Origin: Candidatus Baltobacteraceae bacterium
GTDB taxonomy: Bacteria > Vulcanimicrobiota > Vulcanimicrobiia > Vulcanimicrobiales > Vulcanimicrobiaceae
DNA: 64,000 nt
Reading direction: 5' to 3'
Assembly: GCA_036489885.1 (NCBI GenBank)
Contig: DASXEW010000003.1
Location: forward strand, 1,736,001 to 1,800,000
A program made the translations under genes and the position numbers. Shown here in pieces: positions 1-64,000 of this stretch. The notes beneath the pieces were generated by a model. That model saw only the letters and a list, made by a program, of their open reading frames with translations, was not told the DNA's origin and searched no databases. Every line of letters begins with the position of its first letter. Positions within the stretch are counted from its first letter, which is position 1.

Positions 1-1290
1 TGCGTCCAGCGCCGTATTGACTGCGGATGCGTCAACAGCGTGCATGTCAAGTTCGGAACAGATTTGCGCGGCTGTAACGCCGGCGCGTGCGCCGAACACG
101 CACGATTCGGCAACCCCGTTGCCACCGAGACGATTCGCGCCGTGGACGCCGCCTGAATCCTCTCCCGCGACGAGGAGCCCGGGCATCGCGGTACGGCAGC
201 GATCGTCGATTGCCACGCCGCCCATGTGAAAGTGCGCGGTCGGAGTGACCTCGACCGGTCTGCGCGTCAGATCGTAGCCGACCTCGGCGCAACGCCGGAC
301 CATCCCGGGAAAGGTTTTCGCAACGAAATCGGCGCCGAGATGCGATGCATCGATGTAAACGCCGCCCGCGGGCGTGCCGCGTCCTTCCATGATCTCGATA
401 TATGCCGAGCGTGAGACGACATCGCGTGTCGCGCGCTCCATGCGTTCCGGATCGTAACGCTGCATGAAGCGCTCGCCGTGTGCATTGAGCAGATAGGCGC
501 CGGCGCCGCGCAAGCCTTCTTCGAGGACCATTCCGGAAAGCCGCGATGCGCCCGCTAAAATCCCCGTCGGATGAAATTGCATCATCTCCATGTCGACGAG
601 ATCGCAGCCGGCGCGATACGCCATCGCATATCCGTCGCCGACCTTTTCGATCGACGGCGCGGAGAATTTGTACATACGCGGACCGCCGCCGGTCGCCAGC
701 AACGTCGTTCGCGCGCGCGCCAGCGTGAACGCGCCGGTACGTTGGTGAAGAAGCAGGGCGCCGGCAATGCCGCTGCCGTCTTTGGTTGGAATCAGATCGA
801 GCGCGCGTGTCTCATCGATCAGCGTGATCTTGCGCGCGAAGAGTTGATCGTGCAGCCGGCTGACGATTTCGATGCCGGTGAGGTCGCCGCGATGAACGGT
901 GCGATCGAAAGATTGTCCGGCAAATGCCTTCTGATGAATCGTTCCATCCGGACGGCGATCGAAGAAGACCCCAACCTTGGTCTCCAGTTTCCGGATGATT
1001 TCGGGCGCGTCGGAAACGAGCGCCCACGCCAAGTCCTGATTGTTGAGGAAGGCGCCGCCCTTAACCGTATCGAGAAAATGTTTTTCGACCGAGTCTTTCG
1101 GATCGAGCGCGGCGTTGAAGCCGCCTTGGACGAGGCGCGTGCAGCCGCTCTTGCCAACCAGGCCTTTGGCAACGACGACGATGTTGAGGCGCGGATTCAG
1201 ATCGTAGGCGTGCAGCGCCGCCATCAAGCCCGCGCCGCCGCTCCCGATGATCAGAAAATCACAGGTGAGCTCGTCGTAACCGGGGCTCAT
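1..1290 (-). CDS. SdhA/FrdA-family FAD flavoprotein, partial (C-terminus beyond window)
   Basis: The frame is open from an ATG at 1290 to the window edge, giving about 430 visible residues. It has an N-terminal dinucleotide-binding fold (FLIIGSGGAGLMAALHA), the flavoprotein motifs VHRGDLTGIEI and MMQFHPTG, the LEEGLRGAG segment, and late in the sequence HFHMGGVAID and GANRLGGNGVAE. These are typical of succinate dehydrogenase/fumarate reductase flavoproteins; the related L-aspartate oxidase (NadB) and thiol:fumarate reductase A are alternatives. The ATG overlaps the stop of the upstream fumarase beta gene by four bases (ATGA), so the three genes form one unit that interconverts malate, fumarate and succinate. 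The distal capping and C-terminal regions are not visible. Confidence 0.85.
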   Translation of the reverse strand, partial: MSPGYDELTCDFLIIGSGGAGLMAALHAYDLNPRLNIVVVAKGLVGKSGCTRLVQGGFNAALDPKDSVEKHFLDTVKGGAFLNNQDLAWALVSDAPEIIRKLETKVGVFFDRRPDGTIHQKAFAGQSFDRTVHRGDLTGIEIVSRLHDQLFARKITLIDETRALDLIPTKDGSGIAGALLLHQRTGAFTLARARTTLLATGGGPRMYKFSAPSIEKVGDGYAMAYRAGCDLVDMEMMQFHPTGILAGASRLSGMVLEEGLRGAGAYLLNAHGERFMQRYDPERMERATRDVVSRSAYIEIMEGRGTPAGGVYIDASHLGADFVAKTFPGMVRRCAEVGYDLTRRPVEVTPTAHFHMGGVAIDDRCRTAMPGLLVAGEDSGGVHGANRLGGNGVAESCVFGARAGVTAAQICSELDMHAVDASAVNTALDA

Positions 1291-1880
1291 GTGATGCCGA
1301 GTTTAGCGTAGATCGACGCGAGACGTTCTTGTGCGGTCGCCGCAACGTCACGGTAAATGCTGGCCCCGTGGGCGTCCATCGCGACTGTAAGCGGTCCGAA
1401 ATCGCGAACGCGAAATTCCCACAGGCACTCCGGCATTAGGTCTTCGAAATAGACGTTTTCGATTGCTTCGACTTGCTCGGTTTCGACCGAGGCAGCTCCA
1501 CCGACGATTGCGAGGTAGACGCCGCCCAGCGATTTGAGCGCCGCGCTAGCTTCCTCGGAGAGCCCGCCTTTCCCGATGATGGCGCGAACGCCGGTTTCTC
1601 GCAGCGATGGTTCCGTGAAACGATCCATTCGCATGCTGGTCGTGGTGCCGACGGTCATTGGTTCGTACTTGCCGTTCGGCAGCTTGCGCACGTTTGGCGC
1701 AACATGCAAGAATACGCTCCCGCTCAGGTCGACGGGGGAGGGTCGCTTGCGATCGTACATGGCGATGTACGTTGCGTCGCGGATGCCCCAGATCGTCCCT
1801 GTGAAATAGACGACGTCGCCCGTGCGCATCGCGCGCACGTCGTCCTCGGAGAGTGGTGGCGTTAGACGATGCTCGGCCAT
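1287..1880 (-). CDS. Class I fumarate hydratase, beta subunit
   Basis: About 197 residues starting MAEHRLTPPLSEDDVRAM. This is the Fe-S hydro-lyase beta fold of two-subunit fumarases and tartrate dehydratases, with GDVVYFTGTIWGIRDATY near the N-terminus, then MTVGTTTSMRMDRF and the IIGKGGL loop. Together with the alpha subunit it hydrates fumarate to malate in the cytoplasm. The ATG at 1880 overlaps the alpha-subunit stop (ATGA). A longer frame reaches 1973 but adds unconserved Arg-rich sequence, so I reject that start. Tartrate dehydratase cannot be excluded by sequence, but a succinate dehydrogenase-type neighbour favours fumarase. Confidence 0.88.
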   Translation of the reverse strand: MAEHRLTPPLSEDDVRAMRTGDVVYFTGTIWGIRDATYIAMYDRKRPSPVDLSGSVFLHVAPNVRKLPNGKYEPMTVGTTTSMRMDRFTEPSLRETGVRAIIGKGGLSEEASAALKSLGGVYLAIVGGAASVETEQVEAIENVYFEDLMPECLWEFRVRDFGPLTVAMDAHGASIYRDVAATAQERLASIYAKLGIT

Positions 1881-2797
1881 CAGTATCCGAATTCGTATTC
1901 GCCGTCGGCATAGATCTTGGCGCGCCGGCGTTCGCCGCGCCAACATTGGAAATTGATCGCGACGGGATTGCACGTGATGTGCGTCCAGGCAGCTTCGATG
2001 TGAACGTCGAGTGCCGTCGTGTCGCCCCCGAGCCCCATCGGCCCGATTCCGGTCGCGTTGATCGCCTCGAGCAGCTCGAGCTCGAGCGCCGCGATCTGCG
2101 GATCGGGATTACGCTCACCGAGCGGTCGAATCGAGGCTTTCTTGGCAAGCAGCGTGCAAAGATCGGAGGTTCCGCCGATTCCGACGCCGACAATCGTCGG
2201 CGGACACGGCTTACCGCCCGCGCCGACCGTCATTTCCATGACGAATTTCTTGACGCCGTTGATTCCGTCGGAGGGCGAAAGCATTTTCAGGAACGACATG
2301 TTCTCGGAGCCCGATCCTTTCGGGATCATCAAGAGGTCGATGTAGTCGATCTCTTTCGAGAACTCGATGTGCACGACGGGGATGCCGTCGCCCGTGCTCG
2401 TTTGGCGGTTCTCGCGCGTGATCGGCGAGACGATGCTGCTGCGCAGCGGATGGTCGACCGTTGCGCGTTCGATGCCGCGCGTGAGCGCATCGATCAAACG
2501 TGCCCCGTCGATCAAGAACCCCCGGCCGATCGTCACGAAGAAGATCGGAAACCCGGTGTCTTGACAGACGAGCGTGTGTTTCTTGTCGGAGATCGCCATG
2601 GCGCGCAGCATCGTGTTTACGATGCCTCGCGCTACCTGGCTGCTCTCTCGCTCCATCGCCGCGTCGATGGCCGCTCGAACGTCCGGTGGAATATCGATTT
2701 GAGATTCGATGTACAAGCGTTTTCCGAGCTCTTCGAGCTGATCGTAAAACGCATCGGTATTGATCGCGGCTCCCATCATGATTGGGAGATAGCACAC
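1880..2797 (-). CDS. Class I fumarate hydratase, alpha subunit
   Basis: About 305 residues of the Fe-S hydro-lyase alpha fold, the subunit that binds the catalytic [4Fe-4S] cluster. Three candidate cluster cysteines are visible: CQDTG near residue 79, GGKPCPPT near 196 and SDLCTL near 212. The segments PKGSGSENMS and GLGGDTTALDVHIE match class I fumarases. The listed GTG start has a weak GCGGG upstream; ATG codons at 2779 or 2776 (MMGAAINTDAF) would give a more typical N-terminus. It is the first gene of the operon with the beta subunit and the flavoprotein, and is divergent from the peptidase at 2817 with under 70 bases between them. Confidence 0.88.
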   Translation of the reverse strand: MCYLPIMMGAAINTDAFYDQLEELGKRLYIESQIDIPPDVRAAIDAAMERESSQVARGIVNTMLRAMAISDKKHTLVCQDTGFPIFFVTIGRGFLIDGARLIDALTRGIERATVDHPLRSSIVSPITRENRQTSTGDGIPVVHIEFSKEIDYIDLLMIPKGSGSENMSFLKMLSPSDGINGVKKFVMEMTVGAGGKPCPPTIVGVGIGGTSDLCTLLAKKASIRPLGERNPDPQIAALELELLEAINATGIGPMGLGGDTTALDVHIEAAWTHITCNPVAINFQCWRGERRRAKIYADGEYEFGY

Positions 2798-2816
2798 CCC
2801 GCGGAACCATCCCTAT

Positions 2817-4196
2817 GTGGCAATCTTGCGCAGGAGTTTCAGGGAAGCATTCGTAGGCTCAAACGTGGATAATAGCTTTGAGCAGGCGTTTTCGTTGGAA
2901 GAGCTTCGCTCCGATCTGAACGCGCTGTGCGACTTCGGAGGCCGGTTCGCCGGATCGGAGAGCGAAATGCGCGCGCGTCGATTCGTTGAAGCGCGCCTCG
3001 ACGAGATCGGCGCCGGCCAGTCGCGCAGCATCGATTATCCCTATTCGGGATGGGCGAGAGGAGCGAGCAGCGTCCAACTCAGCGGCGGAACCGCCATCGA
3101 GAGCACGAGCCTCGTCCTATCGCCGTCGACGCCGCCGGAGGGACAGGAGCTGGAGCTCATCGATCTCGGTCGTGGCACATCGGACGACTTCGTCCGCGAG
3201 CGCGAAAGGCTGCGAGGACGTGCCGTCCTGGTGCGACACGAGTTTCCATTCAGCGTGCACCATGTGCACCGCCGGCGAAAGTACGATTGGGCAAAGCGCG
3301 GGGGCGCGGCCGCGTTCTGCATCGCCAATTACCTGCCCGAGGTCGGCGTCGTGAGCGGTTCGTCCGGTCGCGGCGAGTCGGACGACATTCCAGCTGTGGG
3401 GCTTTCTTACGAAGGTGGCGCGAAGATCGCCGCATCGACATCGGATGGCATAACGAGAATACGTTTACGCGTCGATGCTCATCGCGTTCCGCTGGAAGGC
3501 CGGCACATCGTCTACGAGATCCCGGCTCTAACGGATGAGTGGGTGATCGTTTGCGCGCATCTCGATGGGCACCATCTTGCCGAAAGCGCCCTCGACAATG
3601 CCAGCGGTGTCGCGTCGGTGCTCGAGATTGGACGCCGCCTTGCCCCTTTGGTGGGCTCTTTGCGGCGTGGTTTGCGTTTGATGCTCTTCACGTTCGAGGA
3701 ATGGGGATTGTACGGGTCAAGCGTGTATGTCAACGAGCTCTCGCCGGAAGAGCGCGAGAAGATCGCGCTCGTCGTGAATCTCGATACCATCGTCGGGGCC
3801 GACCGTCTTTCGGCACTGATCAGCGGGATGGAAGACGTCGGCCGTTTTGTCCAGCGCCACACGGAGAACGCTCCGATACCTGTTGATCTCATTCGTCCGG
3901 TTATGGGCAACTCGGATCACTACAATTTCTTCTTGGGCGGGATCCCGTCGTTCCGGCTGATCGCCGGCTACGAAGACCCGGGTGCACAGACACGCTTCCT
4001 TCTAACCCCCGGCGACACACGTGCACGTATCGATGTCGAGCGGCTGCTCGTCGCCGCACAGATGGCAGGGCGTATTGCGTATGAGGCGTGCGCGTCGGAC
4101 CAGCCGATCGCCGAGCATCTCGACGCGGAAGCCGTGCGCTCGCGGCTCGACATCGAAGATCCCTGGGTTTCGGACCGAGTCAAATGCGCATCATAG
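2817..4196 (+). CDS. M28-family zinc metallopeptidase (aminopeptidase-like)
   Basis: A 459-residue protein with a PA-like insert in the N-terminal half and an M28 catalytic domain after about residue 240. The di-zinc ligands are recognisable: CAHLDGHH, then ALDNASG, the Glu pair in FTFEEWGLYGS, VVNLDTI, and the late His in GNSDHYNFF. It probably removes N-terminal residues from peptides. No clear signal peptide is seen, so it is likely cytoplasmic. GTG at 2817 is the upstream start; GTG at 2865 has a nearby GTAGG and may be the true start. It runs straight into a peptide importer operon, so the context suggests peptide scavenging. Confidence 0.85.
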   Translation: MAILRRSFREAFVGSNVDNSFEQAFSLEELRSDLNALCDFGGRFAGSESEMRARRFVEARLDEIGAGQSRSIDYPYSGWARGASSVQLSGGTAIESTSLVLSPSTPPEGQELELIDLGRGTSDDFVRERERLRGRAVLVRHEFPFSVHHVHRRRKYDWAKRGGAAAFCIANYLPEVGVVSGSSGRGESDDIPAVGLSYEGGAKIAASTSDGITRIRLRVDAHRVPLEGRHIVYEIPALTDEWVIVCAHLDGHHLAESALDNASGVASVLEIGRRLAPLVGSLRRGLRLMLFTFEEWGLYGSSVYVNELSPEEREKIALVVNLDTIVGADRLSALISGMEDVGRFVQRHTENAPIPVDLIRPVMGNSDHYNFFLGGIPSFRLIAGYEDPGAQTRFLLTPGDTRARIDVERLLVAAQMAGRIAYEACASDQPIAEHLDAEAVRSRLDIEDPWVSDRVKCAS

Positions 4197-5752
4197 TCGT
4201 CGGGGCGTTCATCCTCGCACTCCTCGCGCCGCTCAGTGCAGCGCAGGGACAAGCGCCGGTTCATGGCGGAACGTTTGTCTTTGCGATCGGCTCGGACCCC
4301 GAGACGCTCAATCCTGCCATCACGACCGGAGTCGAAGCGCTATCTACCGATTGCAAGATGTTCAACGGGCTAACATATCGCGATCGCCAAGGGAAATCGC
4401 ACCCCGAGCTTGCGACCGACTGGTTCATCCCGCCCGACGGAATGCAATACACGTTCAAACTGCGTCGCGACGTGCTTTGGCACGATGGCCAACCGTTCAC
4501 GTCGGCTGACGTGAAGTACACATTCGTCAACGTGCTTGCAAAATTTCATCCGCGAGCGAAGGTTGCGTTTTCGAACGTCGCAAGCGTCGAAACGCCTGAC
4601 GCCTACACTGTCGTCGTCAAGATGAAGAAGCCGTACGGGCCGTTCCTGGAGCAGATGACGTGTCAGGACGGCGCAATTCTTCCGCGTCACATTTACGAAG
4701 GAACCGACGTTCTTCGTAACCCGCACAACACCGACAACCCCATCGGTACCGGGCCCTTCAAGTTTTCGAGCTACACGCGCGGCGACCGCGTCGTAATGGT
4801 GCGCAATCCCAATTACTTCCGCAAGGGGCTGCCGTATTTCGATACGGTGATCGCAAAAGTGGTGCCTGACGCGGGCTCGCGCGTGCAAGGGCTCGATACC
4901 GGCGAGATCGACTACGTGCAGAGTTTCTTTTTGCCCAAAGAGCAAATTGGTTCACTTCGTAGCCATCACAAGATCCAGCTCAAGTACGATACCGACGTTC
5001 CGGGAAACTATCTTTTGTTCCTAAACGACGCGAAGCCGCCGCTCAACGACCCGCGGGTACGCGCGGCTGTGCTACAAGGCATCAACCGCAAGCAAATTCT
5101 GGATCAAGCGTACTTTGGGATCGGTTATGTTGCCAAGAGCGCATTTCACCAGAAGCTTTGGGCATACGATCCACAGGTCGATCTAACGAAGTTGTACCCA
5201 TACGATCCAAAAGCGGCGAACGCAGCGCTCGACAAATTGGGCTTGACGCGCAAGAACGGAACCCGCTTCACGTTCCGGTTGGTATACAACGTTGCGCAAG
5301 CGGGCTTCCCGGCGACCGCGCAGATCATTCGCGACGACTTGCAAGCTGTTGGCGTCGCCGTAACGCTCTTGCCGCTCGAGCGCAACGTCCTGAACGATGT
5401 CGAGTTCACGAAACGCGACTTCGAGGGAGCGATCGAGGCCTATACGACCGGCGGGGATCCCGCAATCGGTATTGCGCGCGAGTACATCACGACGGCGCCG
5501 GGAATCCCGTTCTCGAATCCGACCGGCTATTCCAACTCCAAAGTTGACGAATTGTTCCGCGAGGGAGCGCTCACGGTGCGCATCGCCGACCGGAAAAGGT
5601 ATTACGATGAGTTGCAGGTTTTGCTTTCTCATGAGTTGCCGCTGTTTCCGCTGATCGACCGAACCGAAGTCGATGCGGCGCAAGCAAATCTGCACGGCTT
5701 GTGGGAGAGCGGTCAGCCCTACGACGAATGGGATCAAGCCTGGCGCGGATAG
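4184..5752 (+). CDS. Oligopeptide/nickel-type ABC transporter substrate-binding protein (SBP_bac_5)
   Basis: A 522-residue exported protein. The ATG at 4184 begins a signal peptide (MRIIVVGAFILALLAPLSAA) and overlaps the peptidase gene by 13 bases. The mature start FAIGSDPETLNP, the LATDWFIPPDG and FKLRRDVLWHDGQPFTSADV segments, and the late WDQAW ending are classic for family 5 solute-binding proteins (DppA/OppA). There is no lipobox cysteine after the signal peptide, so it may be free rather than lipid-anchored. It should deliver peptides to the two permeases encoded next. The ligand is inferred from the family and from the peptidase neighbour. Confidence 0.9.
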   Translation: MRIIVVGAFILALLAPLSAAQGQAPVHGGTFVFAIGSDPETLNPAITTGVEALSTDCKMFNGLTYRDRQGKSHPELATDWFIPPDGMQYTFKLRRDVLWHDGQPFTSADVKYTFVNVLAKFHPRAKVAFSNVASVETPDAYTVVVKMKKPYGPFLEQMTCQDGAILPRHIYEGTDVLRNPHNTDNPIGTGPFKFSSYTRGDRVVMVRNPNYFRKGLPYFDTVIAKVVPDAGSRVQGLDTGEIDYVQSFFLPKEQIGSLRSHHKIQLKYDTDVPGNYLLFLNDAKPPLNDPRVRAAVLQGINRKQILDQAYFGIGYVAKSAFHQKLWAYDPQVDLTKLYPYDPKAANAALDKLGLTRKNGTRFTFRLVYNVAQAGFPATAQIIRDDLQAVGVAVTLLPLERNVLNDVEFTKRDFEGAIEAYTTGGDPAIGIAREYITTAPGIPFSNPTGYSNSKVDELFREGALTVRIADRKRYYDELQVLLSHELPLFPLIDRTEVDAAQANLHGLWESGQPYDEWDQAWRG

Positions 5753-6687
5753 CGCTGGTCGTACCGCAGCTTTTCGGCGTGATCGCTATCGTCTTTGCGA
5801 TCACACATCTGCTCCCGGGAGATCCGATCACCGCGCTCGTCGGTGACTATCCGGCTCCGCCGGATTACGTTGCGCAGCTACGTCACGATCTCGGCCTCGA
5901 TCAATCCGTCTGGGTGCAGTTCCTCGATTACGGCGGGCGTTTGCTGCACGGCGATTTAGGTTTTTCGTTCTCGTACAACGCGCCGGTCGTGAGCGTGATC
6001 GGTGAGCGTATCGGGCCGACGTTCGTCTTGGCGGCCTCCGCGTTCGTACTCGGGACGTTCGGGGGAATCATCTTCGGAACGGTTGCCGCGGTACGGCATC
6101 TGCGCCTGGCCGATCGGCTCGTCACCGTTCTAGCTCTGGTTGGATTCTCGATTCCGGGATTTTGGCTCAGTCAGCTGCTGATTTTGGCATTCGCCGTGAA
6201 GCTCGCCTGGTTGCCCTCGCTCGGTATGCACTCGCTGCATACGGCGCCGTCAGCATTCGGCGAACTCGCTGACGTTGCGCGGCATCTGGTGCTTCCGGTG
6301 CTGGCGCTCTCGACCGGTCACTTGGCGCTCATGACGCGGTTGGTGCGTACGAGCATGATCGAGACGCTGCAGTTCGATTTCGTGCGCACCGCCCGCGCGA
6401 AGGGCTTGAGCACATACCTCGTCGTCTTCAAGCACACTCTTCGTAACGCGCTCATACCGGTGATCGCGGCAGGAGGCTACAGCGTCGGCCTGCTGTTGTC
6501 GACGTCGGCGCTCGTGGAGACGGTGTTCAGCTGGCCGGGCATGGGCCGCTTGCTGTACGACTCACTCTTTAAACGCGACTATCCGGTGTTGATCGGGATA
6601 TTCATCGTCACCAGTCTGGCTGCTATCTTGGCGAATCTTGCCGCCGACATGCTTCAAGCGCGGGTCGATCCGCGCTCGCGCGCATGA
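5728..6687 (+). CDS. Peptide ABC transporter permease, DppB type
   Basis: A 319-residue inner-membrane protein with about six transmembrane helices. It has the DppB-like N-terminus ending HLLPGDPITALVGD and the cytoplasmic EAA-type loop FVRTARAKGLSTYLVVFKHT, followed by LRNALIPV. ATG at 5728 is chosen because it gives the usual short N-terminus before the first helix; it overlaps the binding-protein gene by 25 bases. It pairs with the DppC-type permease that follows. No ATPase gene (dppD or dppF) is in this cluster, so an ATPase encoded elsewhere must energise it. Confidence 0.9.
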   Translation: MGSSLARIALVVPQLFGVIAIVFAITHLLPGDPITALVGDYPAPPDYVAQLRHDLGLDQSVWVQFLDYGGRLLHGDLGFSFSYNAPVVSVIGERIGPTFVLAASAFVLGTFGGIIFGTVAAVRHLRLADRLVTVLALVGFSIPGFWLSQLLILAFAVKLAWLPSLGMHSLHTAPSAFGELADVARHLVLPVLALSTGHLALMTRLVRTSMIETLQFDFVRTARAKGLSTYLVVFKHTLRNALIPVIAAGGYSVGLLLSTSALVETVFSWPGMGRLLYDSLFKRDYPVLIGIFIVTSLAAILANLAADMLQARVDPRSRA

Positions 6688-7481
6688 GAACCGGCGCCCT
6701 TCTCGTCGCGCTCGTGACCCTCGCCGCAATCGCGGCTCCGTTAATCGCGCATCGCGATCCGCTTGCAACAAGCGCATTTGCGTTTGCGCCGCCGCTCACG
6801 AATGGAGCGTTCGGCACGGACAATCTGGGACGCGACGTGTGGAGCGAGGTCGTGTACGGCGGTCGAGTCTCGTTGATCGTCGGCATCGGCGCGTCGCTGC
6901 TGCAGACAGTCATCGGTATCGTCATCGGCGCCATCGCGGGTTACCGCGGCGGCATCGTCGACCTCATTTTAATGCGTGTCTCCGAGTTCTTTCAGATAAT
7001 TCCGCAGTTCTTTTTGGCATTGGTGCTGGTCGCAATCATCGGACGTGGACTCGACAAAGTCATCCTCGTGCTCGGCATCGTGGCGTGGCCGCTGACGGCG
7101 CGCGTCGTTCGTGCGCAGTTCATAGCTCTGCGGTCGTCGGAGTTCGTGGAAGCAGCGCGCGCCATTGGTGCCGGAAATTGGTACATTGGCGTTCGCGTGA
7201 TGCTTCCAAACGCGCTTGCACCGGTAATTGTGACGGCGACGCAGGGCATCGCCCACGCCATCCTGCTCGAAGCGGGCATCAGCTTCTTCGGTCTCGGTGA
7301 TCCTGCGCTCATCAGTTGGGGTCAGATGCTGAACAATGCCCAACCGTTTTTGGGGCAGAGCTGGTGGATAAGCGTGTTCCCCGGTGCGGCAATCTTAGCC
7401 AGCGTTCTCGGATTCAGCTTGCTGGGAGATGGCCTCAACGATCTGCTCAATCCGCGCCTGCGAGGCGCTCTCCGCGCTTAG
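6684..7481 (+). CDS. Peptide ABC transporter permease, DppC type
   Basis: A 265-residue permease beginning at an ATG that overlaps the previous stop (ATGA). It has the DppC hallmark FGTDNLGRDVWSEVVYGGR after the first helix and an EAA loop, EAARAIGAGNWYIGVRVMLP. It forms the translocation pore with the DppB-type protein. Its end overlaps by four bases the end of the convergent amino-acid binding protein gene, so two unrelated import systems meet tail to tail here. Confidence 0.9.
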   Translation: MRTGALLVALVTLAAIAAPLIAHRDPLATSAFAFAPPLTNGAFGTDNLGRDVWSEVVYGGRVSLIVGIGASLLQTVIGIVIGAIAGYRGGIVDLILMRVSEFFQIIPQFFLALVLVAIIGRGLDKVILVLGIVAWPLTARVVRAQFIALRSSEFVEAARAIGAGNWYIGVRVMLPNALAPVIVTATQGIAHAILLEAGISFFGLGDPALISWGQMLNNAQPFLGQSWWISVFPGAAILASVLGFSLLGDGLNDLLNPRLRGALRA

Positions 7482-8284
7482 CTCTTAGCTCCGTTGATCG
7501 TCGGGTCGCTGAGCGCGCCGTTCGCGACACCGTAGTTTTCGAGTATCCTCTTATACGTGCCGTCCGCGATGATCGCGCGCAATGCTTTTTGCAGCTCGTC
7601 GCGCAGGGCGACGTTCGATTTCGCAATGCCGATGCCGAGCGGGACGGGCTGATACTCTTTGCCCGTGACGACGTCGAAGATCGTTCCGCCGCCCGCCGTC
7701 TTCGCAAGATAGATCATGACGGGCGAGTTCCCGAGGAACGCGGCGACGCGACCGTTCTGCAGCTGCAAGCGCGCATCGGCAGGCTGCGTGTACTCGAGAT
7801 TCTCGACGAGCGGTTTACGATCGGCCGTGCAGCGAGCGTTTTGTTCGTCGATGAGTAAGATCTGCGTCGAGCCGCGTACGGTCGACACGGTCTTACCGCA
7901 GAGACTCTCGAGCCCGGTGATCTTCTGCGGATTGCCCTTTTGGATGAGCAGCATCGTGCTCAAGCGAAAGAAGTCGACGAAGTCGAGGACCTTCTCGCGT
8001 TCGAGCGTGTCGTTCATCAACGTGAACGCCACATCGATGCGTCCGGCCTGCAGTGCGGGGATCAAGCCGTCGAAGGTCGTTGGCGTGAATGCGATCGGGT
8101 GCGGCAGATGCTTGCTCATCGCGACCGCAAGATCGACGATGACGCCTTGTAGCGTCGTGCCGTCCGAGGCGTAGCTCACCAGCGGCGGACTGTTAGTGAT
8201 GGTGCCTGCGGTAATCGTGTTGTCCGCCGCACCTGCGGGCGCCGTCAAGGCGAGTGCGAGCAGGAGCGCTGCGAAAAGGCGCAT
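7478..8284 (-). CDS. Polar amino-acid ABC transporter substrate-binding protein (SBP_bac_3)
   Basis: A 268-residue exported protein. ATG at 8284 starts a signal peptide (MRLFAALLLALALTAPAG followed by AADNTI). The mature part has the family 3 signatures LQGVIVDLAVAMSKHL, FDGLIPALQAGRIDVAF and the FDVVTGKEY and PVPLGIGIAK segments, ending with the ADGTYKRILENYG helix seen in cystine, glutamine and arginine binding proteins. The frame extends upstream to 8527 but that part is low-quality sequence antisense to the permease. It lies 15 bases from, and divergent to, its presumed permease at 8300; no ATPase gene is adjacent. Confidence 0.88.
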   Translation of the reverse strand: MRLFAALLLALALTAPAGAADNTITAGTITNSPPLVSYASDGTTLQGVIVDLAVAMSKHLPHPIAFTPTTFDGLIPALQAGRIDVAFTLMNDTLEREKVLDFVDFFRLSTMLLIQKGNPQKITGLESLCGKTVSTVRGSTQILLIDEQNARCTADRKPLVENLEYTQPADARLQLQNGRVAAFLGNSPVMIYLAKTAGGGTIFDVVTGKEYQPVPLGIGIAKSNVALRDELQKALRAIIADGTYKRILENYGVANGALSDPTINGAKS

Positions 8285-8299
8285 GTAAGAAGCTTTTGT

Positions 8300-9097
8300 A
8301 TGCGCTATCTGTGGACCTGGATTGCGAGCGCGGTCGTGCTGGCCGCCATAATCGCGATCGGGCTCTCCATCGCCCAAAATCCGAATATCGATCACGCCGC
8401 GATCGCGCAGTATCAATTTGCACCTGCGATTTTGGCAGGTTTGCGCACCACGGTCGAGCTGGCCGTTATCTCCGGCGCCGTCGGGCTTGGGCTGGGCCTC
8501 GGGCTTGCGCTCATGCGGCTCTCGCACAATCCCGTGTTCCGGTGGGCGAGCAGCGCCTATACATGGGCATTCCGCGGTACGCCCCTGTTGGTTCAGATTT
8601 TATTTTGGGGAAATCTGGCACTGCTCTTCAAACGTGTCGGGATCTTCATTCCGTTCACGGATATCGCACTGATTTCGGCTGGAACGAATTTCATCGTCAC
8701 GCCGTTCGTCGCGTCGATCCTCGCGCTGGGTCTCAATGAAGGCGCATACATGTCCGAGGTCATCCGCGCGGGGATCCTGGCCGTACCGCGAGGCCAGGTT
8801 GATGCCGCGCGGGCGCTGGGCATGTCGAGCGGTCTTGCGATGCGCAGAGTCGTTCTTCCGCAAGCATTTGCAGTGATCGTGCCGCCGACGGTCAATCAAT
8901 TCACCAATCTCTTGAAGGCGACGTCGCTCGTCTCGGTGATTGCGGGGGGTGACTTGCTAACTGCGGCTGAGAACATCGCATCGTCGAATCTGCACACGAT
9001 CGAGCTGCTCTTGGTCGCGACGTTTTGGTTCCTCGTCATCACCTCACTGTCGAGCGTCGCACAACACGCAGTCGAAACGCGATTGGCGCCGGCTTAG
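8300..9097 (+). CDS. Polar amino-acid ABC transporter permease (HisM/GlnP type)
   Basis: A 265-residue membrane protein with about five helices. The signature FRGTPLLVQIL and the EAA loop EVIRAGILAVPRGQVDAARA, followed by LGMSSGLAMRRVVLPQA, are diagnostic of the His/Glu/Gln/Arg permease family. It is divergent from the matching binding protein with only 15 bases between the two start codons, so the promoter of each must overlap the other gene's start. Its stop overlaps the next gene's GTG (TAGTG), which couples it to an unrelated hydrolase. Confidence 0.9.
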   Translation: MRYLWTWIASAVVLAAIIAIGLSIAQNPNIDHAAIAQYQFAPAILAGLRTTVELAVISGAVGLGLGLGLALMRLSHNPVFRWASSAYTWAFRGTPLLVQILFWGNLALLFKRVGIFIPFTDIALISAGTNFIVTPFVASILALGLNEGAYMSEVIRAGILAVPRGQVDAARALGMSSGLAMRRVVLPQAFAVIVPPTVNQFTNLLKATSLVSVIAGGDLLTAAENIASSNLHTIELLLVATFWFLVITSLSSVAQHAVETRLAPA

Positions 9098-9936
9098 TGG
9101 CGACCCGAATCGTGCTCTTGGGGACGGCGGGCGGACCGTCTCCGAAACGTTCGCGTGCAGCGCCGGCCAATGTCGTCGTCGTTGACGACTCGCTGTACGT
9201 CGTCGATTGCGGGAACGGAGTCGCGCGTCAGATCGCACTGGCCGGTCTGGACATTCGCGGCTTGCGTGCGGTCTTCGTAACGCACCATCATTCGGATCAC
9301 AACGTTGACGCCGGGACATTGATTCAGCTCGCTTGGAGCGCCGGATTCGATCGCGGCGTCGACGTCCTCGGGCCTCCGCCGCTTCGCTCCATGCTGGCTG
9401 CGTTTCGTCGCTTTGCCGACGTCGATATCCGAACGCGTCTGGAGGACGAAGGGCGCCCTGACATCGATGCGCTGGTTCGGATTCACGAAATCGCACAACC
9501 CGGTCTCGTCTATCGGGATGCGCGCGTGATCGTAAATGCTGCGCTGGTCGAGCACCCGCCGATGGTTCCATCCTTCGCGTTTCGGTTCGACACCGCGGAT
9601 CGATCGGTCGTGTTCTCGGGAGACACCGCACCCTGCAAAGCGCTGATCGATCTTGCGAGCGGCGCGGATGTCTTGGTCCACGAGGTACTGCACGAAGGCG
9701 GGGCGGCCGAGATATTAGGACGTCTTAAGAATGCTACCAGACTTCGCGAACATTTGACGGCGAGTCACACGCGGCTCGAGGACGTCGGCACGGTTGCGAC
9801 CCGAGCCGGGGTGCGCACGCTGGTGTTGAATCACTTTGTGCCGTCCGAGGGAATCGACGATGAGGTGTGGCGCAGCGGAGCGGCCCAGGGTTTCGCAGGG
9901 GAGATAATCGTCGGCAGCGATTTGATGGAAATATAA
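9097..9936 (+). CDS. MBL-fold metallohydrolase, RNase Z/AtsA-like
   Basis: A 279-residue beta-lactamase-fold hydrolase. The GTG start at 9097 shares one base with the permease stop. It carries THHHSDHN (metal-binding HxHxDH), LVEHPP for the next His ligand, FSGDTAPC for the bridging Asp and LNHFVPSEG for the last His. The [20 protein letters not shown] start and the ligand pattern resemble the RNase Z/arylsulfatase AtsA branch. It lacks an evident flexible exosite arm, so a small-molecule esterase or sulfatase role is as likely as tRNA 3' processing. Substrate unknown. Confidence 0.8.
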
Positions 9937-9953
9937 AAGAAGGAGAACGAAAC

Positions 9954-11597
9954 GTGGCGACTGTCGTGGATGCATCGCTTAGAGAGTCCGCTTGGAGCGC
10001 TTTATCGGCGCACTGTGAGAAGATTCGCGGACAACATCTGCGTGAGCTGTTCGCGCAAGATCCGAAACGCGCCGAAAAGTTCAGCGTTGAGGGCGCCGGC
10101 GTCTTCATCGATTATTCCAAGAATCGCGTCACTACGGAGACGATGAGCCTACTCGTCGGTCTTGCAACGGCTTCCGGCCTGCGCGAGAAGATCGACGCAA
10201 TGTTTAGTGGCGAGAAGATCAATATTTCGGAGCAGCGTGCGGTTCTGCACGTTGCGCTGCGCGCACCGAAGAATGCGTCGATCATGGTCGACGGCGTGAA
10301 CGTCATTCCTGAAGTTCACAAAGTGCTCGACAAGATGAGCGCGTTCTCGGAGCGCATCCGTAGTGGCGCGTGGAAGGGTCATACCGGCAAGCGCATCAAG
10401 AACGTCGTTAACATCGGCATCGGCGGCTCCGATCTCGGTCCGGTCATGGCCTACGAAGCACTGCGGCACTACAGCGACCGTAACATGACGTTCCGGTTCG
10501 TTTCGAACGTTGACGGCACGGACTTCTGCGAAGCCGTTCGCGATCTCAAAGCCGATGAGACGCTCTTCGTCGTCTCGTCGAAAACGTTTACGACTTTGGA
10601 AACGATGACCAATGCGAAAGCGGCGCGCACATGGGCGCTCGAGGAGCTGGGCGGCGACGAAAAGGCGGTCGCCAAACATTTCGTAGCGGTTTCGACCAAC
10701 GCGACTGAAGTCGCAAAATTCGGTATCGATACCGCGAACATGTTCGAGTTCTGGGATTGGGTCGGCGGCCGCTATTCGATGGATTCAGCGATCGGTCTCT
10801 CAACGATGATCGCAGTTGGTCCGGACAACTTCCGCGAGATGCTCGCGGGCTTCCATGAGATGGACGAACATTTCCGCACGACGCCGTTCGAGAAGAATCT
10901 GCCGGTACTCATGGGCTTACTCTCGCTCTGGTACAACGATTTCTTCGGTGCGCAAACGGTCGCCGTGCTTCCGTACGAGCAGTATCTCAAACGTTTCCCC
11001 GCCTATTTGCAGCAGCTCACGATGGAAAGCAACGGCAAGCACGTTACCGTCGACAGCAAGCCGGTCGCACACGACACGGGCCCGATCTACTGGGGCGAGC
11101 CGGGAACCAACGGACAGCATTCGTTCTATCAGCTGATCCATCAGGGGACGAGGCTGATTCCCTGCGATTTCATTGCGTTCATCGAGACCCTCAACCCGCT
11201 CGGCATGCAACATGACATGTTGATGGCAAACGTCTTTGCCCAAGGCGAAGCGCTTGCGTTCGGCAAGACACCCGAGGAAGTAAAAGCTGAAGGCTCGCCG
11301 GATTGGCTCGTGCCGCATCGCACGTTCGAAGGAGACCGGCCTTCGAATACGATCATGCTCCAGAAGCTCACGCCGGCTGCACTCGGCAAGCTGGTTGCGT
11401 TGTACGAGCATAGCGTCTTCACGCAGGGGATCATCTGGAACATTGATTCGTTCGACCAATGGGGAGTCGAGCTCGGTAAAGTTCTCGCGGTGCGCATCAT
11501 CCCGGAGCTGGATACGTCGAAAGACGTGCCGCTCAAACACGATAGCTCGACCAACCAATTGATCACCCGCTACCGTAAATTGAAAAAGGGGACATAA
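9954..11597 (+). CDS. pgi: Glucose-6-phosphate isomerase
   Basis: A 547-residue protein starting at GTG 9954, with a strong AAGGAG seven bases upstream; the longer frame to 9867 is rejected. It interconverts glucose-6-phosphate and fructose-6-phosphate in the cytoplasm. Diagnostic segments are [32 protein letters not shown], the signature [16 protein letters not shown], the catalytic [17 protein letters not shown] and the C-terminal [10 protein letters not shown] with its catalytic Lys. The length matches long-form E. coli-type Pgi. Its stop TAA overlaps the presumed ACG start of the next gene. Confidence 0.97.
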
Positions 11598-13300
11598 CGG
11601 CGCGACAAACGGCTGCCGCGCTTCTTGCGTTCGCTCTCTTTCTGACTGCGCCGTCCTACGCCGGCGCCGATACCCGAGCAAACCTCGCACAGTTTTTTCA
11701 ATCGGCGTTTGCGCTGGCGGCAACCGATTTCAATACCGTGCGTGGCGCCGCCGTTAAGGATCGCGCAAACCTTTTCGTATCGTCAATGAGCGTCGATCCC
11801 GCGGTGGTGACGAACTGTGAGGTCACCGCCGGTAGAACGGGCCGCTTGACGTGCATCTTGACCGGCTATTCGGCCGATTCGCCGGATGCTGCGATCAAAG
11901 CGATCAGCGCCGCGCTGCCGAGCGACTTCGTGATGGCTCCGGCTCCCGCGCCGTTTCTGCCGTCGTGGGTGCGCGAACGCGACTACATGACGGTGTTGTT
12001 GTCCGCGACACGTTTGGGCCTTGCGATGTCGATCGAGCAAAGCATCAAAGCGCCGCCGGCGTCGTTCGTCCTGGACGGAAACGTCACGCCGATTCCGATC
12101 GTGACCGGGAAGGGCGACGCCGGAGGCTTCGCACGCACCCAAATCGCGGACGGCGTGGTCGTTGCAGCCGACGCGACCCACTCGTACGTGGCTACCGTCA
12201 TTCCGCCGGGTGCGCTCGGCGCGCTGCGCGTCGGGAATCCGTATACGGTAACGCCGCGACAGATTTGGCGCTTGGAGAAAGCCACGGTCGTTGCCCGCGA
12301 CGATCAAACGAATCTCACGCTGCTCTCCGTCGACAAGCTTCGCGTGATGCCGGCGACGTTTTCGCATCGATCGCGCGAGCTTGAAGATGTTCGCGTCTAT
12401 TATTTCGACGGCACGGCGGGCGACGTCGCACGCTCGCTTGATTCAGATTGGGCGCGGGACGTCGCGAGCGACGAAGGTACGATTCGCGTGGTCCATGCCT
12501 CGCCGCCGGGGTTCGACTTCTCGGACGATCGCGGTGGCAATTGGAACGGTTCCGTCATCGTCGATAAAGGGACGCACCAGGTCCTCGGGATCACGAACAG
12601 CGCCGGCCGCTCGACGCAGAACATGTGGTTCGGCGCATCTGCCGCTCCGATCGTCGCGCTTGCGGCCAAAGCGCATCTCACGCTCGCATTCGGATCCGAA
12701 GAGCAAACGGGCGGCATGACGCTGTCAAACGTCCCGACGCCGGGCATGATGTTCATGCGTCGCGCGCTACCGTCGATCGCGCGCATTTCCGTTGAGGATA
12801 GCACCGGGAGCGGCGTCGTCGTCGCGCGCACCGGAAATTCGGCATATATTCTCACTGCCGCGCAAATATTGAAGAAGAAAACCTCTGCGACGGTCTATTT
12901 TGCGAACGCGACGAAGGGGACGCGCGCAACCGTCGTGCGGACCGATCCAAAATCGGATCTTGCCTTGTTGCGCGTTGAAGGGCTCAACGTTTCTGCGGTC
13001 AGCCTCGCGCGCACCGTGCTGCCCGGGCTTGACGTCGCCGTCGTCGCCTTCAACCCGGGCGACATTCAATTCAGCGGTGCTCCGCATCTCGCGCAGGGTG
13101 TCGTCAGCAGCACCGATGATGCGCACGGAACGTTCGAACACGATGCCCCGGTCGACGACGGAAATCTCGGTGCGCCGATCTTCGAGCTCTCGACGGGTTC
13201 GCTGGTCGGGCTTGCCGAGGGACAACCGAGCGCCGGCGAATTTGTGGGCATTTCCTTGGCGCCGATTCGTCGCTTGCTAAGCGGGTTAGCGGGTACGTAA
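11597..13300 (+). CDS. Secreted protein with two degenerate trypsin-like domains
   Basis: About 567 residues if translation starts at ACG 11597. A signal peptide ([19 protein letters not shown] then SYAGA) lies in frame upstream of the first GTG at 11738. ACG has AAAGGGG five bases before it, and no ATG, GTG or TTG exists in between. The C-terminal half resembles a DegP-type protease, but catalytic positions are replaced: TAAQIL stands where TAAH is expected and DDGNLGAPIF where GNSGGP is expected, although DLALLRV keeps the Asp region. The N-terminal half repeats the pattern weakly (DQTNLTLLSV, NWNGSVIV). It is probably a non-catalytic, exported binding protein. Confidence 0.7.
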   Translation, partial: TARQTAAALLAFALFLTAPSYAGADTRANLAQFFQSAFALAATDFNTVRGAAVKDRANLFVSSMSVDPAVVTNCEVTAGRTGRLTCILTGYSADSPDAAIKAISAALPSDFVMAPAPAPFLPSWVRERDYMTVLLSATRLGLAMSIEQSIKAPPASFVLDGNVTPIPIVTGKGDAGGFARTQIADGVVVAADATHSYVATVIPPGALGALRVGNPYTVTPRQIWRLEKATVVARDDQTNLTLLSVDKLRVMPATFSHRSRELEDVRVYYFDGTAGDVARSLDSDWARDVASDEGTIRVVHASPPGFDFSDDRGGNWNGSVIVDKGTHQVLGITNSAGRSTQNMWFGASAAPIVALAAKAHLTLAFGSEEQTGGMTLSNVPTPGMMFMRRALPSIARISVEDSTGSGVVVARTGNSAYILTAAQILKKKTSATVYFANATKGTRATVVRTDPKSDLALLRVEGLNVSAVSLARTVLPGLDVAVVAFNPGDIQFSGAPHLAQGVVSSTDDAHGTFEHDAPVDDGNLGAPIFELSTGSLVGLAEGQPSAGEFVGISLAPIRRLLSGLAGT

Positions 13301-13331
13301 AAGCCGTCCGAAGCCGGGAATAAGCGGCTTG

Positions 13332-14342
13332 ATGCACGACAGGATACTGGCGCTCCTTTGGCCGCTGCTGTACGTCGCTCTCGGGGTCGCCGCGGGAGTC
13401 GCGACGCAACAACTTTGGATGTGGTCCGTCGGCCGGCGTATCGAGCGCCGCTTTGACGGAATTTCCGTTGCGACGAACGCCGCCGGAAATGCAATCTTTA
13501 TTTGTTTCGTGCTGCTTGGCATCTACGCGGCGACGATCTCGTATCAGCTGCCGGAGCAGACCCTCGACTTCGTCCGTAAGCTGCTCTTGGGCATTGCGCT
13601 CATGACGGCGACGTGGGTCGCCGGCCGAACGTCGTATGGCGTTGTGGCATTCTACAGCCGGAGCGCTGCGGGCTTGCTGCCGCAAACATCGCTGATGTCG
13701 TCGATTGCGCAGCTCTCGATCTTCGTCATCGGCGGGTTGATCGTGCTCGGATCGCTCGGGATTGCGATTGCGCCGATCCTCACGGCACTTGGTGTCGGCG
13801 GCTTGGCCGTCGGCCTCGCGCTCTCAGCGCCGCTCGCAAATCTCTTCGCGGGAATTCAAATTATCGCGTCGCGCGAGCTCAGGCCGGGTCAGTATGTGAA
13901 GTTCGACGGTGGGGTCGAAGGTTGGGTCGTCGACATCGCGTGGAACAATACGTCGGTTCGCGATCGTTCGGACAGTTTGATCGTCATTCCGAATTCGAAA
14001 GTCACGACGACGTCGTTCACGAATTACGATTTACCCGACTCGCACATGACGATCGAGATCAAAGCCACGATTAGTGCCGATAGCGATCTCGATGCGGCCG
14101 AAAAGGTCATTCACGATGTAGCGGTCGAGGTTTTGAAGGCGTGTAAGGTTGCTTCGCAGTTTGATCCGCAAGTACGGTTCCTCGAGCTGACGGACAGCCG
14201 CATCGAATTCGTCGTGTTTCTGCGCTCGGAAACGTTTGTCGATCAGTTCCAGATCCGGCACGAATTTGTGAAAAGGCTGCACAAGCGCTTCCGGCACGAT
14301 CCGAAAGCGCTGCCGATTCTTACCGGAGTCCCTGCGGCTTAA
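13332..14342 (+). CDS. MscS-family mechanosensitive channel
   Basis: A 336-residue inner-membrane protein with about four N-terminal hydrophobic helices. The pore helix region is visible as ALGVGGLAVGLALSAPLANL followed by FAGIQIIASRELRPGQYV, then the beta domain (GWVVDIAWNNTSVRDRSDSL, VIPNSKV) and a C-terminal alpha/beta domain. It releases solutes on hypo-osmotic shock. ATG 13332 is preferred; a TTG lies immediately upstream. It converges on the flagellar gene with a four-base overlap. Confidence 0.92.
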   Translation: MHDRILALLWPLLYVALGVAAGVATQQLWMWSVGRRIERRFDGISVATNAAGNAIFICFVLLGIYAATISYQLPEQTLDFVRKLLLGIALMTATWVAGRTSYGVVAFYSRSAAGLLPQTSLMSSIAQLSIFVIGGLIVLGSLGIAIAPILTALGVGGLAVGLALSAPLANLFAGIQIIASRELRPGQYVKFDGGVEGWVVDIAWNNTSVRDRSDSLIVIPNSKVTTTSFTNYDLPDSHMTIEIKATISADSDLDAAEKVIHDVAVEVLKACKVASQFDPQVRFLELTDSRIEFVVFLRSETFVDQFQIRHEFVKRLHKRFRHDPKALPILTGVPAA

Positions 14343-15082
14343 TCCGGAAGATCGACAATCGTCTTGAGCGTCGAGCCGGCGACCTCAACGCTCTTCGCGT
14401 TGGCATCGAAGGCAGTCTTCGCCGCGATCATCTTGACGAACTCGCCGCCAACATCGACGTTCGAGCTTTCGAGCATCCCCGAGGCGAGCGTCCCAAAGCC
14501 CGCGGTTCCTGCGCGTCCAACTTGCGCCGCACCGCTTGCAGCCGAGGCCTGATATCCGCCGCTGACACGCCGCAGGCCGCCGGCATTGTGGAATGTCGCG
14601 AGCGCGACGGTTCCAAGTGCCGTCGTTTGACCGTTGGCGTAGACGCCGTAGATAGCGCCGTTTGCGCCGATCGAAATGCTTTGCACGCCCGGAGGAATCT
14701 GCAGCGGCGCAACGCCCCCGTCGGCTGTGATCGTCATGACGTCAAGACCGCTCGACGGATCGACGAGCGTTCCGTTTGCATCCAGCGTGAAGTTGCCGTC
14801 ACGCGTGTAAACAGGGTCACCGTCGCCGCCTTGCAGCACGAAGAAGCCGGAGCCTGAGATCGCGACGTTCGTGCCCTGATCGCTTGGCACGAGACTTCCT
14901 TGCGCGGAATTGCTCGTGATCGTTGCGACCGTAACACCGCCGCCGGCTTGGTTTTGGAAATTTACGCTTTGAGCCTGAAAGCCCGTGCTGCCAACGTTTG
15001 CGACGTTGTTAGCATTTACGTCGAGTGCCTCGGCATACGCAGCGAGTCCTGAAGCTCCAATATTAAGTGGGTCGACCGACAC
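14339..15082 (-). CDS. Flagellar basal-body rod/hook protein (FlgE/FlgF/FlgG family)
   Basis: A 247-residue protein starting at GTG 15082 with GAGGACG just upstream. The N-terminal rod motif ALDVNANNVANVGSTGFQAQ and the C-terminal motif SSNVDVGGEFVKMIAAKTAF are the paired coiled-coil ends that define the family. The middle is short and Gly/Ala-rich (SGSGFFVLQGGDGDPVYTRD), closest in layout to FlgF or FlgG. No other flagellar gene is in the window, so it is either a detached member of a flagellar regulon or a remnant. Confidence 0.85.
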   Translation of the reverse strand: MSVDPLNIGASGLAAYAEALDVNANNVANVGSTGFQAQSVNFQNQAGGGVTVATITSNSAQGSLVPSDQGTNVAISGSGFFVLQGGDGDPVYTRDGNFTLDANGTLVDPSSGLDVMTITADGGVAPLQIPPGVQSISIGANGAIYGVYANGQTTALGTVALATFHNAGGLRRVSGGYQASAASGAAQVGRAGTAGFGTLASGMLESSNVDVGGEFVKMIAAKTAFDANAKSVEVAGSTLKTIVDLPD

Positions 15083-15145
15083 AACGTCCTCCTCGTCGTG
15101 ACGACTGAACGCGACGTACTTAGCTTGTTTCGCGTTCCTGACCTC

Positions 15146-15305
15146 TTAAACGCTTAGGAGGCGAGCAACGTTGCGCAGGTCCTTGATGAAGTTAGCAAGC
15201 TCACGTTTGCGTGCTTCGTAATCCGCTGGCAGCAGTGTCGCAAAAACGTCGCAACGAGAGGCCTTCAGGGAGGTATTCTTCAGGCGACCGAACCTCAGAA
15301 TTCAC
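15146..15305 (-). other. Possible small gene broken by one extra T; otherwise empty intergenic region
   Basis: The region 15083-15333 has no intact gene. On the minus strand a frame from GTG 15305 reads MNSEVRSPEEYLPEGLSLRR, and the adjacent frame continues LLPADYEARKRELANF to a stop at 15146. They would join into a 52-residue protein if one T were removed from the T5 run at 15242-15246. No convincing ribosome-binding site precedes the GTG, so this could be a pseudogene, a sequencing error or chance. Confidence 0.3.
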
Positions 15306-15333
15306 GATCCATTTATAGATGGGGGGATTCCAC

Positions 15334-15750
15334 ATGCCAGCAGGGATCAATCACGTTGCCGCGTGGGTCGCGGCGATCGTCTATTTTCTCCTCGGGTGGG
15401 TTTGGTACACGATATTCGGTGCTGCGTGGGCGGCGGCAATGGGCAAGACTTCGATGGGTGAGGGATCGCCAATGACCTATTTCTGGTCGTTTCTGCTTGG
15501 ACTCATCCTTGCGTATGCGACGGCTGTTGCGCTCGCGCGTCACCCTGAGGATCAAAGCGTGCAGCAAGGCGTGAGCTTTGCACTGTTCATGGGGATCGCG
15601 CTTTTTGCAACGCAGACGCTCAACCAAGTGCTGTATGCGGGGACGTCGTTTACGCTGTGGCTGATCAACACGGGCTACGTCGTCGTAGGGTTTGCGATCA
15701 TCGGCGCGATCGTCGGCGGCTGGAAGAAGAAGCCGCTCGCGACCGCTTAG
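15334..15750 (+). CDS. DUF1761-like integral membrane protein
   Basis: A 138-residue protein with four predicted transmembrane helices. ATG 15334 is chosen because GGGGGA lies six bases upstream; an earlier in-frame ATG at 15319 precedes that site. The N-terminal VAAIVYFLLGWVWYTIFGAA with its WY pair, the MTYFWSFLLGLILAYA segment and the ending KKKPL match the small DUF1761 family. Its function is not established. It converges on the uracil-DNA glycosylase gene with a four-base overlap. Confidence 0.75.
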   Translation: MPAGINHVAAWVAAIVYFLLGWVWYTIFGAAWAAAMGKTSMGEGSPMTYFWSFLLGLILAYATAVALARHPEDQSVQQGVSFALFMGIALFATQTLNQVLYAGTSFTLWLINTGYVVVGFAIIGAIVGGWKKKPLATA

Positions 15751-16295
15751 GGCCGCCTAAGCCACTTCGAGATTTCATCGTACGCGCGGACTTGATCCGC
15801 GCGCGTGAAGTGAGCGTTTGCGCCGCTTGGATTCGGCGCGAGGTAGATTCGTGTGTCGCCGAGCCGCAGCGGTTGAAAGCCGTGTTTTGCGACGGTCGAT
15901 TTGTCGCCTAGCAGAGCGTGGACGTGGCGATAGCCGGTGATGCCGTGGAAGCACGCGACGCGCGGCTTGAATTTCTTGAGCTTGTCGAGCAAAGCGTCGA
16001 CGCCGGCCGCGAGCTCTTTCAATGCGAGTTCGCTCGCTTTGGCGGTTGGGCGTTTGACGAGATCGGTGAAGCCGATCCCGTATTTTTGCAGCGCGCGATC
16101 GTGCTCGGGCGTCAGCACGTGTACGCGCAGACCCTTGCATGCTTCACTGCTGAGTTTCGATCGTGAGAGACACGGCCAGAATCGATTGCCGGGCCGCGCG
16201 AAATAATGTCCGTGCTCGACGGAATAAATCGACGGATTGATCCCGACGAAGATAACGTCGAGATTTCGGTTCAAGAGATCGCCGAGTGTTTTCAA
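15747..16295 (-). CDS. mug: G/U mismatch-specific uracil-DNA glycosylase (MUG/TDG family)
   Basis: A 182-residue protein of the uracil-DNA glycosylase superfamily, family 2. The active-site strand FVGINPS (GINPG in most members) with ARPGNRFWP and the later LAPNPSGANAHF loop are visible. It excises uracil or thymine opposite guanine in base-excision repair. The TTG start at 16295 lies six bases after the tRNA-operon terminator hairpin and has no good Shine-Dalgarno site, so expression probably depends on read-through from the tRNA genes or is low. Confidence 0.87.
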   Translation of the reverse strand: MKTLGDLLNRNLDVIFVGINPSIYSVEHGHYFARPGNRFWPCLSRSKLSSEACKGLRVHVLTPEHDRALQKYGIGFTDLVKRPTAKASELALKELAAGVDALLDKLKKFKPRVACFHGITGYRHVHALLGDKSTVAKHGFQPLRLGDTRIYLAPNPSGANAHFTRADQVRAYDEISKWLRRP

Positions 16296-16300
16296 AAGTG

Positions 16301-16327
16301 AAAGACCCTTATTGCTAAGGGTCTTTC
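16301..16327 (-). terminator. Rho-independent terminator of the tRNA pair
   Basis: A perfect 11-bp stem (AAAGACCCTTA / TAAGGGTCTTT) with a four-base loop. It lies six bases downstream of tRNA-Glu on the minus strand and is followed by CACTTTTG. Pyrimidine-rich sequence on the other side may make it act in both directions. Confidence 0.75.
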
Positions 16328-16329
16328 TT

Positions 16330-17052
16330 TCATGGTAGCCCCAACCGGATTCGAACCGGTGTTACCGCCGTGAGAGGGCGACGTCCTAGGCCAGCTAGAC
16401 GATGAGGCCTTGGCTCCCGGGCAGAGACTCGAACTCCAATAACGGCCTTCAGAGGACCGCGTCCTACCATTAGACGACCCGGGAATAAACTGTACTTGCC
16501 TCTATTTCTGCTCGCGAACGTCTCCGTTTGGCTATGACAATTCGGGCAAAGCATTCCGAGATTCTCAAGTCGATTATCGTCCCGAATGCCATTTACATGA
16601 TCGATTTGAATCGATAGCCGCTTACCTCTCCATTCCGTTAGACCGCATTCCTCGCATCTATTCTGCAGGATGCCCGCCTCGAGAAGACGGTTTTTTAAAT
16701 TCGTCCGGCTTTTCGCTTCGGCAGGCACACGGTCTATCGGCCGTTTCACCGGACGCGCGCGGATATCACCACGCACGACCGCTTTGTGCCAGGATCCGGC
16801 AGCAAAGCCGAAGCGGATTCGGCACTCTCGGTATGTGTGCCCTTCGTCGTAATATTGCTGAACAGCAAGCCAATCGTATTGACGTACGCGATTAGCCCAT
16901 GCTCCGTCTTCCGGCAGAACGATGTCGCCGCGCCGGACTGCCTTTCGCCACGAGGCGTAACAGAAGCCGAACAAGCTGCGGCACTCCGTTATCGACTTGC
17001 CAGAGTCAAAGGCGTTTTGGATCGCGGGCCAGTTGAAGCGTTTGATTCGCAT
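16330..17052 (-). CDS. HNH endonuclease with tandem DNA-binding repeats; frame runs through two tRNA genes
   Basis: Starts MRIKRFNWPAIQNAFDSG at ATG 17052. Two about 45-residue repeats follow, each W-A-Q...G...ECR-FGF...SW-KAV-RGDI (FNWPAIQNAFDSGKSITECR and YDWLAVQQYYDEGHTYRECR), likely helix-turn-helix units. The C-terminal HNH domain has CEECGLTEWRGK, IQIDHVNGIRDDNRLENL and GMLCPNCHSQ, with zinc cysteine pairs. The recognisable protein ends near GKYSLFPG at about 16485; there is no stop, and the frame continues through tRNA-Gln and tRNA-Glu to 16330. The family is common in phages and mobile elements, and position beside tRNA genes fits acquisition by transfer. Confidence 0.8.
   Translation of the reverse strand: MRIKRFNWPAIQNAFDSGKSITECRSLFGFCYASWRKAVRRGDIVLPEDGAWANRVRQYDWLAVQQYYDEGHTYRECRIRFGFAAGSWHKAVVRGDIRARPVKRPIDRVPAEAKSRTNLKNRLLEAGILQNRCEECGLTEWRGKRLSIQIDHVNGIRDDNRLENLGMLCPNCHSQTETFASRNRGKYSLFPGRLMVGRGPLKAVIGVRVSAREPRPHRLAGLGRRPLTAVTPVRIRLGLP
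16333..16409 (-). tRNA. tRNA-Glu (anticodon CTC)
   Basis: The 77-base gene folds as a cloverleaf. The acceptor GGCCTCA pairs with TGGGGCT, the anticodon stem TCGCC/GGCGG encloses the loop CTCTCAC (anticodon CTC), and the T arm holds GGTTCGAATCC. CCA is encoded. One base separates it from tRNA-Gln, so they are co-transcribed. Confidence 0.95.
16411..16484 (-). tRNA. tRNA-Gln (anticodon CTG)
   Basis: A 74-base cloverleaf. The acceptor TCCCGGG pairs with CCCGGGA, the anticodon stem CGGTC/GGCCG encloses CTCTGAA (anticodon CTG), and the T loop is GTTCGAGTC. CCA is encoded. It directly follows the HNH endonuclease coding region and is read through by that frame. Confidence 0.95.
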
Positions 17053-17054
17053 AT

Positions 17055-17068
17055 CGAACAAATGTTCG
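17055..17068. promoter_or_regulatory. LexA-like palindrome (CGAAC-N4-GTTCG) at the HNH gene start
   Basis: The 14-bp CGAACAAATGTTCG has two perfect half-sites and lies three bases upstream of the HNH start codon, where the ribosome-binding site would be. It matches the SOS-box form known from Bacillus and actinobacteria. Whether the LexA of this organism uses that site is unknown. Confidence 0.4.
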
Positions 17069-17163
17069 CATGCTTGAGTGCCATCAGTCTTGCACGCTGA
17101 AAGGCTCGCCTCGATGCGCCGGGTATAGTCTCGTCCCTGGCGCTCAACTAAGAGGAGGCTTTT

Positions 17164-18249
17164 ACGCAAGCTATTGTCCTGGTCGGCGGTGAGGGGACGC
17201 GTCTGCGGCCGCTGACGTACGGGACACCGAAGCCGATGATCCCGATCATGGGTGTTCCGTTCCTCGAGTTGATGCTGCGCCGCATCAAAGACGCCGGTAT
17301 CGAGCATGCAATCTTGGCCTCCGGCTATCTGCCCGATGCAATCAGCTCGTATTTCGGCGACGGGTCAAAGCTCGGCTTGCGAATCACCTACGTAGTCGAA
17401 GAAACACCGATGGGCACCGCCGGCGCGATCAAGAACGTCGAGCAACACATCGTCGGGCCTTTCTTCGTCTTCAATGGCGACGTGCTCACTAGTCTCGATT
17501 TGCGCGCGATGATGGCGTTTCACGACAAGCACGGCGGAATAGGTGCGCTGCATTTGATCACCGTCGACGATCCGTCCGCGTTCGGCGCGGTCGTCCACGA
17601 CGGGGACGGACGCATTGCAAAGTTCATCGAGAAGCCGCCCACGGGCACGTCACCTTCGAACGACGTGAACGCCGGGACGTATCTGCTCGAGCGCGAGATC
17701 CTCAACTACATTCCGGCCGGGCGCGCGGTCTCGATCGAGCGCGAAACTTTTCCGGCCGTCATCGACGGCGGCAATGCGCTGTACGCGTACGTCACAGGCG
17801 ACTACTGGATCGATCTTGGGCGCCCCGAGCACTATCTCGACGCGCACCACCACATCTTCGACGGCGCAATGCCGCTCTCGATTCCGTTCGCCAAAGGCGA
17901 GGTCTCGGGTCCCGGCAAGGTGCAGCCGGCCGGTACCGTCACGGCGCCCGCCTTCATCGGCTCGAGCGTCGTCATCGAACCCGGCGCGCACGTCGGTCCA
18001 TTCGTCGTTCTGGGCGACGGCTGCCGCGTCGCGCGCGGCGCGCGGGTCGAAGACTCTCTTCTCTGGGACGGCGTTTCGATTGGTCAGGACGCGGTCGTCG
18101 AGCAATCGATCCTTGCGAGCGGAACACGCGTCGGCGCGCGCGCACACGTGGCCCCGCGCTCGGTAATCGGACATAATGTCGTCATCGACGACGACACCAA
18201 CCTACCGGAAGGTTCGCGTGTCGCGGTCGAGGGTGTGCCTACCGTCTAA
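17164..18249 (+). CDS. Sugar-1-phosphate nucleotidyltransferase with C-terminal left-handed beta-helix
   Basis: About 361 residues when started at ACG 17164. The essential N-terminal loop AIVLVGGEGTRLRPLTYGTP (then KPMIPI) lies upstream of the first ATG (17236), so that ATG would give a dead enzyme. ACG has a perfect AGGAGG five bases before it, and an in-frame stop lies just upstream at 17149. The core has FVFNGDVLTS (Mg site), GTAGAIKN, EKPPTG, VNAGTYLLE and DYWIDLGRPEHYLDAH; the C-terminal third has hexapeptide repeats. It activates a hexose-1-phosphate, perhaps mannose or glucose, for glycan synthesis; the glycosyltransferase follows. Confidence 0.88.
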   Translation, partial: TQAIVLVGGEGTRLRPLTYGTPKPMIPIMGVPFLELMLRRIKDAGIEHAILASGYLPDAISSYFGDGSKLGLRITYVVEETPMGTAGAIKNVEQHIVGPFFVFNGDVLTSLDLRAMMAFHDKHGGIGALHLITVDDPSAFGAVVHDGDGRIAKFIEKPPTGTSPSNDVNAGTYLLEREILNYIPAGRAVSIERETFPAVIDGGNALYAYVTGDYWIDLGRPEHYLDAHHHIFDGAMPLSIPFAKGEVSGPGKVQPAGTVTAPAFIGSSVVIEPGAHVGPFVVLGDGCRVARGARVEDSLLWDGVSIGQDAVVEQSILASGTRVGARAHVAPRSVIGHNVVIDDDTNLPEGSRVAVEGVPTV

Positions 18250-18284
18250 GCTCCATTACCTCGCCGTTTGCAACCGAAAGCCCA

Positions 18285-18329
18285 GGGGTACGACTCAAAC
18301 GATCACCGGGGTAAGTACCCCAAGGAGTC
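18285..18329 (+). promoter_or_regulatory. Structured leader with alternative hairpins upstream of the glycosyltransferase
   Basis: GGGGTAC (18285) can pair with GTACCCC (18315-18321), while a local hairpin GGGGT-AAGT-ACCCC (18308-18321) competes for the same arm. GACTC (18292-18296) can pair with GAGTC (18325-18329), which includes part of the AAGGAG ribosome-binding site. The mutually exclusive pairings suggest a translational switch. It matches no riboswitch class that I recognise. Confidence 0.35.
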
Positions 18330-18338
18330 CGTTTCCTC

Positions 18339-19547
18339 TTGGACCTTTCACATCGTGCGGCTTCGCCAATAGAAGCGCCGCGAACACTGTTTATGGGGAG
18401 CTATCCTCCTCGTGAATGTGGCATCGCGACTTTTACGCGCGATACCGTTGACAGCTTCGATTCGCGTTTCGATACGAAGAGCGAGATCGTGGCAATCGAC
18501 GAGCCCGGTGGCGAGATGCGCATTTATCCTCCGGAAGTCGTTGCACGTCTGATCGAAGAGGATCGCAACTCATACGCCGATATCGCAGCGATCGTCAACG
18601 CCCATCCGTGCGAGCTTTTCAACGTTCAGCACGAGTACGGTCTTTTCGGCGGTGAAGACGGTGAGTGGTTCCTCGACGTCCTAGCCGGCATAACGAAACC
18701 CGTCGTCGTCACGTTGCACACAGTGCTCCCGGAACCTAACGATCATCACCGCCATGTCGCACAATCGATTTGCGAGCAAGCGACGACGATCGTCGTCTTA
18801 TCGCAGACCGGCAAAGACATTCTGATCGATCGCTACGGCGTTGAGCCGGCGAAGGTGCGTGTGATCCATCACGGCGTTCCGGACGTTCCGTTCCGCTCGA
18901 CCGACGCGGCCAAAGCCGGTTTCGGGATAGGCCAGCGCATGGTGATCTCGACGTTCGGACTCATCAGCCGGGGCAAAGGTCTCGAGTTCGCAATCGAAGC
19001 GATGCGCCGCGTCGTGAAGACGCACCCCGAAGCGCTTTATCTTGTCTTAGGTCAAACCCATCCGGTCGTACGCCGTCACGAAGGCGAGTCGTATCGTGAA
19101 TCGCTCGTCGAGATAGTCGAACGCTTTGGTCTGCGAAACAACGTGCAATTCGTCGACCGTTATCTCGACTTTCCGGAGCTTGTCGAATATCTGCAAGCGA
19201 CGGACATCTATCTTACGCCGTATCTCAACCCGGTGCAGATCGTCAGCGGCACGCTTGCCTACGCGATCGGCATGGGGAAGGCAATCGTCTCGACGCCGTA
19301 TCTCTATGCCGAAGAGTTGCTTTCGCATCATCGCGGTGCGCTCGTTCCATTCCGCGACGCCGATGCGATTGCGTCCGCGGTCGTCGCGCTGCTCGACGAT
19401 CCGGCCCTTCGCCGTGCAACCGAGCGGCGTGCGTACCGGTTTGGACGTCAGATGACGTGGCCGAACGTATCGTTCGCGTATGGACGCCTCTTCTCTGAAT
19501 TGACGCCGGCCCGCAACGCGCGGGCGGAGCTCGCGACGTCCGCTTAG
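18339..19547 (+). CDS. GT4-family glycosyltransferase (GT-B fold)
   Basis: A 402-residue protein. The N-terminal domain starts TLFMGSYPPRECGIATFTRD, typical of GT4 enzymes that bind a bacterial glycan acceptor. The nucleotide-sugar domain has VIHHGVPDVPF, ISTFGLISRGKGLEFAI, a PYLNPVQIVSGTLAYAIGMG donor-binding segment and PYLYAEELL. It probably transfers a hexose from a nucleotide sugar made by the upstream enzyme. TTG 18339 is taken as the start, behind AAGGAG at a long spacing; ATG 18393 is an alternative. The alpha/alpha-barrel gene follows 10 bases later and is probably a functional partner. Confidence 0.85.
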   Translation: MDLSHRAASPIEAPRTLFMGSYPPRECGIATFTRDTVDSFDSRFDTKSEIVAIDEPGGEMRIYPPEVVARLIEEDRNSYADIAAIVNAHPCELFNVQHEYGLFGGEDGEWFLDVLAGITKPVVVTLHTVLPEPNDHHRHVAQSICEQATTIVVLSQTGKDILIDRYGVEPAKVRVIHHGVPDVPFRSTDAAKAGFGIGQRMVISTFGLISRGKGLEFAIEAMRRVVKTHPEALYLVLGQTHPVVRRHEGESYRESLVEIVERFGLRNNVQFVDRYLDFPELVEYLQATDIYLTPYLNPVQIVSGTLAYAIGMGKAIVSTPYLYAEELLSHHRGALVPFRDADAIASAVVALLDDPALRRATERRAYRFGRQMTWPNVSFAYGRLFSELTPARNARAELATSA

Positions 19548-19557
19548 GCGGACGCCC

Positions 19558-20604
19558 ATGCGTTATCCCTCGCTCGAGCATCTCGAAACGCTGACGGACA
19601 ACGTCGGCGTTATTCAGCACGCCATCTACGACGTGCCCAATCGTTCGACGGGCTACTGCACCGACGACGTTTCACGCGCGCTCATGGTAGCGATCGCGGC
19701 CACCAGCGACCGCCAGCAGCACGACATCGCGATGCGGCTCACGGAAACCTATCTCGCGTTCCTTTATGATGCGCAGTTGCGCGACGGACGCTTCCACAAT
19801 TTCATGGGGTACGACCGGCGCTGGCTCGACATCGTCGGGACGCAAGACTCGATCGGCCGTGCGCTGTGGTCGGTCGGCTACGGGATGCGCTTTGCGCCAC
19901 TCGAATCGTGGCGCCGGGTTTGCTCGCTGATTTTCGAACGAGCGTTCCAGGTCGTCTCGACCCTCGAAGCCCCGCGTTCGCGCGCCTACGCGCTGATCGG
20001 AATGGCACATGCCTTCGATGCGCGGCGCCGAGAAGACGCAACCCTCGAACACGCAATCCGTTGTGAAGCCGAAGCCCTCGTCCAAGCTTTCGAACAAAAC
20101 GTCGGGCCGGATTGGCGATGGTTCGAAGGGATCATGACTTACGACAATGCGCGATTGCCCGAAGCAATATTGCGCGCCGGCGCCCTTTTAGAGGAAGACC
20201 GATTCGTCGAAGTCGGCCTCGATGCGCTGAATTTCTACGAAAGCGTCACAGTCGAGGAACGCATCTTCGTGCCCATTGGCAACCAGGGTTGGTACCGGCG
20301 CGGAGGCGAGCGGGCGCGTTATGGACAGCAGCCGCTGGAGGCTGCGGCGATGGTGAGCGCGGCCCTTGTCGCGGGCGACATAAGTCGCGATCCACGGTAC
20401 GAAGGGCTCGCCGAGCTCACACACGGGTGGTACTTCGGACGCAACTCATTGGGTGCAACATTGGTCGTAGATGGGGCCTGCCGTGATGGAATCGACGACC
20501 ACGGCGTCAGCACGAATATGGGTGCAGAATCGACGCTCGCCTACCTGTCGAGTGCGATTTCCCTTGCGGAACCCCGTGCAGAACGGCTGCGAGTGGCTCG
20601 TTAA
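19558..20604 (+). CDS. Alpha/alpha-toroid protein, glycan-related, function unknown
   Basis: A 348-residue cytoplasmic protein rich in amphipathic helix pairs, starting with ATG 19558 (MRYPSLEHLETLTDN). Segments such as YCTDDVSRALMVAIAA, HNFMGYDRRWLDIVGTQDSI, GRALWSVGYGMRF, FEGIMTYDNARLPEAIL and PIGNQGWYRRGGERARYGQQ fit an (alpha/alpha)6 glycosidase or phosphorylase-like barrel with acidic pockets, but I cannot name a catalytic pair. It is tightly linked to the GT4 gene. It could be a glycoside hydrolase, a phosphorylase or an accessory subunit. Confidence 0.6.
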   Translation: MRYPSLEHLETLTDNVGVIQHAIYDVPNRSTGYCTDDVSRALMVAIAATSDRQQHDIAMRLTETYLAFLYDAQLRDGRFHNFMGYDRRWLDIVGTQDSIGRALWSVGYGMRFAPLESWRRVCSLIFERAFQVVSTLEAPRSRAYALIGMAHAFDARRREDATLEHAIRCEAEALVQAFEQNVGPDWRWFEGIMTYDNARLPEAILRAGALLEEDRFVEVGLDALNFYESVTVEERIFVPIGNQGWYRRGGERARYGQQPLEAAAMVSAALVAGDISRDPRYEGLAELTHGWYFGRNSLGATLVVDGACRDGIDDHGVSTNMGAESTLAYLSSAISLAEPRAERLRVAR

Positions 20605-20645
20605 TCGAGGCAACGGGCCCTGGCGCGTCGAATTATTAGGGTGAA

Positions 20646-22805
<2,160 letters not shown>

Positions 22806-22809
22806 CGCA

Positions 22810-23505
22810 ATGACGCCCGTGCGCGTCGGCGTCGCCGGCGCGCTTGGCCGTATGGGCCGCGTGACCTGCGCGGCGGTCGAATCTTCCGAAGATATGGAGC
22901 TCGTTGCCCGATTCTCACGCGGTGATGATCTGCAGACGTTCCTTGCCCAAAAACCGGACGTGGTCGTCGACTTCACGGTCTATCCTATCTCTCGCCAGGT
23001 GGCCGGTGAAGCGATCCGAGCGGGGGCACGGGTGGTCGTCGGCGCAACCGGATGGCCCGAAGCAGACGTTATTTCTTTTCGAGACGCGGTGGAGAACGCG
23101 AAGCTCGGCGCGCTGATCGTCCCGAACTTTGCAATCGGCGCAGTGCTGCTGATGCGACTAGCCGAGATTGCCGCCCCGCACTTCCGCGGCGTTGAAATCA
23201 TCGAGATGCATCACGACCAAAAGAAAGACAAGCCGAGCGGAACCGCGCGTCTTACGGCGGAGCGGATAGAGTTCGTTGCGCCCGCGCTAGGCAAAGTCCC
23301 CATTCATAGCATTCGGCTTTCGGGATTGGTCGCGCACCAAAGCGTCCTGTTCGGTGCTCCCGGTCAGACGCTGGAGATTCGTCACGATTCGCTGGCTCGC
23401 GAATCGTTTGCCGACGGCATTCTGCTTGCGATTCGCGACGTCATGAAGCGCCGCGGTCTGAGGATTGGTCTCGATTCCGTTCTTTTTAGCGAGGCATCCC
23501 CGTGA
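22810..23505 (+). CDS. dapB: 4-hydroxy-tetrahydrodipicolinate reductase
   Basis: A 231-residue enzyme of the diaminopimelate/lysine pathway that uses NAD(P)H. It shows VGVAGALGRMG (dinucleotide site), VVDFTVYP, VVGATGW, VPNFAIGAVLL, the catalytic EIIEMHHDQKKDKPSGTA with the HH pair and Lys, and FGAPGQTLEIRHDS near the C-terminus. It is slightly shorter than E. coli DapB (273). It begins four bases after pcrA and overlaps asd by four bases. Confidence 0.95.
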   Translation: MTPVRVGVAGALGRMGRVTCAAVESSEDMELVARFSRGDDLQTFLAQKPDVVVDFTVYPISRQVAGEAIRAGARVVVGATGWPEADVISFRDAVENAKLGALIVPNFAIGAVLLMRLAEIAAPHFRGVEIIEMHHDQKKDKPSGTARLTAERIEFVAPALGKVPIHSIRLSGLVAHQSVLFGAPGQTLEIRHDSLARESFADGILLAIRDVMKRRGLRIGLDSVLFSEASP

Positions 23506-24524
23506 AACTGGGACTTATCGGCGCGACTGGCGTCGTCGGTGGAACAGTTTTGCGCGTCCTCGAAGAGCGACGCGTTCCCATCGACGAGCTGCGCGCGTAT
23601 GCGTCGCGCGACCGGGACATAACAGTTCGATTCCACGATCGTGACGTGCGCGTCTACGGCGCCACGCTCGAGCGGCTCAAGTCCGACGCCAACGACGTCG
23701 TCATCTTCGCGAGCAGCGATGACGCCAGCGCCGAGCTTGCGCAGGCGTTGGTGAACGCGGGTTCGCTGGTCGTCGACAACTCGTCGACCTTCCGAATGGA
23801 TCCGAGCTGCCCGCTCGTGATTCCGGAAGTCAATCCGGGCGCGATCGAGCCCGGGCACAAGATCTTCCCGGTCGGCAACTGCACTGCGATCGTCCTTTGT
23901 GTCGCCTTGGCGCCGGTTACGAAAGCCGCGGGCCTGCGCAGCGTTCGCGTCGCGACATACCAGGCAGTCAGCGGCGCGGGACGCGCGGGACTCGAGACGC
24001 TCGAAGCCGAGGAGAACGGCAACAAGCCGAACGGCACGTTTGCGGCGCCGATCTTCCGCAACGTCGTTCCGCAAATCGGTTCCTTCGACGCCTTCGGCGA
24101 CTCGGGCGAAGAAAAGAAAGTCGTTGCGGAGACACGCAAGATACTCGGGCTTCCGAACTTGCACGTCGCGGCGACGACGGTGCGCGTTCCGGTGCGGCGC
24201 GCTCATAGCGAGGCTGTTTTCTTCGAGACGGAACGTGCGGTCACGCGCGAAGAGTTGGCGCGCGCGTTCGATCTGGCCGACGGCGTCGTCTATCACGCGG
24301 ATGGTATCGTGACGCCGATCGACATCGAAGACACCGATGACGTCCATGTTGCGCGCTTGCGTCCCGAGGCTGACTCGCTTCGCGACGAAGGCCTTCCCTC
24401 GACACACTTCCAGATGTGGATCGTCGGCGATCAGCTCCGCAAGGGGGCAGCCACGAACGGCGTGCAGATCATCGAGCTGTTGCTCGAAAAGGGCATGCTG
24501 CGCGCGCGAGCCCAAGCGTCATGA
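23502..24524 (+). CDS. asd: Aspartate-semialdehyde dehydrogenase
   Basis: A 340-residue enzyme that reduces aspartyl phosphate to aspartate semialdehyde. The GTG at 23502 overlaps the dapB stop (GTGA). It has LGLIGATGVVGGTVLRVL at the N-terminus, VVDNSSTFRMD, VIPEVNPGAI, the catalytic cysteine in GNCTAIVLCVAL, YQAVSGAGRAG, and the substrate-binding RVPVRRAHSEAV. It supplies both the lysine and the threonine/methionine branches, in keeping with the lysC and dapA neighbours. Confidence 0.96.
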   Translation: MKLGLIGATGVVGGTVLRVLEERRVPIDELRAYASRDRDITVRFHDRDVRVYGATLERLKSDANDVVIFASSDDASAELAQALVNAGSLVVDNSSTFRMDPSCPLVIPEVNPGAIEPGHKIFPVGNCTAIVLCVALAPVTKAAGLRSVRVATYQAVSGAGRAGLETLEAEENGNKPNGTFAAPIFRNVVPQIGSFDAFGDSGEEKKVVAETRKILGLPNLHVAATTVRVPVRRAHSEAVFFETERAVTREELARAFDLADGVVYHADGIVTPIDIEDTDDVHVARLRPEADSLRDEGLPSTHFQMWIVGDQLRKGAATNGVQIIELLLEKGMLRARAQAS

Positions 24525-25756
24525 ACAATCCGCGCGTCATCGTTCTGAAGTTCGGCGGGTCGTCGCTCTCGACAGCGGAGCTGCGCGAGATCGCGGCATC
24601 GCGCGTCCTCGAAGCACGCACGCGGGGATTTTCGCCGGTCGTGATCTGCTCGGCTTTGGGACGCGCCCCCGATCCGTACGCCACCGACACGCTGCTCTCG
24701 CTCCTCGGTCCCGCGCGCAGCAGCCCCAATCGCGATTTGATGCTCGCCGTCGGCGAGCTGATTTCGTGCGCAATCTTCGCCGAGCTGTTGACATCGTGGG
24801 GCGCGGAAGCCCAGGCGATGACGGGCGAACAAGCCGGCATTCTGACCGATAACAGCTGGTGCGACGCGAACATCAAGCGCGTCGATCCGCGCAATCTCGT
24901 CCGTGCCATCGTCAATAACGTCATCCCGGTCGTCGCCGGATTCCAAGGCGCCGACGAAAACAATGCGATCACGACGCTCGGCCGCGGCGGCAGCGATCTT
25001 TCGGCGATTTCCGTCGGTGAAGCGCTCGGTGCCGACAGCGTCGAGATTTACACCGACGTCTCGGGCGTGATGTCGGGCGATCCCCGCCGCATCGCGGGCG
25101 CGCATACGGTCGATCGCGTTAACTGGTCGGAGATGGTCGAGCTGGCCGGTAACGGCGCAAAAGTCATGCACGCGAAAGCGGCGACGCTCGCACAGCGCGG
25201 CAACACGCCGTACGTCATCAAGGGACTGCGCTCGAACTTCGGGACGGCGATCGACGAAGGCGTGGCGCTTGACCGCGATCGCCCGGTCACGGGCGTGACG
25301 GCGCTACGCGACATCGCGTTCGTGCGGATCATCGCCGGTGAAGAAGACGTTTCCAAGCGTGCGGAGCTCGACAAGCAACTGCTGCACCGTATCGCCGAGC
25401 GCGGTATCTCGATCGATATGATCAACGTCAACGCGGCCGGCGTGTTCTTCGTGTGCGATCACGAAAATATTGAGAACGTGCGGGATGAGCTGCGCGATTT
25501 GAACTTGGCCGTGCGCATCCGGCCGCATTGCGCGAAGATCTCGATTGTCGGTGCGGGCATGCGTGGAACGCCGGGTGTCATGTACCGCGTCGTGCGCTCC
25601 GTCTCGGACGCCGGCGTCGAAATCATTCACTCGACCGACTCGAATATCACCATTTCGGTGCTCGTACCGGAGGAGGACGCCCAGCGGGCGGAACAGGCTC
25701 TCCACGATGCCTTCCATCTCGGCCGGAGAAGTGCCGAAGAACCGGTTCGGGGCTAG
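24521..25756 (+). CDS. lysC: Aspartate kinase
   Basis: A 411-residue enzyme that phosphorylates aspartate, the first step of the aspartate family. ATG 24521 overlaps the asd stop (ATGA). It has VIVLKFGGSSLS at the N-terminus, GFQGADENNAITTLGRGGSD and EIYTDVSGVMSGDPR in the kinase domain, then two ACT domains (VTGVTALRDIAFVRIIAGEE; KISIVGAGMRGTPGVMYRVV) that normally give feedback inhibition by lysine and/or threonine. The helical region after the GGSS motif is shorter than in E. coli LysC. Confidence 0.96.
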   Translation: MNNPRVIVLKFGGSSLSTAELREIAASRVLEARTRGFSPVVICSALGRAPDPYATDTLLSLLGPARSSPNRDLMLAVGELISCAIFAELLTSWGAEAQAMTGEQAGILTDNSWCDANIKRVDPRNLVRAIVNNVIPVVAGFQGADENNAITTLGRGGSDLSAISVGEALGADSVEIYTDVSGVMSGDPRRIAGAHTVDRVNWSEMVELAGNGAKVMHAKAATLAQRGNTPYVIKGLRSNFGTAIDEGVALDRDRPVTGVTALRDIAFVRIIAGEEDVSKRAELDKQLLHRIAERGISIDMINVNAAGVFFVCDHENIENVRDELRDLNLAVRIRPHCAKISIVGAGMRGTPGVMYRVVRSVSDAGVEIIHSTDSNITISVLVPEEDAQRAEQALHDAFHLGRRSAEEPVRG

Positions 25757-25766
25757 GAGAAAGACG

Positions 25767-26660
25767 ATGCTTGGACGGCTCCTGACAGCGATGCTCACGC
25801 CCTTCCGCCTAAGCGGAGAGGTGGACTACGGTGAGGCTGCGCGGCTCGCCGACCATCTGATCGAAATCGGAAACGAGGGTCTGGTGGTTTGCGGAACGAC
25901 GGGCGAATCGCCGGCGCTCGAAAACGATGAAAAACTCCAGCTCTTCGAGGTCGTCAAGAAGAAGATCGGCAATCGCGGTTCGGTTATTGCCGGGACCGGG
26001 ACGTACAACACGAGTCATTCGGTTAAGCTGACGCGCGAAGCCGCGAAATGCGGCGTCGACGGCATTCTTGCGGTCGTCCCCTATTACAACAAGCCGACAC
26101 AAGACGGAATGTTGAGGCATTTCGGCGCGATTGCGGAATCGACCGAGCTGCCGGTGATCGTCTACAACATCCCCGGCCGCACGAACGCGAACATGCTTCC
26201 TGCGACGTTACGTACGTTGCAAGACCGTTATCCGAACATCGCCGGCGTCAAAGATTCGACGTCTGACATCGCGCAAATGACAGCGATCTTGCGCGATCGC
26301 CGCGACGGCTTCATGTTCTACAGCGGTGACGACCACATGTTCTTGCCGACGCTTGCGATCGGCGGCGACGGGCTCGTCGGCGTCGCCTCTCATTTGTGTG
26401 CGCCGCAGTTCAAGCAGATGATCGAAGCCTTTGATGCCGGTGACCATGCTCGTGCTGCGCGGATCCATCGCGAGCTTGCGCCACTCTTCTCGGCCTTGTT
26501 TGCAACGACGAGCCCGATTCCGGTGAAGTGGGCGATGGGCGAGCTGGGCTGGCATGTCGGAACGTGCCGTTCGCCGCTCGGTATGATGCCCGACGATCTC
26601 AAGCCGCGTTTGGGCGGATTGCTGGAAGCATACCGTCCGGCAAAAGCCGCCGCGGTTTGA
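25767..26660 (+). CDS. dapA: 4-hydroxy-tetrahydrodipicolinate synthase
   Basis: A 297-residue class I aldolase that condenses pyruvate with aspartate semialdehyde. ATG 25767 has AGGAG about seven bases upstream, inside the lysC end. Motifs: LVVCGTTGESPAL, AGTGTYNTSHSVKLTREAA, VPYYNKPTQDGMLRHF, VIVYNIPGRTNANM (catalytic Tyr), AGVKDSTSDIAQM (Schiff-base Lys) and FYSGDDHMFLP. It is the last lysine-pathway gene in this cluster. Its stop overlaps the TTG start of the next gene. Confidence 0.97.
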   Translation: MLGRLLTAMLTPFRLSGEVDYGEAARLADHLIEIGNEGLVVCGTTGESPALENDEKLQLFEVVKKKIGNRGSVIAGTGTYNTSHSVKLTREAAKCGVDGILAVVPYYNKPTQDGMLRHFGAIAESTELPVIVYNIPGRTNANMLPATLRTLQDRYPNIAGVKDSTSDIAQMTAILRDRRDGFMFYSGDDHMFLPTLAIGGDGLVGVASHLCAPQFKQMIEAFDAGDHARAARIHRELAPLFSALFATTSPIPVKWAMGELGWHVGTCRSPLGMMPDDLKPRLGGLLEAYRPAKAAAV

Positions 26661-27421
26661 CATCGATCGAAATCCTCGGCTGTCGCGTCGACGCTGTCGG
26701 ACGCGAGGCCGCAATTGAACGCGTCGTCGCGCTCGCGCATGGCACGACTCCTTCGATCGTCGTAACGCTCGGGACCGAGATGGTGATGGAAGCGCAGCAC
26801 AATCTGCAATTTCGCGCCGTCATCGACGGAGCCGCGCTGGTCGTGTGCGATACGATTGGCTTGCTGCTTGCATCGCGTTTACGCGGAGGACCGCTGCGCG
26901 AACGCGTGACCGGCGTCGACCTCGTGCAGTTACTCGCGTCGCGTTCGCATCGCGAGAAGCTTCGCATGTTCTTGCTGGGCGGGCGCGCCGAAACCTCAGA
27001 ACGCGCGTCGGCGTCGCTGGTTGCGAACGGCGCAATGGTCGCGGGCTCGCATCACGGTTACTTTACGAGCGGCGATGATGCTTCAGGCGATGATGCTTCA
27101 ATCGTTGCGCAGATACGGGCCAGCGGCGCGAACGTGCTGCTCGTTGGACTCGGATCACCCAAGCAAGAACTCTGGCTTGCGCAGCACTTGGCGGCGACCG
27201 GTTGCAGCGTCGGAATCGGCATCGGCGGGACGCTCGACGTCCTAGCCGGAAGCGTTGAACGAGCGCCGGAAATCTGGCAAAAGCTGGGACTTGAGTGGTG
27301 TTACCGCTTGGTCCGTGAGCCGTGGCGCTGGCGCCGGCAATTGGCGCTGCCTGCATTCTTCATACTAGCGCTGCGCGAAGCGGCGCAACTCTGCGTATCG
27401 AGGGGTAAGACAACCGGGTGA
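26657..27421 (+). CDS. WecG/TagA/CpsF-family glycosyltransferase (GT26)
   Basis: A 254-residue protein started at TTG 26657, which overlaps the dapA stop. The N-terminal SIEILGCRVDAVGREAAIER, the TLGTEMVMEAQH, the LRERVTGVDLVQLL and LFLLGGRAE segments, VGLGSPKQELWLAQHL, and the C-terminal WRWRRQLALPAFFI follow the WecG/TagA pattern. The usual PDGxG loop reads CDTIGL, keeping the Asp. Members transfer ManNAc or ManNAcA to a lipid-linked GlcNAc for capsule, teichoic acid or enterobacterial common antigen. A 15-bp direct repeat (GATGATGCTTCAGGC-like) adds a duplicated GDDAS near residue 140. Confidence 0.87.
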   Translation: MTSIEILGCRVDAVGREAAIERVVALAHGTTPSIVVTLGTEMVMEAQHNLQFRAVIDGAALVVCDTIGLLLASRLRGGPLRERVTGVDLVQLLASRSHREKLRMFLLGGRAETSERASASLVANGAMVAGSHHGYFTSGDDASGDDASIVAQIRASGANVLLVGLGSPKQELWLAQHLAATGCSVGIGIGGTLDVLAGSVERAPEIWQKLGLEWCYRLVREPWRWRRQLALPAFFILALREAAQLCVSRGKTTG

Positions 27422-28446
27422 AGGCCATGCTTCTCGCGGGCGGGATGAGTACACGACTCTATCCGCTGACGCGATCGGTTCCAAAACCGCTCGTGCCGAT
27501 TGCCGGCGAGCCGGTCTCCGCCCAGATATTGCGTTATCTGCATTCGTTCGGTATCAACGACGTCGCGATCAACGTGCATTATCACGCCGACCAAATCAAG
27601 GAAGCATTCGGCGACGGTTCGCAGTACGGCGTGCGCTTGCATTATCTCTTCGAACCCGAGTTGATGGGTAGCGCAGGTGCTGTCAAGCAAATGGAAGACT
27701 TCTTCCGGGACGACACGTTCATCGTGATCGGCTGCGACATCCTCACCGACGCGAACCTCCACGACCTGGTTGCGTTCCATCGGATGCACGGAGCAATTGC
27801 GACGATTGCGCTCACGCACATGGAGCGTGTCGAGCAATACGGCGTCGTCATCACCGATCCGAATGGGTTGATCGTCGACTTCCAAGAGAAACCCGCGCCG
27901 GGAACCGAGCGCGCCAAAGATGTCAACACCGGCATTTACTGCTTCGATCCGGAGATTTTCAAACACATCGCGCCGAATGTCTTCATCGACTTCGGTAAGA
28001 ATGTTTTCCCGGCGTTGCAGAAAGCGCGCGCACCGTTTTACGGTATGCCGGTCCCAAACGCGTACTGGTGCGACATCGGGACGCCCGAAGAATATCGGCG
28101 CGGTACCGACGACGTGTTGTCGGGGCGCCTCGGCACGCTGGCTGGCCGCGTTGGGATTCCCGCCGGGACGGCGATCGGCAAGAGCGTCCAGATCGACGAG
28201 AACGTGCACATCGGTGCGGGCGTGACGATCGGAGATCGTGTGCGCGTCGTTGGCCCGTCGGTCATCGGCGATCGTGCTCGAATCGCCGCCGACGCGTTCA
28301 TCGAGCGTTCGATCCTGTGGGACGACGTCGTGGTCGGTGAGGGCGCGCATCTCGACTACGCAATCATCGGCAACAGCTATCAGATCGCGCGCGGCGCCAA
28401 AGTCAACGGCGTCATCATCGCGAACGGCGAGCGCGTCGCGGGCTAA
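27418..28446 (+). CDS. Sugar-1-phosphate guanylyl/nucleotidyltransferase with beta-helix
   Basis: A 342-residue enzyme starting at GTG 27418, overlapping the previous stop (GTGA). The catalytic N-terminus is KAMLLAGGMSTRLYPLTRSV followed by PKPLVPI; then LMGSAGAVKQM, VIGCDILTDANL (Mg site), VDFQEKPAPGT, VNTGIYCFDPE and AYWCDIGTPEEY. The C-terminal part has LbH hexapeptide repeats (VHIGAGVTIGD, AIIGNSYQIARGAKV). The overall plan resembles mannose-1-phosphate guanylyltransferase-like proteins. It is a second such enzyme within 10 kb and probably feeds the WecG-like transferase. Confidence 0.88.
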   Translation: MKAMLLAGGMSTRLYPLTRSVPKPLVPIAGEPVSAQILRYLHSFGINDVAINVHYHADQIKEAFGDGSQYGVRLHYLFEPELMGSAGAVKQMEDFFRDDTFIVIGCDILTDANLHDLVAFHRMHGAIATIALTHMERVEQYGVVITDPNGLIVDFQEKPAPGTERAKDVNTGIYCFDPEIFKHIAPNVFIDFGKNVFPALQKARAPFYGMPVPNAYWCDIGTPEEYRRGTDDVLSGRLGTLAGRVGIPAGTAIGKSVQIDENVHIGAGVTIGDRVRVVGPSVIGDRARIAADAFIERSILWDDVVVGEGAHLDYAIIGNSYQIARGAKVNGVIIANGERVAG

Positions 28447-28483
28447 GCTCTAGCCGGATCGTTCCGCCGCAACAACGAGGAGC

Positions 28484-29089
28484 ATGCTCGACATGCTGCT
28501 CGGTTTGGTCTTTCCGCGCACCTGTATCGGATGCGATCGAGACGATGTGCTCCTGTGCTCGCAGTGCGCCCGGAGTGACGAGAATGCCCACACGAGCGTG
28601 CTTGCGGGCTTGCTCGTTCGTTCATGCGTCCCGTACGCCGGCGCCGTGCGTGATGCAATCACCGGCTTCAAGCACGGACGCCGCGCGTTTGCACGCGATC
28701 TAGCCGCGATTCTGATCCCGTTCGTCGACGCGGACATGACCTTGATTCCTGTCCCGACCACGCGGCGGCGACGCGCAGAGCGCGGTTTCGATCAGACCGT
28801 CGTGCTCGCGCGCGTCTTGCACCGCGAGTGCGGAGTCGGCGTATCAGAATTGCTCGGACGGCGGGGTGCCGGCGCGCAGCAAGGGCGCTCGCGCGCGGAG
28901 CGTCTTGCCGCGACCGGGCGGTTTTTCGTGCGCCCGAAACGGGCTGCATCCCGGGGCAGATTTGTTCTGTTCGATGATGTGCGCACGACGGGTGCAACGC
29001 TCGCCGATGCGGCGGGGACACTCGAGCGTAGCGGCCTGTGCGTCTCCGAAGCACTGACGCTCGCGTGGGCACCAAGGGAGAACTCGTGA
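28484..29089 (+). CDS. comF: ComF-family amidophosphoribosyltransferase-like protein
   Basis: A 201-residue protein starting at ATG 28484 behind ACGAGGAGC. The N-terminal zinc ribbon has CIGCDR and LCSQCARS; the phosphoribosyltransferase fold has LIPVPTTRRRRAERGFDQTV and the PRPP loop VLFDDVRTTGAT. ComF proteins take part in DNA uptake during natural transformation in several bacteria, though their exact biochemical role is not settled. No other competence gene is nearby. The stop overlaps the next GTG (GTGA). Confidence 0.87.
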   Translation: MLDMLLGLVFPRTCIGCDRDDVLLCSQCARSDENAHTSVLAGLLVRSCVPYAGAVRDAITGFKHGRRAFARDLAAILIPFVDADMTLIPVPTTRRRRAERGFDQTVVLARVLHRECGVGVSELLGRRGAGAQQGRSRAERLAATGRFFVRPKRAASRGRFVLFDDVRTTGATLADAAGTLERSGLCVSEALTLAWAPRENS

Positions 29090-29367
29090 AAGCGATCTGG
29101 AACGGCAAGGTCGTCGCCGAAAGCAACGATACGGTCGAAGTCGAGGGGAATCAGTATTTTCCGCGCACGTCGGTCAAAAGCGACTATCTCAAAGAATCAC
29201 CGACGCACACGACCTGTCCGTGGAAGGGCGTTGCGAGCTATTACACGCTCGACGTCGACGGAAAGCAGAATGAAGACGCCGTGTGGTACTATCCGACGCC
29301 GAAAGACGAAGCAAAAATGGTTACCGATCGCGTCGCGTTTTGGCGCGGCGTCGAGGTTGTGCCGTAG
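29086..29367 (+). CDS. DUF427 domain protein
   Basis: A 93-residue protein starting at GTG 29086 with AAGGGAG upstream. The sequence VKAIWNGKVVAESNDTVEVE and NQYFP, then TTCPWKGVASYYTLDVDGK and AVWYYPTP, is the single compact beta-rich DUF427 fold with its conserved CPWKG segment. The biochemical role is unknown. It overlaps comF by four bases and the start of ribD. Confidence 0.85.
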   Translation: MKAIWNGKVVAESNDTVEVEGNQYFPRTSVKSDYLKESPTHTTCPWKGVASYYTLDVDGKQNEDAVWYYPTPKDEAKMVTDRVAFWRGVEVVP

Positions 29368-30461
29368 CCTTCAATCCGTATCTTGCGCGAGCATGCGAAC
29401 TCGCGCAGCGCGGCCTCGGTAGTACCTCACCGAATCCGCCCGTCGGTGCCGTCATCGTGCGCGACGGCATGACGCTCGGCGAAGGCTATCATCACGTTCG
29501 TGGTGCGCCGCACGCCGAGGTCGAGGCGCTCGCGGCCGCACGTGCCGCCGGTTGCGACGTGCGTGGAGCAACGCTCTACGTTTCGCTGGAGCCATGTAAC
29601 CATCAGGGCGCAACGCCGCCCTGCACGGATGCGATCGTCGCGGCCGGAATCGCGCGCGTTACGATCGGCGCCGCAGATCCGAATCCGAAAACGAATCGTG
29701 CGGGCATCGAGCGCTTGCGCGCGAGCGGCATCGACGTCGCGCTTGTCGAGGATACATGGTCACGCGAGCTGATCGAGCAATTTCGCGTGTCGATTCGTTC
29801 ACCGCGTCCGTACGTTACGCTCAAAATGGCCGCGTCGCTGGACGGATATGTTGCGCCTAAAGCCGGCTCGCACTGGTTGACCGGACCGCAAGCGCGTGAG
29901 CGCGTTCGCGAGCTGCGTTTTTGGCATGATGCGGTCATGGTCGGAGCCGGCACGGCGCGCGTCGACGATCCGCAGCTCACCGTTCGTCCGCCGCACGCAC
30001 GCATGCATCCCTACGTGCGCGTCATCGTTTGCGAGGAGCACGCGATTCCATCGAGCTCGCGCGTCTTTCTCGGGGAACAAGGATATACGCGCACGATTCT
30101 GCTTGCGCCGTCCGGTGCTCGTAACGAATTCGGCGAGCTCGAAAGCCGCGCCGAATGCATTTTCGTCGGGCCAAAGAACGCGGGGCGGCTCGATATCGGT
30201 GAAGGCCTCGTCGCCTTGAAGGCTGCGGGGATCTCGAGCGTCCTATGCGAGGGTGGACCGACGTTCGCCGCGTTGCTGCTTGCGGGGGGGTTCGTTGACC
30301 GGCTGGTGTGGCTCGTCGCGCCGGTGTTCTTGCGGAATCCGCAAGCCGTCCCCGCCCTGGCCGGAGACGTCGCTGGGAAGCTCGACGACTGGCGTTTCGA
30401 GAGCGTCGAGCGTTGTGGAGACGATTTGCTCTTGACGGCGAAACTAAGCCCCGATGTTTAG
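29340..30461 (+). CDS. ribD: Bifunctional diaminohydroxyphosphoribosylaminopyrimidine deaminase/reductase
   Basis: About 373 residues. The N-terminal deaminase domain has TSPNPPVGAVIV, the zinc site HHVRGAPHAEVEAL and LEPCNHQGATPPC; the reductase domain has VTLKMAASLDG, ARVDDPQLTVR and LCEGGPTFAALLL. It catalyses the second and third steps from GTP to riboflavin. The start is uncertain: TTG 29340 gives a short extra Arg-rich N-terminus, while the conserved protein begins near AFNPYLARACELAQRGLG, where only a non-standard GTA (29364) behind GAGG is available. It overlaps ribE by eight bases. Confidence 0.92.
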   Translation: MARRRGCAVAFNPYLARACELAQRGLGSTSPNPPVGAVIVRDGMTLGEGYHHVRGAPHAEVEALAAARAAGCDVRGATLYVSLEPCNHQGATPPCTDAIVAAGIARVTIGAADPNPKTNRAGIERLRASGIDVALVEDTWSRELIEQFRVSIRSPRPYVTLKMAASLDGYVAPKAGSHWLTGPQARERVRELRFWHDAVMVGAGTARVDDPQLTVRPPHARMHPYVRVIVCEEHAIPSSSRVFLGEQGYTRTILLAPSGARNEFGELESRAECIFVGPKNAGRLDIGEGLVALKAAGISSVLCEGGPTFAALLLAGGFVDRLVWLVAPVFLRNPQAVPALAGDVAGKLDDWRFESVERCGDDLLLTAKLSPDV

Positions 30462-31059
30462 CGGATTAATTGGATTTCGCGGTACCGTCGTTGCAAACGA
30501 GGATCGTCATGGTGGCCGCCATCTCGTCATTTCGGCTCCTGAGGCGATCGCGGACGGGATCGAGCCCAAAGACTCGGTTGCCATAAATGGCGTCTGCCTC
30601 ACGGCGACCTCGGTCGGGAAAGAGCGGATCGCGTTCGATATCGTCCCTGAGACCGTCGGGCGCACGACACTGAGCACCCTGCACGAGGGCGACCGCGTCA
30701 ACGTGGAGCTTTCGCTCAAGATGGGTGACCGTCTGGGCGGACACTTCGTCTACGGCCACGTCGATGCAGTGGCGCAGATCCTCGAACGCCGGCCCGAGGG
30801 CCAGGGCGAACGCATCGTTATCGCGACGCCGCCGTCCCTGGCGCGCTACATTATCGAGAAGGGCTACGTCGCGATCGACGGCGTCTCACTGACGATCGCC
30901 GCGGTCGATCAGAACCGCTTCGAGATCGCGCTGATCCCGGAGACCGCCGCCCGCACCACCCTCGGTAGCCGGCCGGCCGGCAAGCACGTCAACGTCGAGG
31001 TCGACCCGATCGCGCGCTACGCCCTCGGCGAAGCGCCCCTGCCCAGCCTTACGGGTTGA
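30454..31059 (+). CDS. ribE: Riboflavin synthase, alpha chain
   Basis: A 201-residue trimeric enzyme that dismutates two lumazines to riboflavin. Two tandem lumazine-binding repeats are seen, MFSGLIGFRGTVVANEDRHG with VAINGVCLTATSV, and later GGHFVYGHVDAVAQIL with VAIDGVSLTIAAV. The N-terminal MFSGLI is the usual start. It lies between ribD and the ribBA gene, separated from the latter by a repeat and a probable promoter. Confidence 0.96.
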   Translation: MFSGLIGFRGTVVANEDRHGGRHLVISAPEAIADGIEPKDSVAINGVCLTATSVGKERIAFDIVPETVGRTTLSTLHEGDRVNVELSLKMGDRLGGHFVYGHVDAVAQILERRPEGQGERIVIATPPSLARYIIEKGYVAIDGVSLTIAAVDQNRFEIALIPETAARTTLGSRPAGKHVNVEVDPIARYALGEAPLPSLTG

Positions 31060-31067
31060 GGACCGCG

Positions 31068-31113
31068 TGTCATCCCGAGCGTAGGCGCGCATAGCGCGCC
31101 GTAGTCGAGGGAC
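31068..31113. repeat. Dispersed palindromic repeat with internal hairpin
   Basis: The sequence TGTCATCCCGAGCG ... AGTCGAGGGAC is shared with the copy at 63869-63899. Here the two conserved halves are separated by a perfect hairpin, GGCGCGC-ATA-GCGCGCC (31084-31100). Lying just after ribE, it may also act as a weak transcription stop. Confidence 0.65.
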
Positions 31114-31135
31114 CGGCCACATCTCAAGCATATAA

Positions 31136-31168
31136 ACTTGACAACTGTTAAGTCCAGGCATAGCCTGG
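31136..31168 (+). promoter_or_regulatory. Promoter-like element with two palindromes upstream of HTH-RibBA
   Basis: A consensus -35 TTGACA (31138-31143) sits inside an 18-bp near-palindrome ACTTgACAacTGTtAAGT (31136-31153, 14 of 18 positions symmetric). A second perfect palindrome CCAGGC-ATA-GCCTGG (31154-31168) covers the expected -10 position (TAGCCT after a 17-base spacer) and ends four bases before the GTG start. TATAAA at 31131 is another possible -10. This arrangement fits an operator for the HTH domain encoded immediately downstream. Confidence 0.5.
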
Positions 31169-31172
31169 GCTC

Positions 31173-32582
31173 GTGGGACAACGTTTCGCAGAAGATCTGA
31201 ACGAGGCCATGAAGGCAGCCGGTCTGACGGCTGCCGAGCTGGCTGAACGAAGCGGCCTAACCGAGGCCGCGATCTCGCTCTTGCGTGCCGGCCGTCGCTC
31301 GCCGACGCTCGATTCGGCGCGCCGGCTTTCTTCGGTACTGCCGGCTCTCGCCGAGCGGCTGCGTTCCGACATGGACACGCCGAACCCGTTCGACGCGATC
31401 GAATCCGCAATCGCCGACGTCCGGGCCGGCAAGATGGTCGTCGTCCTCGATGACGAGGATCGTGAAAACGAAGGCGATCTCGTTATGGCCGCGCAGCTCG
31501 TGACCGCTGACGCGATCAACTTCATGCGCAAAGAAGGCGGTGGACTGATCTGCGTGCCGATGCTCGGCGAACGGCTCGACGAGCTTCACATTCCGCCGAT
31601 GGTCCGCGAAAATTCATCGCTGCACGAAACGGCCTTCTCAGTGTCCGTCGAAGCGCGGGGACGCACGACGACCGGGATCTCCGCGCAGGATCGCGCTGCG
31701 ACGATTCAAGCGCTGCTGGATCCGACGTCGCGGTCGACGGATTTCTTGCGTCCCGGTCACACCTTTCCGTTACGTGCACGCGACGGCGGAGTGCTGGTAC
31801 GCGTCGGGCAAACCGAAGCCGCGGTCGACCTTGCCCGGCTTGCGAATTTGTATCCCGCGGGCGTCATCTGCGAGATCATGGATGATGACGGAACGATGAT
31901 GCGGCTACCGGCGTTAAAAGAGTTCGCGAAGAAGCACCAGCTCAAACTGATCACGGTCAAAGATCTGATTGCGTACCGCATGCGCACGGAAAAATTGGTC
32001 GAGCGTATTGCAGAATTCGATCTCCCGACGCCGTTCGGTGTTTTTCGCGGATATGCGTACGAAAGTAAGATCGATGGGATCGCGCACGTCGCACTCGTCA
32101 TGGGCGACGTCGGCGACGGAAAAGACATTCTGGTACGCGTGCATTCGGAGTGCTTGACCGGCGATGCGCTGCACTCGATTCGATGCGATTGCGGCGCGCA
32201 GCGCGATGCGGCGCTCGAAAAGATCGCGAAAGCAAAACGCGGCGTTTTTCTCTACCTTCACCAGGAAGGCCGTGGAATCGGACTTGCCAACAAGCTGCGC
32301 GCGTACGCGTTGCAGGACGGCGGCGCCGATACGGTCGAGGCGAATCTCGCGCTCGGGCTTCCCGTCGACAAACGCGACTACGGCATCGGCTCGCAGATCC
32401 TCAACGATCTGGGTGTACGTGAGATGAAGCTGCTTACGAACAACCCGAAGAAAATCGCGGGGCTCGAAGGCTATGGCTTGCGCATCCTCGAGTGGATTCC
32501 GCTCATGACGGAGCCGACGGAATTCAACGCGCGCTACCTCGATACGAAACGCGAGAAGATGGGACACGTCTTCACCGCGTGA
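31173..32582 (+). CDS. ribBA: Cro/CI helix-turn-helix fused to RibBA (DHBP synthase / GTP cyclohydrolase II)
   Basis: 469 residues, about 65 more than a usual RibBA. Residues 1-62 form an XRE-type HTH ([20 protein letters not shown], then [15 protein letters not shown]). From M67 comes Rib[35 protein letters not shown] and [13 protein letters not shown]. RibA follows with the zinc cysteines in SECLTG and [38 protein letters not shown] and LLTNNPKK. It makes both riboflavin precursors from ribulose-5-phosphate and GTP. An internal ATG at 31371 could yield RibBA alone but lacks a clear ribosome-binding site. No FMN riboswitch is seen in the cluster, so regulation by this HTH is plausible. Confidence 0.9.
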
Positions 32583-33046
32583 AAATCGAAGAGCGCAATA
32601 CCAAATCGCTGCCGCAAATCAGCGGAAAACGCATTGCTCTGCTGGTCGCGCGCTTCTACGACGATCTTGCAGCGCAGCTCGAAGGCGGCGCTCAACGTGC
32701 GCTGGCAGCCTGCGGCGTCGATGCAACCGACGTCGTGACATACGACCTTCCCGGCTGCTTTGAGATTCCACTCGCGGCGAAGCTCGCGTTCGAGCGCGGT
32801 TTCGATGCGTGTGTTGCACTAGGCGTTGTCATTCGCGGCGAGACGCCGCACTTCGATTACGTCGCCGGGGAATGTGCGCGCGGGATCATGGACGCTCAGC
32901 TCGCCGCCGGCAAGCCGATCGGCTTCGGAATCCTGACGACGAACACGCGCGAGCAAGCCGAAGAGCGCGCGGATCCCGAGCGTGGCGACAAGGGTTTCGA
33001 GGCCGCCGTGGCCGCTGCGACCCTCCTGGCGCTCCCGGCCGCCTAG
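32579..33046 (+). CDS. ribH: 6,7-dimethyl-8-ribityllumazine synthase
   Basis: A 155-residue enzyme that condenses the RibBA product dihydroxybutanone phosphate with the pyrimidine from RibD. GTG 32579 overlaps the ribBA stop (GTGA). Key segments are ALLVARFYDDLAAQL, TYDLPGCFEIPLAAKLA, CVALGVVIRGETPHFDYVAG and GFGILTTNTREQAEERAD with the ligand-binding Arg and His region. It completes the ribD-ribE-ribBA-ribH set. Confidence 0.95.
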   Translation: MKIEERNTKSLPQISGKRIALLVARFYDDLAAQLEGGAQRALAACGVDATDVVTYDLPGCFEIPLAAKLAFERGFDACVALGVVIRGETPHFDYVAGECARGIMDAQLAAGKPIGFGILTTNTREQAEERADPERGDKGFEAAVAAATLLALPAA

Positions 33047-33082
33047 TTCCCAAGAAAAGGCCTGTTTGCCCGGGGAGCTTTC

Positions 33083-33112
33083 TTGCCAATCCCCTGGGCC
33101 CTCGCTTATACT
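33083..33112 (+). promoter_or_regulatory. Probable sigma-70-type promoter
   Basis: TTGCCA and TATACT, each five of six matches to consensus, are separated by 18 bases in the otherwise empty 33047-33198 region. It would drive the zinc-ribbon gene and the mtnA-holA-pur genes that follow without a break. Confidence 0.45.
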
Positions 33113-33198
33113 GCTGGCCTACGGTATGAAACCGGGGGTCCTATCTTTTGCCCGGACAGGGGCAAAGCGGCGGCAACTCGGCGGTCCGGGAGGTTCTG

Positions 33199-33507
33199 GT
33201 GGAAGACAAAAGTATCGCGTGCAAGGACTGTGGGGTCAATTTCACTTTCACGGTTCGTGAACAGCAATTCTACGTCGAAAAGGGTTTCGAGAACGAACCA
33301 CAGCGTTGCAGGGATTGCCGAAACGCAAGGAAGGCCCAGCGAGCGCAGGGCGGCACCGGTGGCGGTGGCGGACCCCGCGAGATGTTCGAGGCGGTGTGCG
33401 CCTCGTGCGGAATCAATACGACCGTACCATTTAAGCCACGAGGTGATCGTCCGGTCTATTGCCGCACCTGCTACACGGCGAACGCGCCGCAGCCCGTAAG
33501 GGCCTAA
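33199..33507 (+). CDS. Small zinc-ribbon protein with two CxxC pairs per half
   Basis: A 102-residue protein starting at GTG 33199, five bases after a GGAGG. It starts VEDKSIACKDCGVNFTFTVR, then CRDCRNARKAQ, a Gly-rich linker, and a second half with VCASCGI and VYCRTCY. The first half matches the probable zinc-ribbon family common in bacteria; the second matches the CxxC motif domain of the same proteins. Nucleic-acid binding is likely but no role is proven. Its 3' end overlaps mtnA. Confidence 0.8.
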   Translation: MEDKSIACKDCGVNFTFTVREQQFYVEKGFENEPQRCRDCRNARKAQRAQGGTGGGGGPREMFEAVCASCGINTTVPFKPRGDRPVYCRTCYTANAPQPVRA

Positions 33508-34499
33508 CATCCGACGTTCCCGTCGCTTGGGACGGGGATGGAATTGAGTTCATCGATCAACGCGCGCTTCCGCGCGAGTTCGTCGTGCTCAAAGCGCGCA
33601 ACGTCGATGAAGTCGTCGATGCGATAGCGACGCTTGGCGTCCGCGGCGCACCGGCGATTGGCGTCTTTGGTGCGTACGGCTGCGCGCTTGCGGCGCAAGA
33701 GCACAACGGGACCGAGCTGGAGCGGGCCTTCGCCCGTATCCGCGATGCGCGCCCGACTGCAGTCAATCTCGCGTGGGCGGTCGATCGCGTGCGTGCCCGC
33801 GCTGACGGTGACTATCTGGCCGAGGCGCGCGTGATTCACGAGGAGCAAATCGAGATCGACCGGCTCATCGGCGAATCGGCGATCGAGCTGTTCCCGAGCA
33901 GCGGCAACATACTGACGCACTGCAATACCGGGCCGCTCGCGACAGCCGGAGGCGGAACGGCGCTCGGCGCCATCGTCGCCGCCTATCGCAGCGGAAAGTC
34001 GATTGCGGTCTTCGCCTGCGAAACGCGGCCGCTGCTGCAAGGCGCGCGTTTGACGATGTACGAGCTTGGCCAAGCCGGCGTTCCGGCGACCTTGATCGTC
34101 GACGGGGCGGCCGCGATTACGATGCAACAGAAAGATATTCAGCTCGTCATCGTCGGCGCGGACCGTATCGCGCGCAACGGCGACGTCGCGAACAAGATCG
34201 GCACGTACGCGCATGCGATTGCGGCTGCACATCACGGCATTCCCTTCTACGTCGCGGCACCGCGCTCGACGTTCGATTTCTCACTCGCATCCGGCGACGC
34301 AATTCCGATCGAGGAACGCCGCGCCGAAGAAGTGCGCATCTCCGAGGCCGACAAAGTCTACAATCCCGCCTTCGACGTCACGCCGGGCCGATTAGTCACA
34401 GCGTTCATCACGGAGTACGGCGTCATCCGGCCACCGTATTTCGATAGCATCACGGATATTGAAACGCGCCCGAACTTCTTGGCGGCGAGGCGCCATTAA
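33459..34499 (+). CDS. mtnA: S-methyl-5-thioribose-1-phosphate isomerase
   Basis: About 346 residues from TTG 33459. Motifs of the eIF2B-like isomerase family are clear: EFIDQRALPREF, LGVRGAPAIGVFGAYG, ILTHCNTGPLATAGGGTALG (catalytic Cys), VFACETRPLLQGARLT, DGAAAITMQ, VGADRIARNGDVANKIGTY and VYNPAFDVTPGRLV. It acts in methionine salvage. The TTG start overlaps the zinc-ribbon gene by 49 bases; the family's usual N-terminus would begin about 16 codons later, where no standard start codon exists. Confidence 0.93.
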   Translation: MPHLLHGERAAARKGLTSDVPVAWDGDGIEFIDQRALPREFVVLKARNVDEVVDAIATLGVRGAPAIGVFGAYGCALAAQEHNGTELERAFARIRDARPTAVNLAWAVDRVRARADGDYLAEARVIHEEQIEIDRLIGESAIELFPSSGNILTHCNTGPLATAGGGTALGAIVAAYRSGKSIAVFACETRPLLQGARLTMYELGQAGVPATLIVDGAAAITMQQKDIQLVIVGADRIARNGDVANKIGTYAHAIAAAHHGIPFYVAAPRSTFDFSLASGDAIPIEERRAEEVRISEADKVYNPAFDVTPGRLVTAFITEYGVIRPPYFDSITDIETRPNFLAARRH

Positions 34500-35457
34500 G
34501 TACTACGAATTCGTCGACCGCTCTCCGAAGGTCGGGACGCTGGTCGTCGTCGACGGAAACGAACGGCTTTTCGCCGAGCGTGCGATCAACGCGATCGTCG
34601 ACAAGCTGCTTCCGGGTGCCGAACGCGATCTGAATCTTGAAACGTTTACCCCGGAAACGTTCGATAGCGGACGACTCGAAGGCGCCGTGCAGGGCATGCC
34701 GTTTCTGGCCGAACGCCGCGTCGTCGTGGCACGCGATCTCGGCGCACTGCGTGTTGCAGACCGTCGCGTCGTTTGGGATATCGCGCAGAAGGTCCCCGAA
34801 GGCAATACGCTTTTGCTCGAAGATCTCGATGTCGTGCGGCGTGGCGCAAAACCCGAAAGCTTTGCAACGCTTGCGGGTCGCCACGCATTGCGCATCGATA
34901 CGACCCCAAACGGCGACGCGCGCGTCCGCTTTATCGAGGAGACGCTCGAAGAACTCAAGATGACCGCCGAGCCGCGCGTCGTCGCAACGCTGGCGGCAAG
35001 CGAAGCCGACCTCGGCTCGGTGCGCACCGATCTCGAAAAACTTGCGCTTCTCGGCTCGAAGATCACTTTCGCGCAGCTCGAAGCCGAGACGCTCACGACC
35101 GTCGAACCGAAAGCCTGGCAGTACGCGGCCGCACTCGTCGAAGGTCGCGCTCGCGAAGCGCTTGCGATTGCGGTCGAACTCTTCGAGCGCGACTCACGCG
35201 GCGCCGCAATTCCATTGCTTGGCGCGCTTGCCGCCGAGTACGATTTGATTTGGCAAGTCGTTCGCGGTGCGGAATTGGAACCGCGCGTCCGATGGCGGGC
35301 CGGGAAGCTGGCGCCGCTTGCACGGCGCTTGGGCGAACGGCGCGCACGGCGCGGATTCGATCTTGCGGTGCGCGGGTTCGAAATGATCGTGACGGGACAA
35401 GCGGATGATCCACGCACGGTCGTCGAACTGGTCACCGCGGAAGCCGCAAAACTGTGA
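34495..35457 (+). CDS. holA: DNA polymerase III delta subunit
   Basis: About 320 residues. It has the HolA pattern: an N-terminal P-loop-like domain (KVGTLVVVDGNERLFAERAI), AVQGMPFLAERRVVVARDLG, the segment NTLLLEDLDVVRRGAKPESF, and C-terminal helices with VEGRAREALAIAVELFERD. It opens the sliding clamp in the clamp loader. The protein begins naturally at IKYYEFVDR, where ATT 34495 sits four bases after GAGG and overlaps the mtnA stop; TTG 34459 is the nearest standard start and would add 12 unconserved residues. purB overlaps its stop. Confidence 0.87.
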   Translation: MKYYEFVDRSPKVGTLVVVDGNERLFAERAINAIVDKLLPGAERDLNLETFTPETFDSGRLEGAVQGMPFLAERRVVVARDLGALRVADRRVVWDIAQKVPEGNTLLLEDLDVVRRGAKPESFATLAGRHALRIDTTPNGDARVRFIEETLEELKMTAEPRVVATLAASEADLGSVRTDLEKLALLGSKITFAQLEAETLTTVEPKAWQYAAALVEGRAREALAIAVELFERDSRGAAIPLLGALAAEYDLIWQVVRGAELEPRVRWRAGKLAPLARRLGERRARRGFDLAVRGFEMIVTGQADDPRTVVELVTAEAAKL

Positions 35458-36851
35458 ATCACGAATCATACACCTCACCGTTCGCATGGCGCTATGGACG
35501 CGAAGAGCTGCGCAAACTCTTTGGCGAGCGCGAACGGCGCCGGCTCTGGCGCGCAGTGTGGGTGGCGCTCGCGGAGTCGCAGATGCGAAGCGGGCTCGTG
35601 ACGGAAGAAGAGCTGGCCGACATCAAAGCGCACGCAAACGATATCGACATCGATGCGGCGCTCGCGATCGAGCGCGAAATCGGCCACGATCTGATGGCCG
35701 AAATCCGCGTCTTCTCATCGCAGGCGACGGTCGGTGGCGGCAAGATTCACTTGGGCGCAACGTCGATGGACGTCGAGGACACCGTCGAGATGTTCCGAGT
35801 GCGCAAAGCGCTGGACGTCATCCTGCCGTCGATCGATCAGCTCTTGCTCGTCTTCGCCGAATCGATCGCGCGCTGGTCGCGGCTCGTCTGCATGGGATAC
35901 ACTCACGTGCAGCCGGCCGAACCGACGACCGTCGGATATCGGTTGGCGCTCTATGCGCAAGACGTACTCCTCGATCGTGCCCACCTGCACTTCGTTTGTG
36001 ACAATCTCACGGCCAAGGGCATTCGTGGCGCCGTTGGGACGTCGGCCGCATATGCCGACTTGCTTGCCGGCGGCACGCGTACAGCGCGGCAACAAGAAGA
36101 AGAAGTCCTAAGCGCGTTCAATCTGCGGGCCGGCGAAGTCAGCTCGCAAACGTATCCGCGCAAGCTCGACTATTTACTACTCTCCGCGCTGGCCGGCCTG
36201 GGCGCATCGCTTTCGAAATTTGCGCTCGACGTGCGCATCCTCTCGTCACCCGCGATCGGCGAGATGTTCGAACCGTTCGGCGAACGCCAGGTCGGCAGCT
36301 CGGCGATGCCGTTCAAACGCAATCCGATTCTCTCCGAGCGGATCGGTTCGCTCGCACGGCTGCTGCCGGCCTACGCCGACGTGGCGTTCGCGAATGCGGC
36401 AACGAACATGCTCGAACGAACGCTCGACGACAGCGCGAACCGTCGCACGATTCTGCCGGAGGCGCTGCTCTGCACCGACGAGATCGTCGGCCTCGCAATC
36501 CGGGTCGCGCGTGGTCTGCGCCTCGACGAAGGTCGCATCTCGCAGAATCTGCGGACGTTCGGCCCCTTCGCCGGAACCGAAACGGTGATGATGATTGCGG
36601 CCAAGGCCGGTGCGAACCGCCAAGACCTGCACGAAGTAATCCGGCGCGCGTCGATGCAGGCGTGGGAGGCAATCGCGCGCGGCGAGGTCAACCCGTTGGC
36701 ACGCAACCTCGCCGATGACGAGTCTATTTCGCAGTATGTCGACCCTGCGGAGATTCGTTCGCGGCTCGACCCCAGCACACACGTCGGAGACGCAGCGGAG
36801 CGGGCCGAAAACCTCGCAAAACAAATTGTGGAGACGATAGCAACACCGTGA
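35454..36851 (+). CDS. purB: Adenylosuccinate lyase
   Basis: A 465-residue tetrameric lyase that acts twice in purine synthesis, on SAICAR and on adenylosuccinate. GTG 35454 overlaps the holA stop. The signatures HLGATSMDVEDTVEM, MGYTHVQPAEPTTVGYRLAL and GSSAMPFKRNPILSERIGSL are all intact, and RTILPEALLCTDEI follows. The length and the fumarase-type active-site loop are normal. It opens the main purine operon. Confidence 0.95.
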   Translation: MNHESYTSPFAWRYGREELRKLFGERERRRLWRAVWVALAESQMRSGLVTEEELADIKAHANDIDIDAALAIEREIGHDLMAEIRVFSSQATVGGGKIHLGATSMDVEDTVEMFRVRKALDVILPSIDQLLLVFAESIARWSRLVCMGYTHVQPAEPTTVGYRLALYAQDVLLDRAHLHFVCDNLTAKGIRGAVGTSAAYADLLAGGTRTARQQEEEVLSAFNLRAGEVSSQTYPRKLDYLLLSALAGLGASLSKFALDVRILSSPAIGEMFEPFGERQVGSSAMPFKRNPILSERIGSLARLLPAYADVAFANAATNMLERTLDDSANRRTILPEALLCTDEIVGLAIRVARGLRLDEGRISQNLRTFGPFAGTETVMMIAAKAGANRQDLHEVIRRASMQAWEAIARGEVNPLARNLADDESISQYVDPAEIRSRLDPSTHVGDAAERAENLAKQIVETIATP

Positions 36852-38044
36852 ACAAAGGGCTGGAGATCACCCGCGGCAAGACCAAGGCGCTCTTCGAGTC
36901 GCCCGAGCAGCCGGACGTCGCGATCATGAAAAGCATGGACAGCATCACGGCCGGTGACGGCGCGCGGCGCAACGTGATCGAAGGCAAGGGCCGCTTGGCT
37001 TCACAGACGACGGCCCGCGTGTTCCGCTTGCTGAACTTGTGCGGTTTCCCGACGCACTATATCTCCGGCGGAGAGGACGACGACGAGAATGAGATTCTCG
37101 TGCGGCGTTGTCAGATGATTCCGCTCGAAGTCGTCGTGCGCGGCGTCGCCGCCGGCTCGTATGTGAAGCGCAAAGGGATGGCGCGCGGGACACTGCTCTT
37201 GCCGCGCGTCCTCGAGTTCTTCATTAAAGACGATGCGAACCACGATCCACTGATCGAGCCTGAAGAGATTGTCGCCCGCGGCGTCGCGGCTCCGGGTGAG
37301 ATTGCTGCAATGGGCGAGATCGCACGCATGGTCTTCGAGGTGCTAGCGCACGCATGGCGCCGCCGCGACGTACTCTTGATCGACCTCAAGATCGAGTTCG
37401 GACGATTGCTGAGCGGCGAAGGAAAAGGCTCGCTCGTGATCGCGGACGTCGTCGACAACGATGCGTGGCGCATTTGGCCGCAAGGCCGCGAAGAGATGAT
37501 GCTCGACAAGCAGATGTACCGGAATCTGCAGGCCGTTACGCCCGAAGCGCTGGATCAGGTTCGCACCGCGTACGAGAAAGTCGCCGATATCGTCGGCTCG
37601 TTCCCGCAAATGCGGACCGGAATGGTCGCGCTATTCGCCGAGGATCAACGTCATCTGGACGCTGCCGGCGACGTGATGCGTCACGTTCAAGGCTACGGAC
37701 TTCCGCTGGGACGTCACGTTGCTTCGAGCGCCGTCACGCCGCAGTATGTCGTGCAAATCGTGCAGCAACTGGATGCGACGTTCGCGCGACTGGTCTACGT
37801 GAGCAACGGACCTCCGGGACTGAATGCGATGATGAACGGCGCGACGACGAATCTCGTCGTCGATGCGACGAACCAATCGCCGGATGTCGTAGCGCAGAGC
37901 GTCGCTAAAGCCTTTGCGCTTGACGATACGGTGCTCTTTGGTCGCGTGATGCTCACGCAAGCCAATATGCGTTCGGCGTTGCTGCAGCTCGATGCGCAGC
38001 TCAACCAACCGCAGGCGACGCCTCCGGGCGCTGCGATTGCTTGA
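36848..38044 (+). CDS. purC: PurC (SAICAR synthetase) fused to a degenerate PurE-like domain
   Basis: 398 residues. Residues 1-250 are SAICAR synthetase: EITRGKTKALFESP, ITAGDGARRN, CQMIPLEVVVRGVAAGSYVK and DLKIEFGR then DVVDNDAWRIWP, ending about VADIVGS. Residues 260-385 align in pattern with PurE (AIR carboxylase/mutase): GMVALFAEDQRHLDAAGDVM, LGRHVASSAVTPQYV, YVSNGPPGLNAMMNG. However, the PurE signature SAHRTP is SSAVTP and the GAGGAAHLPG loop is not kept, so catalysis is doubtful. The order matches animal PAICS. It overlaps purB and purL by four and eight bases. Confidence 0.87.
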   Translation: MNKGLEITRGKTKALFESPEQPDVAIMKSMDSITAGDGARRNVIEGKGRLASQTTARVFRLLNLCGFPTHYISGGEDDDENEILVRRCQMIPLEVVVRGVAAGSYVKRKGMARGTLLLPRVLEFFIKDDANHDPLIEPEEIVARGVAAPGEIAAMGEIARMVFEVLAHAWRRRDVLLIDLKIEFGRLLSGEGKGSLVIADVVDNDAWRIWPQGREEMMLDKQMYRNLQAVTPEALDQVRTAYEKVADIVGSFPQMRTGMVALFAEDQRHLDAAGDVMRHVQGYGLPLGRHVASSAVTPQYVVQIVQQLDATFARLVYVSNGPPGLNAMMNGATTNLVVDATNQSPDVVAQSVAKAFALDDTVLFGRVMLTQANMRSALLQLDAQLNQPQATPPGAAIA

Positions 38045-40295
38045 CGTAAACGATCACGCCCTGCCCCTGGCGCTCTCGCCGGATGAACGCGAGCGCGTCA
38101 AACGCGGTCTAGGCCGCGAGCCTAGCGTCGTCGAGTGGTTCGCATTCGATGCGCAATGGAGCGAGCATTGCTCGTATAAGTCGAGCCGTCCGTTCTTGCG
38201 CCGTTTGCCGACAAGCGGGGACGCGGTCATCATCGGTCCCGGTGAGGATGCGGGCGTCGTCCGTCTGGGAGAGCACGAAGGCAAAACGTACGCCGTCGTC
38301 GTCGCGCATGAATCGCACAATCATCCTTCGCAAGTCGTCCCGTTCGAGGGCGCGGCGACGGGAATCGGGGGGATCGTCCGTGACGTGCTGTGTATGGGTG
38401 CGCAGCTGATCGGCGTCGCCGACCCGCTGCGTTTCGGCACGAGCAAAGAATCGCGCGCGATCGCGCAAGGCGTCGTCGACGGCGTTGCATCCTACGGCAA
38501 TGCGATCGGGATTCCGAACGTTGGCGGTGACGTTTACTTCGACAATCGCTTTGATGACAACGTGCTCGTCAACGTCGTGGCGCTCGGGATCGTTGAGGAG
38601 AGCGCAATTATCCATTCAAGCGCGCCGCGCGAGAGTATTGGTTGGGACATCGTCCTGGTCGGAAAAGCAACGGATCGCAGCGGCTTCGGCGGTGCATCGT
38701 TTAGCTCGTTGCAGCTTGACGCTGCTGATGCGGAAGCCAACAAGGGCGCCGTGCAAGTACCGGACGCGTTTCTCAAGAGCGTCTTGATGCGCGCGAGCTA
38801 TCGCGTCTTTGAGGTGCTGCGGGAAGAAGGGCTCGAGGTAGCATTCAAAGATCTTGGCGCGGGCGGCGTGATGGGCTGCAGCGCAGAGATTGTTGCGTCC
38901 GGTGGACTCGGTGCGCGCATCGAGCTCGACAAGGTTCCGCTCGCGGAGTCAAATCTGCCGCCGGCGGTTATTACGGTGGGTGAGACGCAGGAGCGCATGT
39001 GTTGGGTCGTTCCCCCGTCGTTCACGCCGCGCTTGCTCGCGATCTATAACGAAGAGTTCGATCTGCCCGGGGTCGCACGCGGTGCGCAAGCCGCGCGAAT
39101 TGGCACGGTCACGCAAGAAAAACGTTACGTCGCGACCTATGGCGGTGAGACTGTCATGGACGTCGACATCGAGTTTCTCACTGGCGGCATCTTGCACGAT
39201 CGCCCTTTCGAGCTGCCACAGGCGCCAAAGGGGAACGCGGTCGTTCGGGATGTCGATCTCGCCGAAGCGTTACCGCGGATTCTTGCGGATCATGACGTGT
39301 GTTCGCGCTCGCCGATCTTCGAACGCTACGACGGCGTCGTTCGCGGCACGACGGCAATTCCGCGCGGTTACGCCGATGCCGGCGTCGTCGTTCCCGTCCC
39401 CGGCGCGCCACTCGGTGTCGCGCTCGGTTTAGGCGGCAATCCCCGCTACGGCGCGCTCGATCCGAAACGTGCGGCGGGCCAAGCCGTCGTCGAAAGCGCT
39501 CGCAACGTCGCAGCGGTCGGCGCGCGTCCGGTTGCGCTCACGGATTGCTTGAATTTCGGCGACGCCGACGATCCACATCAGTTCGGTGAGTTCGTTGCGG
39601 CTATTGAGGGTCTCGCGCAAGCAGCAACGGCGCTGGACCTCCCATTCATTTCCGGCAATGTCAGCCTCTACAACACGAGCGCGAACGGAAAGGCGGTTCC
39701 CGCATCGCCGATCGTCGCGTGCATCGGCGCGATCGCGGACATCTCGAAGATCGCTTCGCCGGCGCTTAAAGCCAAAGGCTCGTCCTTATATTTGCTCGGT
39801 CCGCGTCAGGACGCGCTTGGTGCTTCGATCGTTTCGCGCATCGTCGGCGGCGATCTCGAACCGATGCCGGAACTCGATTTCGACGAAGCGCATCGCGAAA
39901 TTGCGCTGTTGCTCGATGCCTACGCGAAGCGCGTTATTCTAGGTGCCCACGACATCTCGGATGGGGGTCTCGCGGTGGTGGTATGTGAGATGGCGTTCGG
40001 AGCACGCCGGCGCGGGTTAGGTGCGCGCATCGACGCGTCTGACCTATGGGCCAAAGAAATTGGAACCGCGGGTGCATGGTTCGGTGAGACGGGCGGATTC
40101 GTCGTAGAGGTCGCCGATGTTGCGGCTTGGGGGAAGCTCGCGCGTGCGCACGATCTTAGGCCGGCTCGTATCGGCGAAGTCACCGATGACTCGCGCATCC
40201 ATCTCGGAGAGACGTCGTTCGATGCCATGACGCTGTTCGAAGTCTGGGCTGCACCGCTGCGCGGCTTCTACGATGCCTCGGAGGAGGCGCCGTGA
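38037..40295 (+). CDS. purL: Phosphoribosylformylglycinamidine synthase, PurL subunit
   Basis: About 752 residues from TTG 38037; the first standard start further up is 37992. It is the short PurL that needs separate PurQ and PurS. Motifs: WFAFDAQWSEHCSYKSSRPF, VVAHESHNHPSQVVPFEGA, GIGGIVRDVLCMGA, GNAIGIPNVGGDVYFD, FGGASFSS, DLGAGGVMGCSAEI, NFGDADDPHQFGEF and GAHDISDGGLAV. It converts FGAR to FGAM with ammonia from PurQ. It overlaps its neighbours on both sides. Confidence 0.95.
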   Translation: MLDVNDHALPLALSPDERERVKRGLGREPSVVEWFAFDAQWSEHCSYKSSRPFLRRLPTSGDAVIIGPGEDAGVVRLGEHEGKTYAVVVAHESHNHPSQVVPFEGAATGIGGIVRDVLCMGAQLIGVADPLRFGTSKESRAIAQGVVDGVASYGNAIGIPNVGGDVYFDNRFDDNVLVNVVALGIVEESAIIHSSAPRESIGWDIVLVGKATDRSGFGGASFSSLQLDAADAEANKGAVQVPDAFLKSVLMRASYRVFEVLREEGLEVAFKDLGAGGVMGCSAEIVASGGLGARIELDKVPLAESNLPPAVITVGETQERMCWVVPPSFTPRLLAIYNEEFDLPGVARGAQAARIGTVTQEKRYVATYGGETVMDVDIEFLTGGILHDRPFELPQAPKGNAVVRDVDLAEALPRILADHDVCSRSPIFERYDGVVRGTTAIPRGYADAGVVVPVPGAPLGVALGLGGNPRYGALDPKRAAGQAVVESARNVAAVGARPVALTDCLNFGDADDPHQFGEFVAAIEGLAQAATALDLPFISGNVSLYNTSANGKAVPASPIVACIGAIADISKIASPALKAKGSSLYLLGPRQDALGASIVSRIVGGDLEPMPELDFDEAHREIALLLDAYAKRVILGAHDISDGGLAVVVCEMAFGARRRGLGARIDASDLWAKEIGTAGAWFGETGGFVVEVADVAAWGKLARAHDLRPARIGEVTDDSRIHLGETSFDAMTLFEVWAAPLRGFYDASEEAP

Positions 40296-41068
40296 AGCCG
40301 AAGGTCGTCGTCTACGTGTTCCCGGGGACGAATTCAGAACACGAAACGAAACGTGCGCTCGAAGCCAGTGGCGTCGACGTCACGCTCGTCCGTTCCGACG
40401 ATAAAACGGACGTGGCGAAAAAGGCCGACGGCTACGTCCTTCCCGGGGGATTCGCGCACGAGGATCGTATCCGCGCCGGAGCGGTTGCCGCGCACGATCG
40501 CGCGATGGATGTCGTCATCGAGGCGGCTGAAAAAGGCAAGCCCGTGCTAGGTATTTGCAACGGCGCGCAGGTTTTGCTCGAGTCCGGTCTCGTTCCGGGA
40601 ACGTCGAAAATTCGCCGTCCGAGCGCTGCGTTTGCGCCGAATATTCCCGGCGGTCGCTTCCGCTCCGTTCACGTCCACATGCGGTTGGTGATTCCGCCGT
40701 CACGTAGCGCGCTTTTGGCCGCACTTCCGAACGAAGCCGTCATTCCCGCGTGGGTTTCGCACGGCGAAGGCCGCCTTGCCGCCTCATTCGAGGAGCTGGC
40801 GCACATCGAGCTCGATCATCTCGCATTCGTCTACAGCGACGCAAACGGCGATGTGACGCCCGATGCCACTCCGAACGGTTCCGCACTGGGTGCCGCGGGC
40901 CTCATTAATAAAGCCGGCAATGTGCTCGCGATCATGCCGCACCCGGAACGTGACGCGTGGGCGTTCATGCACCGCTACGATCTCGTTCACGCGAAGACGG
41001 CGGAAGAAGCATTGCGCCCATCCGGTGGGATTGAGCTCATCCGAAGTTTCGCGAAAGCCTTCGCGTGA
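40292..41068 (+). CDS. purQ: Phosphoribosylformylglycinamidine synthase, PurQ glutaminase subunit
   Basis: A 258-residue class I glutamine amidotransferase. GTG 40292 overlaps the purL stop (GTGA). It has VVVYVFPGTNSEHETKRALE at the start, YVLPGGFAHEDRIRAGA, the nucleophile in VLGICNGAQVLLESGLVPG and the catalytic His/Glu in IMPHPERDAWAF. It supplies ammonia to PurL. Slightly longer than B. subtilis PurQ (227). Confidence 0.95.
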   Translation: MKPKVVVYVFPGTNSEHETKRALEASGVDVTLVRSDDKTDVAKKADGYVLPGGFAHEDRIRAGAVAAHDRAMDVVIEAAEKGKPVLGICNGAQVLLESGLVPGTSKIRRPSAAFAPNIPGGRFRSVHVHMRLVIPPSRSALLAALPNEAVIPAWVSHGEGRLAASFEELAHIELDHLAFVYSDANGDVTPDATPNGSALGAAGLINKAGNVLAIMPHPERDAWAFMHRYDLVHAKTAEEALRPSGGIELIRSFAKAFA

Positions 41069-41520
41069 TCGAACACGCTTTCGAGATACGTCTTGCGATA
41101 CCGGACAACGAAGCCTCCACGGCGCTCGCGACGCTCCGGCGTCTGGGCATCGCATGCGCGGGGATCGCACGAACGGATATTCATGTTTTCGGTCTTGACG
41201 ACGGCTCGAGCGCAATCGATCTCGAAACGCAGCTCAAGACGATCGCGACGATTTTCAATCCCAATAAGCACCGTCTAGGGACGCGTGAAGAGCCGCGCCC
41301 ACGCGCGGGTGAAGTCTGGATATCTTCGGCCGACGTCCCGCCTGTGCACGAGCGCGTCATGATCGGCGGCGTCGAGCTGCGCGGCGTCCGCACGGCTTGG
41401 AGGGCTACCTCCTGGCGTCTCTTAGACAGCGCGGGGAAGGACGTTCCAGAACCGATCCTGGACCAAGCCGTTGAAACGCTTCTCTGCAATCCCGCGTTCC
41501 AACGAGCAATCAAATCATGA
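41065..41520 (+). CDS. Divergent, enlarged PurS-like protein (probable)
   Basis: A 151-residue protein lying where PurS is expected, overlapping purQ (GTGA) and purP (ATGA). PurS is normally about 80 residues. The first 75 residues follow the PurS strand-helix plan (FEIRLAIPDNEASTALATLR then RLGIACAGIARTDIHVF) and contain IFNPNKHRL, comparable to the PurS LLANP end; the last residues VETLLCNPAFQRAIKS again resemble a PurS C-terminus. The middle (EVWISSADVPPVHERVMIGG) is unfamiliar. The assignment rests on context and weak similarity. Confidence 0.5.
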   Translation: MIEHAFEIRLAIPDNEASTALATLRRLGIACAGIARTDIHVFGLDDGSSAIDLETQLKTIATIFNPNKHRLGTREEPRPRAGEVWISSADVPPVHERVMIGGVELRGVRTAWRATSWRLLDSAGKDVPEPILDQAVETLLCNPAFQRAIKS

Positions 41521-42584
41521 TAATGACGCCTGAATTAAGCCCACTCAATGCCGATCCCATCGTCGGTAGACCTTACACGATCGCGACGCTCGGATCGCAC
41601 TCCGCGCTTCAGATTCTCAAGGGCGCGCACGACGAGGGCTTCCGCACGCTCGCCGTTGCGAATCGCGAGACGGAACGGCTTTATCGTTCCTTCGCGTTCG
41701 TCGACGAAGTGATCGGGATCAACGAGTATTCCGACTTCATGGGAATCGTTCCCGAGTTGGAACGCCGAAAGGTCATCATCGTTCCGCACGGTTCGTTCGT
41801 CGCGTACCTTTCGCTCGAAGAGCACAAGCGCATGCGCATCCCATACTTTGGCAACAAAGCGGTTTTGGATTGGGAAGCGAGCCGCGAGCTGCAACGCGAT
41901 TGGCTCTCGCGCGCAGGTTTGAATCTTCCGCGTCAATTCCGCACGGGTGCCGAAATCGATCGGCCCGTCATCGTCAAGTTATACGGCGCGCAAGGCGGGC
42001 GCGGATACATGTTCCTACGCGACGCGCAGGATTTTGAAGAGCGCGCAAGCATGCTCGCGAAGCGCAATTATGTTCTTCAGGAATACATCATCGGCGTTCC
42101 GTTCTATATCCACTATTTTTTCTCGCCGCTGAGCGGCAAGCTCGAAATCATGTCGATGGACCGGCGCTACGAGACGAACGTCGACTCGATCGGGCGCATC
42201 CCGTCTGCGGCACAAGAAAGCATGGACATCCAGCCGTCCTATGTCGTGGTTGGAAACTCGCCGCTCTCGCTGCGCGAATCGATGCTCGCCGAAGCCTATC
42301 GAATGGGTGAAGAAGTCGTGCGCGTATCCCGCGAGATCTGCCCGCCCAAGGGATTGTTCGGCGCATTCTGCATCGAGACGATCATCACGCCGGACGCACA
42401 GTTCTACATCATGGAAATCTCGGCGCGTATCGTCGCCGGCACGAATCTTTTCATCGACGGATCACCGTATTCGTACTTGAACTACAGCGAGCCGATGTCG
42501 ACGGGTCGTCGCATCGCCCGCGAGATCAAGAACGCGCTCTTGGGGAATGCGCTTCACGTCGTCTTAGACGACACCGTTGCATAA
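41517..42584 (+). CDS. purP: PurP, formate-dependent FAICAR synthetase (archaeal type)
   Basis: A 355-residue ATP-grasp ligase that makes FAICAR from AICAR, formate and ATP, replacing the formyl-THF step of PurH. It closely follows archaeal PurP: TIATLGSHSALQILKGAHDE at the N-terminus, IVPHGSFVAYLSLEEHKRM, the ATP loop VIVKLYGAQGGRGYMFLRD, VLQEYIIGVPFYIHYFFSP, MDRRYETNVDSIGRIP, QPSYVVVGNSPLSLRESML, and the metal site EISARIVAGTNLFIDGSPYS then STGRRIAREIK. ATG 41517 overlaps the preceding stop. PurP is rare outside archaea. A second paralogue follows. Confidence 0.9.
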   Translation: MIMTPELSPLNADPIVGRPYTIATLGSHSALQILKGAHDEGFRTLAVANRETERLYRSFAFVDEVIGINEYSDFMGIVPELERRKVIIVPHGSFVAYLSLEEHKRMRIPYFGNKAVLDWEASRELQRDWLSRAGLNLPRQFRTGAEIDRPVIVKLYGAQGGRGYMFLRDAQDFEERASMLAKRNYVLQEYIIGVPFYIHYFFSPLSGKLEIMSMDRRYETNVDSIGRIPSAAQESMDIQPSYVVVGNSPLSLRESMLAEAYRMGEEVVRVSREICPPKGLFGAFCIETIITPDAQFYIMEISARIVAGTNLFIDGSPYSYLNYSEPMSTGRRIAREIKNALLGNALHVVLDDTVA

Positions 42585-43689
42585 CCACGACAATAAGACG
42601 CTAACGCTCTGCGCGATTGGTAGCCACTCCGCGCTGGAAGTGGCGTCGGGCGCCCGTGCGCAGGGTCTCCGCAATCTTATCGTGGTCGCGAAAGGCCGCG
42701 ATCAAACCTATACACGCCACTTCAAGCGCGTGATGGGTGCGCAGCCGCGCGGGTGTGTCGACGAGACGCTCGCGGTGGAAACGTTTCCGCAGATCCTCGA
42801 GGATCGAATACAAGAAGCCATGTTGGCGCGCAACGTTATCTTCGTTCCGAACCGCTCCTTCGAAGTCTATCTTCGTCAAAAGTTTTCATACGATCAGATC
42901 GAGACCGGAATGCGGGTCCCGTTTTTCGGGAGCCGGCGTCTGCTGCGCGCCGAAGAGCGCGATGAACCCAAGAACCAATACGCGATCATGGACGACGCCG
43001 GAATTCGCTATCCGCGCCGTTTCCTCTCACCGCGCGACATCGATCGCTTGGTCATGGTCAAAGCACCGCATAAGAAGATCAGCTTCGAGCGCGCGTTTTT
43101 TCTGGTGCGCTCGCCCGAGGAATACGAACGCGAGGCTGCGCGCTTGGCCGCGGCGGAGATTCTCGATCCTGCTACTCTCGGGAACGCCGTCATCGAGGAG
43201 TACCTGCTCGGGCCGACCGTCAACCTGAATTTCTTTTACTCGCCGATCCTCGGCGAACTGGAACTGATGGGCACGGATACGCGGCGGCAAACCAATGTCG
43301 ACGGACTGCGCAGCTTGCCGTTCACGCAAGCCCAAGCTCTCGCCGACATTCCGCTGTCAATGGAAGAAGCCGGTCATATCGCGGCGACGCTGACGGAATC
43401 GATGCTCGAGCAAGCCTTCGATCTCGGAGAGCGGCTCGTCGTTGCGGCACGCAAGCTCGCGCCACCGGGAATCATCGGACCCTTCGCTTTGCAGTGCGCG
43501 ATTGTCGCGGGGCCGCCGAAGAGCTTCGTCGTTTACGACGTCTCGCTGCGTATCCCGGGATCACCTGGGACGCGTTACACGCCGTATTCGTCTTATCGCT
43601 GGGGCCGCGATGTCTCCGTCGGCGAACGCATCGCGATGGAGATCGTGATGGCGCGCGACGCGGGTTCTCTCGAGAAGGTCCTTACCTAA
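42577..43689 (+). CDS. purP: Second PurP-family ATP-grasp protein (PurP2-like)
   Basis: A 370-residue paralogue of the preceding gene, starting at TTG 42577 with an eight-base overlap. The N-terminus LTLCAIGSHSALEVASGARA, EEYLLGPTVNLNFFYSPI, GTDTRRQTNVDGLRSLP and the C-terminal YDVSLRIPGSPGTRYTPYSS then SVGERIAMEIV define the same family. The Gly-rich ATP loop of the first copy is replaced by VMVKAPHKKISFERAFFLV, so nucleotide handling must differ. It may act with PurP1 or catalyse a neighbouring step such as IMP cyclisation; that is speculation. Confidence 0.83.
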   Translation: MHNHDNKTLTLCAIGSHSALEVASGARAQGLRNLIVVAKGRDQTYTRHFKRVMGAQPRGCVDETLAVETFPQILEDRIQEAMLARNVIFVPNRSFEVYLRQKFSYDQIETGMRVPFFGSRRLLRAEERDEPKNQYAIMDDAGIRYPRRFLSPRDIDRLVMVKAPHKKISFERAFFLVRSPEEYEREAARLAAAEILDPATLGNAVIEEYLLGPTVNLNFFYSPILGELELMGTDTRRQTNVDGLRSLPFTQAQALADIPLSMEEAGHIAATLTESMLEQAFDLGERLVVAARKLAPPGIIGPFALQCAIVAGPPKSFVVYDVSLRIPGSPGTRYTPYSSYRWGRDVSVGERIAMEIVMARDAGSLEKVLT

Positions 43690-44065
43690 GAGGCGAGGAC
43701 TCGTGACCGAGCCAGATCGCGACGCGTCGCGCGCTGGCGGCGCCGCGTTCGGTGCGGATCTTCGCGTAGACGGTGCGCAGTGCGTTTAGCGAGCGTGCGA
43801 TCCACGGATCGCGTGGATAGTGACGTTGCCAATCGCGAATCGCATCTTCTGTAAACGCGAGCGAATCGATCACAGCCATCGAGTCGGCACCTTGATCGAG
43901 ATGAAGGCCGGCGTCTTTGATCGTGTTGGAGATGCCGAGAATGCTCATCTTCATCCGGCCGAAATATTCGTCGGCCGGGGCGAGGTCGGAAAAATGCTGG
44001 GCGGCGACCGGCGTGCTTGCGAGAAGCACGAACAATACGCCAAGAAAACCGATGCGTGTATGCAC
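43682..44065 (-). CDS. Small exported helical protein of unknown function
   Basis: A 127-residue protein with a clear signal peptide (MHTRIGFLGVLFVLLASTPV then AAQHFSD). GTG 44065 is chosen because AAGGAG lies nine bases upstream; a TTG at 44074 would abut that site. The mature part is mostly helical (YFGRMKMSILGISNTIKDAG, DSLAFTEDAIRDWQRHYPRD, SLNALRTVYAKIRTE) with no cysteine or recognised domain. It converges on the purP2 gene with an eight-base overlap. The 162 bases to guaA hold no gene. Confidence 0.65.
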   Translation of the reverse strand: MHTRIGFLGVLFVLLASTPVAAQHFSDLAPADEYFGRMKMSILGISNTIKDAGLHLDQGADSMAVIDSLAFTEDAIRDWQRHYPRDPWIARSLNALRTVYAKIRTERGAASARRVAIWLGHESSPLR

Positions 44066-44227
44066 GGGCGCCAACTCCTTGGACCAGAGACCACTTGATT
44101 ATGACTGCGGACCGAGCACCCAGTAATGAGAGAAGCCTAAGAATTTCCGGCGCAAGTGTTTAGCTCGTGTTAGGATCGTAGCCGGTCGGCGCGAGGATGA
44201 CGCAGCCGGACCCCTAAAGTCGTCCTC

Positions 44228-45790
44228 GTGGCCGTGGGAACTCTCACGCGGCCGGCGACGGTCGTCATCATCGACTTCGGCGCGCAGTACGCGCAGCTGA
44301 TTGCGCGCCGTGTCCGCGAAGCAAACGTCTATTCCGAGATCGTCCCGTTCGATACGCCGTGGGAAGAGATTCAGCGCCGCGAACCGGCCGCGATCATTCT
44401 GACCGGCGGTCCGGAAAGCACGCTTGCTTCCGACGCTCTTGGCGTCGATGCGAAAATTTGGGAAAGCGGTCTGCCGATTCTCGGCATCTGTTACGGCCTT
44501 CAGCTCATGGCGCGTGACCTAGGAGGGAAGCTCGAGCCTCTTGCGCACCGCGAATATGGTCCGGCGATGCTCGTCGTCGACGCCCGAGAGTCGCCGCTGC
44601 TGGGCGCCGTACCCACCGAGTCGCGGGTCTGGATGTCGCACGGCGACAGTGTCACCCAGGTTCCGTCCGGTTTCCGGCCTTTGGCGCATACCGAGCGTTG
44701 CGCCGTCGCTGCAATGGGCGACGAGCGCCGGCGTATGTACGCCGTGCAGTTCCATCCCGAAGTCTTTCACACCGACGCCGGCAAGACGGTATTCGAGAAT
44801 TTCCTGCACGAGATCGCGCGCATTCCACCCGACTGGAAGATGGAGTCGTTCGTCGACCGTTCCGTCGCCGAGATTCGCGAGCGCGTCGGCAATGCGCAAG
44901 TGCTCTGTGCGCTTTCCGGGGGCGTCGATTCAGCCGTGGCGGCGACGCTCGTTGCGAAGGCGATCGGCAAGCAGTTGACGTGCGTGTTCGTGGATCACGG
45001 TTTGCTGCGAAAGAACGAGGCACGGGACGTCGTCGCAGCGTTTCGCGATCTCTTGCACCTGAGCGTCGTTCACGTCGACGCTTCGAAGCGGTTTCTCGAG
45101 CGTCTGCGCGATATCGTTGACCCTGAAGAGAAGCGTATTCGCATCGGCCACGAGTTCATCGCCGTCTTCGAAGAAGAGTCGAAGAAGATTCCCGGTGTCA
45201 AGTACCTGGTACAGGGCACGCTCTACCCCGACGTGATCGAATCGAAGACACCGAACTCCAAAGCCGGACACAAAATCAAATCGCACCACAACGTCGGTGG
45301 ATTGCCCGAGCGCATGGAGCTCGAATTGATCGAGCCGCTACGCCTGTTATTCAAGGATGAAGTGCGCGCGGTCGGACGGGTCTTGGGCTTACCGGCGGGA
45401 ATCGTCGAGCGGCAGCCGTTCCCGGGTCCCGGACTCGCGGTGCGCGTCCTCGGGGCAATCGATCGCGAGCGGCTCGAGACGGTGCGCGAAGCCGATTTTA
45501 TCGTGACGACCGAGATCGAAGCCGCGACGCTCAACCCAAAACCGTGGCAATATTTCGCCGTGCTCACCCCGCTGCGCAGCGTCGGCGTCATGGGCGATGG
45601 ACGGACGTACGCGAATCTCGTCGCCGTTCGGGCGATCGTCAGTGAGGACGGAATGACCGCGGACTGGGCGCGCTTGCCGCACGAGCTGCTCGAACGCATC
45701 AGCTCGCGCATCGTGAACGAAGTCCCGGGCGTCAATCGCGTCGCGTACGACATCACCTCGAAACCACCGGCGACCGTCGAATGGGAATGA
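44228..45790 (+). CDS. guaA: GMP synthase (glutamine-hydrolysing)
   Basis: A 520-residue two-domain enzyme that aminates XMP to GMP. The glutaminase half has [27 protein letters not shown], nucleophile [10 protein letters not shown] and [14 protein letters not shown]. The synthetase half has [20 protein letters not shown] (PPi loop), [35 protein letters not shown] and [12 protein letters not shown], ending [20 protein letters not shown] plus ATVEWE. Start GTG 44228. It overlaps purD. Confidence 0.97.
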
Positions 45791-47061
45791 GAGTGCTCGT
45801 CGTCGGCGGCGGGGGGCGCGAGGATGCGCTCTCGTGGGCGCTGTCGCGTTCGCAGTCGATCGAAACCGTCTTTGCGGCGCCCGGTAATGCCGGCACGGCA
45901 ACGCGCGGCGAAAACTGGGATATCGTCGCGACCGACGGCAAAGCCATCGCAAGCCGGGCCCGCGACGAGCGCATTGATCTCGCCGTCCTTGGACCGGAAA
46001 GCTCGATCGCTGCCGGCGTCGGCGATCGTTTGCGTGAACTGGGCATTGCCGTCTTCGGTCCAAGCCGCTCGGCAGGGCGGCTCGAGTCGAGCAAGATTTT
46101 CGCGAAGCGCTTTTTAGAGCGCCACAAAGTTCCAACCGCGCGCGCACGCGTCGCGCACTCGTTGCCGCAAGCATTGACGATCATCGACGAGTGGCCGAAC
46201 CTCGAGATCGTCATTAAAGCCGATGGGCTTGCTGCGGGGAAGGGCGTCGTCGTCGCGCCCGACGTCAAGGATGCTAGCGCCGTCGTCGCCGATTGGTTCG
46301 CAAACGCCGGCGTTCCGGGCGGCGGCACGGATATTTTGCTCGAAGAGCGACTCGAAGGACGCGAGGTCTCGGTCTTCGCGATTTGCGACGGGCGTGCAAT
46401 GCTGCCGTTTGCCGCAGCCTGCGACTACAAGCGCGTCGGCGACGGCGATATTGGACCCAACACCGGGGGAATGGGCGCGTATTCACCGCCCGCGGGATTT
46501 CCGGGCGACTACATCGACATCGTTCGGCGCGAAATCATCGCGCCGGTGTTGAACGGTTTGCATCAAGATCGCGAAGAGTATATCGGCGTCTTGTATTTCG
46601 GTTTGATGTGGACCGCAGACGGGCCGAAGGTCCTGGAATTTAACGCACGTTTCGGCGATCCCGAAACGCAAGCGTTGATCCCGAGATTGCAAGGTGATTT
46701 CGCGCGTCTGCTGCATAGCGCCGCAACCGGCGCCCTCGAGGCCGACGCCGCGCGCATCGCCGGCGATGCATGCGTGTGCGTAACGCTCGTGACCGAAGAT
46801 TATCCGGCGGTCAGCAAGCCCGCAAGCGGTCTCCCCGTATACCTCGATCTCCCGTCGAGTGCACTAGCCTTTTGGGGAAGCTCGAAAAAGGTGGATGGCG
46901 CCGTCAACGCCGGCGGCGGCCGCGTTTTGACGATTGCCGAAACGGGTCCGGGCATCAGCGAAGCGCGAGCGCGTGCCTATGAAGCAGTAGCGCGCGTCGC
47001 GAAACAGCTGGCGCCGGTTGTGCGCCTGAGCTATCGCAGCGATATCGCGAAAGACGTGTAG
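45787..47061 (+). CDS. purD: Phosphoribosylamine-glycine ligase
   Basis: A 424-residue ATP-grasp enzyme that joins glycine to phosphoribosylamine. ATG 45787 overlaps the guaA stop and gives the canonical start [22 protein letters not shown] 45781 is also possible. It has VVLGPES-like [75 protein letters not shown] and [18 protein letters not shown]. The N-terminal loop has Asp where most PurD have His (GGREDA for GGREHA). Confidence 0.95.
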
Positions 47062-47062
47062 T

Positions 47063-47416
47063 CTACTCGCCTTCGCGCAGTATCTTTGCGGCGCGTCCGG
47101 CCGCGATACGAATTTGCGGCCAACGCGAATCTTGCAAGATCGCTTCGTCGCTTTCGTCCGACGGATGATCTTCGAGAAGTTTGTCGATGATCGTCACGGC
47201 GTTTTGCAGCGCGTGATGTTCTTGGCTGGTCAAACCGGACTCTCTTAGCGAAAGCGCGAGTAGGCCGCGCACGTCACCGGTGTCAAACAAGTCCGCGATC
47301 AGATCGTTGAAGCTCTGCGCGACTTGTGAGGGGACCCGGCGGACCCACGTATCGTACTGAAAGCGAACGTCGGCAAGAAGGTCGAGTGCATTGATGATTT
47401 CTGAACGACGCTGCAA
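47063..47416 (-). CDS. Conserved-looking helical protein, function unknown
   Basis: A 117-residue cytoplasmic protein with a TTG start at 47416 and GGTGAG eight bases upstream. It is acidic and helical (EIINALDLLADVRFQYDTWV, SQVAQSFNDLIADLFDTGDV, HALQNAVTIIDKLLEDH) with no cysteine or known motif. It converges on purD with one base between the stops and diverges from the ArsR-type regulator. Base composition and codon use match its neighbours, which supports a real gene. Confidence 0.6.
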   Translation of the reverse strand: MQRRSEIINALDLLADVRFQYDTWVRRVPSQVAQSFNDLIADLFDTGDVRGLLALSLRESGLTSQEHHALQNAVTIIDKLLEDHPSDESDEAILQDSRWPQIRIAAGRAAKILREGE

Positions 47417-47508
47417 CGTTTGAGTCTCACCCGTGACTAAATGGCCCTAGGTATAAGCCGTGGGAAAAAAAAAGCGGAAGGTACCTGGCTTTGGCCGGGT
47501 AATATAGT

Positions 47509-47530
47509 AATATCACGATAATACGATATT
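47509..47530. promoter_or_regulatory. AT-rich inverted repeat, probable ArsR-family operator
   Basis: AATATC and GATATT are perfect inverted arms ten bases apart, embedded in an AT-rich island (47500-47530) that stands out in this GC-rich sequence. It overlaps the predicted translation start of the ArsR-type gene, as expected for autorepression. TAATAT (47500-47505) and TATAGT (47503-47508) could be -10 elements. Confidence 0.45.
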
Positions 47531-47853
47531 CCTTCCAAGCGGAGTTTTTCAAAGCTCTTTCTCACCCGCTCCGCATACGCGTACTCGAAGCGCTCCGGCA
47601 GGGACCGGTCAGCGTGAACGAGCTGCGCGAGCGATTGGGAGTCGAGCAGTCGACCCTCTCGCAACAATTAGCGGTATTGCGCTCGCGACGGTTGGTGGTG
47701 ACGCAACGCAGCGGAACGACCATCCGCTACCAAATCAGCGACCCCGCGATTTGGCGATTACTCGACTCTGCACGCGAGATTTTCGAGAATCAGCTCGTCA
47801 CGGTGCAAACGGAAATCGAAGACCTGCGGCAAGCCTCGCGTCAGGCCGGCTGA
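47515..47853 (+). CDS. ArsR-family winged-helix transcriptional regulator
   Basis: About 112 residues. The full fold is present in frame: AEFFKALSHPLRIRVLEALR, QGPVSVNELRERLGVEQSTL then SQQLAVLRSRRLVVTQRSGT and TIRYQISD. The first standard start, GTG 47614, would delete the first two helices; upstream of it, down to a stop at 47500, only ATC, ACG (47515) and ATA codons occur. ACG is listed as the likeliest near-cognate start. No cysteine metal site is seen, so the inducer is unlikely to be arsenite-like. No obvious target gene is nearby besides itself. Confidence 0.75.
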   Translation, partial: TIIRYSFQAEFFKALSHPLRIRVLEALRQGPVSVNELRERLGVEQSTLSQQLAVLRSRRLVVTQRSGTTIRYQISDPAIWRLLDSAREIFENQLVTVQTEIEDLRQASRQAG

Positions 47854-48485
47854 TCTCCGAGCGTCGCGATCAAATGATCGTGCGCCGATAAACCGATTGG
47901 TCCGGGTGCGTCGCGATGCGGCTTTCCGTCGCTGTTGTAGACGAGCGTAATCGCCCCTTGAAGATCGAGTGCCTGCGGCGTGCGCACGTCGAGCCTTGCC
48001 GATCCAACGGCATCAGCGGTGAATGCGCTGGTGCGGCCCGTTCCATCGAGCGGAACGAGCGCGATTCCCGATGCGCCTACGACGTGTTTGAATAACGAAT
48101 ACGTCCCGAACACGACGAGATTTTCGAACGAGAGCCCGATGCTTTGTGCGCCTTCTCCGAGATCGGCAATCGAGCCGGTGCCGTTCGCGCCGATCCAGTG
48201 CTTGCTCGTGACGCCCATGCGCACGCCGTCGGCCGTGTAGAGCGGCAAGTCCGGATCCTTGAGCTTGAGGGCGCGCAAGCCCGCGATGTGCTCGATGCTT
48301 TGGAGGCCGATCCCGCCGACGAGGACGCTTGGGTCATAGACGAAGACTTGCGGGTCGACCGGCGGGACGATCTGAAGGCGGCTCGAGTAGTAGCTCGCGT
48401 AGAGCTCGAAACGCAACTGCGATCTAGCCGCCCCCGGTGCGGCCGCGGTGGCCGCGGCTCCCGCCAGAAACTCCCCCCGGGTCAC
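47841..48485 (-). CDS. Exported protein of unknown function
   Basis: A 214-residue protein with a Tat-like leader (MTRGEFLAGAAATAAAPGAA then RSQ), where the twin arginine appears as RG unless translation starts further upstream (RRVTRGEFL). The mature part is beta-rich (VDPQVFVYDPSVLVGGIGLQ, SKHWIGANGTGSIADLGEG, VVFGTYSLFKHVVGASGIAL), somewhat like a DUF3455-type exported protein. It converges on the ArsR gene (13-base overlap) and diverges from the Bax inhibitor gene. Confidence 0.65.
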   Translation of the reverse strand: MTRGEFLAGAAATAAAPGAARSQLRFELYASYYSSRLQIVPPVDPQVFVYDPSVLVGGIGLQSIEHIAGLRALKLKDPDLPLYTADGVRMGVTSKHWIGANGTGSIADLGEGAQSIGLSFENLVVFGTYSLFKHVVGASGIALVPLDGTGRTSAFTADAVGSARLDVRTPQALDLQGAITLVYNSDGKPHRDAPGPIGLSAHDHLIATLGDQPA

Positions 48486-48528
48486 GCGCCGTAACCCCCG
48501 AGAAAGCCGCCGGGTACAAAGGAGCGAG

Positions 48529-49197
48529 ATGTTTCTACAGCAGCAACAGCGTCCGACATATCAGCCGCCGGGTTACGCAGTCTCGACCCCAGGCCTTCTT
48601 GGGCAGGTGCTCGGGATTACCGCCGTCGGCTTCATTTTCACGGCAATCGCCGCGTATATGTTCCGGGACGTTTCGCCGGGCGTCGGATTTTTTGCGATGA
48701 TCGCCGGCTTTGTGTTGCTTTTCGTCATGTCTGCCGTACGCCGCAATCAAGCAACCGCGCTGCTGCTGTTTTACGTGTTTACGTTCTTGTGGGGCATCGG
48801 CATCGCGCCCACGATCACGCGCTACGTCACGACGATCGGCCCGGACGTCGTCTTCGACGCCGCCGCAACGACGGCGCTTGGCATGCTTTGCTTGGGGCTG
48901 ATCGCGTTCACGTTCAGCTTCGACTGGCGTCGATTGTCGTCGTTTGCCTTCGGCGCGCTTACTGCGCTCGTCATCGTCGGGCTCGTTTCGATTTTCTTTC
49001 ACTTCATTCAGCCGGCGACGTACGACTGGATGGTGCTCGGCGTATTCACACTCTTGACGCTCGTCGACTTCGCACGAATTCGTGCCGGAGGCGGCGGCTT
49101 CACGGCGGTCGATCTCGCCATCTCGATCTACCTCGACGCGATCAACATCTTCTTGGCGCTCCTCGAGCTCATTGGGATGCGCCGGAGTCGCGACTAG
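48529..49197 (+). CDS. Bax inhibitor-1 family (YbhL/YccA-like) membrane protein
   Basis: A 222-residue protein with seven predicted transmembrane helices. ATG 48529 is preceded by AAAGGAG; an in-frame extension to 48448 is rejected. The N-terminus MFLQQQQRPTYQPPGYAVST is soluble; helices include LGITAVGFIFTAIAAYMF, LLFYVFTFLWGIGIAPTITR and the C-terminal DLAISIYLDAINIFLALLEL, which matches the family's conserved end. Members are pH-sensitive calcium-leak channels or protease modulators. Confidence 0.88.
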   Translation: MFLQQQQRPTYQPPGYAVSTPGLLGQVLGITAVGFIFTAIAAYMFRDVSPGVGFFAMIAGFVLLFVMSAVRRNQATALLLFYVFTFLWGIGIAPTITRYVTTIGPDVVFDAAATTALGMLCLGLIAFTFSFDWRRLSSFAFGALTALVIVGLVSIFFHFIQPATYDWMVLGVFTLLTLVDFARIRAGGGGFTAVDLAISIYLDAINIFLALLELIGMRRSRD

Positions 49198-49212
49198 CGA
49201 AGGTTAGAGTCC

Positions 49213-50571
49213 ATGTGTGGCGTGGTAGGCGTTTTCGCACCGGGGCGAGACGCGGCTCGGCTCGCCTATTTTGCGCTATACGCCTTGCAGCACCGTGGCC
49301 AGGAATCGGCCGGGATCGCCGTCTCCGACGGCGGCAAAATGGTATCGCACGCCGAGATGGGGCTCGTCGGCGCGATCTTCGATGAGGACATCCTCAGCAA
49401 GCTGACCGGCTATCTCGCCGTCGGGCACACCCGGTACTCGACTAGCGGCGGATCGATCGTGGTCAACGCGCAGCCACTGCTCGAACAAAGCACGATCGGT
49501 GAGTTCGTCTTCGCGCACAACGGGAACCTCACCAACGACGACGAGCTGCGCCGACAACTCTCACCCGCGCTGACGCTCGTCGCTACCAGCGATTCCGAAG
49601 TCTTCGCAAAGTCGATCGTCGACGGCGATGGGGAATCGATGGTCGACCGGATTGCCGAGGTCATGTCGCGCGCCGACGGCGCTTACTCGTGCGTAATCGG
49701 TACGGAACGCGAGCTCTTCGGCTTCCGCGACGCGTGGGGAATTCGTCCACTCTGCCTCGGAAAATTCGAGGAGGGCGGCTACGTGATTGCTTCGGAGTCG
49801 TGCGCGCTGGCTACGGTCGGTGCGACCTACATGCGCGAGATCGAGGCGGGCGAAATCGTCCACGTCGACGCGGACGGCGGCTTGCACTCACACGTGACGT
49901 CGCGCAAAGAGCCGCCGGCGCTCTGCGTGTTCGAGTACATCTACTTCGCGCGTCCCGATTCGAAGCTCCAAGAACGCTCGTTCTACAAGTCCCGTCACGA
50001 ATTGGGCCGTCAACTGGCTCGCGAGCATCCCGCCGATGCCGATGTCGTTATGGCTGTTCCGGACAGCGCTATCCCGGGCGGCATCGGGTACGCGACCGAA
50101 TCCGGACTACCGTACGTCGAGGGTCTCATCAAGAACCGTTACATCGGACGCACCTTCATCGCGCCCGATCAAGGGATGCGCAGCCAAGGCGTCGCGCTGA
50201 AGTTCAATCCGATCTTGGAGAACTTGCAGGGCCAACGTGTCGTCGTGGTCGACGATTCGATCGTGCGTGCAACGACGACGCCGCGCATCGTCAAGTTGCT
50301 GCGTGATGCGGGCGCCACCGAAGTACACGTACGCGTAACGTCGCCACCGATCATCAACCCGTGTTATCTCGGCGTCGACATGGCGACGCACGAGGAGTTG
50401 ATCGCAGCAAATCTGACCGTCGAACAGATCCGTCAGAAGATCGGCGCGGATTCGTTGTGCTACCTAAGCATCGAAGGACTCGTCTCTGCGACGGGCCGTA
50501 CCAGCGGCGAGTTTTGTCTCGGTTGCCTCAACGGGAAGTATCCGCGGATTCCTGAACTGACCGCGGTATGA
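49213..50571 (+). CDS. purF: Amidophosphoribosyltransferase
   Basis: A 452-residue enzyme for the committed step of purine synthesis. It starts MCGVVGVFAPGRD with the Cys2 nucleophile and no propeptide. The glutaminase half has LQHRGQESAGIAVSD, GHTRYSTSGG and FAHNGNLTN; the transferase half has FEYIYFARPDS, VMAVPDSAIPGGIGYATES, VVVDDSIVRATTTPRIVKLL (PRPP loop) and PPIINPCYLGVDMAT. The C-terminal FCLGCLNGKYP suggests a B. subtilis-type Fe-S cluster. The start has AAGGTTAGAG upstream. Confidence 0.96.
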   Translation: MCGVVGVFAPGRDAARLAYFALYALQHRGQESAGIAVSDGGKMVSHAEMGLVGAIFDEDILSKLTGYLAVGHTRYSTSGGSIVVNAQPLLEQSTIGEFVFAHNGNLTNDDELRRQLSPALTLVATSDSEVFAKSIVDGDGESMVDRIAEVMSRADGAYSCVIGTERELFGFRDAWGIRPLCLGKFEEGGYVIASESCALATVGATYMREIEAGEIVHVDADGGLHSHVTSRKEPPALCVFEYIYFARPDSKLQERSFYKSRHELGRQLAREHPADADVVMAVPDSAIPGGIGYATESGLPYVEGLIKNRYIGRTFIAPDQGMRSQGVALKFNPILENLQGQRVVVVDDSIVRATTTPRIVKLLRDAGATEVHVRVTSPPIINPCYLGVDMATHEELIAANLTVEQIRQKIGADSLCYLSIEGLVSATGRTSGEFCLGCLNGKYPRIPELTAV

Positions 50572-51317
50572 AGCTTGCGGTCACTGGCGCGGCGGGTACC
50601 ATCGGCACCCGCTTGTGCGAGGATTTGTCGCGCGACAATGATGTCGTGCGCATCGACATTGTAGGCCCATCACCGGTCGACGTGCTGAAACTCGAGGAGC
50701 TGGAGCGGGCGGTCAGAGGTTGTGAGACGCTTATTCACTTGGCAGGCGTCGTCAAAGTAAAAGCCTCGTGGGACGAGACGCGCGAAAACCTGGAAGGCAC
50801 GTATAACGCTTTCGAAGCAGCGCGCAGGGCTGGTTGCAAACGCGTGATCTTTGCTAGCTCGAATCACGCGGTCGGCATGTACGAAGTCGATCTTGCGCCG
50901 GGCGTCTACGAGGCTGCGAGCGGAACGCTTTTGACGAATGACGTTCCGTTCCGCCCCGACGGTCTCTACGGCGTATGGAAGTGCTTCGGCGAGAATCTCG
51001 GCCGCTATTATTCGGACGAGTACGGAATGCACGTGGCATGTCTTCGCATCGGCGGCATACGTACGGAAGACACGCCGACGCCGGGCGACGTAAAGAACGA
51101 AGCGACGTGGCTGAACATCAGCGATGAAAACAAACGCCGCCGGATGCGTGCGATCTGGATGTCGCATCGAGATTTGGCGCGGCTCGTGCGCGCGATCATC
51201 GTCAGCAACGTTCCCTACGGCGTCGTTTACGGCGTGGGCGACAACGCCACGCGGTTTTGGGATCTCGAAGCGGGACGCGCACTGTACGGATTTTGGCCGG
51301 TTGACGGCGTGAAATGA
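50568..51317 (+). CDS. NAD-dependent epimerase/dehydratase-family protein, uronate dehydrogenase-like
   Basis: A 249-residue extended short-chain dehydrogenase. ATG 50568 overlaps the purF stop. The NAD site is LAVTGAAGTIGTRLCEDL, followed by LIHLAGVVKVKASWDETREN, the Udh-like VIFASSNHAVGMYEV, the catalytic YGVWK, and LRIGGIRTEDTPTP. The SSNH motif and short length resemble uronate dehydrogenases, which oxidise glucuronate or galacturonate to the aldarolactone. It overlaps the next oxidoreductase, so the two may act together on a sugar acid. Confidence 0.82.
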   Translation: MKLAVTGAAGTIGTRLCEDLSRDNDVVRIDIVGPSPVDVLKLEELERAVRGCETLIHLAGVVKVKASWDETRENLEGTYNAFEAARRAGCKRVIFASSNHAVGMYEVDLAPGVYEAASGTLLTNDVPFRPDGLYGVWKCFGENLGRYYSDEYGMHVACLRIGGIRTEDTPTPGDVKNEATWLNISDENKRRRMRAIWMSHRDLARLVRAIIVSNVPYGVVYGVGDNATRFWDLEAGRALYGFWPVDGVK

Positions 51318-52210
51318 GTCTAACCGGCGAGAGCGTTCTTTTCATCGGGACCGGGAACATGGGCGGCCCGATGGCAACGCATCTGCTCGATGCCGGCGTG
51401 CAGCTCGCGGTCGCGGATCTCTCAGAGCGCGCGCTCGAGCCCTTTGCGGCGCGTGGCGTGCCGACGGCGACGAGTGCGGCCGATCTTCCGGGCGAGGTCG
51501 TCATCACGATTCTGCCAACCGACAAACACGTTCGCGAAGCGTTGCTCGGAAGCGGCGGAGCCATCGGGAAACGCAAGCGTGCGATCGTTATCGAGATGAC
51601 CAGCGCCGCACCGACCGCGACGAAACGGCTGGCGGCCGAGCTCCAAGATATGGGCATTCCGCTCATCGACGCACCGGTAAGCGGCGGCGTACGAGGCGCG
51701 AAGGGTGCGAAACTGACGACGATGGTCGGCGGCGACGAGAAGCTCTTCGAGCGCTATCGCCCACTCTTAGCGTTGATGTGCAACAACATTCGGCACGTCG
51801 GTCCGGTCGGCAGCGGGCACACGCTCAAAGCGCTCAACAACTTTCTCTCGGGCGTGTCGTTGTGGGCGACATGCGAAGCGCTCTTGATCGGTGCGAAAGC
51901 CGGGCTTGATTTGCAGACGATGGTCGACGTGATCAAAACGAGCTCCGGACAAACGAACGCGCTCGATACGAAGATCGTCATGAGCGTGTTGCCACGGACC
52001 TTTGATTACGGCTTCAGCATGCGTCTCATATCGAAGGACGTCTCGATCGCTGCGCGGCTTGCGCGCGAGCTCGACGTCCCGGCTCCGGTCCTCGCCCAGG
52101 CTGAGGAGAATTGGATGCTTGCGAAATCTCAGCTTGGCGAGGACGCGGACTTTTCTGCGGTCATGCGGCTTCTCGAAACCTGGGCCGATTACGAGCTACC
52201 CAAGACCTAA
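51314..52210 (+). CDS. 3-hydroxyisobutyrate dehydrogenase-family NAD(P) oxidoreductase
   Basis: A 298-residue beta-hydroxyacid dehydrogenase. ATG 51314 overlaps the preceding stop. The Rossmann site FIGTGNMGGPMATHLLDAG, the substrate loop LIDAPVSGGVRGAKGAKL, the catalytic Lys in GHTLKALNNFLSG and the C-terminal SKDVSIAARLARELDVPAPV define the family, which includes tartronate semialdehyde, 3-hydroxyisobutyrate and 2-hydroxy-3-oxopropionate reductases. With a uronate dehydrogenase-like neighbour, a tartronate semialdehyde reductase role is attractive but unproven. Confidence 0.86.
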   Translation: MSLTGESVLFIGTGNMGGPMATHLLDAGVQLAVADLSERALEPFAARGVPTATSAADLPGEVVITILPTDKHVREALLGSGGAIGKRKRAIVIEMTSAAPTATKRLAAELQDMGIPLIDAPVSGGVRGAKGAKLTTMVGGDEKLFERYRPLLALMCNNIRHVGPVGSGHTLKALNNFLSGVSLWATCEALLIGAKAGLDLQTMVDVIKTSSGQTNALDTKIVMSVLPRTFDYGFSMRLISKDVSIAARLARELDVPAPVLAQAEENWMLAKSQLGEDADFSAVMRLLETWADYELPKT

Positions 52211-54277
52211 CTACTTGTTCTGATCCTGTTGCTTCGGCGGAGCGTGATGCGCCGGAGCCGGCCGCGCTGCAGGCGCCGCATGCTGAACCGGAGCTACGCG
52301 GGGTGCAGGCGCTGCGTGTTGCACCGGTGCTGCATAGTGTTGCACCGGAGCCGGAGGCGCGTAGTGCGGAACCGGTCGTACCGGCGCAGGTCGCTGAACC
52401 GGCGGCGCGGCGTAATGCGGCGCTACATGCTGCACTGGTGCCGGCGCTACGTGTTGCACTTGCGGTGCTGCATGATGAACAGGAGCAGTGTAGTGGCGCA
52501 CGGGAGCAGCCGGAGCTGCATGGTGCACTTGCGGTGCCGCATGCTGGACCGGAGCAGTGTAGTGGCGCACGGGAGCAGCCGGTGCTGCGTGTTGCGCCGG
52601 AGCGGCGTGACGCTGCGGGGCCGTGAAGTGCTGTGCTTGTGGAGCTGCGTGTTGCGCCGGAGCGGCGTGACGCTGCGGAGCCGTGAAGTGCTGTGCTTGT
52701 GGAGCTGCGTGTTGCGCCGGAGCGGCGTGACGCTGCGGAGCCGTGAAGTGCTGCGCTTGCGGAGCTGCGTGTTGCGCCGGAGCGGTGTGACGCTGCGGGG
52801 CCGTGAAGTGCTGCGCTGGCGCCGCGATTGGTCGTGGTGCCGTGTGCGTAGCCGTGATGTGGACGTGACTTTGGTAGCTCACGACTTGCTTACGTTGCTG
52901 CGCGAACGTTGCCGGAGCATGCGGCGTGGTGCGGAACGCGTGGAACGTTCGTGTTTGCGCCGGATGGACCGCAGTCGTGCGAGCCGAGTAACGCATCGCT
53001 GACGTTTCCGGTGCGATCGGAAGTGCGCGGCGAACGATCGCGGCGTGTGCGTAGTAACGACTCGGAACGGATTGGAAGCTCGTGTAACGACCGCTTGCGA
53101 AGTTGGCGCGTCCAACCCAGCGGAGTGCGCGTCCACCGCCATAACGGGCGTTGCGGTAGTACGTTGGCGAGTACGCGTTGTAGGCGACGTTGTAGTTGCC
53201 GTAGGCCGAGTTGCCCCACCACGGATAAATCGGCTCAGACGGTGCGAGTGGTACCCAGCCAACGTTGTCGACGAGGTTCAAACCGAAGTTAAAGCCGCCG
53301 GAATTGAAACCGATGAAGGCAACGAGTGCCGGTGACCAGGTCTGCACGGGAGCGGCGGCTGGGCCAGGGACCCATGCCCAGTGGTTTGCGTTGTTGTCGA
53401 AGAACCAGCGCCCGTAATGGAACGGCGCGTAACCCCATGGATCGTTGTCGACCCAGGTCCAACCGTAGTACGGTTCCCAAACCCAACGGCCGCTAGAATA
53501 CGGCGTCCAGTTTGCGGCGACGTCATTCGGAATCCAGACATTGCCGTATCCCGGATACTGCTGCCACGAACCATAGCCGGAAAGATCGTATGCGCCGGGC
53601 ATCCAGCTCGGAACGTCTTGGTATGCGGTTTGCTGGAATGAGTCATCGCGCGCGACGTTCCACTGATCGAACGAATTCGACGCAACCGGTCCCACGAAGC
53701 GATACTGCGGATTGCTCGGGTCGCCCCACACTTCCATCGTACTGCCGGGTGTGAGCTGTTGCGCGCCTTGCGGCAAGAGAATGGCGGCGTCGCCGGAGCG
53801 TACCGTGATTGACGTTACGCCTTGCGAGTTGACGTCGACGCGATAAAATCCCATCTCGCGTGGACGGACGGTAACGGACGGCGTTTCAACTTGCTCGTAC
53901 GTTCCCATCGGTCGAACGATACCGACCCCGACGGAACCCGATGCGAGTTGTACGGAGTCACCGTTCCCGTCCATTTCGTCGAATCGGACTTGCGTATTCG
54001 GAGCGACGCGCAAGACGTGACCGGAATCGAATTGGACTTCGGAGCGTGCGCTCCCATCAGTGGAAAGGTAGTCGCCCACCATCAGCGGCGCATTGATCGC
54101 CGCTGCTTCGGCGTTACCCGAGTCGCCGCGCGTGATCGCGACGTTTCCGGACATGTTGCTGACGTACGCGACATCAGGCGCTTGTTGCGCGGAGACGGCA
54201 GTTGGCAGCGCAAGTAATGCGCCGGAGACGAGCGCCGCCGCCGTTCCGAAGCTGAGAAGTCTAGCTAGTAACCGCAT
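52211..54277 (-). CDS. Exported FecR/DUF6600 protein with His-Ala-Pro-Gln repeat tail
   Basis: 688 residues. A signal peptide (MRLLARLLSFGTAAALVSGA then LLALPTAVSAQQ) is followed by a FecR-like domain (YVSNMSGNVAITRGD, STDGSARSEVQFDSGHVLRV), a Trp/Tyr-rich DUF6600 region (VWIPNDVAANWTPYSSGRWV, YGWTWVDNDPWGYAPFHYGR, WAWVPGP) and, after about residue 480, a 200-residue low-complexity tail of repeated QHFTAPQRHAAPAQHAAPQA. The tail contains dozens of His and could bind metal or cell-wall polymer. The start has GGGAAAGGGA upstream. The convergent dehydrogenase stop is immediately adjacent. Confidence 0.82.
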   Translation of the reverse strand: MRLLARLLSFGTAAALVSGALLALPTAVSAQQAPDVAYVSNMSGNVAITRGDSGNAEAAAINAPLMVGDYLSTDGSARSEVQFDSGHVLRVAPNTQVRFDEMDGNGDSVQLASGSVGVGIVRPMGTYEQVETPSVTVRPREMGFYRVDVNSQGVTSITVRSGDAAILLPQGAQQLTPGSTMEVWGDPSNPQYRFVGPVASNSFDQWNVARDDSFQQTAYQDVPSWMPGAYDLSGYGSWQQYPGYGNVWIPNDVAANWTPYSSGRWVWEPYYGWTWVDNDPWGYAPFHYGRWFFDNNANHWAWVPGPAAAPVQTWSPALVAFIGFNSGGFNFGLNLVDNVGWVPLAPSEPIYPWWGNSAYGNYNVAYNAYSPTYYRNARYGGGRALRWVGRANFASGRYTSFQSVPSRYYAHAAIVRRALPIAPETSAMRYSARTTAVHPAQTRTFHAFRTTPHAPATFAQQRKQVVSYQSHVHITATHTAPRPIAAPAQHFTAPQRHTAPAQHAAPQAQHFTAPQRHAAPAQHAAPQAQHFTAPQRHAAPAQHAAPQAQHFTAPQRHAAPAQHAAPAAPVRHYTAPVQHAAPQVHHAAPAAPVRHYTAPVHHAAPQVQHVAPAPVQHVAPHYAAPPVQRPAPVRPVPHYAPPAPVQHYAAPVQHAAPAPRVAPVQHAAPAARPAPAHHAPPKQQDQNK
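52581..52820 (-). repeat. 60-bp tandem repeats inside the FecR/DUF6600 gene
   Basis: About four units of exactly 60 bp (20 codons: QHFTAPQRHAAPAQHAAPQA). The units at 52621-52680 and 52681-52740 are identical, the one at 52741 differs by a few bases, and the outer ones are partial. A looser about 66-bp duplication lies at 52490-52580. Being in frame, copy changes would lengthen or shorten the protein tail. Confidence 0.85.
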
Positions 54278-54311
54278 TGTTATCCCTTTCCCCTCTCTGC
54301 TGGTATGAAGA

Positions 54312-54348
54312 AACGTGACCCGCAGCGCAAAGGGCGGCGGGTCACGTT
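54312..54348 (-). promoter_or_regulatory. Strong hairpin in the 54278-54418 intergenic region
   Basis: AACGTGACCCGC and GCGGGTCACGTT form a perfect 12-bp stem around a 13-base loop. It lies 34 bases upstream of the FecR/DUF6600 start and 71 bases after the pepA stop, both on the minus strand. No U-run follows on the minus strand, so it is more likely a leader structure or mRNA stabiliser than a terminator. Further GC-rich pairing arms (CCAGG / CCTGG) occur at about 54390-54410. Confidence 0.45.
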
Positions 54349-54418
54349 AGAGGGGGTTTAAAATTCCGATTCTGGCCGCCCAAGGCCAACCAGGCTTCTA
54401 CCCTGGGCGAGCGACCGG

Positions 54419-55960
54419 TTAAACGGAAATGGGGATTTGTTCGAACGCCGGTTCTTTCGGCGCGCTTGCGGTTGCAGCGGCTTCAACGAACGCAACGAGC
54501 GCACGTAACGGAAGCCCGGTCGGACCTTTGGCTTGAAACGCTTGGTCTTTGTCCGTGTACGCCGTGCCGGCGATGTCGAGATGTATCCACGGCTTGCCGT
54601 CGACGAACTCGCGCAAGAACGCGGCCGCCGTAAGGCTCCCTGCCGGGCGACCGCCGGTATTCTTCAGATCGGCGATCTCGCTCTTCGTTGCGGTGAGGTA
54701 ATCGTCGTACAACGGAAGACGCCAATAACGCTCGCCTGTGGTGTTTGCAACTTCAAGGAACGAATCGACGAACTCGTCATCGTTGCTGATCGCTCCCGCA
54801 GCCGCATGGCCAAGCGAGATCACCATTGCGCCCGTCAACGTGGCGCAATCGATAAGGCGGGTTGCGCCGAGCTTCATCGTCGCATATGCAAGCGCATCTG
54901 CGAGGACCAATCGGCCCTCGGCATCGGTGTTGATGATCTCGATCGTCTTTCCGTTCATCGCGCGATGGACGTCGCCCGGTTTGGTTGCGTCAGGTCCAGG
55001 CAGATTTTCGCTTGCCGGAACGAGACCGATGACATTGATCTTCGGACGCAGCTTGCCGATCGCGCGCATCGCGCCGATTACAGCCGCACCGCCGCTCATG
55101 TCGTATTTCATCTCGTGCATGTTGTCGGGAGGCTTGAGTGAGATGCCGCCGCTGTCGAACGTGATGCCTTTGCCGACGAGGGCGATACGTTCTTTGGAAC
55201 TCGGATCCCCATCGTACGTTAGCACGATCAAGCGTGCGGGCTGCGAGCTGCCTTGCGAGACGCCGAGCAGTGCGCCCATGCCGAGATCTTTCATCCGGTC
55301 CTCGTCGAGCGAATCGAACCCGAGATCGTTTTTCTTGGCGATCTCTTCGGCGCGATCGGAGAGCACGCGCGGCGTCATGTCGTTGCCTGGCGTGAGCGCC
55401 AGGCGTCGCGTGAAGTTCACGGACTTGCCGATGATCTGTCCGTGCTTTGCGCCCGTAGTGAGCGCATTGCGGTCGAGCGCGCCAGCGACGATTGTGAGAT
55501 TGCGGACGTCGATCGGACGCTCTTGTTCCTTGCGGTAGATCGTTGTATCGATCGTCGCAACGAATGCGCCCTCGACCAGAAAAGAAGCCGCCATCGCAGC
55601 ATCTTTGACTTCGTAGGGAAGCGTGATCGCGATGTCGTGCACGTTGCGTTTGCCGAGGTAGCGAACCGCGGTGCCCGCGTAATGCGCGAGCTGCCAAGGC
55701 TGGAATTTGCTGCGTTCGCCGAGACCGACGACAAGAACGCGACGCACGCCCAAATCGGTTGTACCGGACGTATGGAAGAGCGCGACTTCGTTGTTTTTGC
55801 CTTGATGCTCGCCGTCGGCGAGCGCTGCAGCGATGACGCCGCCGAGCTTCGGATCGACGTCGGCGGCTGCGCCTTCGAGTTTTTTATCGGAGAAGACTGG
55901 GACCACAAGGGCACCGGAGGAAACGCTCCGCGCCAGGTCACCCGAAACCGTTACTTGCAT
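54419..55960 (-). CDS. pepA: Leucyl aminopeptidase (M17)
   Basis: A 513-residue cytoplasmic enzyme that removes N-terminal residues from peptides, with two catalytic metals. The C-terminal catalytic domain shows VGKGITFDSGGISLKPPDNM (Lys and Asp ligands), EMKYDMSGGAAVIG, ASENLPGPDATKPGD, the signature NTDAEGRLVLADAL and DCATLTGAMVISLG. The N-terminal domain is the usual alpha/beta cap. Its ATG at 55960 shares bases with a possible ATG for purM on the other strand (GCATGC), leaving almost no room for promoters. Confidence 0.95.
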   Translation of the reverse strand: MQVTVSGDLARSVSSGALVVPVFSDKKLEGAAADVDPKLGGVIAAALADGEHQGKNNEVALFHTSGTTDLGVRRVLVVGLGERSKFQPWQLAHYAGTAVRYLGKRNVHDIAITLPYEVKDAAMAASFLVEGAFVATIDTTIYRKEQERPIDVRNLTIVAGALDRNALTTGAKHGQIIGKSVNFTRRLALTPGNDMTPRVLSDRAEEIAKKNDLGFDSLDEDRMKDLGMGALLGVSQGSSQPARLIVLTYDGDPSSKERIALVGKGITFDSGGISLKPPDNMHEMKYDMSGGAAVIGAMRAIGKLRPKINVIGLVPASENLPGPDATKPGDVHRAMNGKTIEIINTDAEGRLVLADALAYATMKLGATRLIDCATLTGAMVISLGHAAAGAISNDDEFVDSFLEVANTTGERYWRLPLYDDYLTATKSEIADLKNTGGRPAGSLTAAAFLREFVDGKPWIHLDIAGTAYTDKDQAFQAKGPTGLPLRALVAFVEAAATASAPKEPAFEQIPISV

Positions 55961-56000
55961 GCGGCAGTCGTTTGTGCCGGTCGAAGCGAAGCCCTGGCTG

Positions 56001-57035
56001 ATGGATCGCGCGACTGATGCGTACGCCGCGGCGGGCGTGGATATCTCCGCCGGGAACGCTGCGGTTTCGCTCTATAAGCAGCTGACGGGAGGCTGGAAGC
56101 ACCCCGATCAGATCGGGGAGCTGGGCGCATTTAACGGGCTCTTTCGCCTACCCGGTGACCCAGAGCAGGCGCTCGTTGCGTCAACGGACGGAGTCGGGAC
56201 GAAGATCCTCATCGCCGCACTGTTGCGGCGTTACAATTCCGTTGGCGCCGATTTGGTCAATCATTGCGTTAACGACATTTTGGTCGCAAACGCGACGCCG
56301 CTGTTTTTTCTTGACTATGTCGCAGTCGGCAAGCTCATTCCGGAAATGGCGGCTGAGATCGTAGCCGGCATACACAATGCCTGCCGCGAGAACCAGACGG
56401 CGCTGCTCGGCGGCGAGACCGCCGAAATGCCGGGACTCTACAAGCCCGGCGAATTCGATCTTGCCGGGACGATCGTCGGCATAGTGCGTCTGGCCGATCT
56501 ACCACGCACCGATAGCGTTACAGCCGGCGACGCGATCATCGCGCTGCCTGCGATCGGCTTGCATACAAACGGGTACTCCTTGGCGCGGACGCTGGTGCCG
56601 GAAGACGAGTGGGGCGCCCTATTGCCGGATGCCGGCGTGACGTTCGCTGACGCGCTGCTCGCGCCGCATCCGTCGTATCTACAAGCCGTTAACGCAATTC
56701 GCGCCGTCGCGCACGTGAAGGCGATGTCGCACATAACGGGCGGCGGTCTGCTCGAGAATGTTCCGCGAACGTTACCCGCGTCGTGTAAAGCGATCTTCGA
56801 ACAAACACGCTGGCAAGTTCCACCTTTGATGCGTGAACTGGTGCGACGTGGCGAGCTTAGTCATGAAGATCGCTATCGCACCTTCAACATGGGGATCGGA
56901 TACACGCTGACTGTTGCGCTCAGTGAAGCGCCGAAAGCGCTGGCGGCTGCGCCGGGCGCGTTCGTCGCGGGGTGGATTGAAGCGCGAGGCGAGGGTGAGC
57001 CTGCGGTCGTGGTGCATCCCGCCCGTGAGCGCTAA
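56001..57035 (+). CDS. purM: Phosphoribosylformylglycinamidine cyclo-ligase
   Basis: A 344-residue AIR synthetase, started at ATG 56001 to give the normal length and the usual YAAAGVDISAGNAAV N-terminus; ATG 55959 is further upstream and would overlap the divergent pepA start. Motifs: LVASTDGVGTKILIA, NHCVNDILVANATPLFFLDY, LLGGETAEMPGLYKPGEFDL, GLHTNGYSLAR, HITGGGLLENVPR and FNMGIGYTL. It closes FGAM to AIR. The next gene overlaps by 11 bases. Confidence 0.95.
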   Translation: MDRATDAYAAAGVDISAGNAAVSLYKQLTGGWKHPDQIGELGAFNGLFRLPGDPEQALVASTDGVGTKILIAALLRRYNSVGADLVNHCVNDILVANATPLFFLDYVAVGKLIPEMAAEIVAGIHNACRENQTALLGGETAEMPGLYKPGEFDLAGTIVGIVRLADLPRTDSVTAGDAIIALPAIGLHTNGYSLARTLVPEDEWGALLPDAGVTFADALLAPHPSYLQAVNAIRAVAHVKAMSHITGGGLLENVPRTLPASCKAIFEQTRWQVPPLMRELVRRGELSHEDRYRTFNMGIGYTLTVALSEAPKALAAAPGAFVAGWIEARGEGEPAVVVHPARER

Positions 57036-58167
57036 CGACCCCTCCCGCGAGTTCGTCAATCTCTTAGTCGACCTCGACGAGCGTTTCTCCGAACACGCAA
57101 CTCAAAACGCGTTCGCGCGCGTGCGCGAACGCGGTTACAACATGATCGACGCGCCAACGGTCGGCGAGCGATACCTTTCGTGGATCGATCTGGTGTTCAA
57201 CGGATCGTGGTCGAGCGAGGTCGCCACCGGATCTGCGACGATCATGACGCACGACGGCGACGACGCGCCTGTGGGTTTTGCAGCATATGGTGCGCACGGC
57301 CTACGATTCTATTGGTTGCGCGAATGGCAGAATCGTCCCGACGTCGGGTTTTTCGGTCCGGTCGGGATCATGCAAGCGCACCAGCGCGAGCGGCTGCAAC
57401 CGGAGCTGATCTCAATCGCGCTCGGAAAAATGCGCGAGCTTGGTTATCGCCACGCGTTGATCGGCGCCGTTACCGAGCCGCTCTACGATCTCTTCGAGAG
57501 AGCCACCGGCGGGAAAGTCGTCGGGCGTGTCTCGATGGACCGCGATTTGCGTAGCCTGCGAACGACCGTTATGGCGTCGGGCAACGGCACGAATTTCCAA
57601 GCCGTGGTCGATGCACTTCCCGAAGGTCTCGGCATCGATGTTGAAGCGCTCGTCGTCAATCGTTCCGACGCGTTTGCGATCGAACGCGCGAAGAAGGCGG
57701 AGATTCCGGTTCACGTGCACATGTGGGACCGCAAGGCGACCTCTCGCGAGCGCTACGACGCCGAATTGATCGAGGTCATCGAGCGAACGAAGCCCGAATT
57801 GATTTTGATGCTTGGATGGATGCATCTGGTCTCACCAGATTTCTTTACGCGCTTACCGCAAGCGCTCAACATTCATCCCGCGTTCCTGCCGCACGACGTG
57901 AGCGCAGAAGAAATTACGATGCCCGATGGTGCCGTCATTCCGGCGTTTCGCGGCGCTCATGCGATTCGCGACGCCCTGCAGGCGAAGTCTCCTTGGTACG
58001 GTGCAACCGCGCATTACGTGACGCACGACGTGGATCGCGGCGCAGTTCTGATGCGTGCACCGCTGCCGCTCGTCGAAGAGGACGAAGCAACCGCACTTGC
58101 GGCACTGCATCCCTTCGAGCACAAGATTCTCCTTGGCGCTATTCGACGGATCTTCGCGGAAAGATAA
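57025..58167 (+). CDS. purN: GNAT-like domain fused to PurN (GAR formyltransferase)
   Basis: 380 residues from GTG 57025, nearly twice a normal PurN. Residues 185-380 are PurN: TTVMASGNGTNFQAVVDALP, LILMLGWMHLVSPDF, the catalytic LNIHPAFLP, FRGAHAIRDAL and GATAHYVTHDVDRGAVLM. Residues 20-180 look like an N-acetyltransferase fold: TIMTHDGDDAPVGFAAYGAH, FFGPVGIMQAHQRERLQPEL and LGKMRELGYRHALIGAVTEP then LYDLFERATGG. The formyltransferase adds the C8 carbon to GAR with formyl-THF; what the GNAT part does is unknown. It converges on tsaD with a 29-base overlap. Confidence 0.87.
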   Translation: MSANDPSREFVNLLVDLDERFSEHATQNAFARVRERGYNMIDAPTVGERYLSWIDLVFNGSWSSEVATGSATIMTHDGDDAPVGFAAYGAHGLRFYWLREWQNRPDVGFFGPVGIMQAHQRERLQPELISIALGKMRELGYRHALIGAVTEPLYDLFERATGGKVVGRVSMDRDLRSLRTTVMASGNGTNFQAVVDALPEGLGIDVEALVVNRSDAFAIERAKKAEIPVHVHMWDRKATSRERYDAELIEVIERTKPELILMLGWMHLVSPDFFTRLPQALNIHPAFLPHDVSAEEITMPDGAVIPAFRGAHAIRDALQAKSPWYGATAHYVTHDVDRGAVLMRAPLPLVEEDEATALAALHPFEHKILLGAIRRIFAER

Positions 58168-59161
58168 ACGGAAGATTCGGATCTGCGCCGAGCGTTTCAG
58201 GATCGCTGCGCACGGCGGCGCCCTGGCGATCTGCGGCGGCTGCAATCATGGCCGCATTGTCGGTGCAGTAACGCAGCGGCGGAACGACGGTTGGGACGCC
58301 GTTGCGTTCGCCCCACGCTCGGAACGCGCGCTGCAACGCGGAGTTCGCCGCGACGCCGCCGGACAGTACGGCAAGCTCGAAACGTTCCTGCGAGATGACA
58401 CGATCCAGGCGATCGATCAAGATGTCGACGACGGCGGCTTGAAACGACGCTGCGACGTCGGCGGGTCGCGCGCCTTTCCCGCGCTCCGATTCCAGAAAGT
58501 AGCGCACCGACGTCTTCAATCCCGAAAACGAGAGATCGAGCGTCCCCGGATCGGGGCGATGCCGTGGAAAGCGAATCGCGTTCGGATCGCCGTCGCGCGC
58601 GAGCGCGTCGAGCTGCGGGCCGCCGGGATACGGAAGTCCGAGCAGCCGCGCGGTTTTGTCGAAGGCCTCACCCGCGGCGTCGTCCCGCGTCTTGCCGAGA
58701 ATGCGCATTTCGAGCGGACTCTCGACCGCAACGAGCTGCGAGTGGCCGCCCGAGACGAGCAGAGCGAGAAATGGATAGCGCGGCGCGATGCCGTCATCGA
58801 GAAACGCTGCGAAGATGTGGCCGTGCAAATGGTTGACGCCGTAGAGCGGCTTGTCGATTCCGAATGCGAGCGCTTTGGCAGCGGCAACGCCGACGGCCAG
58901 GCTTCCGATCAAGCCAGGCCCGGCGGTTACCGCTATTCCGTCGAGGTCGGCGAGCGACGTCTTCGCGCGATCCAGCGCGTCTTCAATTGCGGCCGAAAGA
59001 AGCGCGGTGTGCCGGCGGCTTGCAATCTCGGGGACGATCCCGCCATAACGCGCGTGAAATTCGTCCTGATTCGTGGAGACGTTTGAGAGCACGGCCGTCC
59101 CGTCGCGGACGACTGCCGTCGCCGTATCGTCGCACGACGTTTCGATCCCGAGCAGCAGCAT
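58139..59161 (-). CDS. tsaD: tRNA N6-threonylcarbamoyladenosine transferase TsaD
   Basis: A 340-residue ASKHA-fold protein that transfers threonylcarbamoyl to A37 of ANN-decoding tRNAs. It starts MLLLGIETSCDDTATAVV, then the metal site GVNHLHGHIFAAFL, LVSGGHSQLV, GKTRDDAAGEAFDKTARLLG, PGGPQLDALA, FSFSGLKT-like LSFSGLKTSVRYF and LSGGVAANSALQRAF, ending with CTDNAAMIA. It is universally conserved. tsaB and tsaE are not in the window. sixA lies four bases downstream of the preceding start. Confidence 0.97.
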   Translation of the reverse strand: MLLLGIETSCDDTATAVVRDGTAVLSNVSTNQDEFHARYGGIVPEIASRRHTALLSAAIEDALDRAKTSLADLDGIAVTAGPGLIGSLAVGVAAAKALAFGIDKPLYGVNHLHGHIFAAFLDDGIAPRYPFLALLVSGGHSQLVAVESPLEMRILGKTRDDAAGEAFDKTARLLGLPYPGGPQLDALARDGDPNAIRFPRHRPDPGTLDLSFSGLKTSVRYFLESERGKGARPADVAASFQAAVVDILIDRLDRVISQERFELAVLSGGVAANSALQRAFRAWGERNGVPTVVPPLRYCTDNAAMIAAAADRQGAAVRSDPETLGADPNLPFIFPRRSVE

Positions 59162-59165
59162 AGTC

Positions 59166-59645
59166 TTAGCGCGAAAGAACGCGCGGAGGGATCAGCCAGA
59201 CAAGCTCGGCTGCAGGCGCGCTCGCGTCGATGATCTCGACGTATGCAAGTGCACCCTTCTTGAAATCGATCCGGGCGCCGCCGATGAGCTGACCGATCGT
59301 GCGGCTCATGCTCGGGTCGTGTCCAACGAGCATGATCGCAGCGGCTTTCGGATAGTGCTCCAAGATTTGCAAGAGACGCTGCACGTTGAACTCGAGCCCA
59401 AGATTCTCGTCTTCAACGAGGCTCTTGCGCAGCTTCAGACGCTTGGCAACGATCTCGCCGGTTTGTCGCGCGCGAACGAGCGGGCTCGTGACGATAGCTT
59501 CGACCTCTAAGTCGAGCTCAGCCATGGTGTCTGCTTCACGTTCCATTCGTTTGATGCCGTCGGTCGTGAGCGGCCGGTCGAAATCGTCTCCGTGCCAATC
59601 CTCCCGCTCACCGGCTTGACCGTGCCGCAGGAAGTAGAGTCTCAT
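59166..59645 (-). CDS. sixA: Phosphohistidine phosphatase SixA
   Basis: A 159-residue histidine phosphatase with the N-terminal MRLYFLRHGQAGERE catalytic His, the RPLTTDGIKRMEREADTM segment, SPLVRARQTGEIVA and the second catalytic His in MLVGHDPSMSRTIGQLIGG. SixA removes phosphate from phosphohistidine in phosphorelays and the nitrogen PTS. It starts at ATG 59645, overlapping the stop of the pterin dehydratase, and ends four bases before tsaD. Confidence 0.92.
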   Translation of the reverse strand: MRLYFLRHGQAGEREDWHGDDFDRPLTTDGIKRMEREADTMAELDLEVEAIVTSPLVRARQTGEIVAKRLKLRKSLVEDENLGLEFNVQRLLQILEHYPKAAAIMLVGHDPSMSRTIGQLIGGARIDFKKGALAYVEIIDASAPAAELVWLIPPRVLSR

Positions 59646-59974
59646 GCGAGGCCGTCGATCTTCACGGCCATGATGAAATCGTTCTCATGCAATCCCTTGA
59701 TCTTGTGCGTGTACAACGATACGGTCGCATAACCCCAGCCGAAGGTTATGTCGGGATGATGACCCTCGCGTTCCGCGAGCTCGCCGATCTTGTTGACGAA
59801 CGCTAGAGATTGGACGAAGTTTTCGAAACGAAATGTACGCTCGATCCGATGACTATCGTCGAGGAGCGCCCAGTCTGGTGCTTGTGCGCGCAATCGTTCT
59901 GCTTCGTCGTGACCGAGTGGTTGCACGCCGCCCCGACAAGGGGTGCACGTTTTCTGGGTCAGAGCCGGTTCCAT
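59642..59974 (-). CDS. Pterin-4a-carbinolamine dehydratase
   Basis: A 110-residue protein starting at ATG 59974 with AGAGGAACT directly before it; the longer frame to 60262 is antisense to the aldehyde dehydrogenase and rejected. It has PDWALLDDSHRIERTFRFEN, FVNKIGELAEREGHHPDITF (catalytic His pair) and TVSLYTHKIKGLHENDF. It dehydrates carbinolamine pterins, recycling the aromatic hydroxylase cofactor or serving in pterin metabolism. No hydroxylase gene is nearby. Confidence 0.92.
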   Translation of the reverse strand: MEPALTQKTCTPCRGGVQPLGHDEAERLRAQAPDWALLDDSHRIERTFRFENFVQSLAFVNKIGELAEREGHHPDITFGWGYATVSLYTHKIKGLHENDFIMAVKIDGLA

Positions 59975-60060
59975 AGTTCCTCTTGAAAACCGTACTGCTC
60001 TGGGGGGGCGTCCTATCCCTTGGCGGGGACAGGCCACCTGCGTACGGTATGCTGGCCAAC

Positions 60061-61527
60061 ATGATTGAGACCGGGATTCGTATGGTGCCCATGTTGATTG
60101 GCGGCGAGTGGGTTGAGAGCGTCGCATCAGAGATGATCGAGGTTGAAAACCCCGCAAAGAAAGAGCCGATTGCGCGCGTCCCACGGGGTCGGGCAGCCGA
60201 CGTCGACCGCGCTGTGCGCGCTGCTCGCGCCGCTTTCCCCGCATGGAAGAAGACCGCCGCACGCGAGCGCGGACGCCTGTTGCTCACGATCGCCGAGAAA
60301 TTCGACGCACGCGCCGAAGAAATCGGGCGCGTCATCGCACTCGAGACCGGTAATGCGTTGCGTACCCAATCACGCCCCGAGGCAAAAAATTCCGCGGATC
60401 TCTTCCGGTATTTTGGCGGCCTGTGCAGCGAGCTCAAGGGCGAGACGATTCCGCTCACCGATGAGATGTTGTGCTACACCCGTCGCGAGCCGTACGGTGT
60501 CGTCGGTGCGATCATCCCGTGGAACTCGCCGGTCATTCTTGGATCGATGAAGCTCGCGATGGCGATCGGCGCCGGTAACACGATCGTGCTCAAGGCTGCA
60601 GAAGACGCGCCGCTCGCGATGCTCGAGGTCGCGAAAATCTGCGATGAAGTCTTGCCGAAGGGCGTCGTCAACGTCATCACCGGCATCGGTGCAGAAGCAG
60701 GCGCGCCGCTCGCGCAGCATCCGGACGTAGACAAACTGTCGTTCACGGGCTCGACGGTAGTCGGTAAATCGATCATGCGCGCCGCGAGCGATCGGATCGT
60801 GCCGGTTTCGCTCGAGCTCGGCGGCAAGAGCCCGAACATCGTCTTTGCGGACGCGGATGAAGCTGTCGTCGTCGAGGGCGTCATAACCGCGATGCGTTTT
60901 ACGCGTCAAGGCCAGTCATGCACGGCGGGTTCGCGGCTCTTTCTTCACGAGTCGATCTTCGATTCGTTCTTGGAGAAGCTGACCGCGAAAGTACGCACGC
61001 TTAAAGTCGGCGATCCGCTTGCGGAAGAAACCGACATGGGTTCGATCATCAATCGCAAGCAGTTCGACAAGGTCTGCGCATACATCCAAGATGGCTTGAA
61101 TCAAAAGGAAGCAAAACTGCTCACCGGTGGGAAGCCGCCGTCAGACGGGCCGCTCTCACAAGGCTATTTCGTCGAGCCCACGATTTTCGGACACGCACAG
61201 AACGAGTGGCGGATCGCGCGCGAGGAAATCTTCGGGCCGGTGCTCGTCGCGATTCCGTGGCGCACCGAAGACGACGTCGTTCGGATGGCAAACGACAGCC
61301 ACTACGGCCTCGCAGGCTTCGTTTGGACGCACGACGTGGGAAAAGGTCTGCGGACCTGCCACGCCATCGATTCCGGCTTCGTCCAGCTCAATCAGGGCTT
61401 CGGCCAGTTTGCGGGCCAGCCGTATGGGGGCTTCAAGGAGAGCGGGATAGGCAAGGAATTCGCCTTGGACGGGATGCTGCACAGCTTCACCCGGTCGAAA
61501 ACCGTCACCGTAAGTTTGAAACTCTAG
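60061..61527 (+). CDS. NAD(P)-dependent aldehyde dehydrogenase
   Basis: About 488 residues. It has IGGEWVESVA, IIPWNSPVILGSMKLAMAIG, the cofactor loop SFTGSTVVGKSIM, catalytic Glu in LELGGKSPNIVFADAD, catalytic Cys in TRQGQSCTAGSRLFLHES, EEIFGPVLVAIPW and PYGGFKESGIGKEFALDGM. The closest type is betaine/gamma-aminobutyraldehyde-like, but the substrate is not determined. ATG 60061 is preferred over 59983, 60049 and 60082; a weak promoter-like TTGGCG-17-TACGGT lies at 60020-60048. Confidence 0.9.
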   Translation: MIETGIRMVPMLIGGEWVESVASEMIEVENPAKKEPIARVPRGRAADVDRAVRAARAAFPAWKKTAARERGRLLLTIAEKFDARAEEIGRVIALETGNALRTQSRPEAKNSADLFRYFGGLCSELKGETIPLTDEMLCYTRREPYGVVGAIIPWNSPVILGSMKLAMAIGAGNTIVLKAAEDAPLAMLEVAKICDEVLPKGVVNVITGIGAEAGAPLAQHPDVDKLSFTGSTVVGKSIMRAASDRIVPVSLELGGKSPNIVFADADEAVVVEGVITAMRFTRQGQSCTAGSRLFLHESIFDSFLEKLTAKVRTLKVGDPLAEETDMGSIINRKQFDKVCAYIQDGLNQKEAKLLTGGKPPSDGPLSQGYFVEPTIFGHAQNEWRIAREEIFGPVLVAIPWRTEDDVVRMANDSHYGLAGFVWTHDVGKGLRTCHAIDSGFVQLNQGFGQFAGQPYGGFKESGIGKEFALDGMLHSFTRSKTVTVSLKL

Positions 61528-61567
61528 GGGTCCTGGGAATCGTCCTCTCTGACAGAGAGGAGCATTA

Positions 61568-61882
61568 ATGCGTAGAATCCTATCCGCTGTCGCCCTTGTG
61601 CTTGCCGTCGCATCGCCGGCGTTTGCAAAAGATGACAGTACATTCTATGGGCGCATCGTGCACGTTTCCAGCAACAATCTCAAGGTTCAAAGCAAGTCCG
61701 GACAGATACTTAGCTTCCTGATTCTGCCGAAGTGGAAGAACATTTGGTCGGACGACGGTAAGACGACGTATCAGATGTCGTTCTTGCACGTTGGTACGCC
61801 GGTCGAAGTTCTCTACGACCAAAGCGTACTCGGCGCACGTCACGCCGACAAGGTTATCGTTCTACGTCATCTTCCTATGTAG
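61568..61882 (+). CDS. Small exported beta-rich protein, function unknown
   Basis: A 104-residue protein starting at ATG 61568 behind AGAGAGGAGC. The signal peptide MRRILSAVALVLAVASPAFA is followed by a small beta-barrel-like domain: DDSTFYGRIVHVSSNNLKVQ, SGQILSFLILPKWKNIW, GTPVEVLYDQSVLGARHADK. It resembles small exported DUF5666-like barrels in plan. It converges on thrS with four bases between the stops. Confidence 0.7.
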   Translation: MRRILSAVALVLAVASPAFAKDDSTFYGRIVHVSSNNLKVQSKSGQILSFLILPKWKNIWSDDGKTTYQMSFLHVGTPVEVLYDQSVLGARHADKVIVLRHLPM

Positions 61883-61886
61883 TTCG

Positions 61887-63617
61887 TTAGTTCTTCTGGT
61901 TAACGCGGGTAGTTAGCTCGTCGGCGAAAGCCGCGACCGGTATGGGCGCGCGCTTTTCGCCGTCGGGCAATCCGCGTTCGTTGACGCTGACGGTACGATC
62001 TGCAAGCTCGCTCTTTCCGACAACGATGATGTACGGCAACTTTTGCATCTTCCAGTGCCGGATCTTGTAGCCAAGCTTTTCATTTGATGAATCGGCCTCG
62101 ACACGGAAGCCGCGCTCGCGTAATTGATCGCGAATCTCGTACGCGTAATCGAGCTGTTGATCGCTGACCGGAACGATGATGGCTTGAACCGGCGCGAGCC
62201 AGACGGGAAATGCTCCGCCGAAATGCTCGATGAGCACGCCGAAGAAGCGTTCCATCGATCCCGCGAGCGCGCGATGGATCATAACCGGGCGATGATCTTT
62301 GCCGTCGTTGCCGCGATACTTTAGATCGAAGCGTTCGGGCAGCACGAAATCGACTTGCACGGTTCCGAGCTGCCACTTGCGCCCGATTGCATCGTGCAGG
62401 TTGATGTCGAGCTTCGGTCCGTAGAATGCACCGCCGCCTTCATCGACTTGATATGGCAGATTGTACTTCTCGAGTGCGGCACGGATCGCAGCCTCGGCGA
62501 TCTCGTCCGTCTCGCCGCGCTGTTCGCGGGTCGAGAGAAAATATTCGAAGTCATCGAAATTGAACGCTCGCATCAGGCGCAGCGCCTCTTCGACGGTTTG
62601 TTCGAATTCGTACTGCAACTGCTCGGGCGTGCAGAAAAGATGCGCGTCGTCTTGCGTGAAACCGCGCACGCGCGTTAGTCCGTGCAGCGTGCCGCTGCGC
62701 TCGAAACGATAAACCGTGCCGAATTCCGAGAAACGCAGCGGGAGGTCGCGATACGAGTGCAGCTCGCTGCGATAGATGAGAATATGGCCGGGACAGTTCA
62801 TCGGCTTGAGGCGGAAGCGTTGCCCCTCGACTTCAATCGGCCCGAACATCGATGCAGAGAAGTTTTCGAGGTGTCCTGAGATCTCGTAGAGCTTCTCGTG
62901 GACGATATGCGGGGTGACGACCGGCTTGTAGCCGCGCTCGCGAAGGCCTTCGCGGATGAAGTTCTCGACGATGCCGCGGACGATCGTGCCGTTCGGATGC
63001 CAGAAGACAAGGCCACCGCCGGCGTCCTCTTCAAGGGAAAAGAGACCGAGGTCGCGGCCGAGTTTGCGGTGATCGCGGCGTTCGGCTTCGGCGAGAAACT
63101 CGACATATGCATCGAGCTCGGATTGTTCCGGAAATGCCGTGCCGTAGATGCGCTGCAGTTGCGGCTTGTGCTCGTCGCCATGCCAGTAGGCGCCTGCGAC
63201 GCTCAGCAGTTTGAGCGCGCGAATCTCACCCGTGCGATGCGCGTGTCCGCCGCGGCACAGATCGGTGAACTCGCCGATCGTGTAGAGCGTGATTGGCTCG
63301 CCTTCCGGGATGTCGCTTGCAAGCTCGACTTTGTACGGGTTGCTCTTGAAGTGCTCGATCGCGCCGGCGCGCGACACTTCACGGCCCGTCATCTCGTAGT
63401 TGGCGGTGACGATCTCGCGCATGCGGACTTCGAGCCGTTCGAGATCGGCCGGTGTGAACGGCTCCTTACGATCGAAGTCGTAGTAGAAGCCGTTTTCGAT
63501 CGCGGGTCCGATCGTTGGCTTTGCTTCCGGAAAGAGATCTTGTACGGCGTACGCGAGTACGTGCGCCGCCGTGTGCCGCAGCTTTTGAAGATCTTCCGCG
63601 CGTTCCGATGCTATCAT
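61887..63617 (-). CDS. thrS: Threonyl-tRNA synthetase, without TGS domain
   Basis: A 576-residue class II synthetase that starts at the editing domain: KLRHTAAHVLAYAVQDLFPE (HxxxH), then LCRGGHAHRTGEI. The catalytic core has FSLEEDAGGGLVFWHPNGTI, FRLKPMNCPGHILIYRSE (zinc Cys), YRFERSGTLHGLTRVRGFTQ (motif 2), DDAHLF and HRALAGSMERF (motif 3); the anticodon-binding domain ends NEKLGYKIRHWKMQKLPYII. E. coli ThrRS has an extra 60-residue TGS domain at the N-terminus. The ATG at 63617 lies 15 bases after a terminator hairpin; the start has only a weak AAGAG. Confidence 0.96.
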   Translation of the reverse strand: MIASERAEDLQKLRHTAAHVLAYAVQDLFPEAKPTIGPAIENGFYYDFDRKEPFTPADLERLEVRMREIVTANYEMTGREVSRAGAIEHFKSNPYKVELASDIPEGEPITLYTIGEFTDLCRGGHAHRTGEIRALKLLSVAGAYWHGDEHKPQLQRIYGTAFPEQSELDAYVEFLAEAERRDHRKLGRDLGLFSLEEDAGGGLVFWHPNGTIVRGIVENFIREGLRERGYKPVVTPHIVHEKLYEISGHLENFSASMFGPIEVEGQRFRLKPMNCPGHILIYRSELHSYRDLPLRFSEFGTVYRFERSGTLHGLTRVRGFTQDDAHLFCTPEQLQYEFEQTVEEALRLMRAFNFDDFEYFLSTREQRGETDEIAEAAIRAALEKYNLPYQVDEGGGAFYGPKLDINLHDAIGRKWQLGTVQVDFVLPERFDLKYRGNDGKDHRPVMIHRALAGSMERFFGVLIEHFGGAFPVWLAPVQAIIVPVSDQQLDYAYEIRDQLRERGFRVEADSSNEKLGYKIRHWKMQKLPYIIVVGKSELADRTVSVNERGLPDGEKRAPIPVAAFADELTTRVNQKN

Positions 63618-63632
63618 GATGCTCTTAAGAAG

Positions 63633-63657
63633 ATACGACGCCCAGCGGGCGTCGTAT
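63633..63657 (-). terminator. Hairpin terminator/attenuator between tRNA-Val and thrS
   Basis: ATACGACGCCC-AGC-GGGCGTCGTAT is a perfect 11-bp stem with a three-base loop, six bases downstream of tRNA-Val. On the minus strand it is followed by CTTCTTAAG, a short U-rich tract. It ends transcription of the tRNA or attenuates transcription into thrS. Confidence 0.7.
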
Positions 63658-63663
63658 CAGATA

Positions 63664-63738
63664 TGGTGGGCACGATAGGTTTCGAACCTATGACCTCCAC
63701 AGTGTCAATGTGGCGCTCTCCCCCTGAGCTACGCGCCC
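63664..63738 (-). tRNA. tRNA-Val (anticodon GAC)
   Basis: A 75-base cloverleaf. GGGCGCG pairs with CGTGCCC, the D arm holds AGCTCAGGGGGAGAGC, the anticodon stem CCACA/TGTGG encloses TTGACAC (anticodon GAC), and the T arm is ATAGGTTCGAAACCTAT. CCA is encoded. Confidence 0.95.
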
Positions 63739-63748
63739 CTGAGAGAGC

Positions 63749-63754
63749 ATTATA
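63749..63754 (-). promoter_or_regulatory. Consensus -10 box for tRNA-Val
   Basis: A perfect TATAAT on the minus strand, ten bases upstream of the tRNA-Val 5' end. The -35 region at normal spacing (AGCCAG) is poor. It probably also serves thrS by read-through of the terminator. Confidence 0.55.
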
Positions 63755-63868
63755 CTACGGGCCCTCTAGTGCTGGCTCCCGTCGAGGGCCGGGCGCCTCC
63801 GGTGAGGTCGCTCCGATGGCGTCGGAGTTCGGCCTCAAGCTTGGTCAGTTACGCTGTTACGCTCCTCG

Positions 63869-63899
63869 GCTGTCATCCCGAGCGAAGTCGAGGGACAGC
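63869..63899. repeat. Dispersed palindromic repeat, short copy
   Basis: GCTGTCATCCCGAGCG-AAG-TCGAGGGACAGC is an imperfect 31-bp palindrome. Both halves match the copy at 31068-31113. The surrounding 63740-63975 region contains no gene; a small hairpin CTCCGA-TGGCG-TCGGAG lies at 63811-63827. Confidence 0.65.
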
Positions 63900-63975
63900 G
63901 CTAACTCTGGACCATCGCTGCCGGTGCTCGACTTCGAGCTGGGGTCGCTATCAGAATTTTCCAAAAAAGGAGGTG

Positions 63976-64000
63976 ATGTCGACGTACAGTAGTCTCGTCG
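63976..64000 (+). CDS. Possible gene start at the window edge
   Basis: AAAAAAGGAGG, a near-perfect complement of the 16S rRNA 3' end, precedes ATG 63976 (MSTYSSLV), which is open to the window end. The spacing of two to three bases is too short for ideal initiation, so the true start may lie beyond the edge. Nothing can be said about its product. Confidence 0.3.

Follow-up and report, generated by a model that had tools for sequence, protein, structure and literature searches.

A probable SOS-controlled HNH homing element beside recoded tRNA genes on bacterial chromosomes, a candidate counterpart of yeast WHO elements

The usual view counts tRNA genes with the best-conserved and most vertically inherited sequences of a genome. 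Several kinds of selfish nuclease gene have been described that sit beside the genes they cut. In yeast, a WHO/HO element that homes into its target exchanges part of that gene for a resistant version each time (Coughlan et al. 2020, PMC7282813). WHO clusters contain intact and decayed copies, some in the opposite orientation, together with displaced fragments of the target, and target divergence is confined to one part of the locus (85% versus 99%; PMC7282813). These elements are eukaryotic and encode an intein-related nuclease with a zinc finger; their target, FBA1, is protein-coding, and its cleavage has been shown (PMC7282813). SegB of phages T4 and T6 is a freestanding homing endonuclease that is encoded in a tRNA region and cuts tRNA genes (PMC2988022, PMC13096335), and the Mob endonucleases of T4 are freestanding, intergenic HNH homing genes located beside the gene they cut (PMC2988022). 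HNH genes also lie between tRNA genes in phage and mycobacterial tRNA arrays (PMC5966550, PMC6582537, PMC6409571). We consider it probable that the HNH gene described here belongs to a homing element under SOS control, which would cut a tRNA gene and put a resistant copy in its place; this would make it a bacterial counterpart of the WHO elements.

The HNH gene and its open frame in the window

The window, a stretch of 64,000 nucleotides from a 3.48-Mb Eremiobacterota genome, carries an HNH open reading frame on its minus strand (17052..16330, ATG at 17052, 240 aa) with no stop codon before tRNA-Gln(CTG). The frame crosses tRNA-Gln and tRNA-Glu(CTC), placed by ARAGORN at 16411-16484 and 16333-16409 (both on the minus strand), and ends in a TGA at 16332-16330, directly after the encoded CCA. 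The features of the locus are as follows.

16300..16327, minus strand: hairpin after tRNA-Glu, a probable terminator, with an 11-bp stem and a 6-nt loop (read from the sequence; not in the scan's list)
16330..16497, minus strand: C-terminal extension of 4 codons, then the in-frame tRNA-Gln and tRNA-Glu, to the stop TGA at 16330-16332 (ARAGORN, ORF reading)
16333..16409, minus strand: tRNA-Glu(CTC), the near-invariant partner that serves as an internal control (ARAGORN, tRNA comparison)
16411..16484, minus strand: tRNA-Gln(CTG), with anticodon and T stems unlike those of the HNH-minus copy from the same genus (ARAGORN, tRNA comparison)
16498..17052, minus strand: conserved part of the HNH endonuclease gene, two HTH-like repeats and a zinc/HNH domain (profiles, alignment, AlphaFold2 model)
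16531..16656, minus strand: zinc-binding cysteines and HNH catalytic residues (C-C, DH, N, C-C-H), all conserved (invariant columns of alignment A1)
16771..17034, minus strand: tandem DNA-binding-like repeats, YDW..VQ.YYDEGHTYRECR..FGF..GSW.KAV.RGDI (alignment A1, model)
17055..17068, no strand assigned: LexA (SOS) box CGAACATTTGTTCG, upstream of the HNH start codon with 2 nt between them (match to boxes of SOS-type genes in the genome)

The identity of the gene, proposed in the earlier note, was confirmed by profile matches to PF01844 (E=3.4e-5, a score above that family's curated cut-off, which places the protein in the HNH superfamily) and to PHROG HNH families (down to 1e-27), and by intact zinc and catalytic residues, with C129, C132, D147, H148, C165, C168 and H169 invariant in alignment A1. 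The alignment and an AlphaFold2 model (pLDDT 82.6; helices at residues 4-37 and 57-90) give a full-length architecture of two helical HTH-like repeats and the HNH domain, and the tandem repeats are predicted to bind DNA. A profile search for related solved structures returned none, and Foldseek against the PDB gave nothing at E<=0.001, with just weak HNH-like matches.

Because family-wide conservation stops near residue 187 (...HSQTETFASRNRGK), roughly four codons short of tRNA-Gln, about 51 codons of the window's reading frame are tRNA-derived; ARAGORN and the ORF reading thereby agree with the note's observation that the frame stays open through both tRNAs for about 50 codons. An open frame across the tRNAs is by itself unremarkable: in the window, two of the three possible frames run through both tRNAs without a stop, and tRNA-Gln has one open frame in 64 of 73 relatives. 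At the other end of the locus, the divergent nucleotidyltransferase gene (window 17160-17175, plus strand) has an apparent ACG start (aagaggaggcttttACGCAAGCTATTGTC) at the position where relatives have ATG (MQAIVLVGG); apparently the gene either uses a rare start codon or has been misassembled here.

Placement and stop codons among relatives

A family search of 99 genomes gave matches in 70, and all of the best 30 loci (30/30) lie at the tRNA-Gln(CTG)/tRNA-Glu(CTC) pair or at its surviving part at a contig end, a placement far beyond chance. Most of the HNH genes immediately precede tRNA-Gln in the same orientation; some are on the tRNA-Glu side, convergent or codirectional, and several loci hold tandem or decayed copies. 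Frameshifted and truncated copies occur alongside empty sites within genera, the sporadic presence and decay by which homing endonucleases are recognized. At the scale of the phylum, strong matches were found in 61 genomes, 60 of which belong to this one Eremiobacterota family; no tRNA was found near the HNH match of the exception (G241). What the homologues of other bacteria have in common with it is the HNH domain; they adjoin tRNA-Leu(UAG) in actinobacteria and one Kofleriaceae MAG, and tRNA-Thr in two CPR genomes. Viral homologues in IMG/VR are mostly within tRNA arrays; a neighbouring tRNA is to be expected in such a place, and the weight of the evidence therefore lies with the bacterial chromosomal cases. 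On an Eremiobacterota contig (L056, G087:C4:1302500-1308700), an HNH relative was also observed within a phage-like array of about 28 tRNA genes.

The locus is syntenic across relatives, with the divergent nucleotidyltransferase gene, the tRNA pair and then a variable downstream side. HNH-minus genomes, including the same-genus G044, have about 100-150 bp between the nucleotidyltransferase gene and the tRNA, and HNH-plus loci have an extra 430-550 bp there, which hold HNH alone on the 5' side of tRNA-Gln. The empty site upstream of tRNA-Gln that the earlier note had envisaged is accordingly present in HNH-minus relatives as the same locus minus the insert. Occupied and empty alleles at one syntenic locus are the placement seen with homing endonucleases, with the tRNA as the presumed target. 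An integrase-type island on the Gln side was considered and rejected, since there is no integrase and the insert is on the wrong (5') side of the tRNA. Separately, the 3' end of tRNA-Glu recurs as short direct repeats a few kb away, like the att sites of integrase-type islands at the tRNA pair, at G025:C23:144789, G094:C8:1422, G092:C360:397, G096:C2:252714 and G074:C30:77437.

The position of the stop codon was compared among the 43 upstream HNH copies whose 3' end is complete. It precedes tRNA-Gln in 24, falls within that tRNA in 12, lies in tRNA-Glu or just past it in 6 and is farther on in 1. This spread indicates that read-through is set by the frame and the insertion point, and that, for an HNH element without a stop of its own, it is a by-product. 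The tRNA promoter, TTGCAA-N18-TAGTAT, is found in 21 of 25 genomes that have no HNH gene upstream and in 29 of 34 spaced insertions, in which the gap between HNH and tRNA-Gln is about 40-80 nt and the promoter overlaps the 3' codons of HNH; the TAG of the promoter's -10 box is itself the HNH stop in 15 of 25 promoter-overlapping spaced copies. In flush insertions, the window included, the gap is 3-28 nt and this promoter is absent beside the tRNA; a search for a tRNA promoter upstream of HNH in the flush insertions found none.

The copies thus borrow a stop from the target locus. Of the suggestion that the 3' end of the gene was lost on insertion next to the tRNA, the flush insertion without a stop of its own holds, whereas the loss is not quite right, as there was no fixed stop to lose. 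A simple stop-codon mutation in the window, the counter-explanation named in the note, was also rejected: more than half of the copies do stop before the tRNA, yet no fixed stop exists across the family. The note's other suggestion was that read-through is a built-in limiter, in which the gene is transcribed together with the tRNAs and RNase P processing of the joint transcript yields a nonstop mRNA that tmRNA removes, so that the nuclease is held down. Although 19 of the 43 copies lack a stop before tRNA-Gln, as this would predict, it was not borne out by the other 24 or by a stop position that tracks frame and insertion point; LexA is a clearer candidate for repression, and we regard it as highly improbable. 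A nonstop mRNA handled by tmRNA is possible for read-through copies such as that of the window.

Rewritten tRNA genes, block replacement and SOS boxes

Without HNH, tRNA-Gln is near-identical across distant genera, with one sequence common to G031, G034, G039, G089, G049, G050 and G052. Mean identity to the canonical tRNA-Gln is 0.884 in the 25 genomes without HNH versus 0.767 and 0.759 in those with an upstream HNH gene (14 flush and 34 spaced, respectively). The difference is significant overall (MWU p=2.7e-7) and under within-genus permutation of labels in 7 genera (p=0.0002), whereas the control tRNA-Glu, a few bases away, shows no HNH-linked difference (p=0.54). By anticodon-loop pattern, most genomes carry one tRNA-Gln(CTG) each. 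The rewritten tRNA-Gln keeps a full cloverleaf, with two-sided compensatory change in 16 of 21 pairs and the first three acceptor pairs unchanged, a pattern that would be the expected product of selection changing the DNA while keeping RNA function. The canonical D-arm is kept in 10 of 48 HNH-plus loci; six of these are flush (of fourteen flush), among them the window. Distances of HNH and tRNA-Gln agree weakly (partial Mantel r=0.11, p=0.02). A search for a phage source of the recoded tRNA-Gln gave matches of only about 79-84%, which are not informative on origin.

The replacement is most visible where an HNH-plus genome, G030, is set against its HNH-minus relative G031. Identity is 99% on the upstream side, 100% across tRNA-Glu and 92.6% immediately downstream, and falls to 67% in the leader and 80% in tRNA-Gln; the leader and tRNA-Gln of G030 match those of the HNH-plus genomes G035 and G038 at 98-100% despite less related flanks. 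This mosaic shows that HNH, promoter and tRNA-Gln move as one unit, and it has the form of horizontal spread with flanking sequence; the swap is compatible with either direction. Together with the HNH-linked recoding, it amounts to the replacement of part of the target by a divergent version at insertion, a trait of WHO elements. On the Glu side, G067 has an HNH gene beyond which lies a displaced 3' fragment of the canonical tRNA-Glu, and its intact tRNA-Glu has a different 3' half with altered anticodon and T stems. This is the one clear case of a displaced old-target fragment beside the nuclease gene; a search for old tRNA-Gln fragments beside Gln-side HNH copies, of the kind found in WHO clusters, returned none. 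The same-genus G070 has the G067-type altered tRNA-Glu with no HNH nearby, which implies later loss of HNH.

These data bear on whether the tRNA merely drifted, with HNH playing no part in its rewriting: insertion would disturb tRNA expression and relax constraint, and tRNA-Gln(CTG) may be partly redundant with a UUG-anticodon tRNA. Full pairing, an invariant acceptor start, a block-wise swap and the recurrence of identical recoded tRNA-Gln alleles across genera g12 and g31 all speak against such drift, which is already disfavoured and seems to us quite unlikely.

The box at the HNH start codon has counterparts elsewhere in the window genome, where a near-identical CGAACATATGTTCG precedes a DnaE2-like polymerase gene, a gene for an ImuA-like relative of RecA with an ImuB-like ORF behind it, and an operon that includes a methylpurine-DNA glycosylase (MPG); the names ImuB, DnaE2 and LexA are readings of the sequences, and Pfam supports the polymerase, RecA-like and MPG parts. 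Across 36 N-terminally complete Eremiobacterota copies, the palindrome at the HNH start is CGAAC-N4-GTTCG or TGCCA-N6-TGGCA, with a perfect core in 27 against 0.14 expected; in 33, the full box deviates by one mismatch at most. In G010, the second box type precedes lexA itself. The HNH gene therefore appears to share its promoter box with SOS-type genes of the same genome, as members of an SOS regulon do, and its predicted SOS control is well supported by sequence. Two LexA box types coexist in one Eremiobacterota family (L391, L392, L393, L399), and HNH operators occur in both. At two loci of G047 (L028 and L031), the HNH promoter has the textbook SOS form and consists of TTGCAA, a LexA box filling the 17-nt spacer, and TATAAT; the start codon follows about 9 nt on, so the HNH mRNA may be leaderless.

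Linkage of a nuclease to a recoded tRNA together with an SOS box would also suit a toxin, induced like colicins, that cuts the tRNA molecule and is carried with the recoded tRNA as antidote. We know of no HNH tRNase, and an HNH domain with two HTH-like repeats is the design of a DNA nuclease; insertion beside the target and gene decay suit homing better, so a toxin is very unlikely. Host defence would explain the same tRNA recoding and SOS control by a nuclease that cuts phage or plasmid DNA with a canonical-type tRNA-Gln, the recoded chromosomal tRNA giving self-immunity as in restriction without methylation, and SOS induction would turn the nuclease on in infection. Phages do carry tRNA arrays; however, the many decayed, tandem and two-sided copies, the block transfer and the displaced tRNA-Glu fragment look like repeated invasion, and we consider defence unlikely.

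Streptomyces tRNA-Leu(UAG) appears, from sequence comparison, to repeat the pattern of Eremiobacterota tRNA-Gln. HNH lies upstream of this gene, beside rdgB, in 60 of 87 resolved genomes, a 60:27 ratio that is not a prevalence because the first 30 loci were chosen by similarity to an HNH-plus locus. The long variable arm, which is typical of tRNA-Leu, is missing in 32 of 60 HNH-plus versus 3 of 27 HNH-minus genomes (Fisher p=1.5e-4), with phylogeny controlled in part only, and type-II tRNA-Leu is the common form in the latter. At a matched rdgB-side identity of 0.80-0.90, the share of near-identical tRNAs is 0.34-0.38 for HNH-minus pairs and 0.01-0.09 for mixed or HNH-plus pairs. An SOS box was looked for at the Streptomyces HNH copies and was absent. 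Recoded tRNAs without HNH occur in both groups (tRNA-Gln in G032 and G062; tRNA-Leu(UAG) in L328, L342 and L370), which requires later loss of HNH. The armless tRNA-Leu(UAG) is found in many Streptomyces (L283-L312, L313-L372, beside rdgB), and in G103 it is the sole tRNA-Leu(UAG) candidate by pattern search.

Proposed homing cycle and comparison with known systems

The genomes compared show the element's place beside the tRNA, the exchange of whole blocks, recoding that preserves the shape of the tRNA, the SOS boxes and the decay of copies. That the nuclease cleaves the tRNA gene, that the recoded copy resists it and that the element homes is what we infer, by the following cycle. The target of the freestanding HNH element would be the adjoining tRNA-Gln(CTG) gene. 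LexA would repress HNH until DNA damage, a time of high recombination too, when the nuclease would cut the canonical tRNA-Gln gene of an HNH-minus allele in the same cell. Repair from the HNH-plus allele, with homology arms supplied by tRNA-Glu and the conserved gene upstream, would copy in HNH, promoter and recoded tRNA-Gln as one unit. The recoded tRNA, or the interrupted junction in flush insertions, would no longer be cut, and translation would be kept going; junction protection, which may apply to flush insertions such as the window's, is proposed because six of the fourteen keep the canonical D-arm. Old copies would decay as new ones arrive, giving tandem arrays, and the missing stop would be a side effect, the coding end at the unit's 3' boundary taking an in-frame stop from the tRNA locus. 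Homing needs two alleles in one cell, which is uncommon in haploid bacteria.

More broadly, and with somewhat less assurance, we lean towards the view that such chromosomal "cut-and-replace" selfish elements are widespread on bacterial housekeeping tRNA genes, each with a recoded, functional and uncuttable tRNA, and that through them tRNA gene bodies are rapidly replaced across phyla, the armless Streptomyces tRNA-Leu being one instance. If a nuclease time and again cuts a tRNA gene and puts a recoded copy in its place, the divergence of that gene would reflect selfish turnover rather than the needs of translation. It would also be a natural case, in bacteria, of a homing element that carries its own rescue gene, as yeast WHO elements and engineered cut-and-rescue drives do. 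The family may offer sequence-specific HNH nucleases with tRNA-gene targets, and, as the Streptomyces case concerns culturable bacteria, it is testable at once.

None of the parts is new in kind: HNH nucleases, homing genes close to phage tRNAs and WHO elements that carry resistant target copies have all been described. Our search of the literature, chiefly open-licence papers, found no description of HNH with a rewritten tRNA on bacterial chromosomes; within that scope, the combination of these parts there, with whole tRNA genes rewritten and SOS control, appears to be new. Phage homologues of the window's HNH domain sit in the tRNA arrays mentioned above, whose HNH genes have been described as markers of mobile tRNA arrays (PMC5966550, PMC6582537, PMC6409571); unlike these, the window family inserts at a single housekeeping tRNA pair, and that tRNA is rewritten. 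Like SegB, which is tRNA-associated across phages, the element is a freestanding gene in a tRNA region, whereas SegB has a GIY-YIG fold and a phage genome, and the excerpts of PMC2988022 and PMC13096335 report no recoded resistant tRNA. Like the Mob genes, it is a freestanding HNH gene beside its presumed target, although Mob endonucleases belong to a phage and have protein-coding targets, and the excerpt of PMC2988022 does not describe protection by whole-target recoding.

Membership in the WHO family was rejected, as the protein belongs to the HNH family and not to that of intein-derived nucleases with a zinc finger; the element is therefore an analogue, with no sequence relation implied. 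It differs from WHO in being HNH, bacterial, presumably directed at a tRNA that is recoded over its whole gene body, apparently SOS-controlled and, here, known from sequence. What it shares with WHO is an endonuclease gene beside the presumed target, replacement by a version that is probably resistant, clusters of intact and decayed copies, some of them oppositely oriented, and local divergence, and the arrangement in G067 is that described for the yeast elements (PMC7282813).
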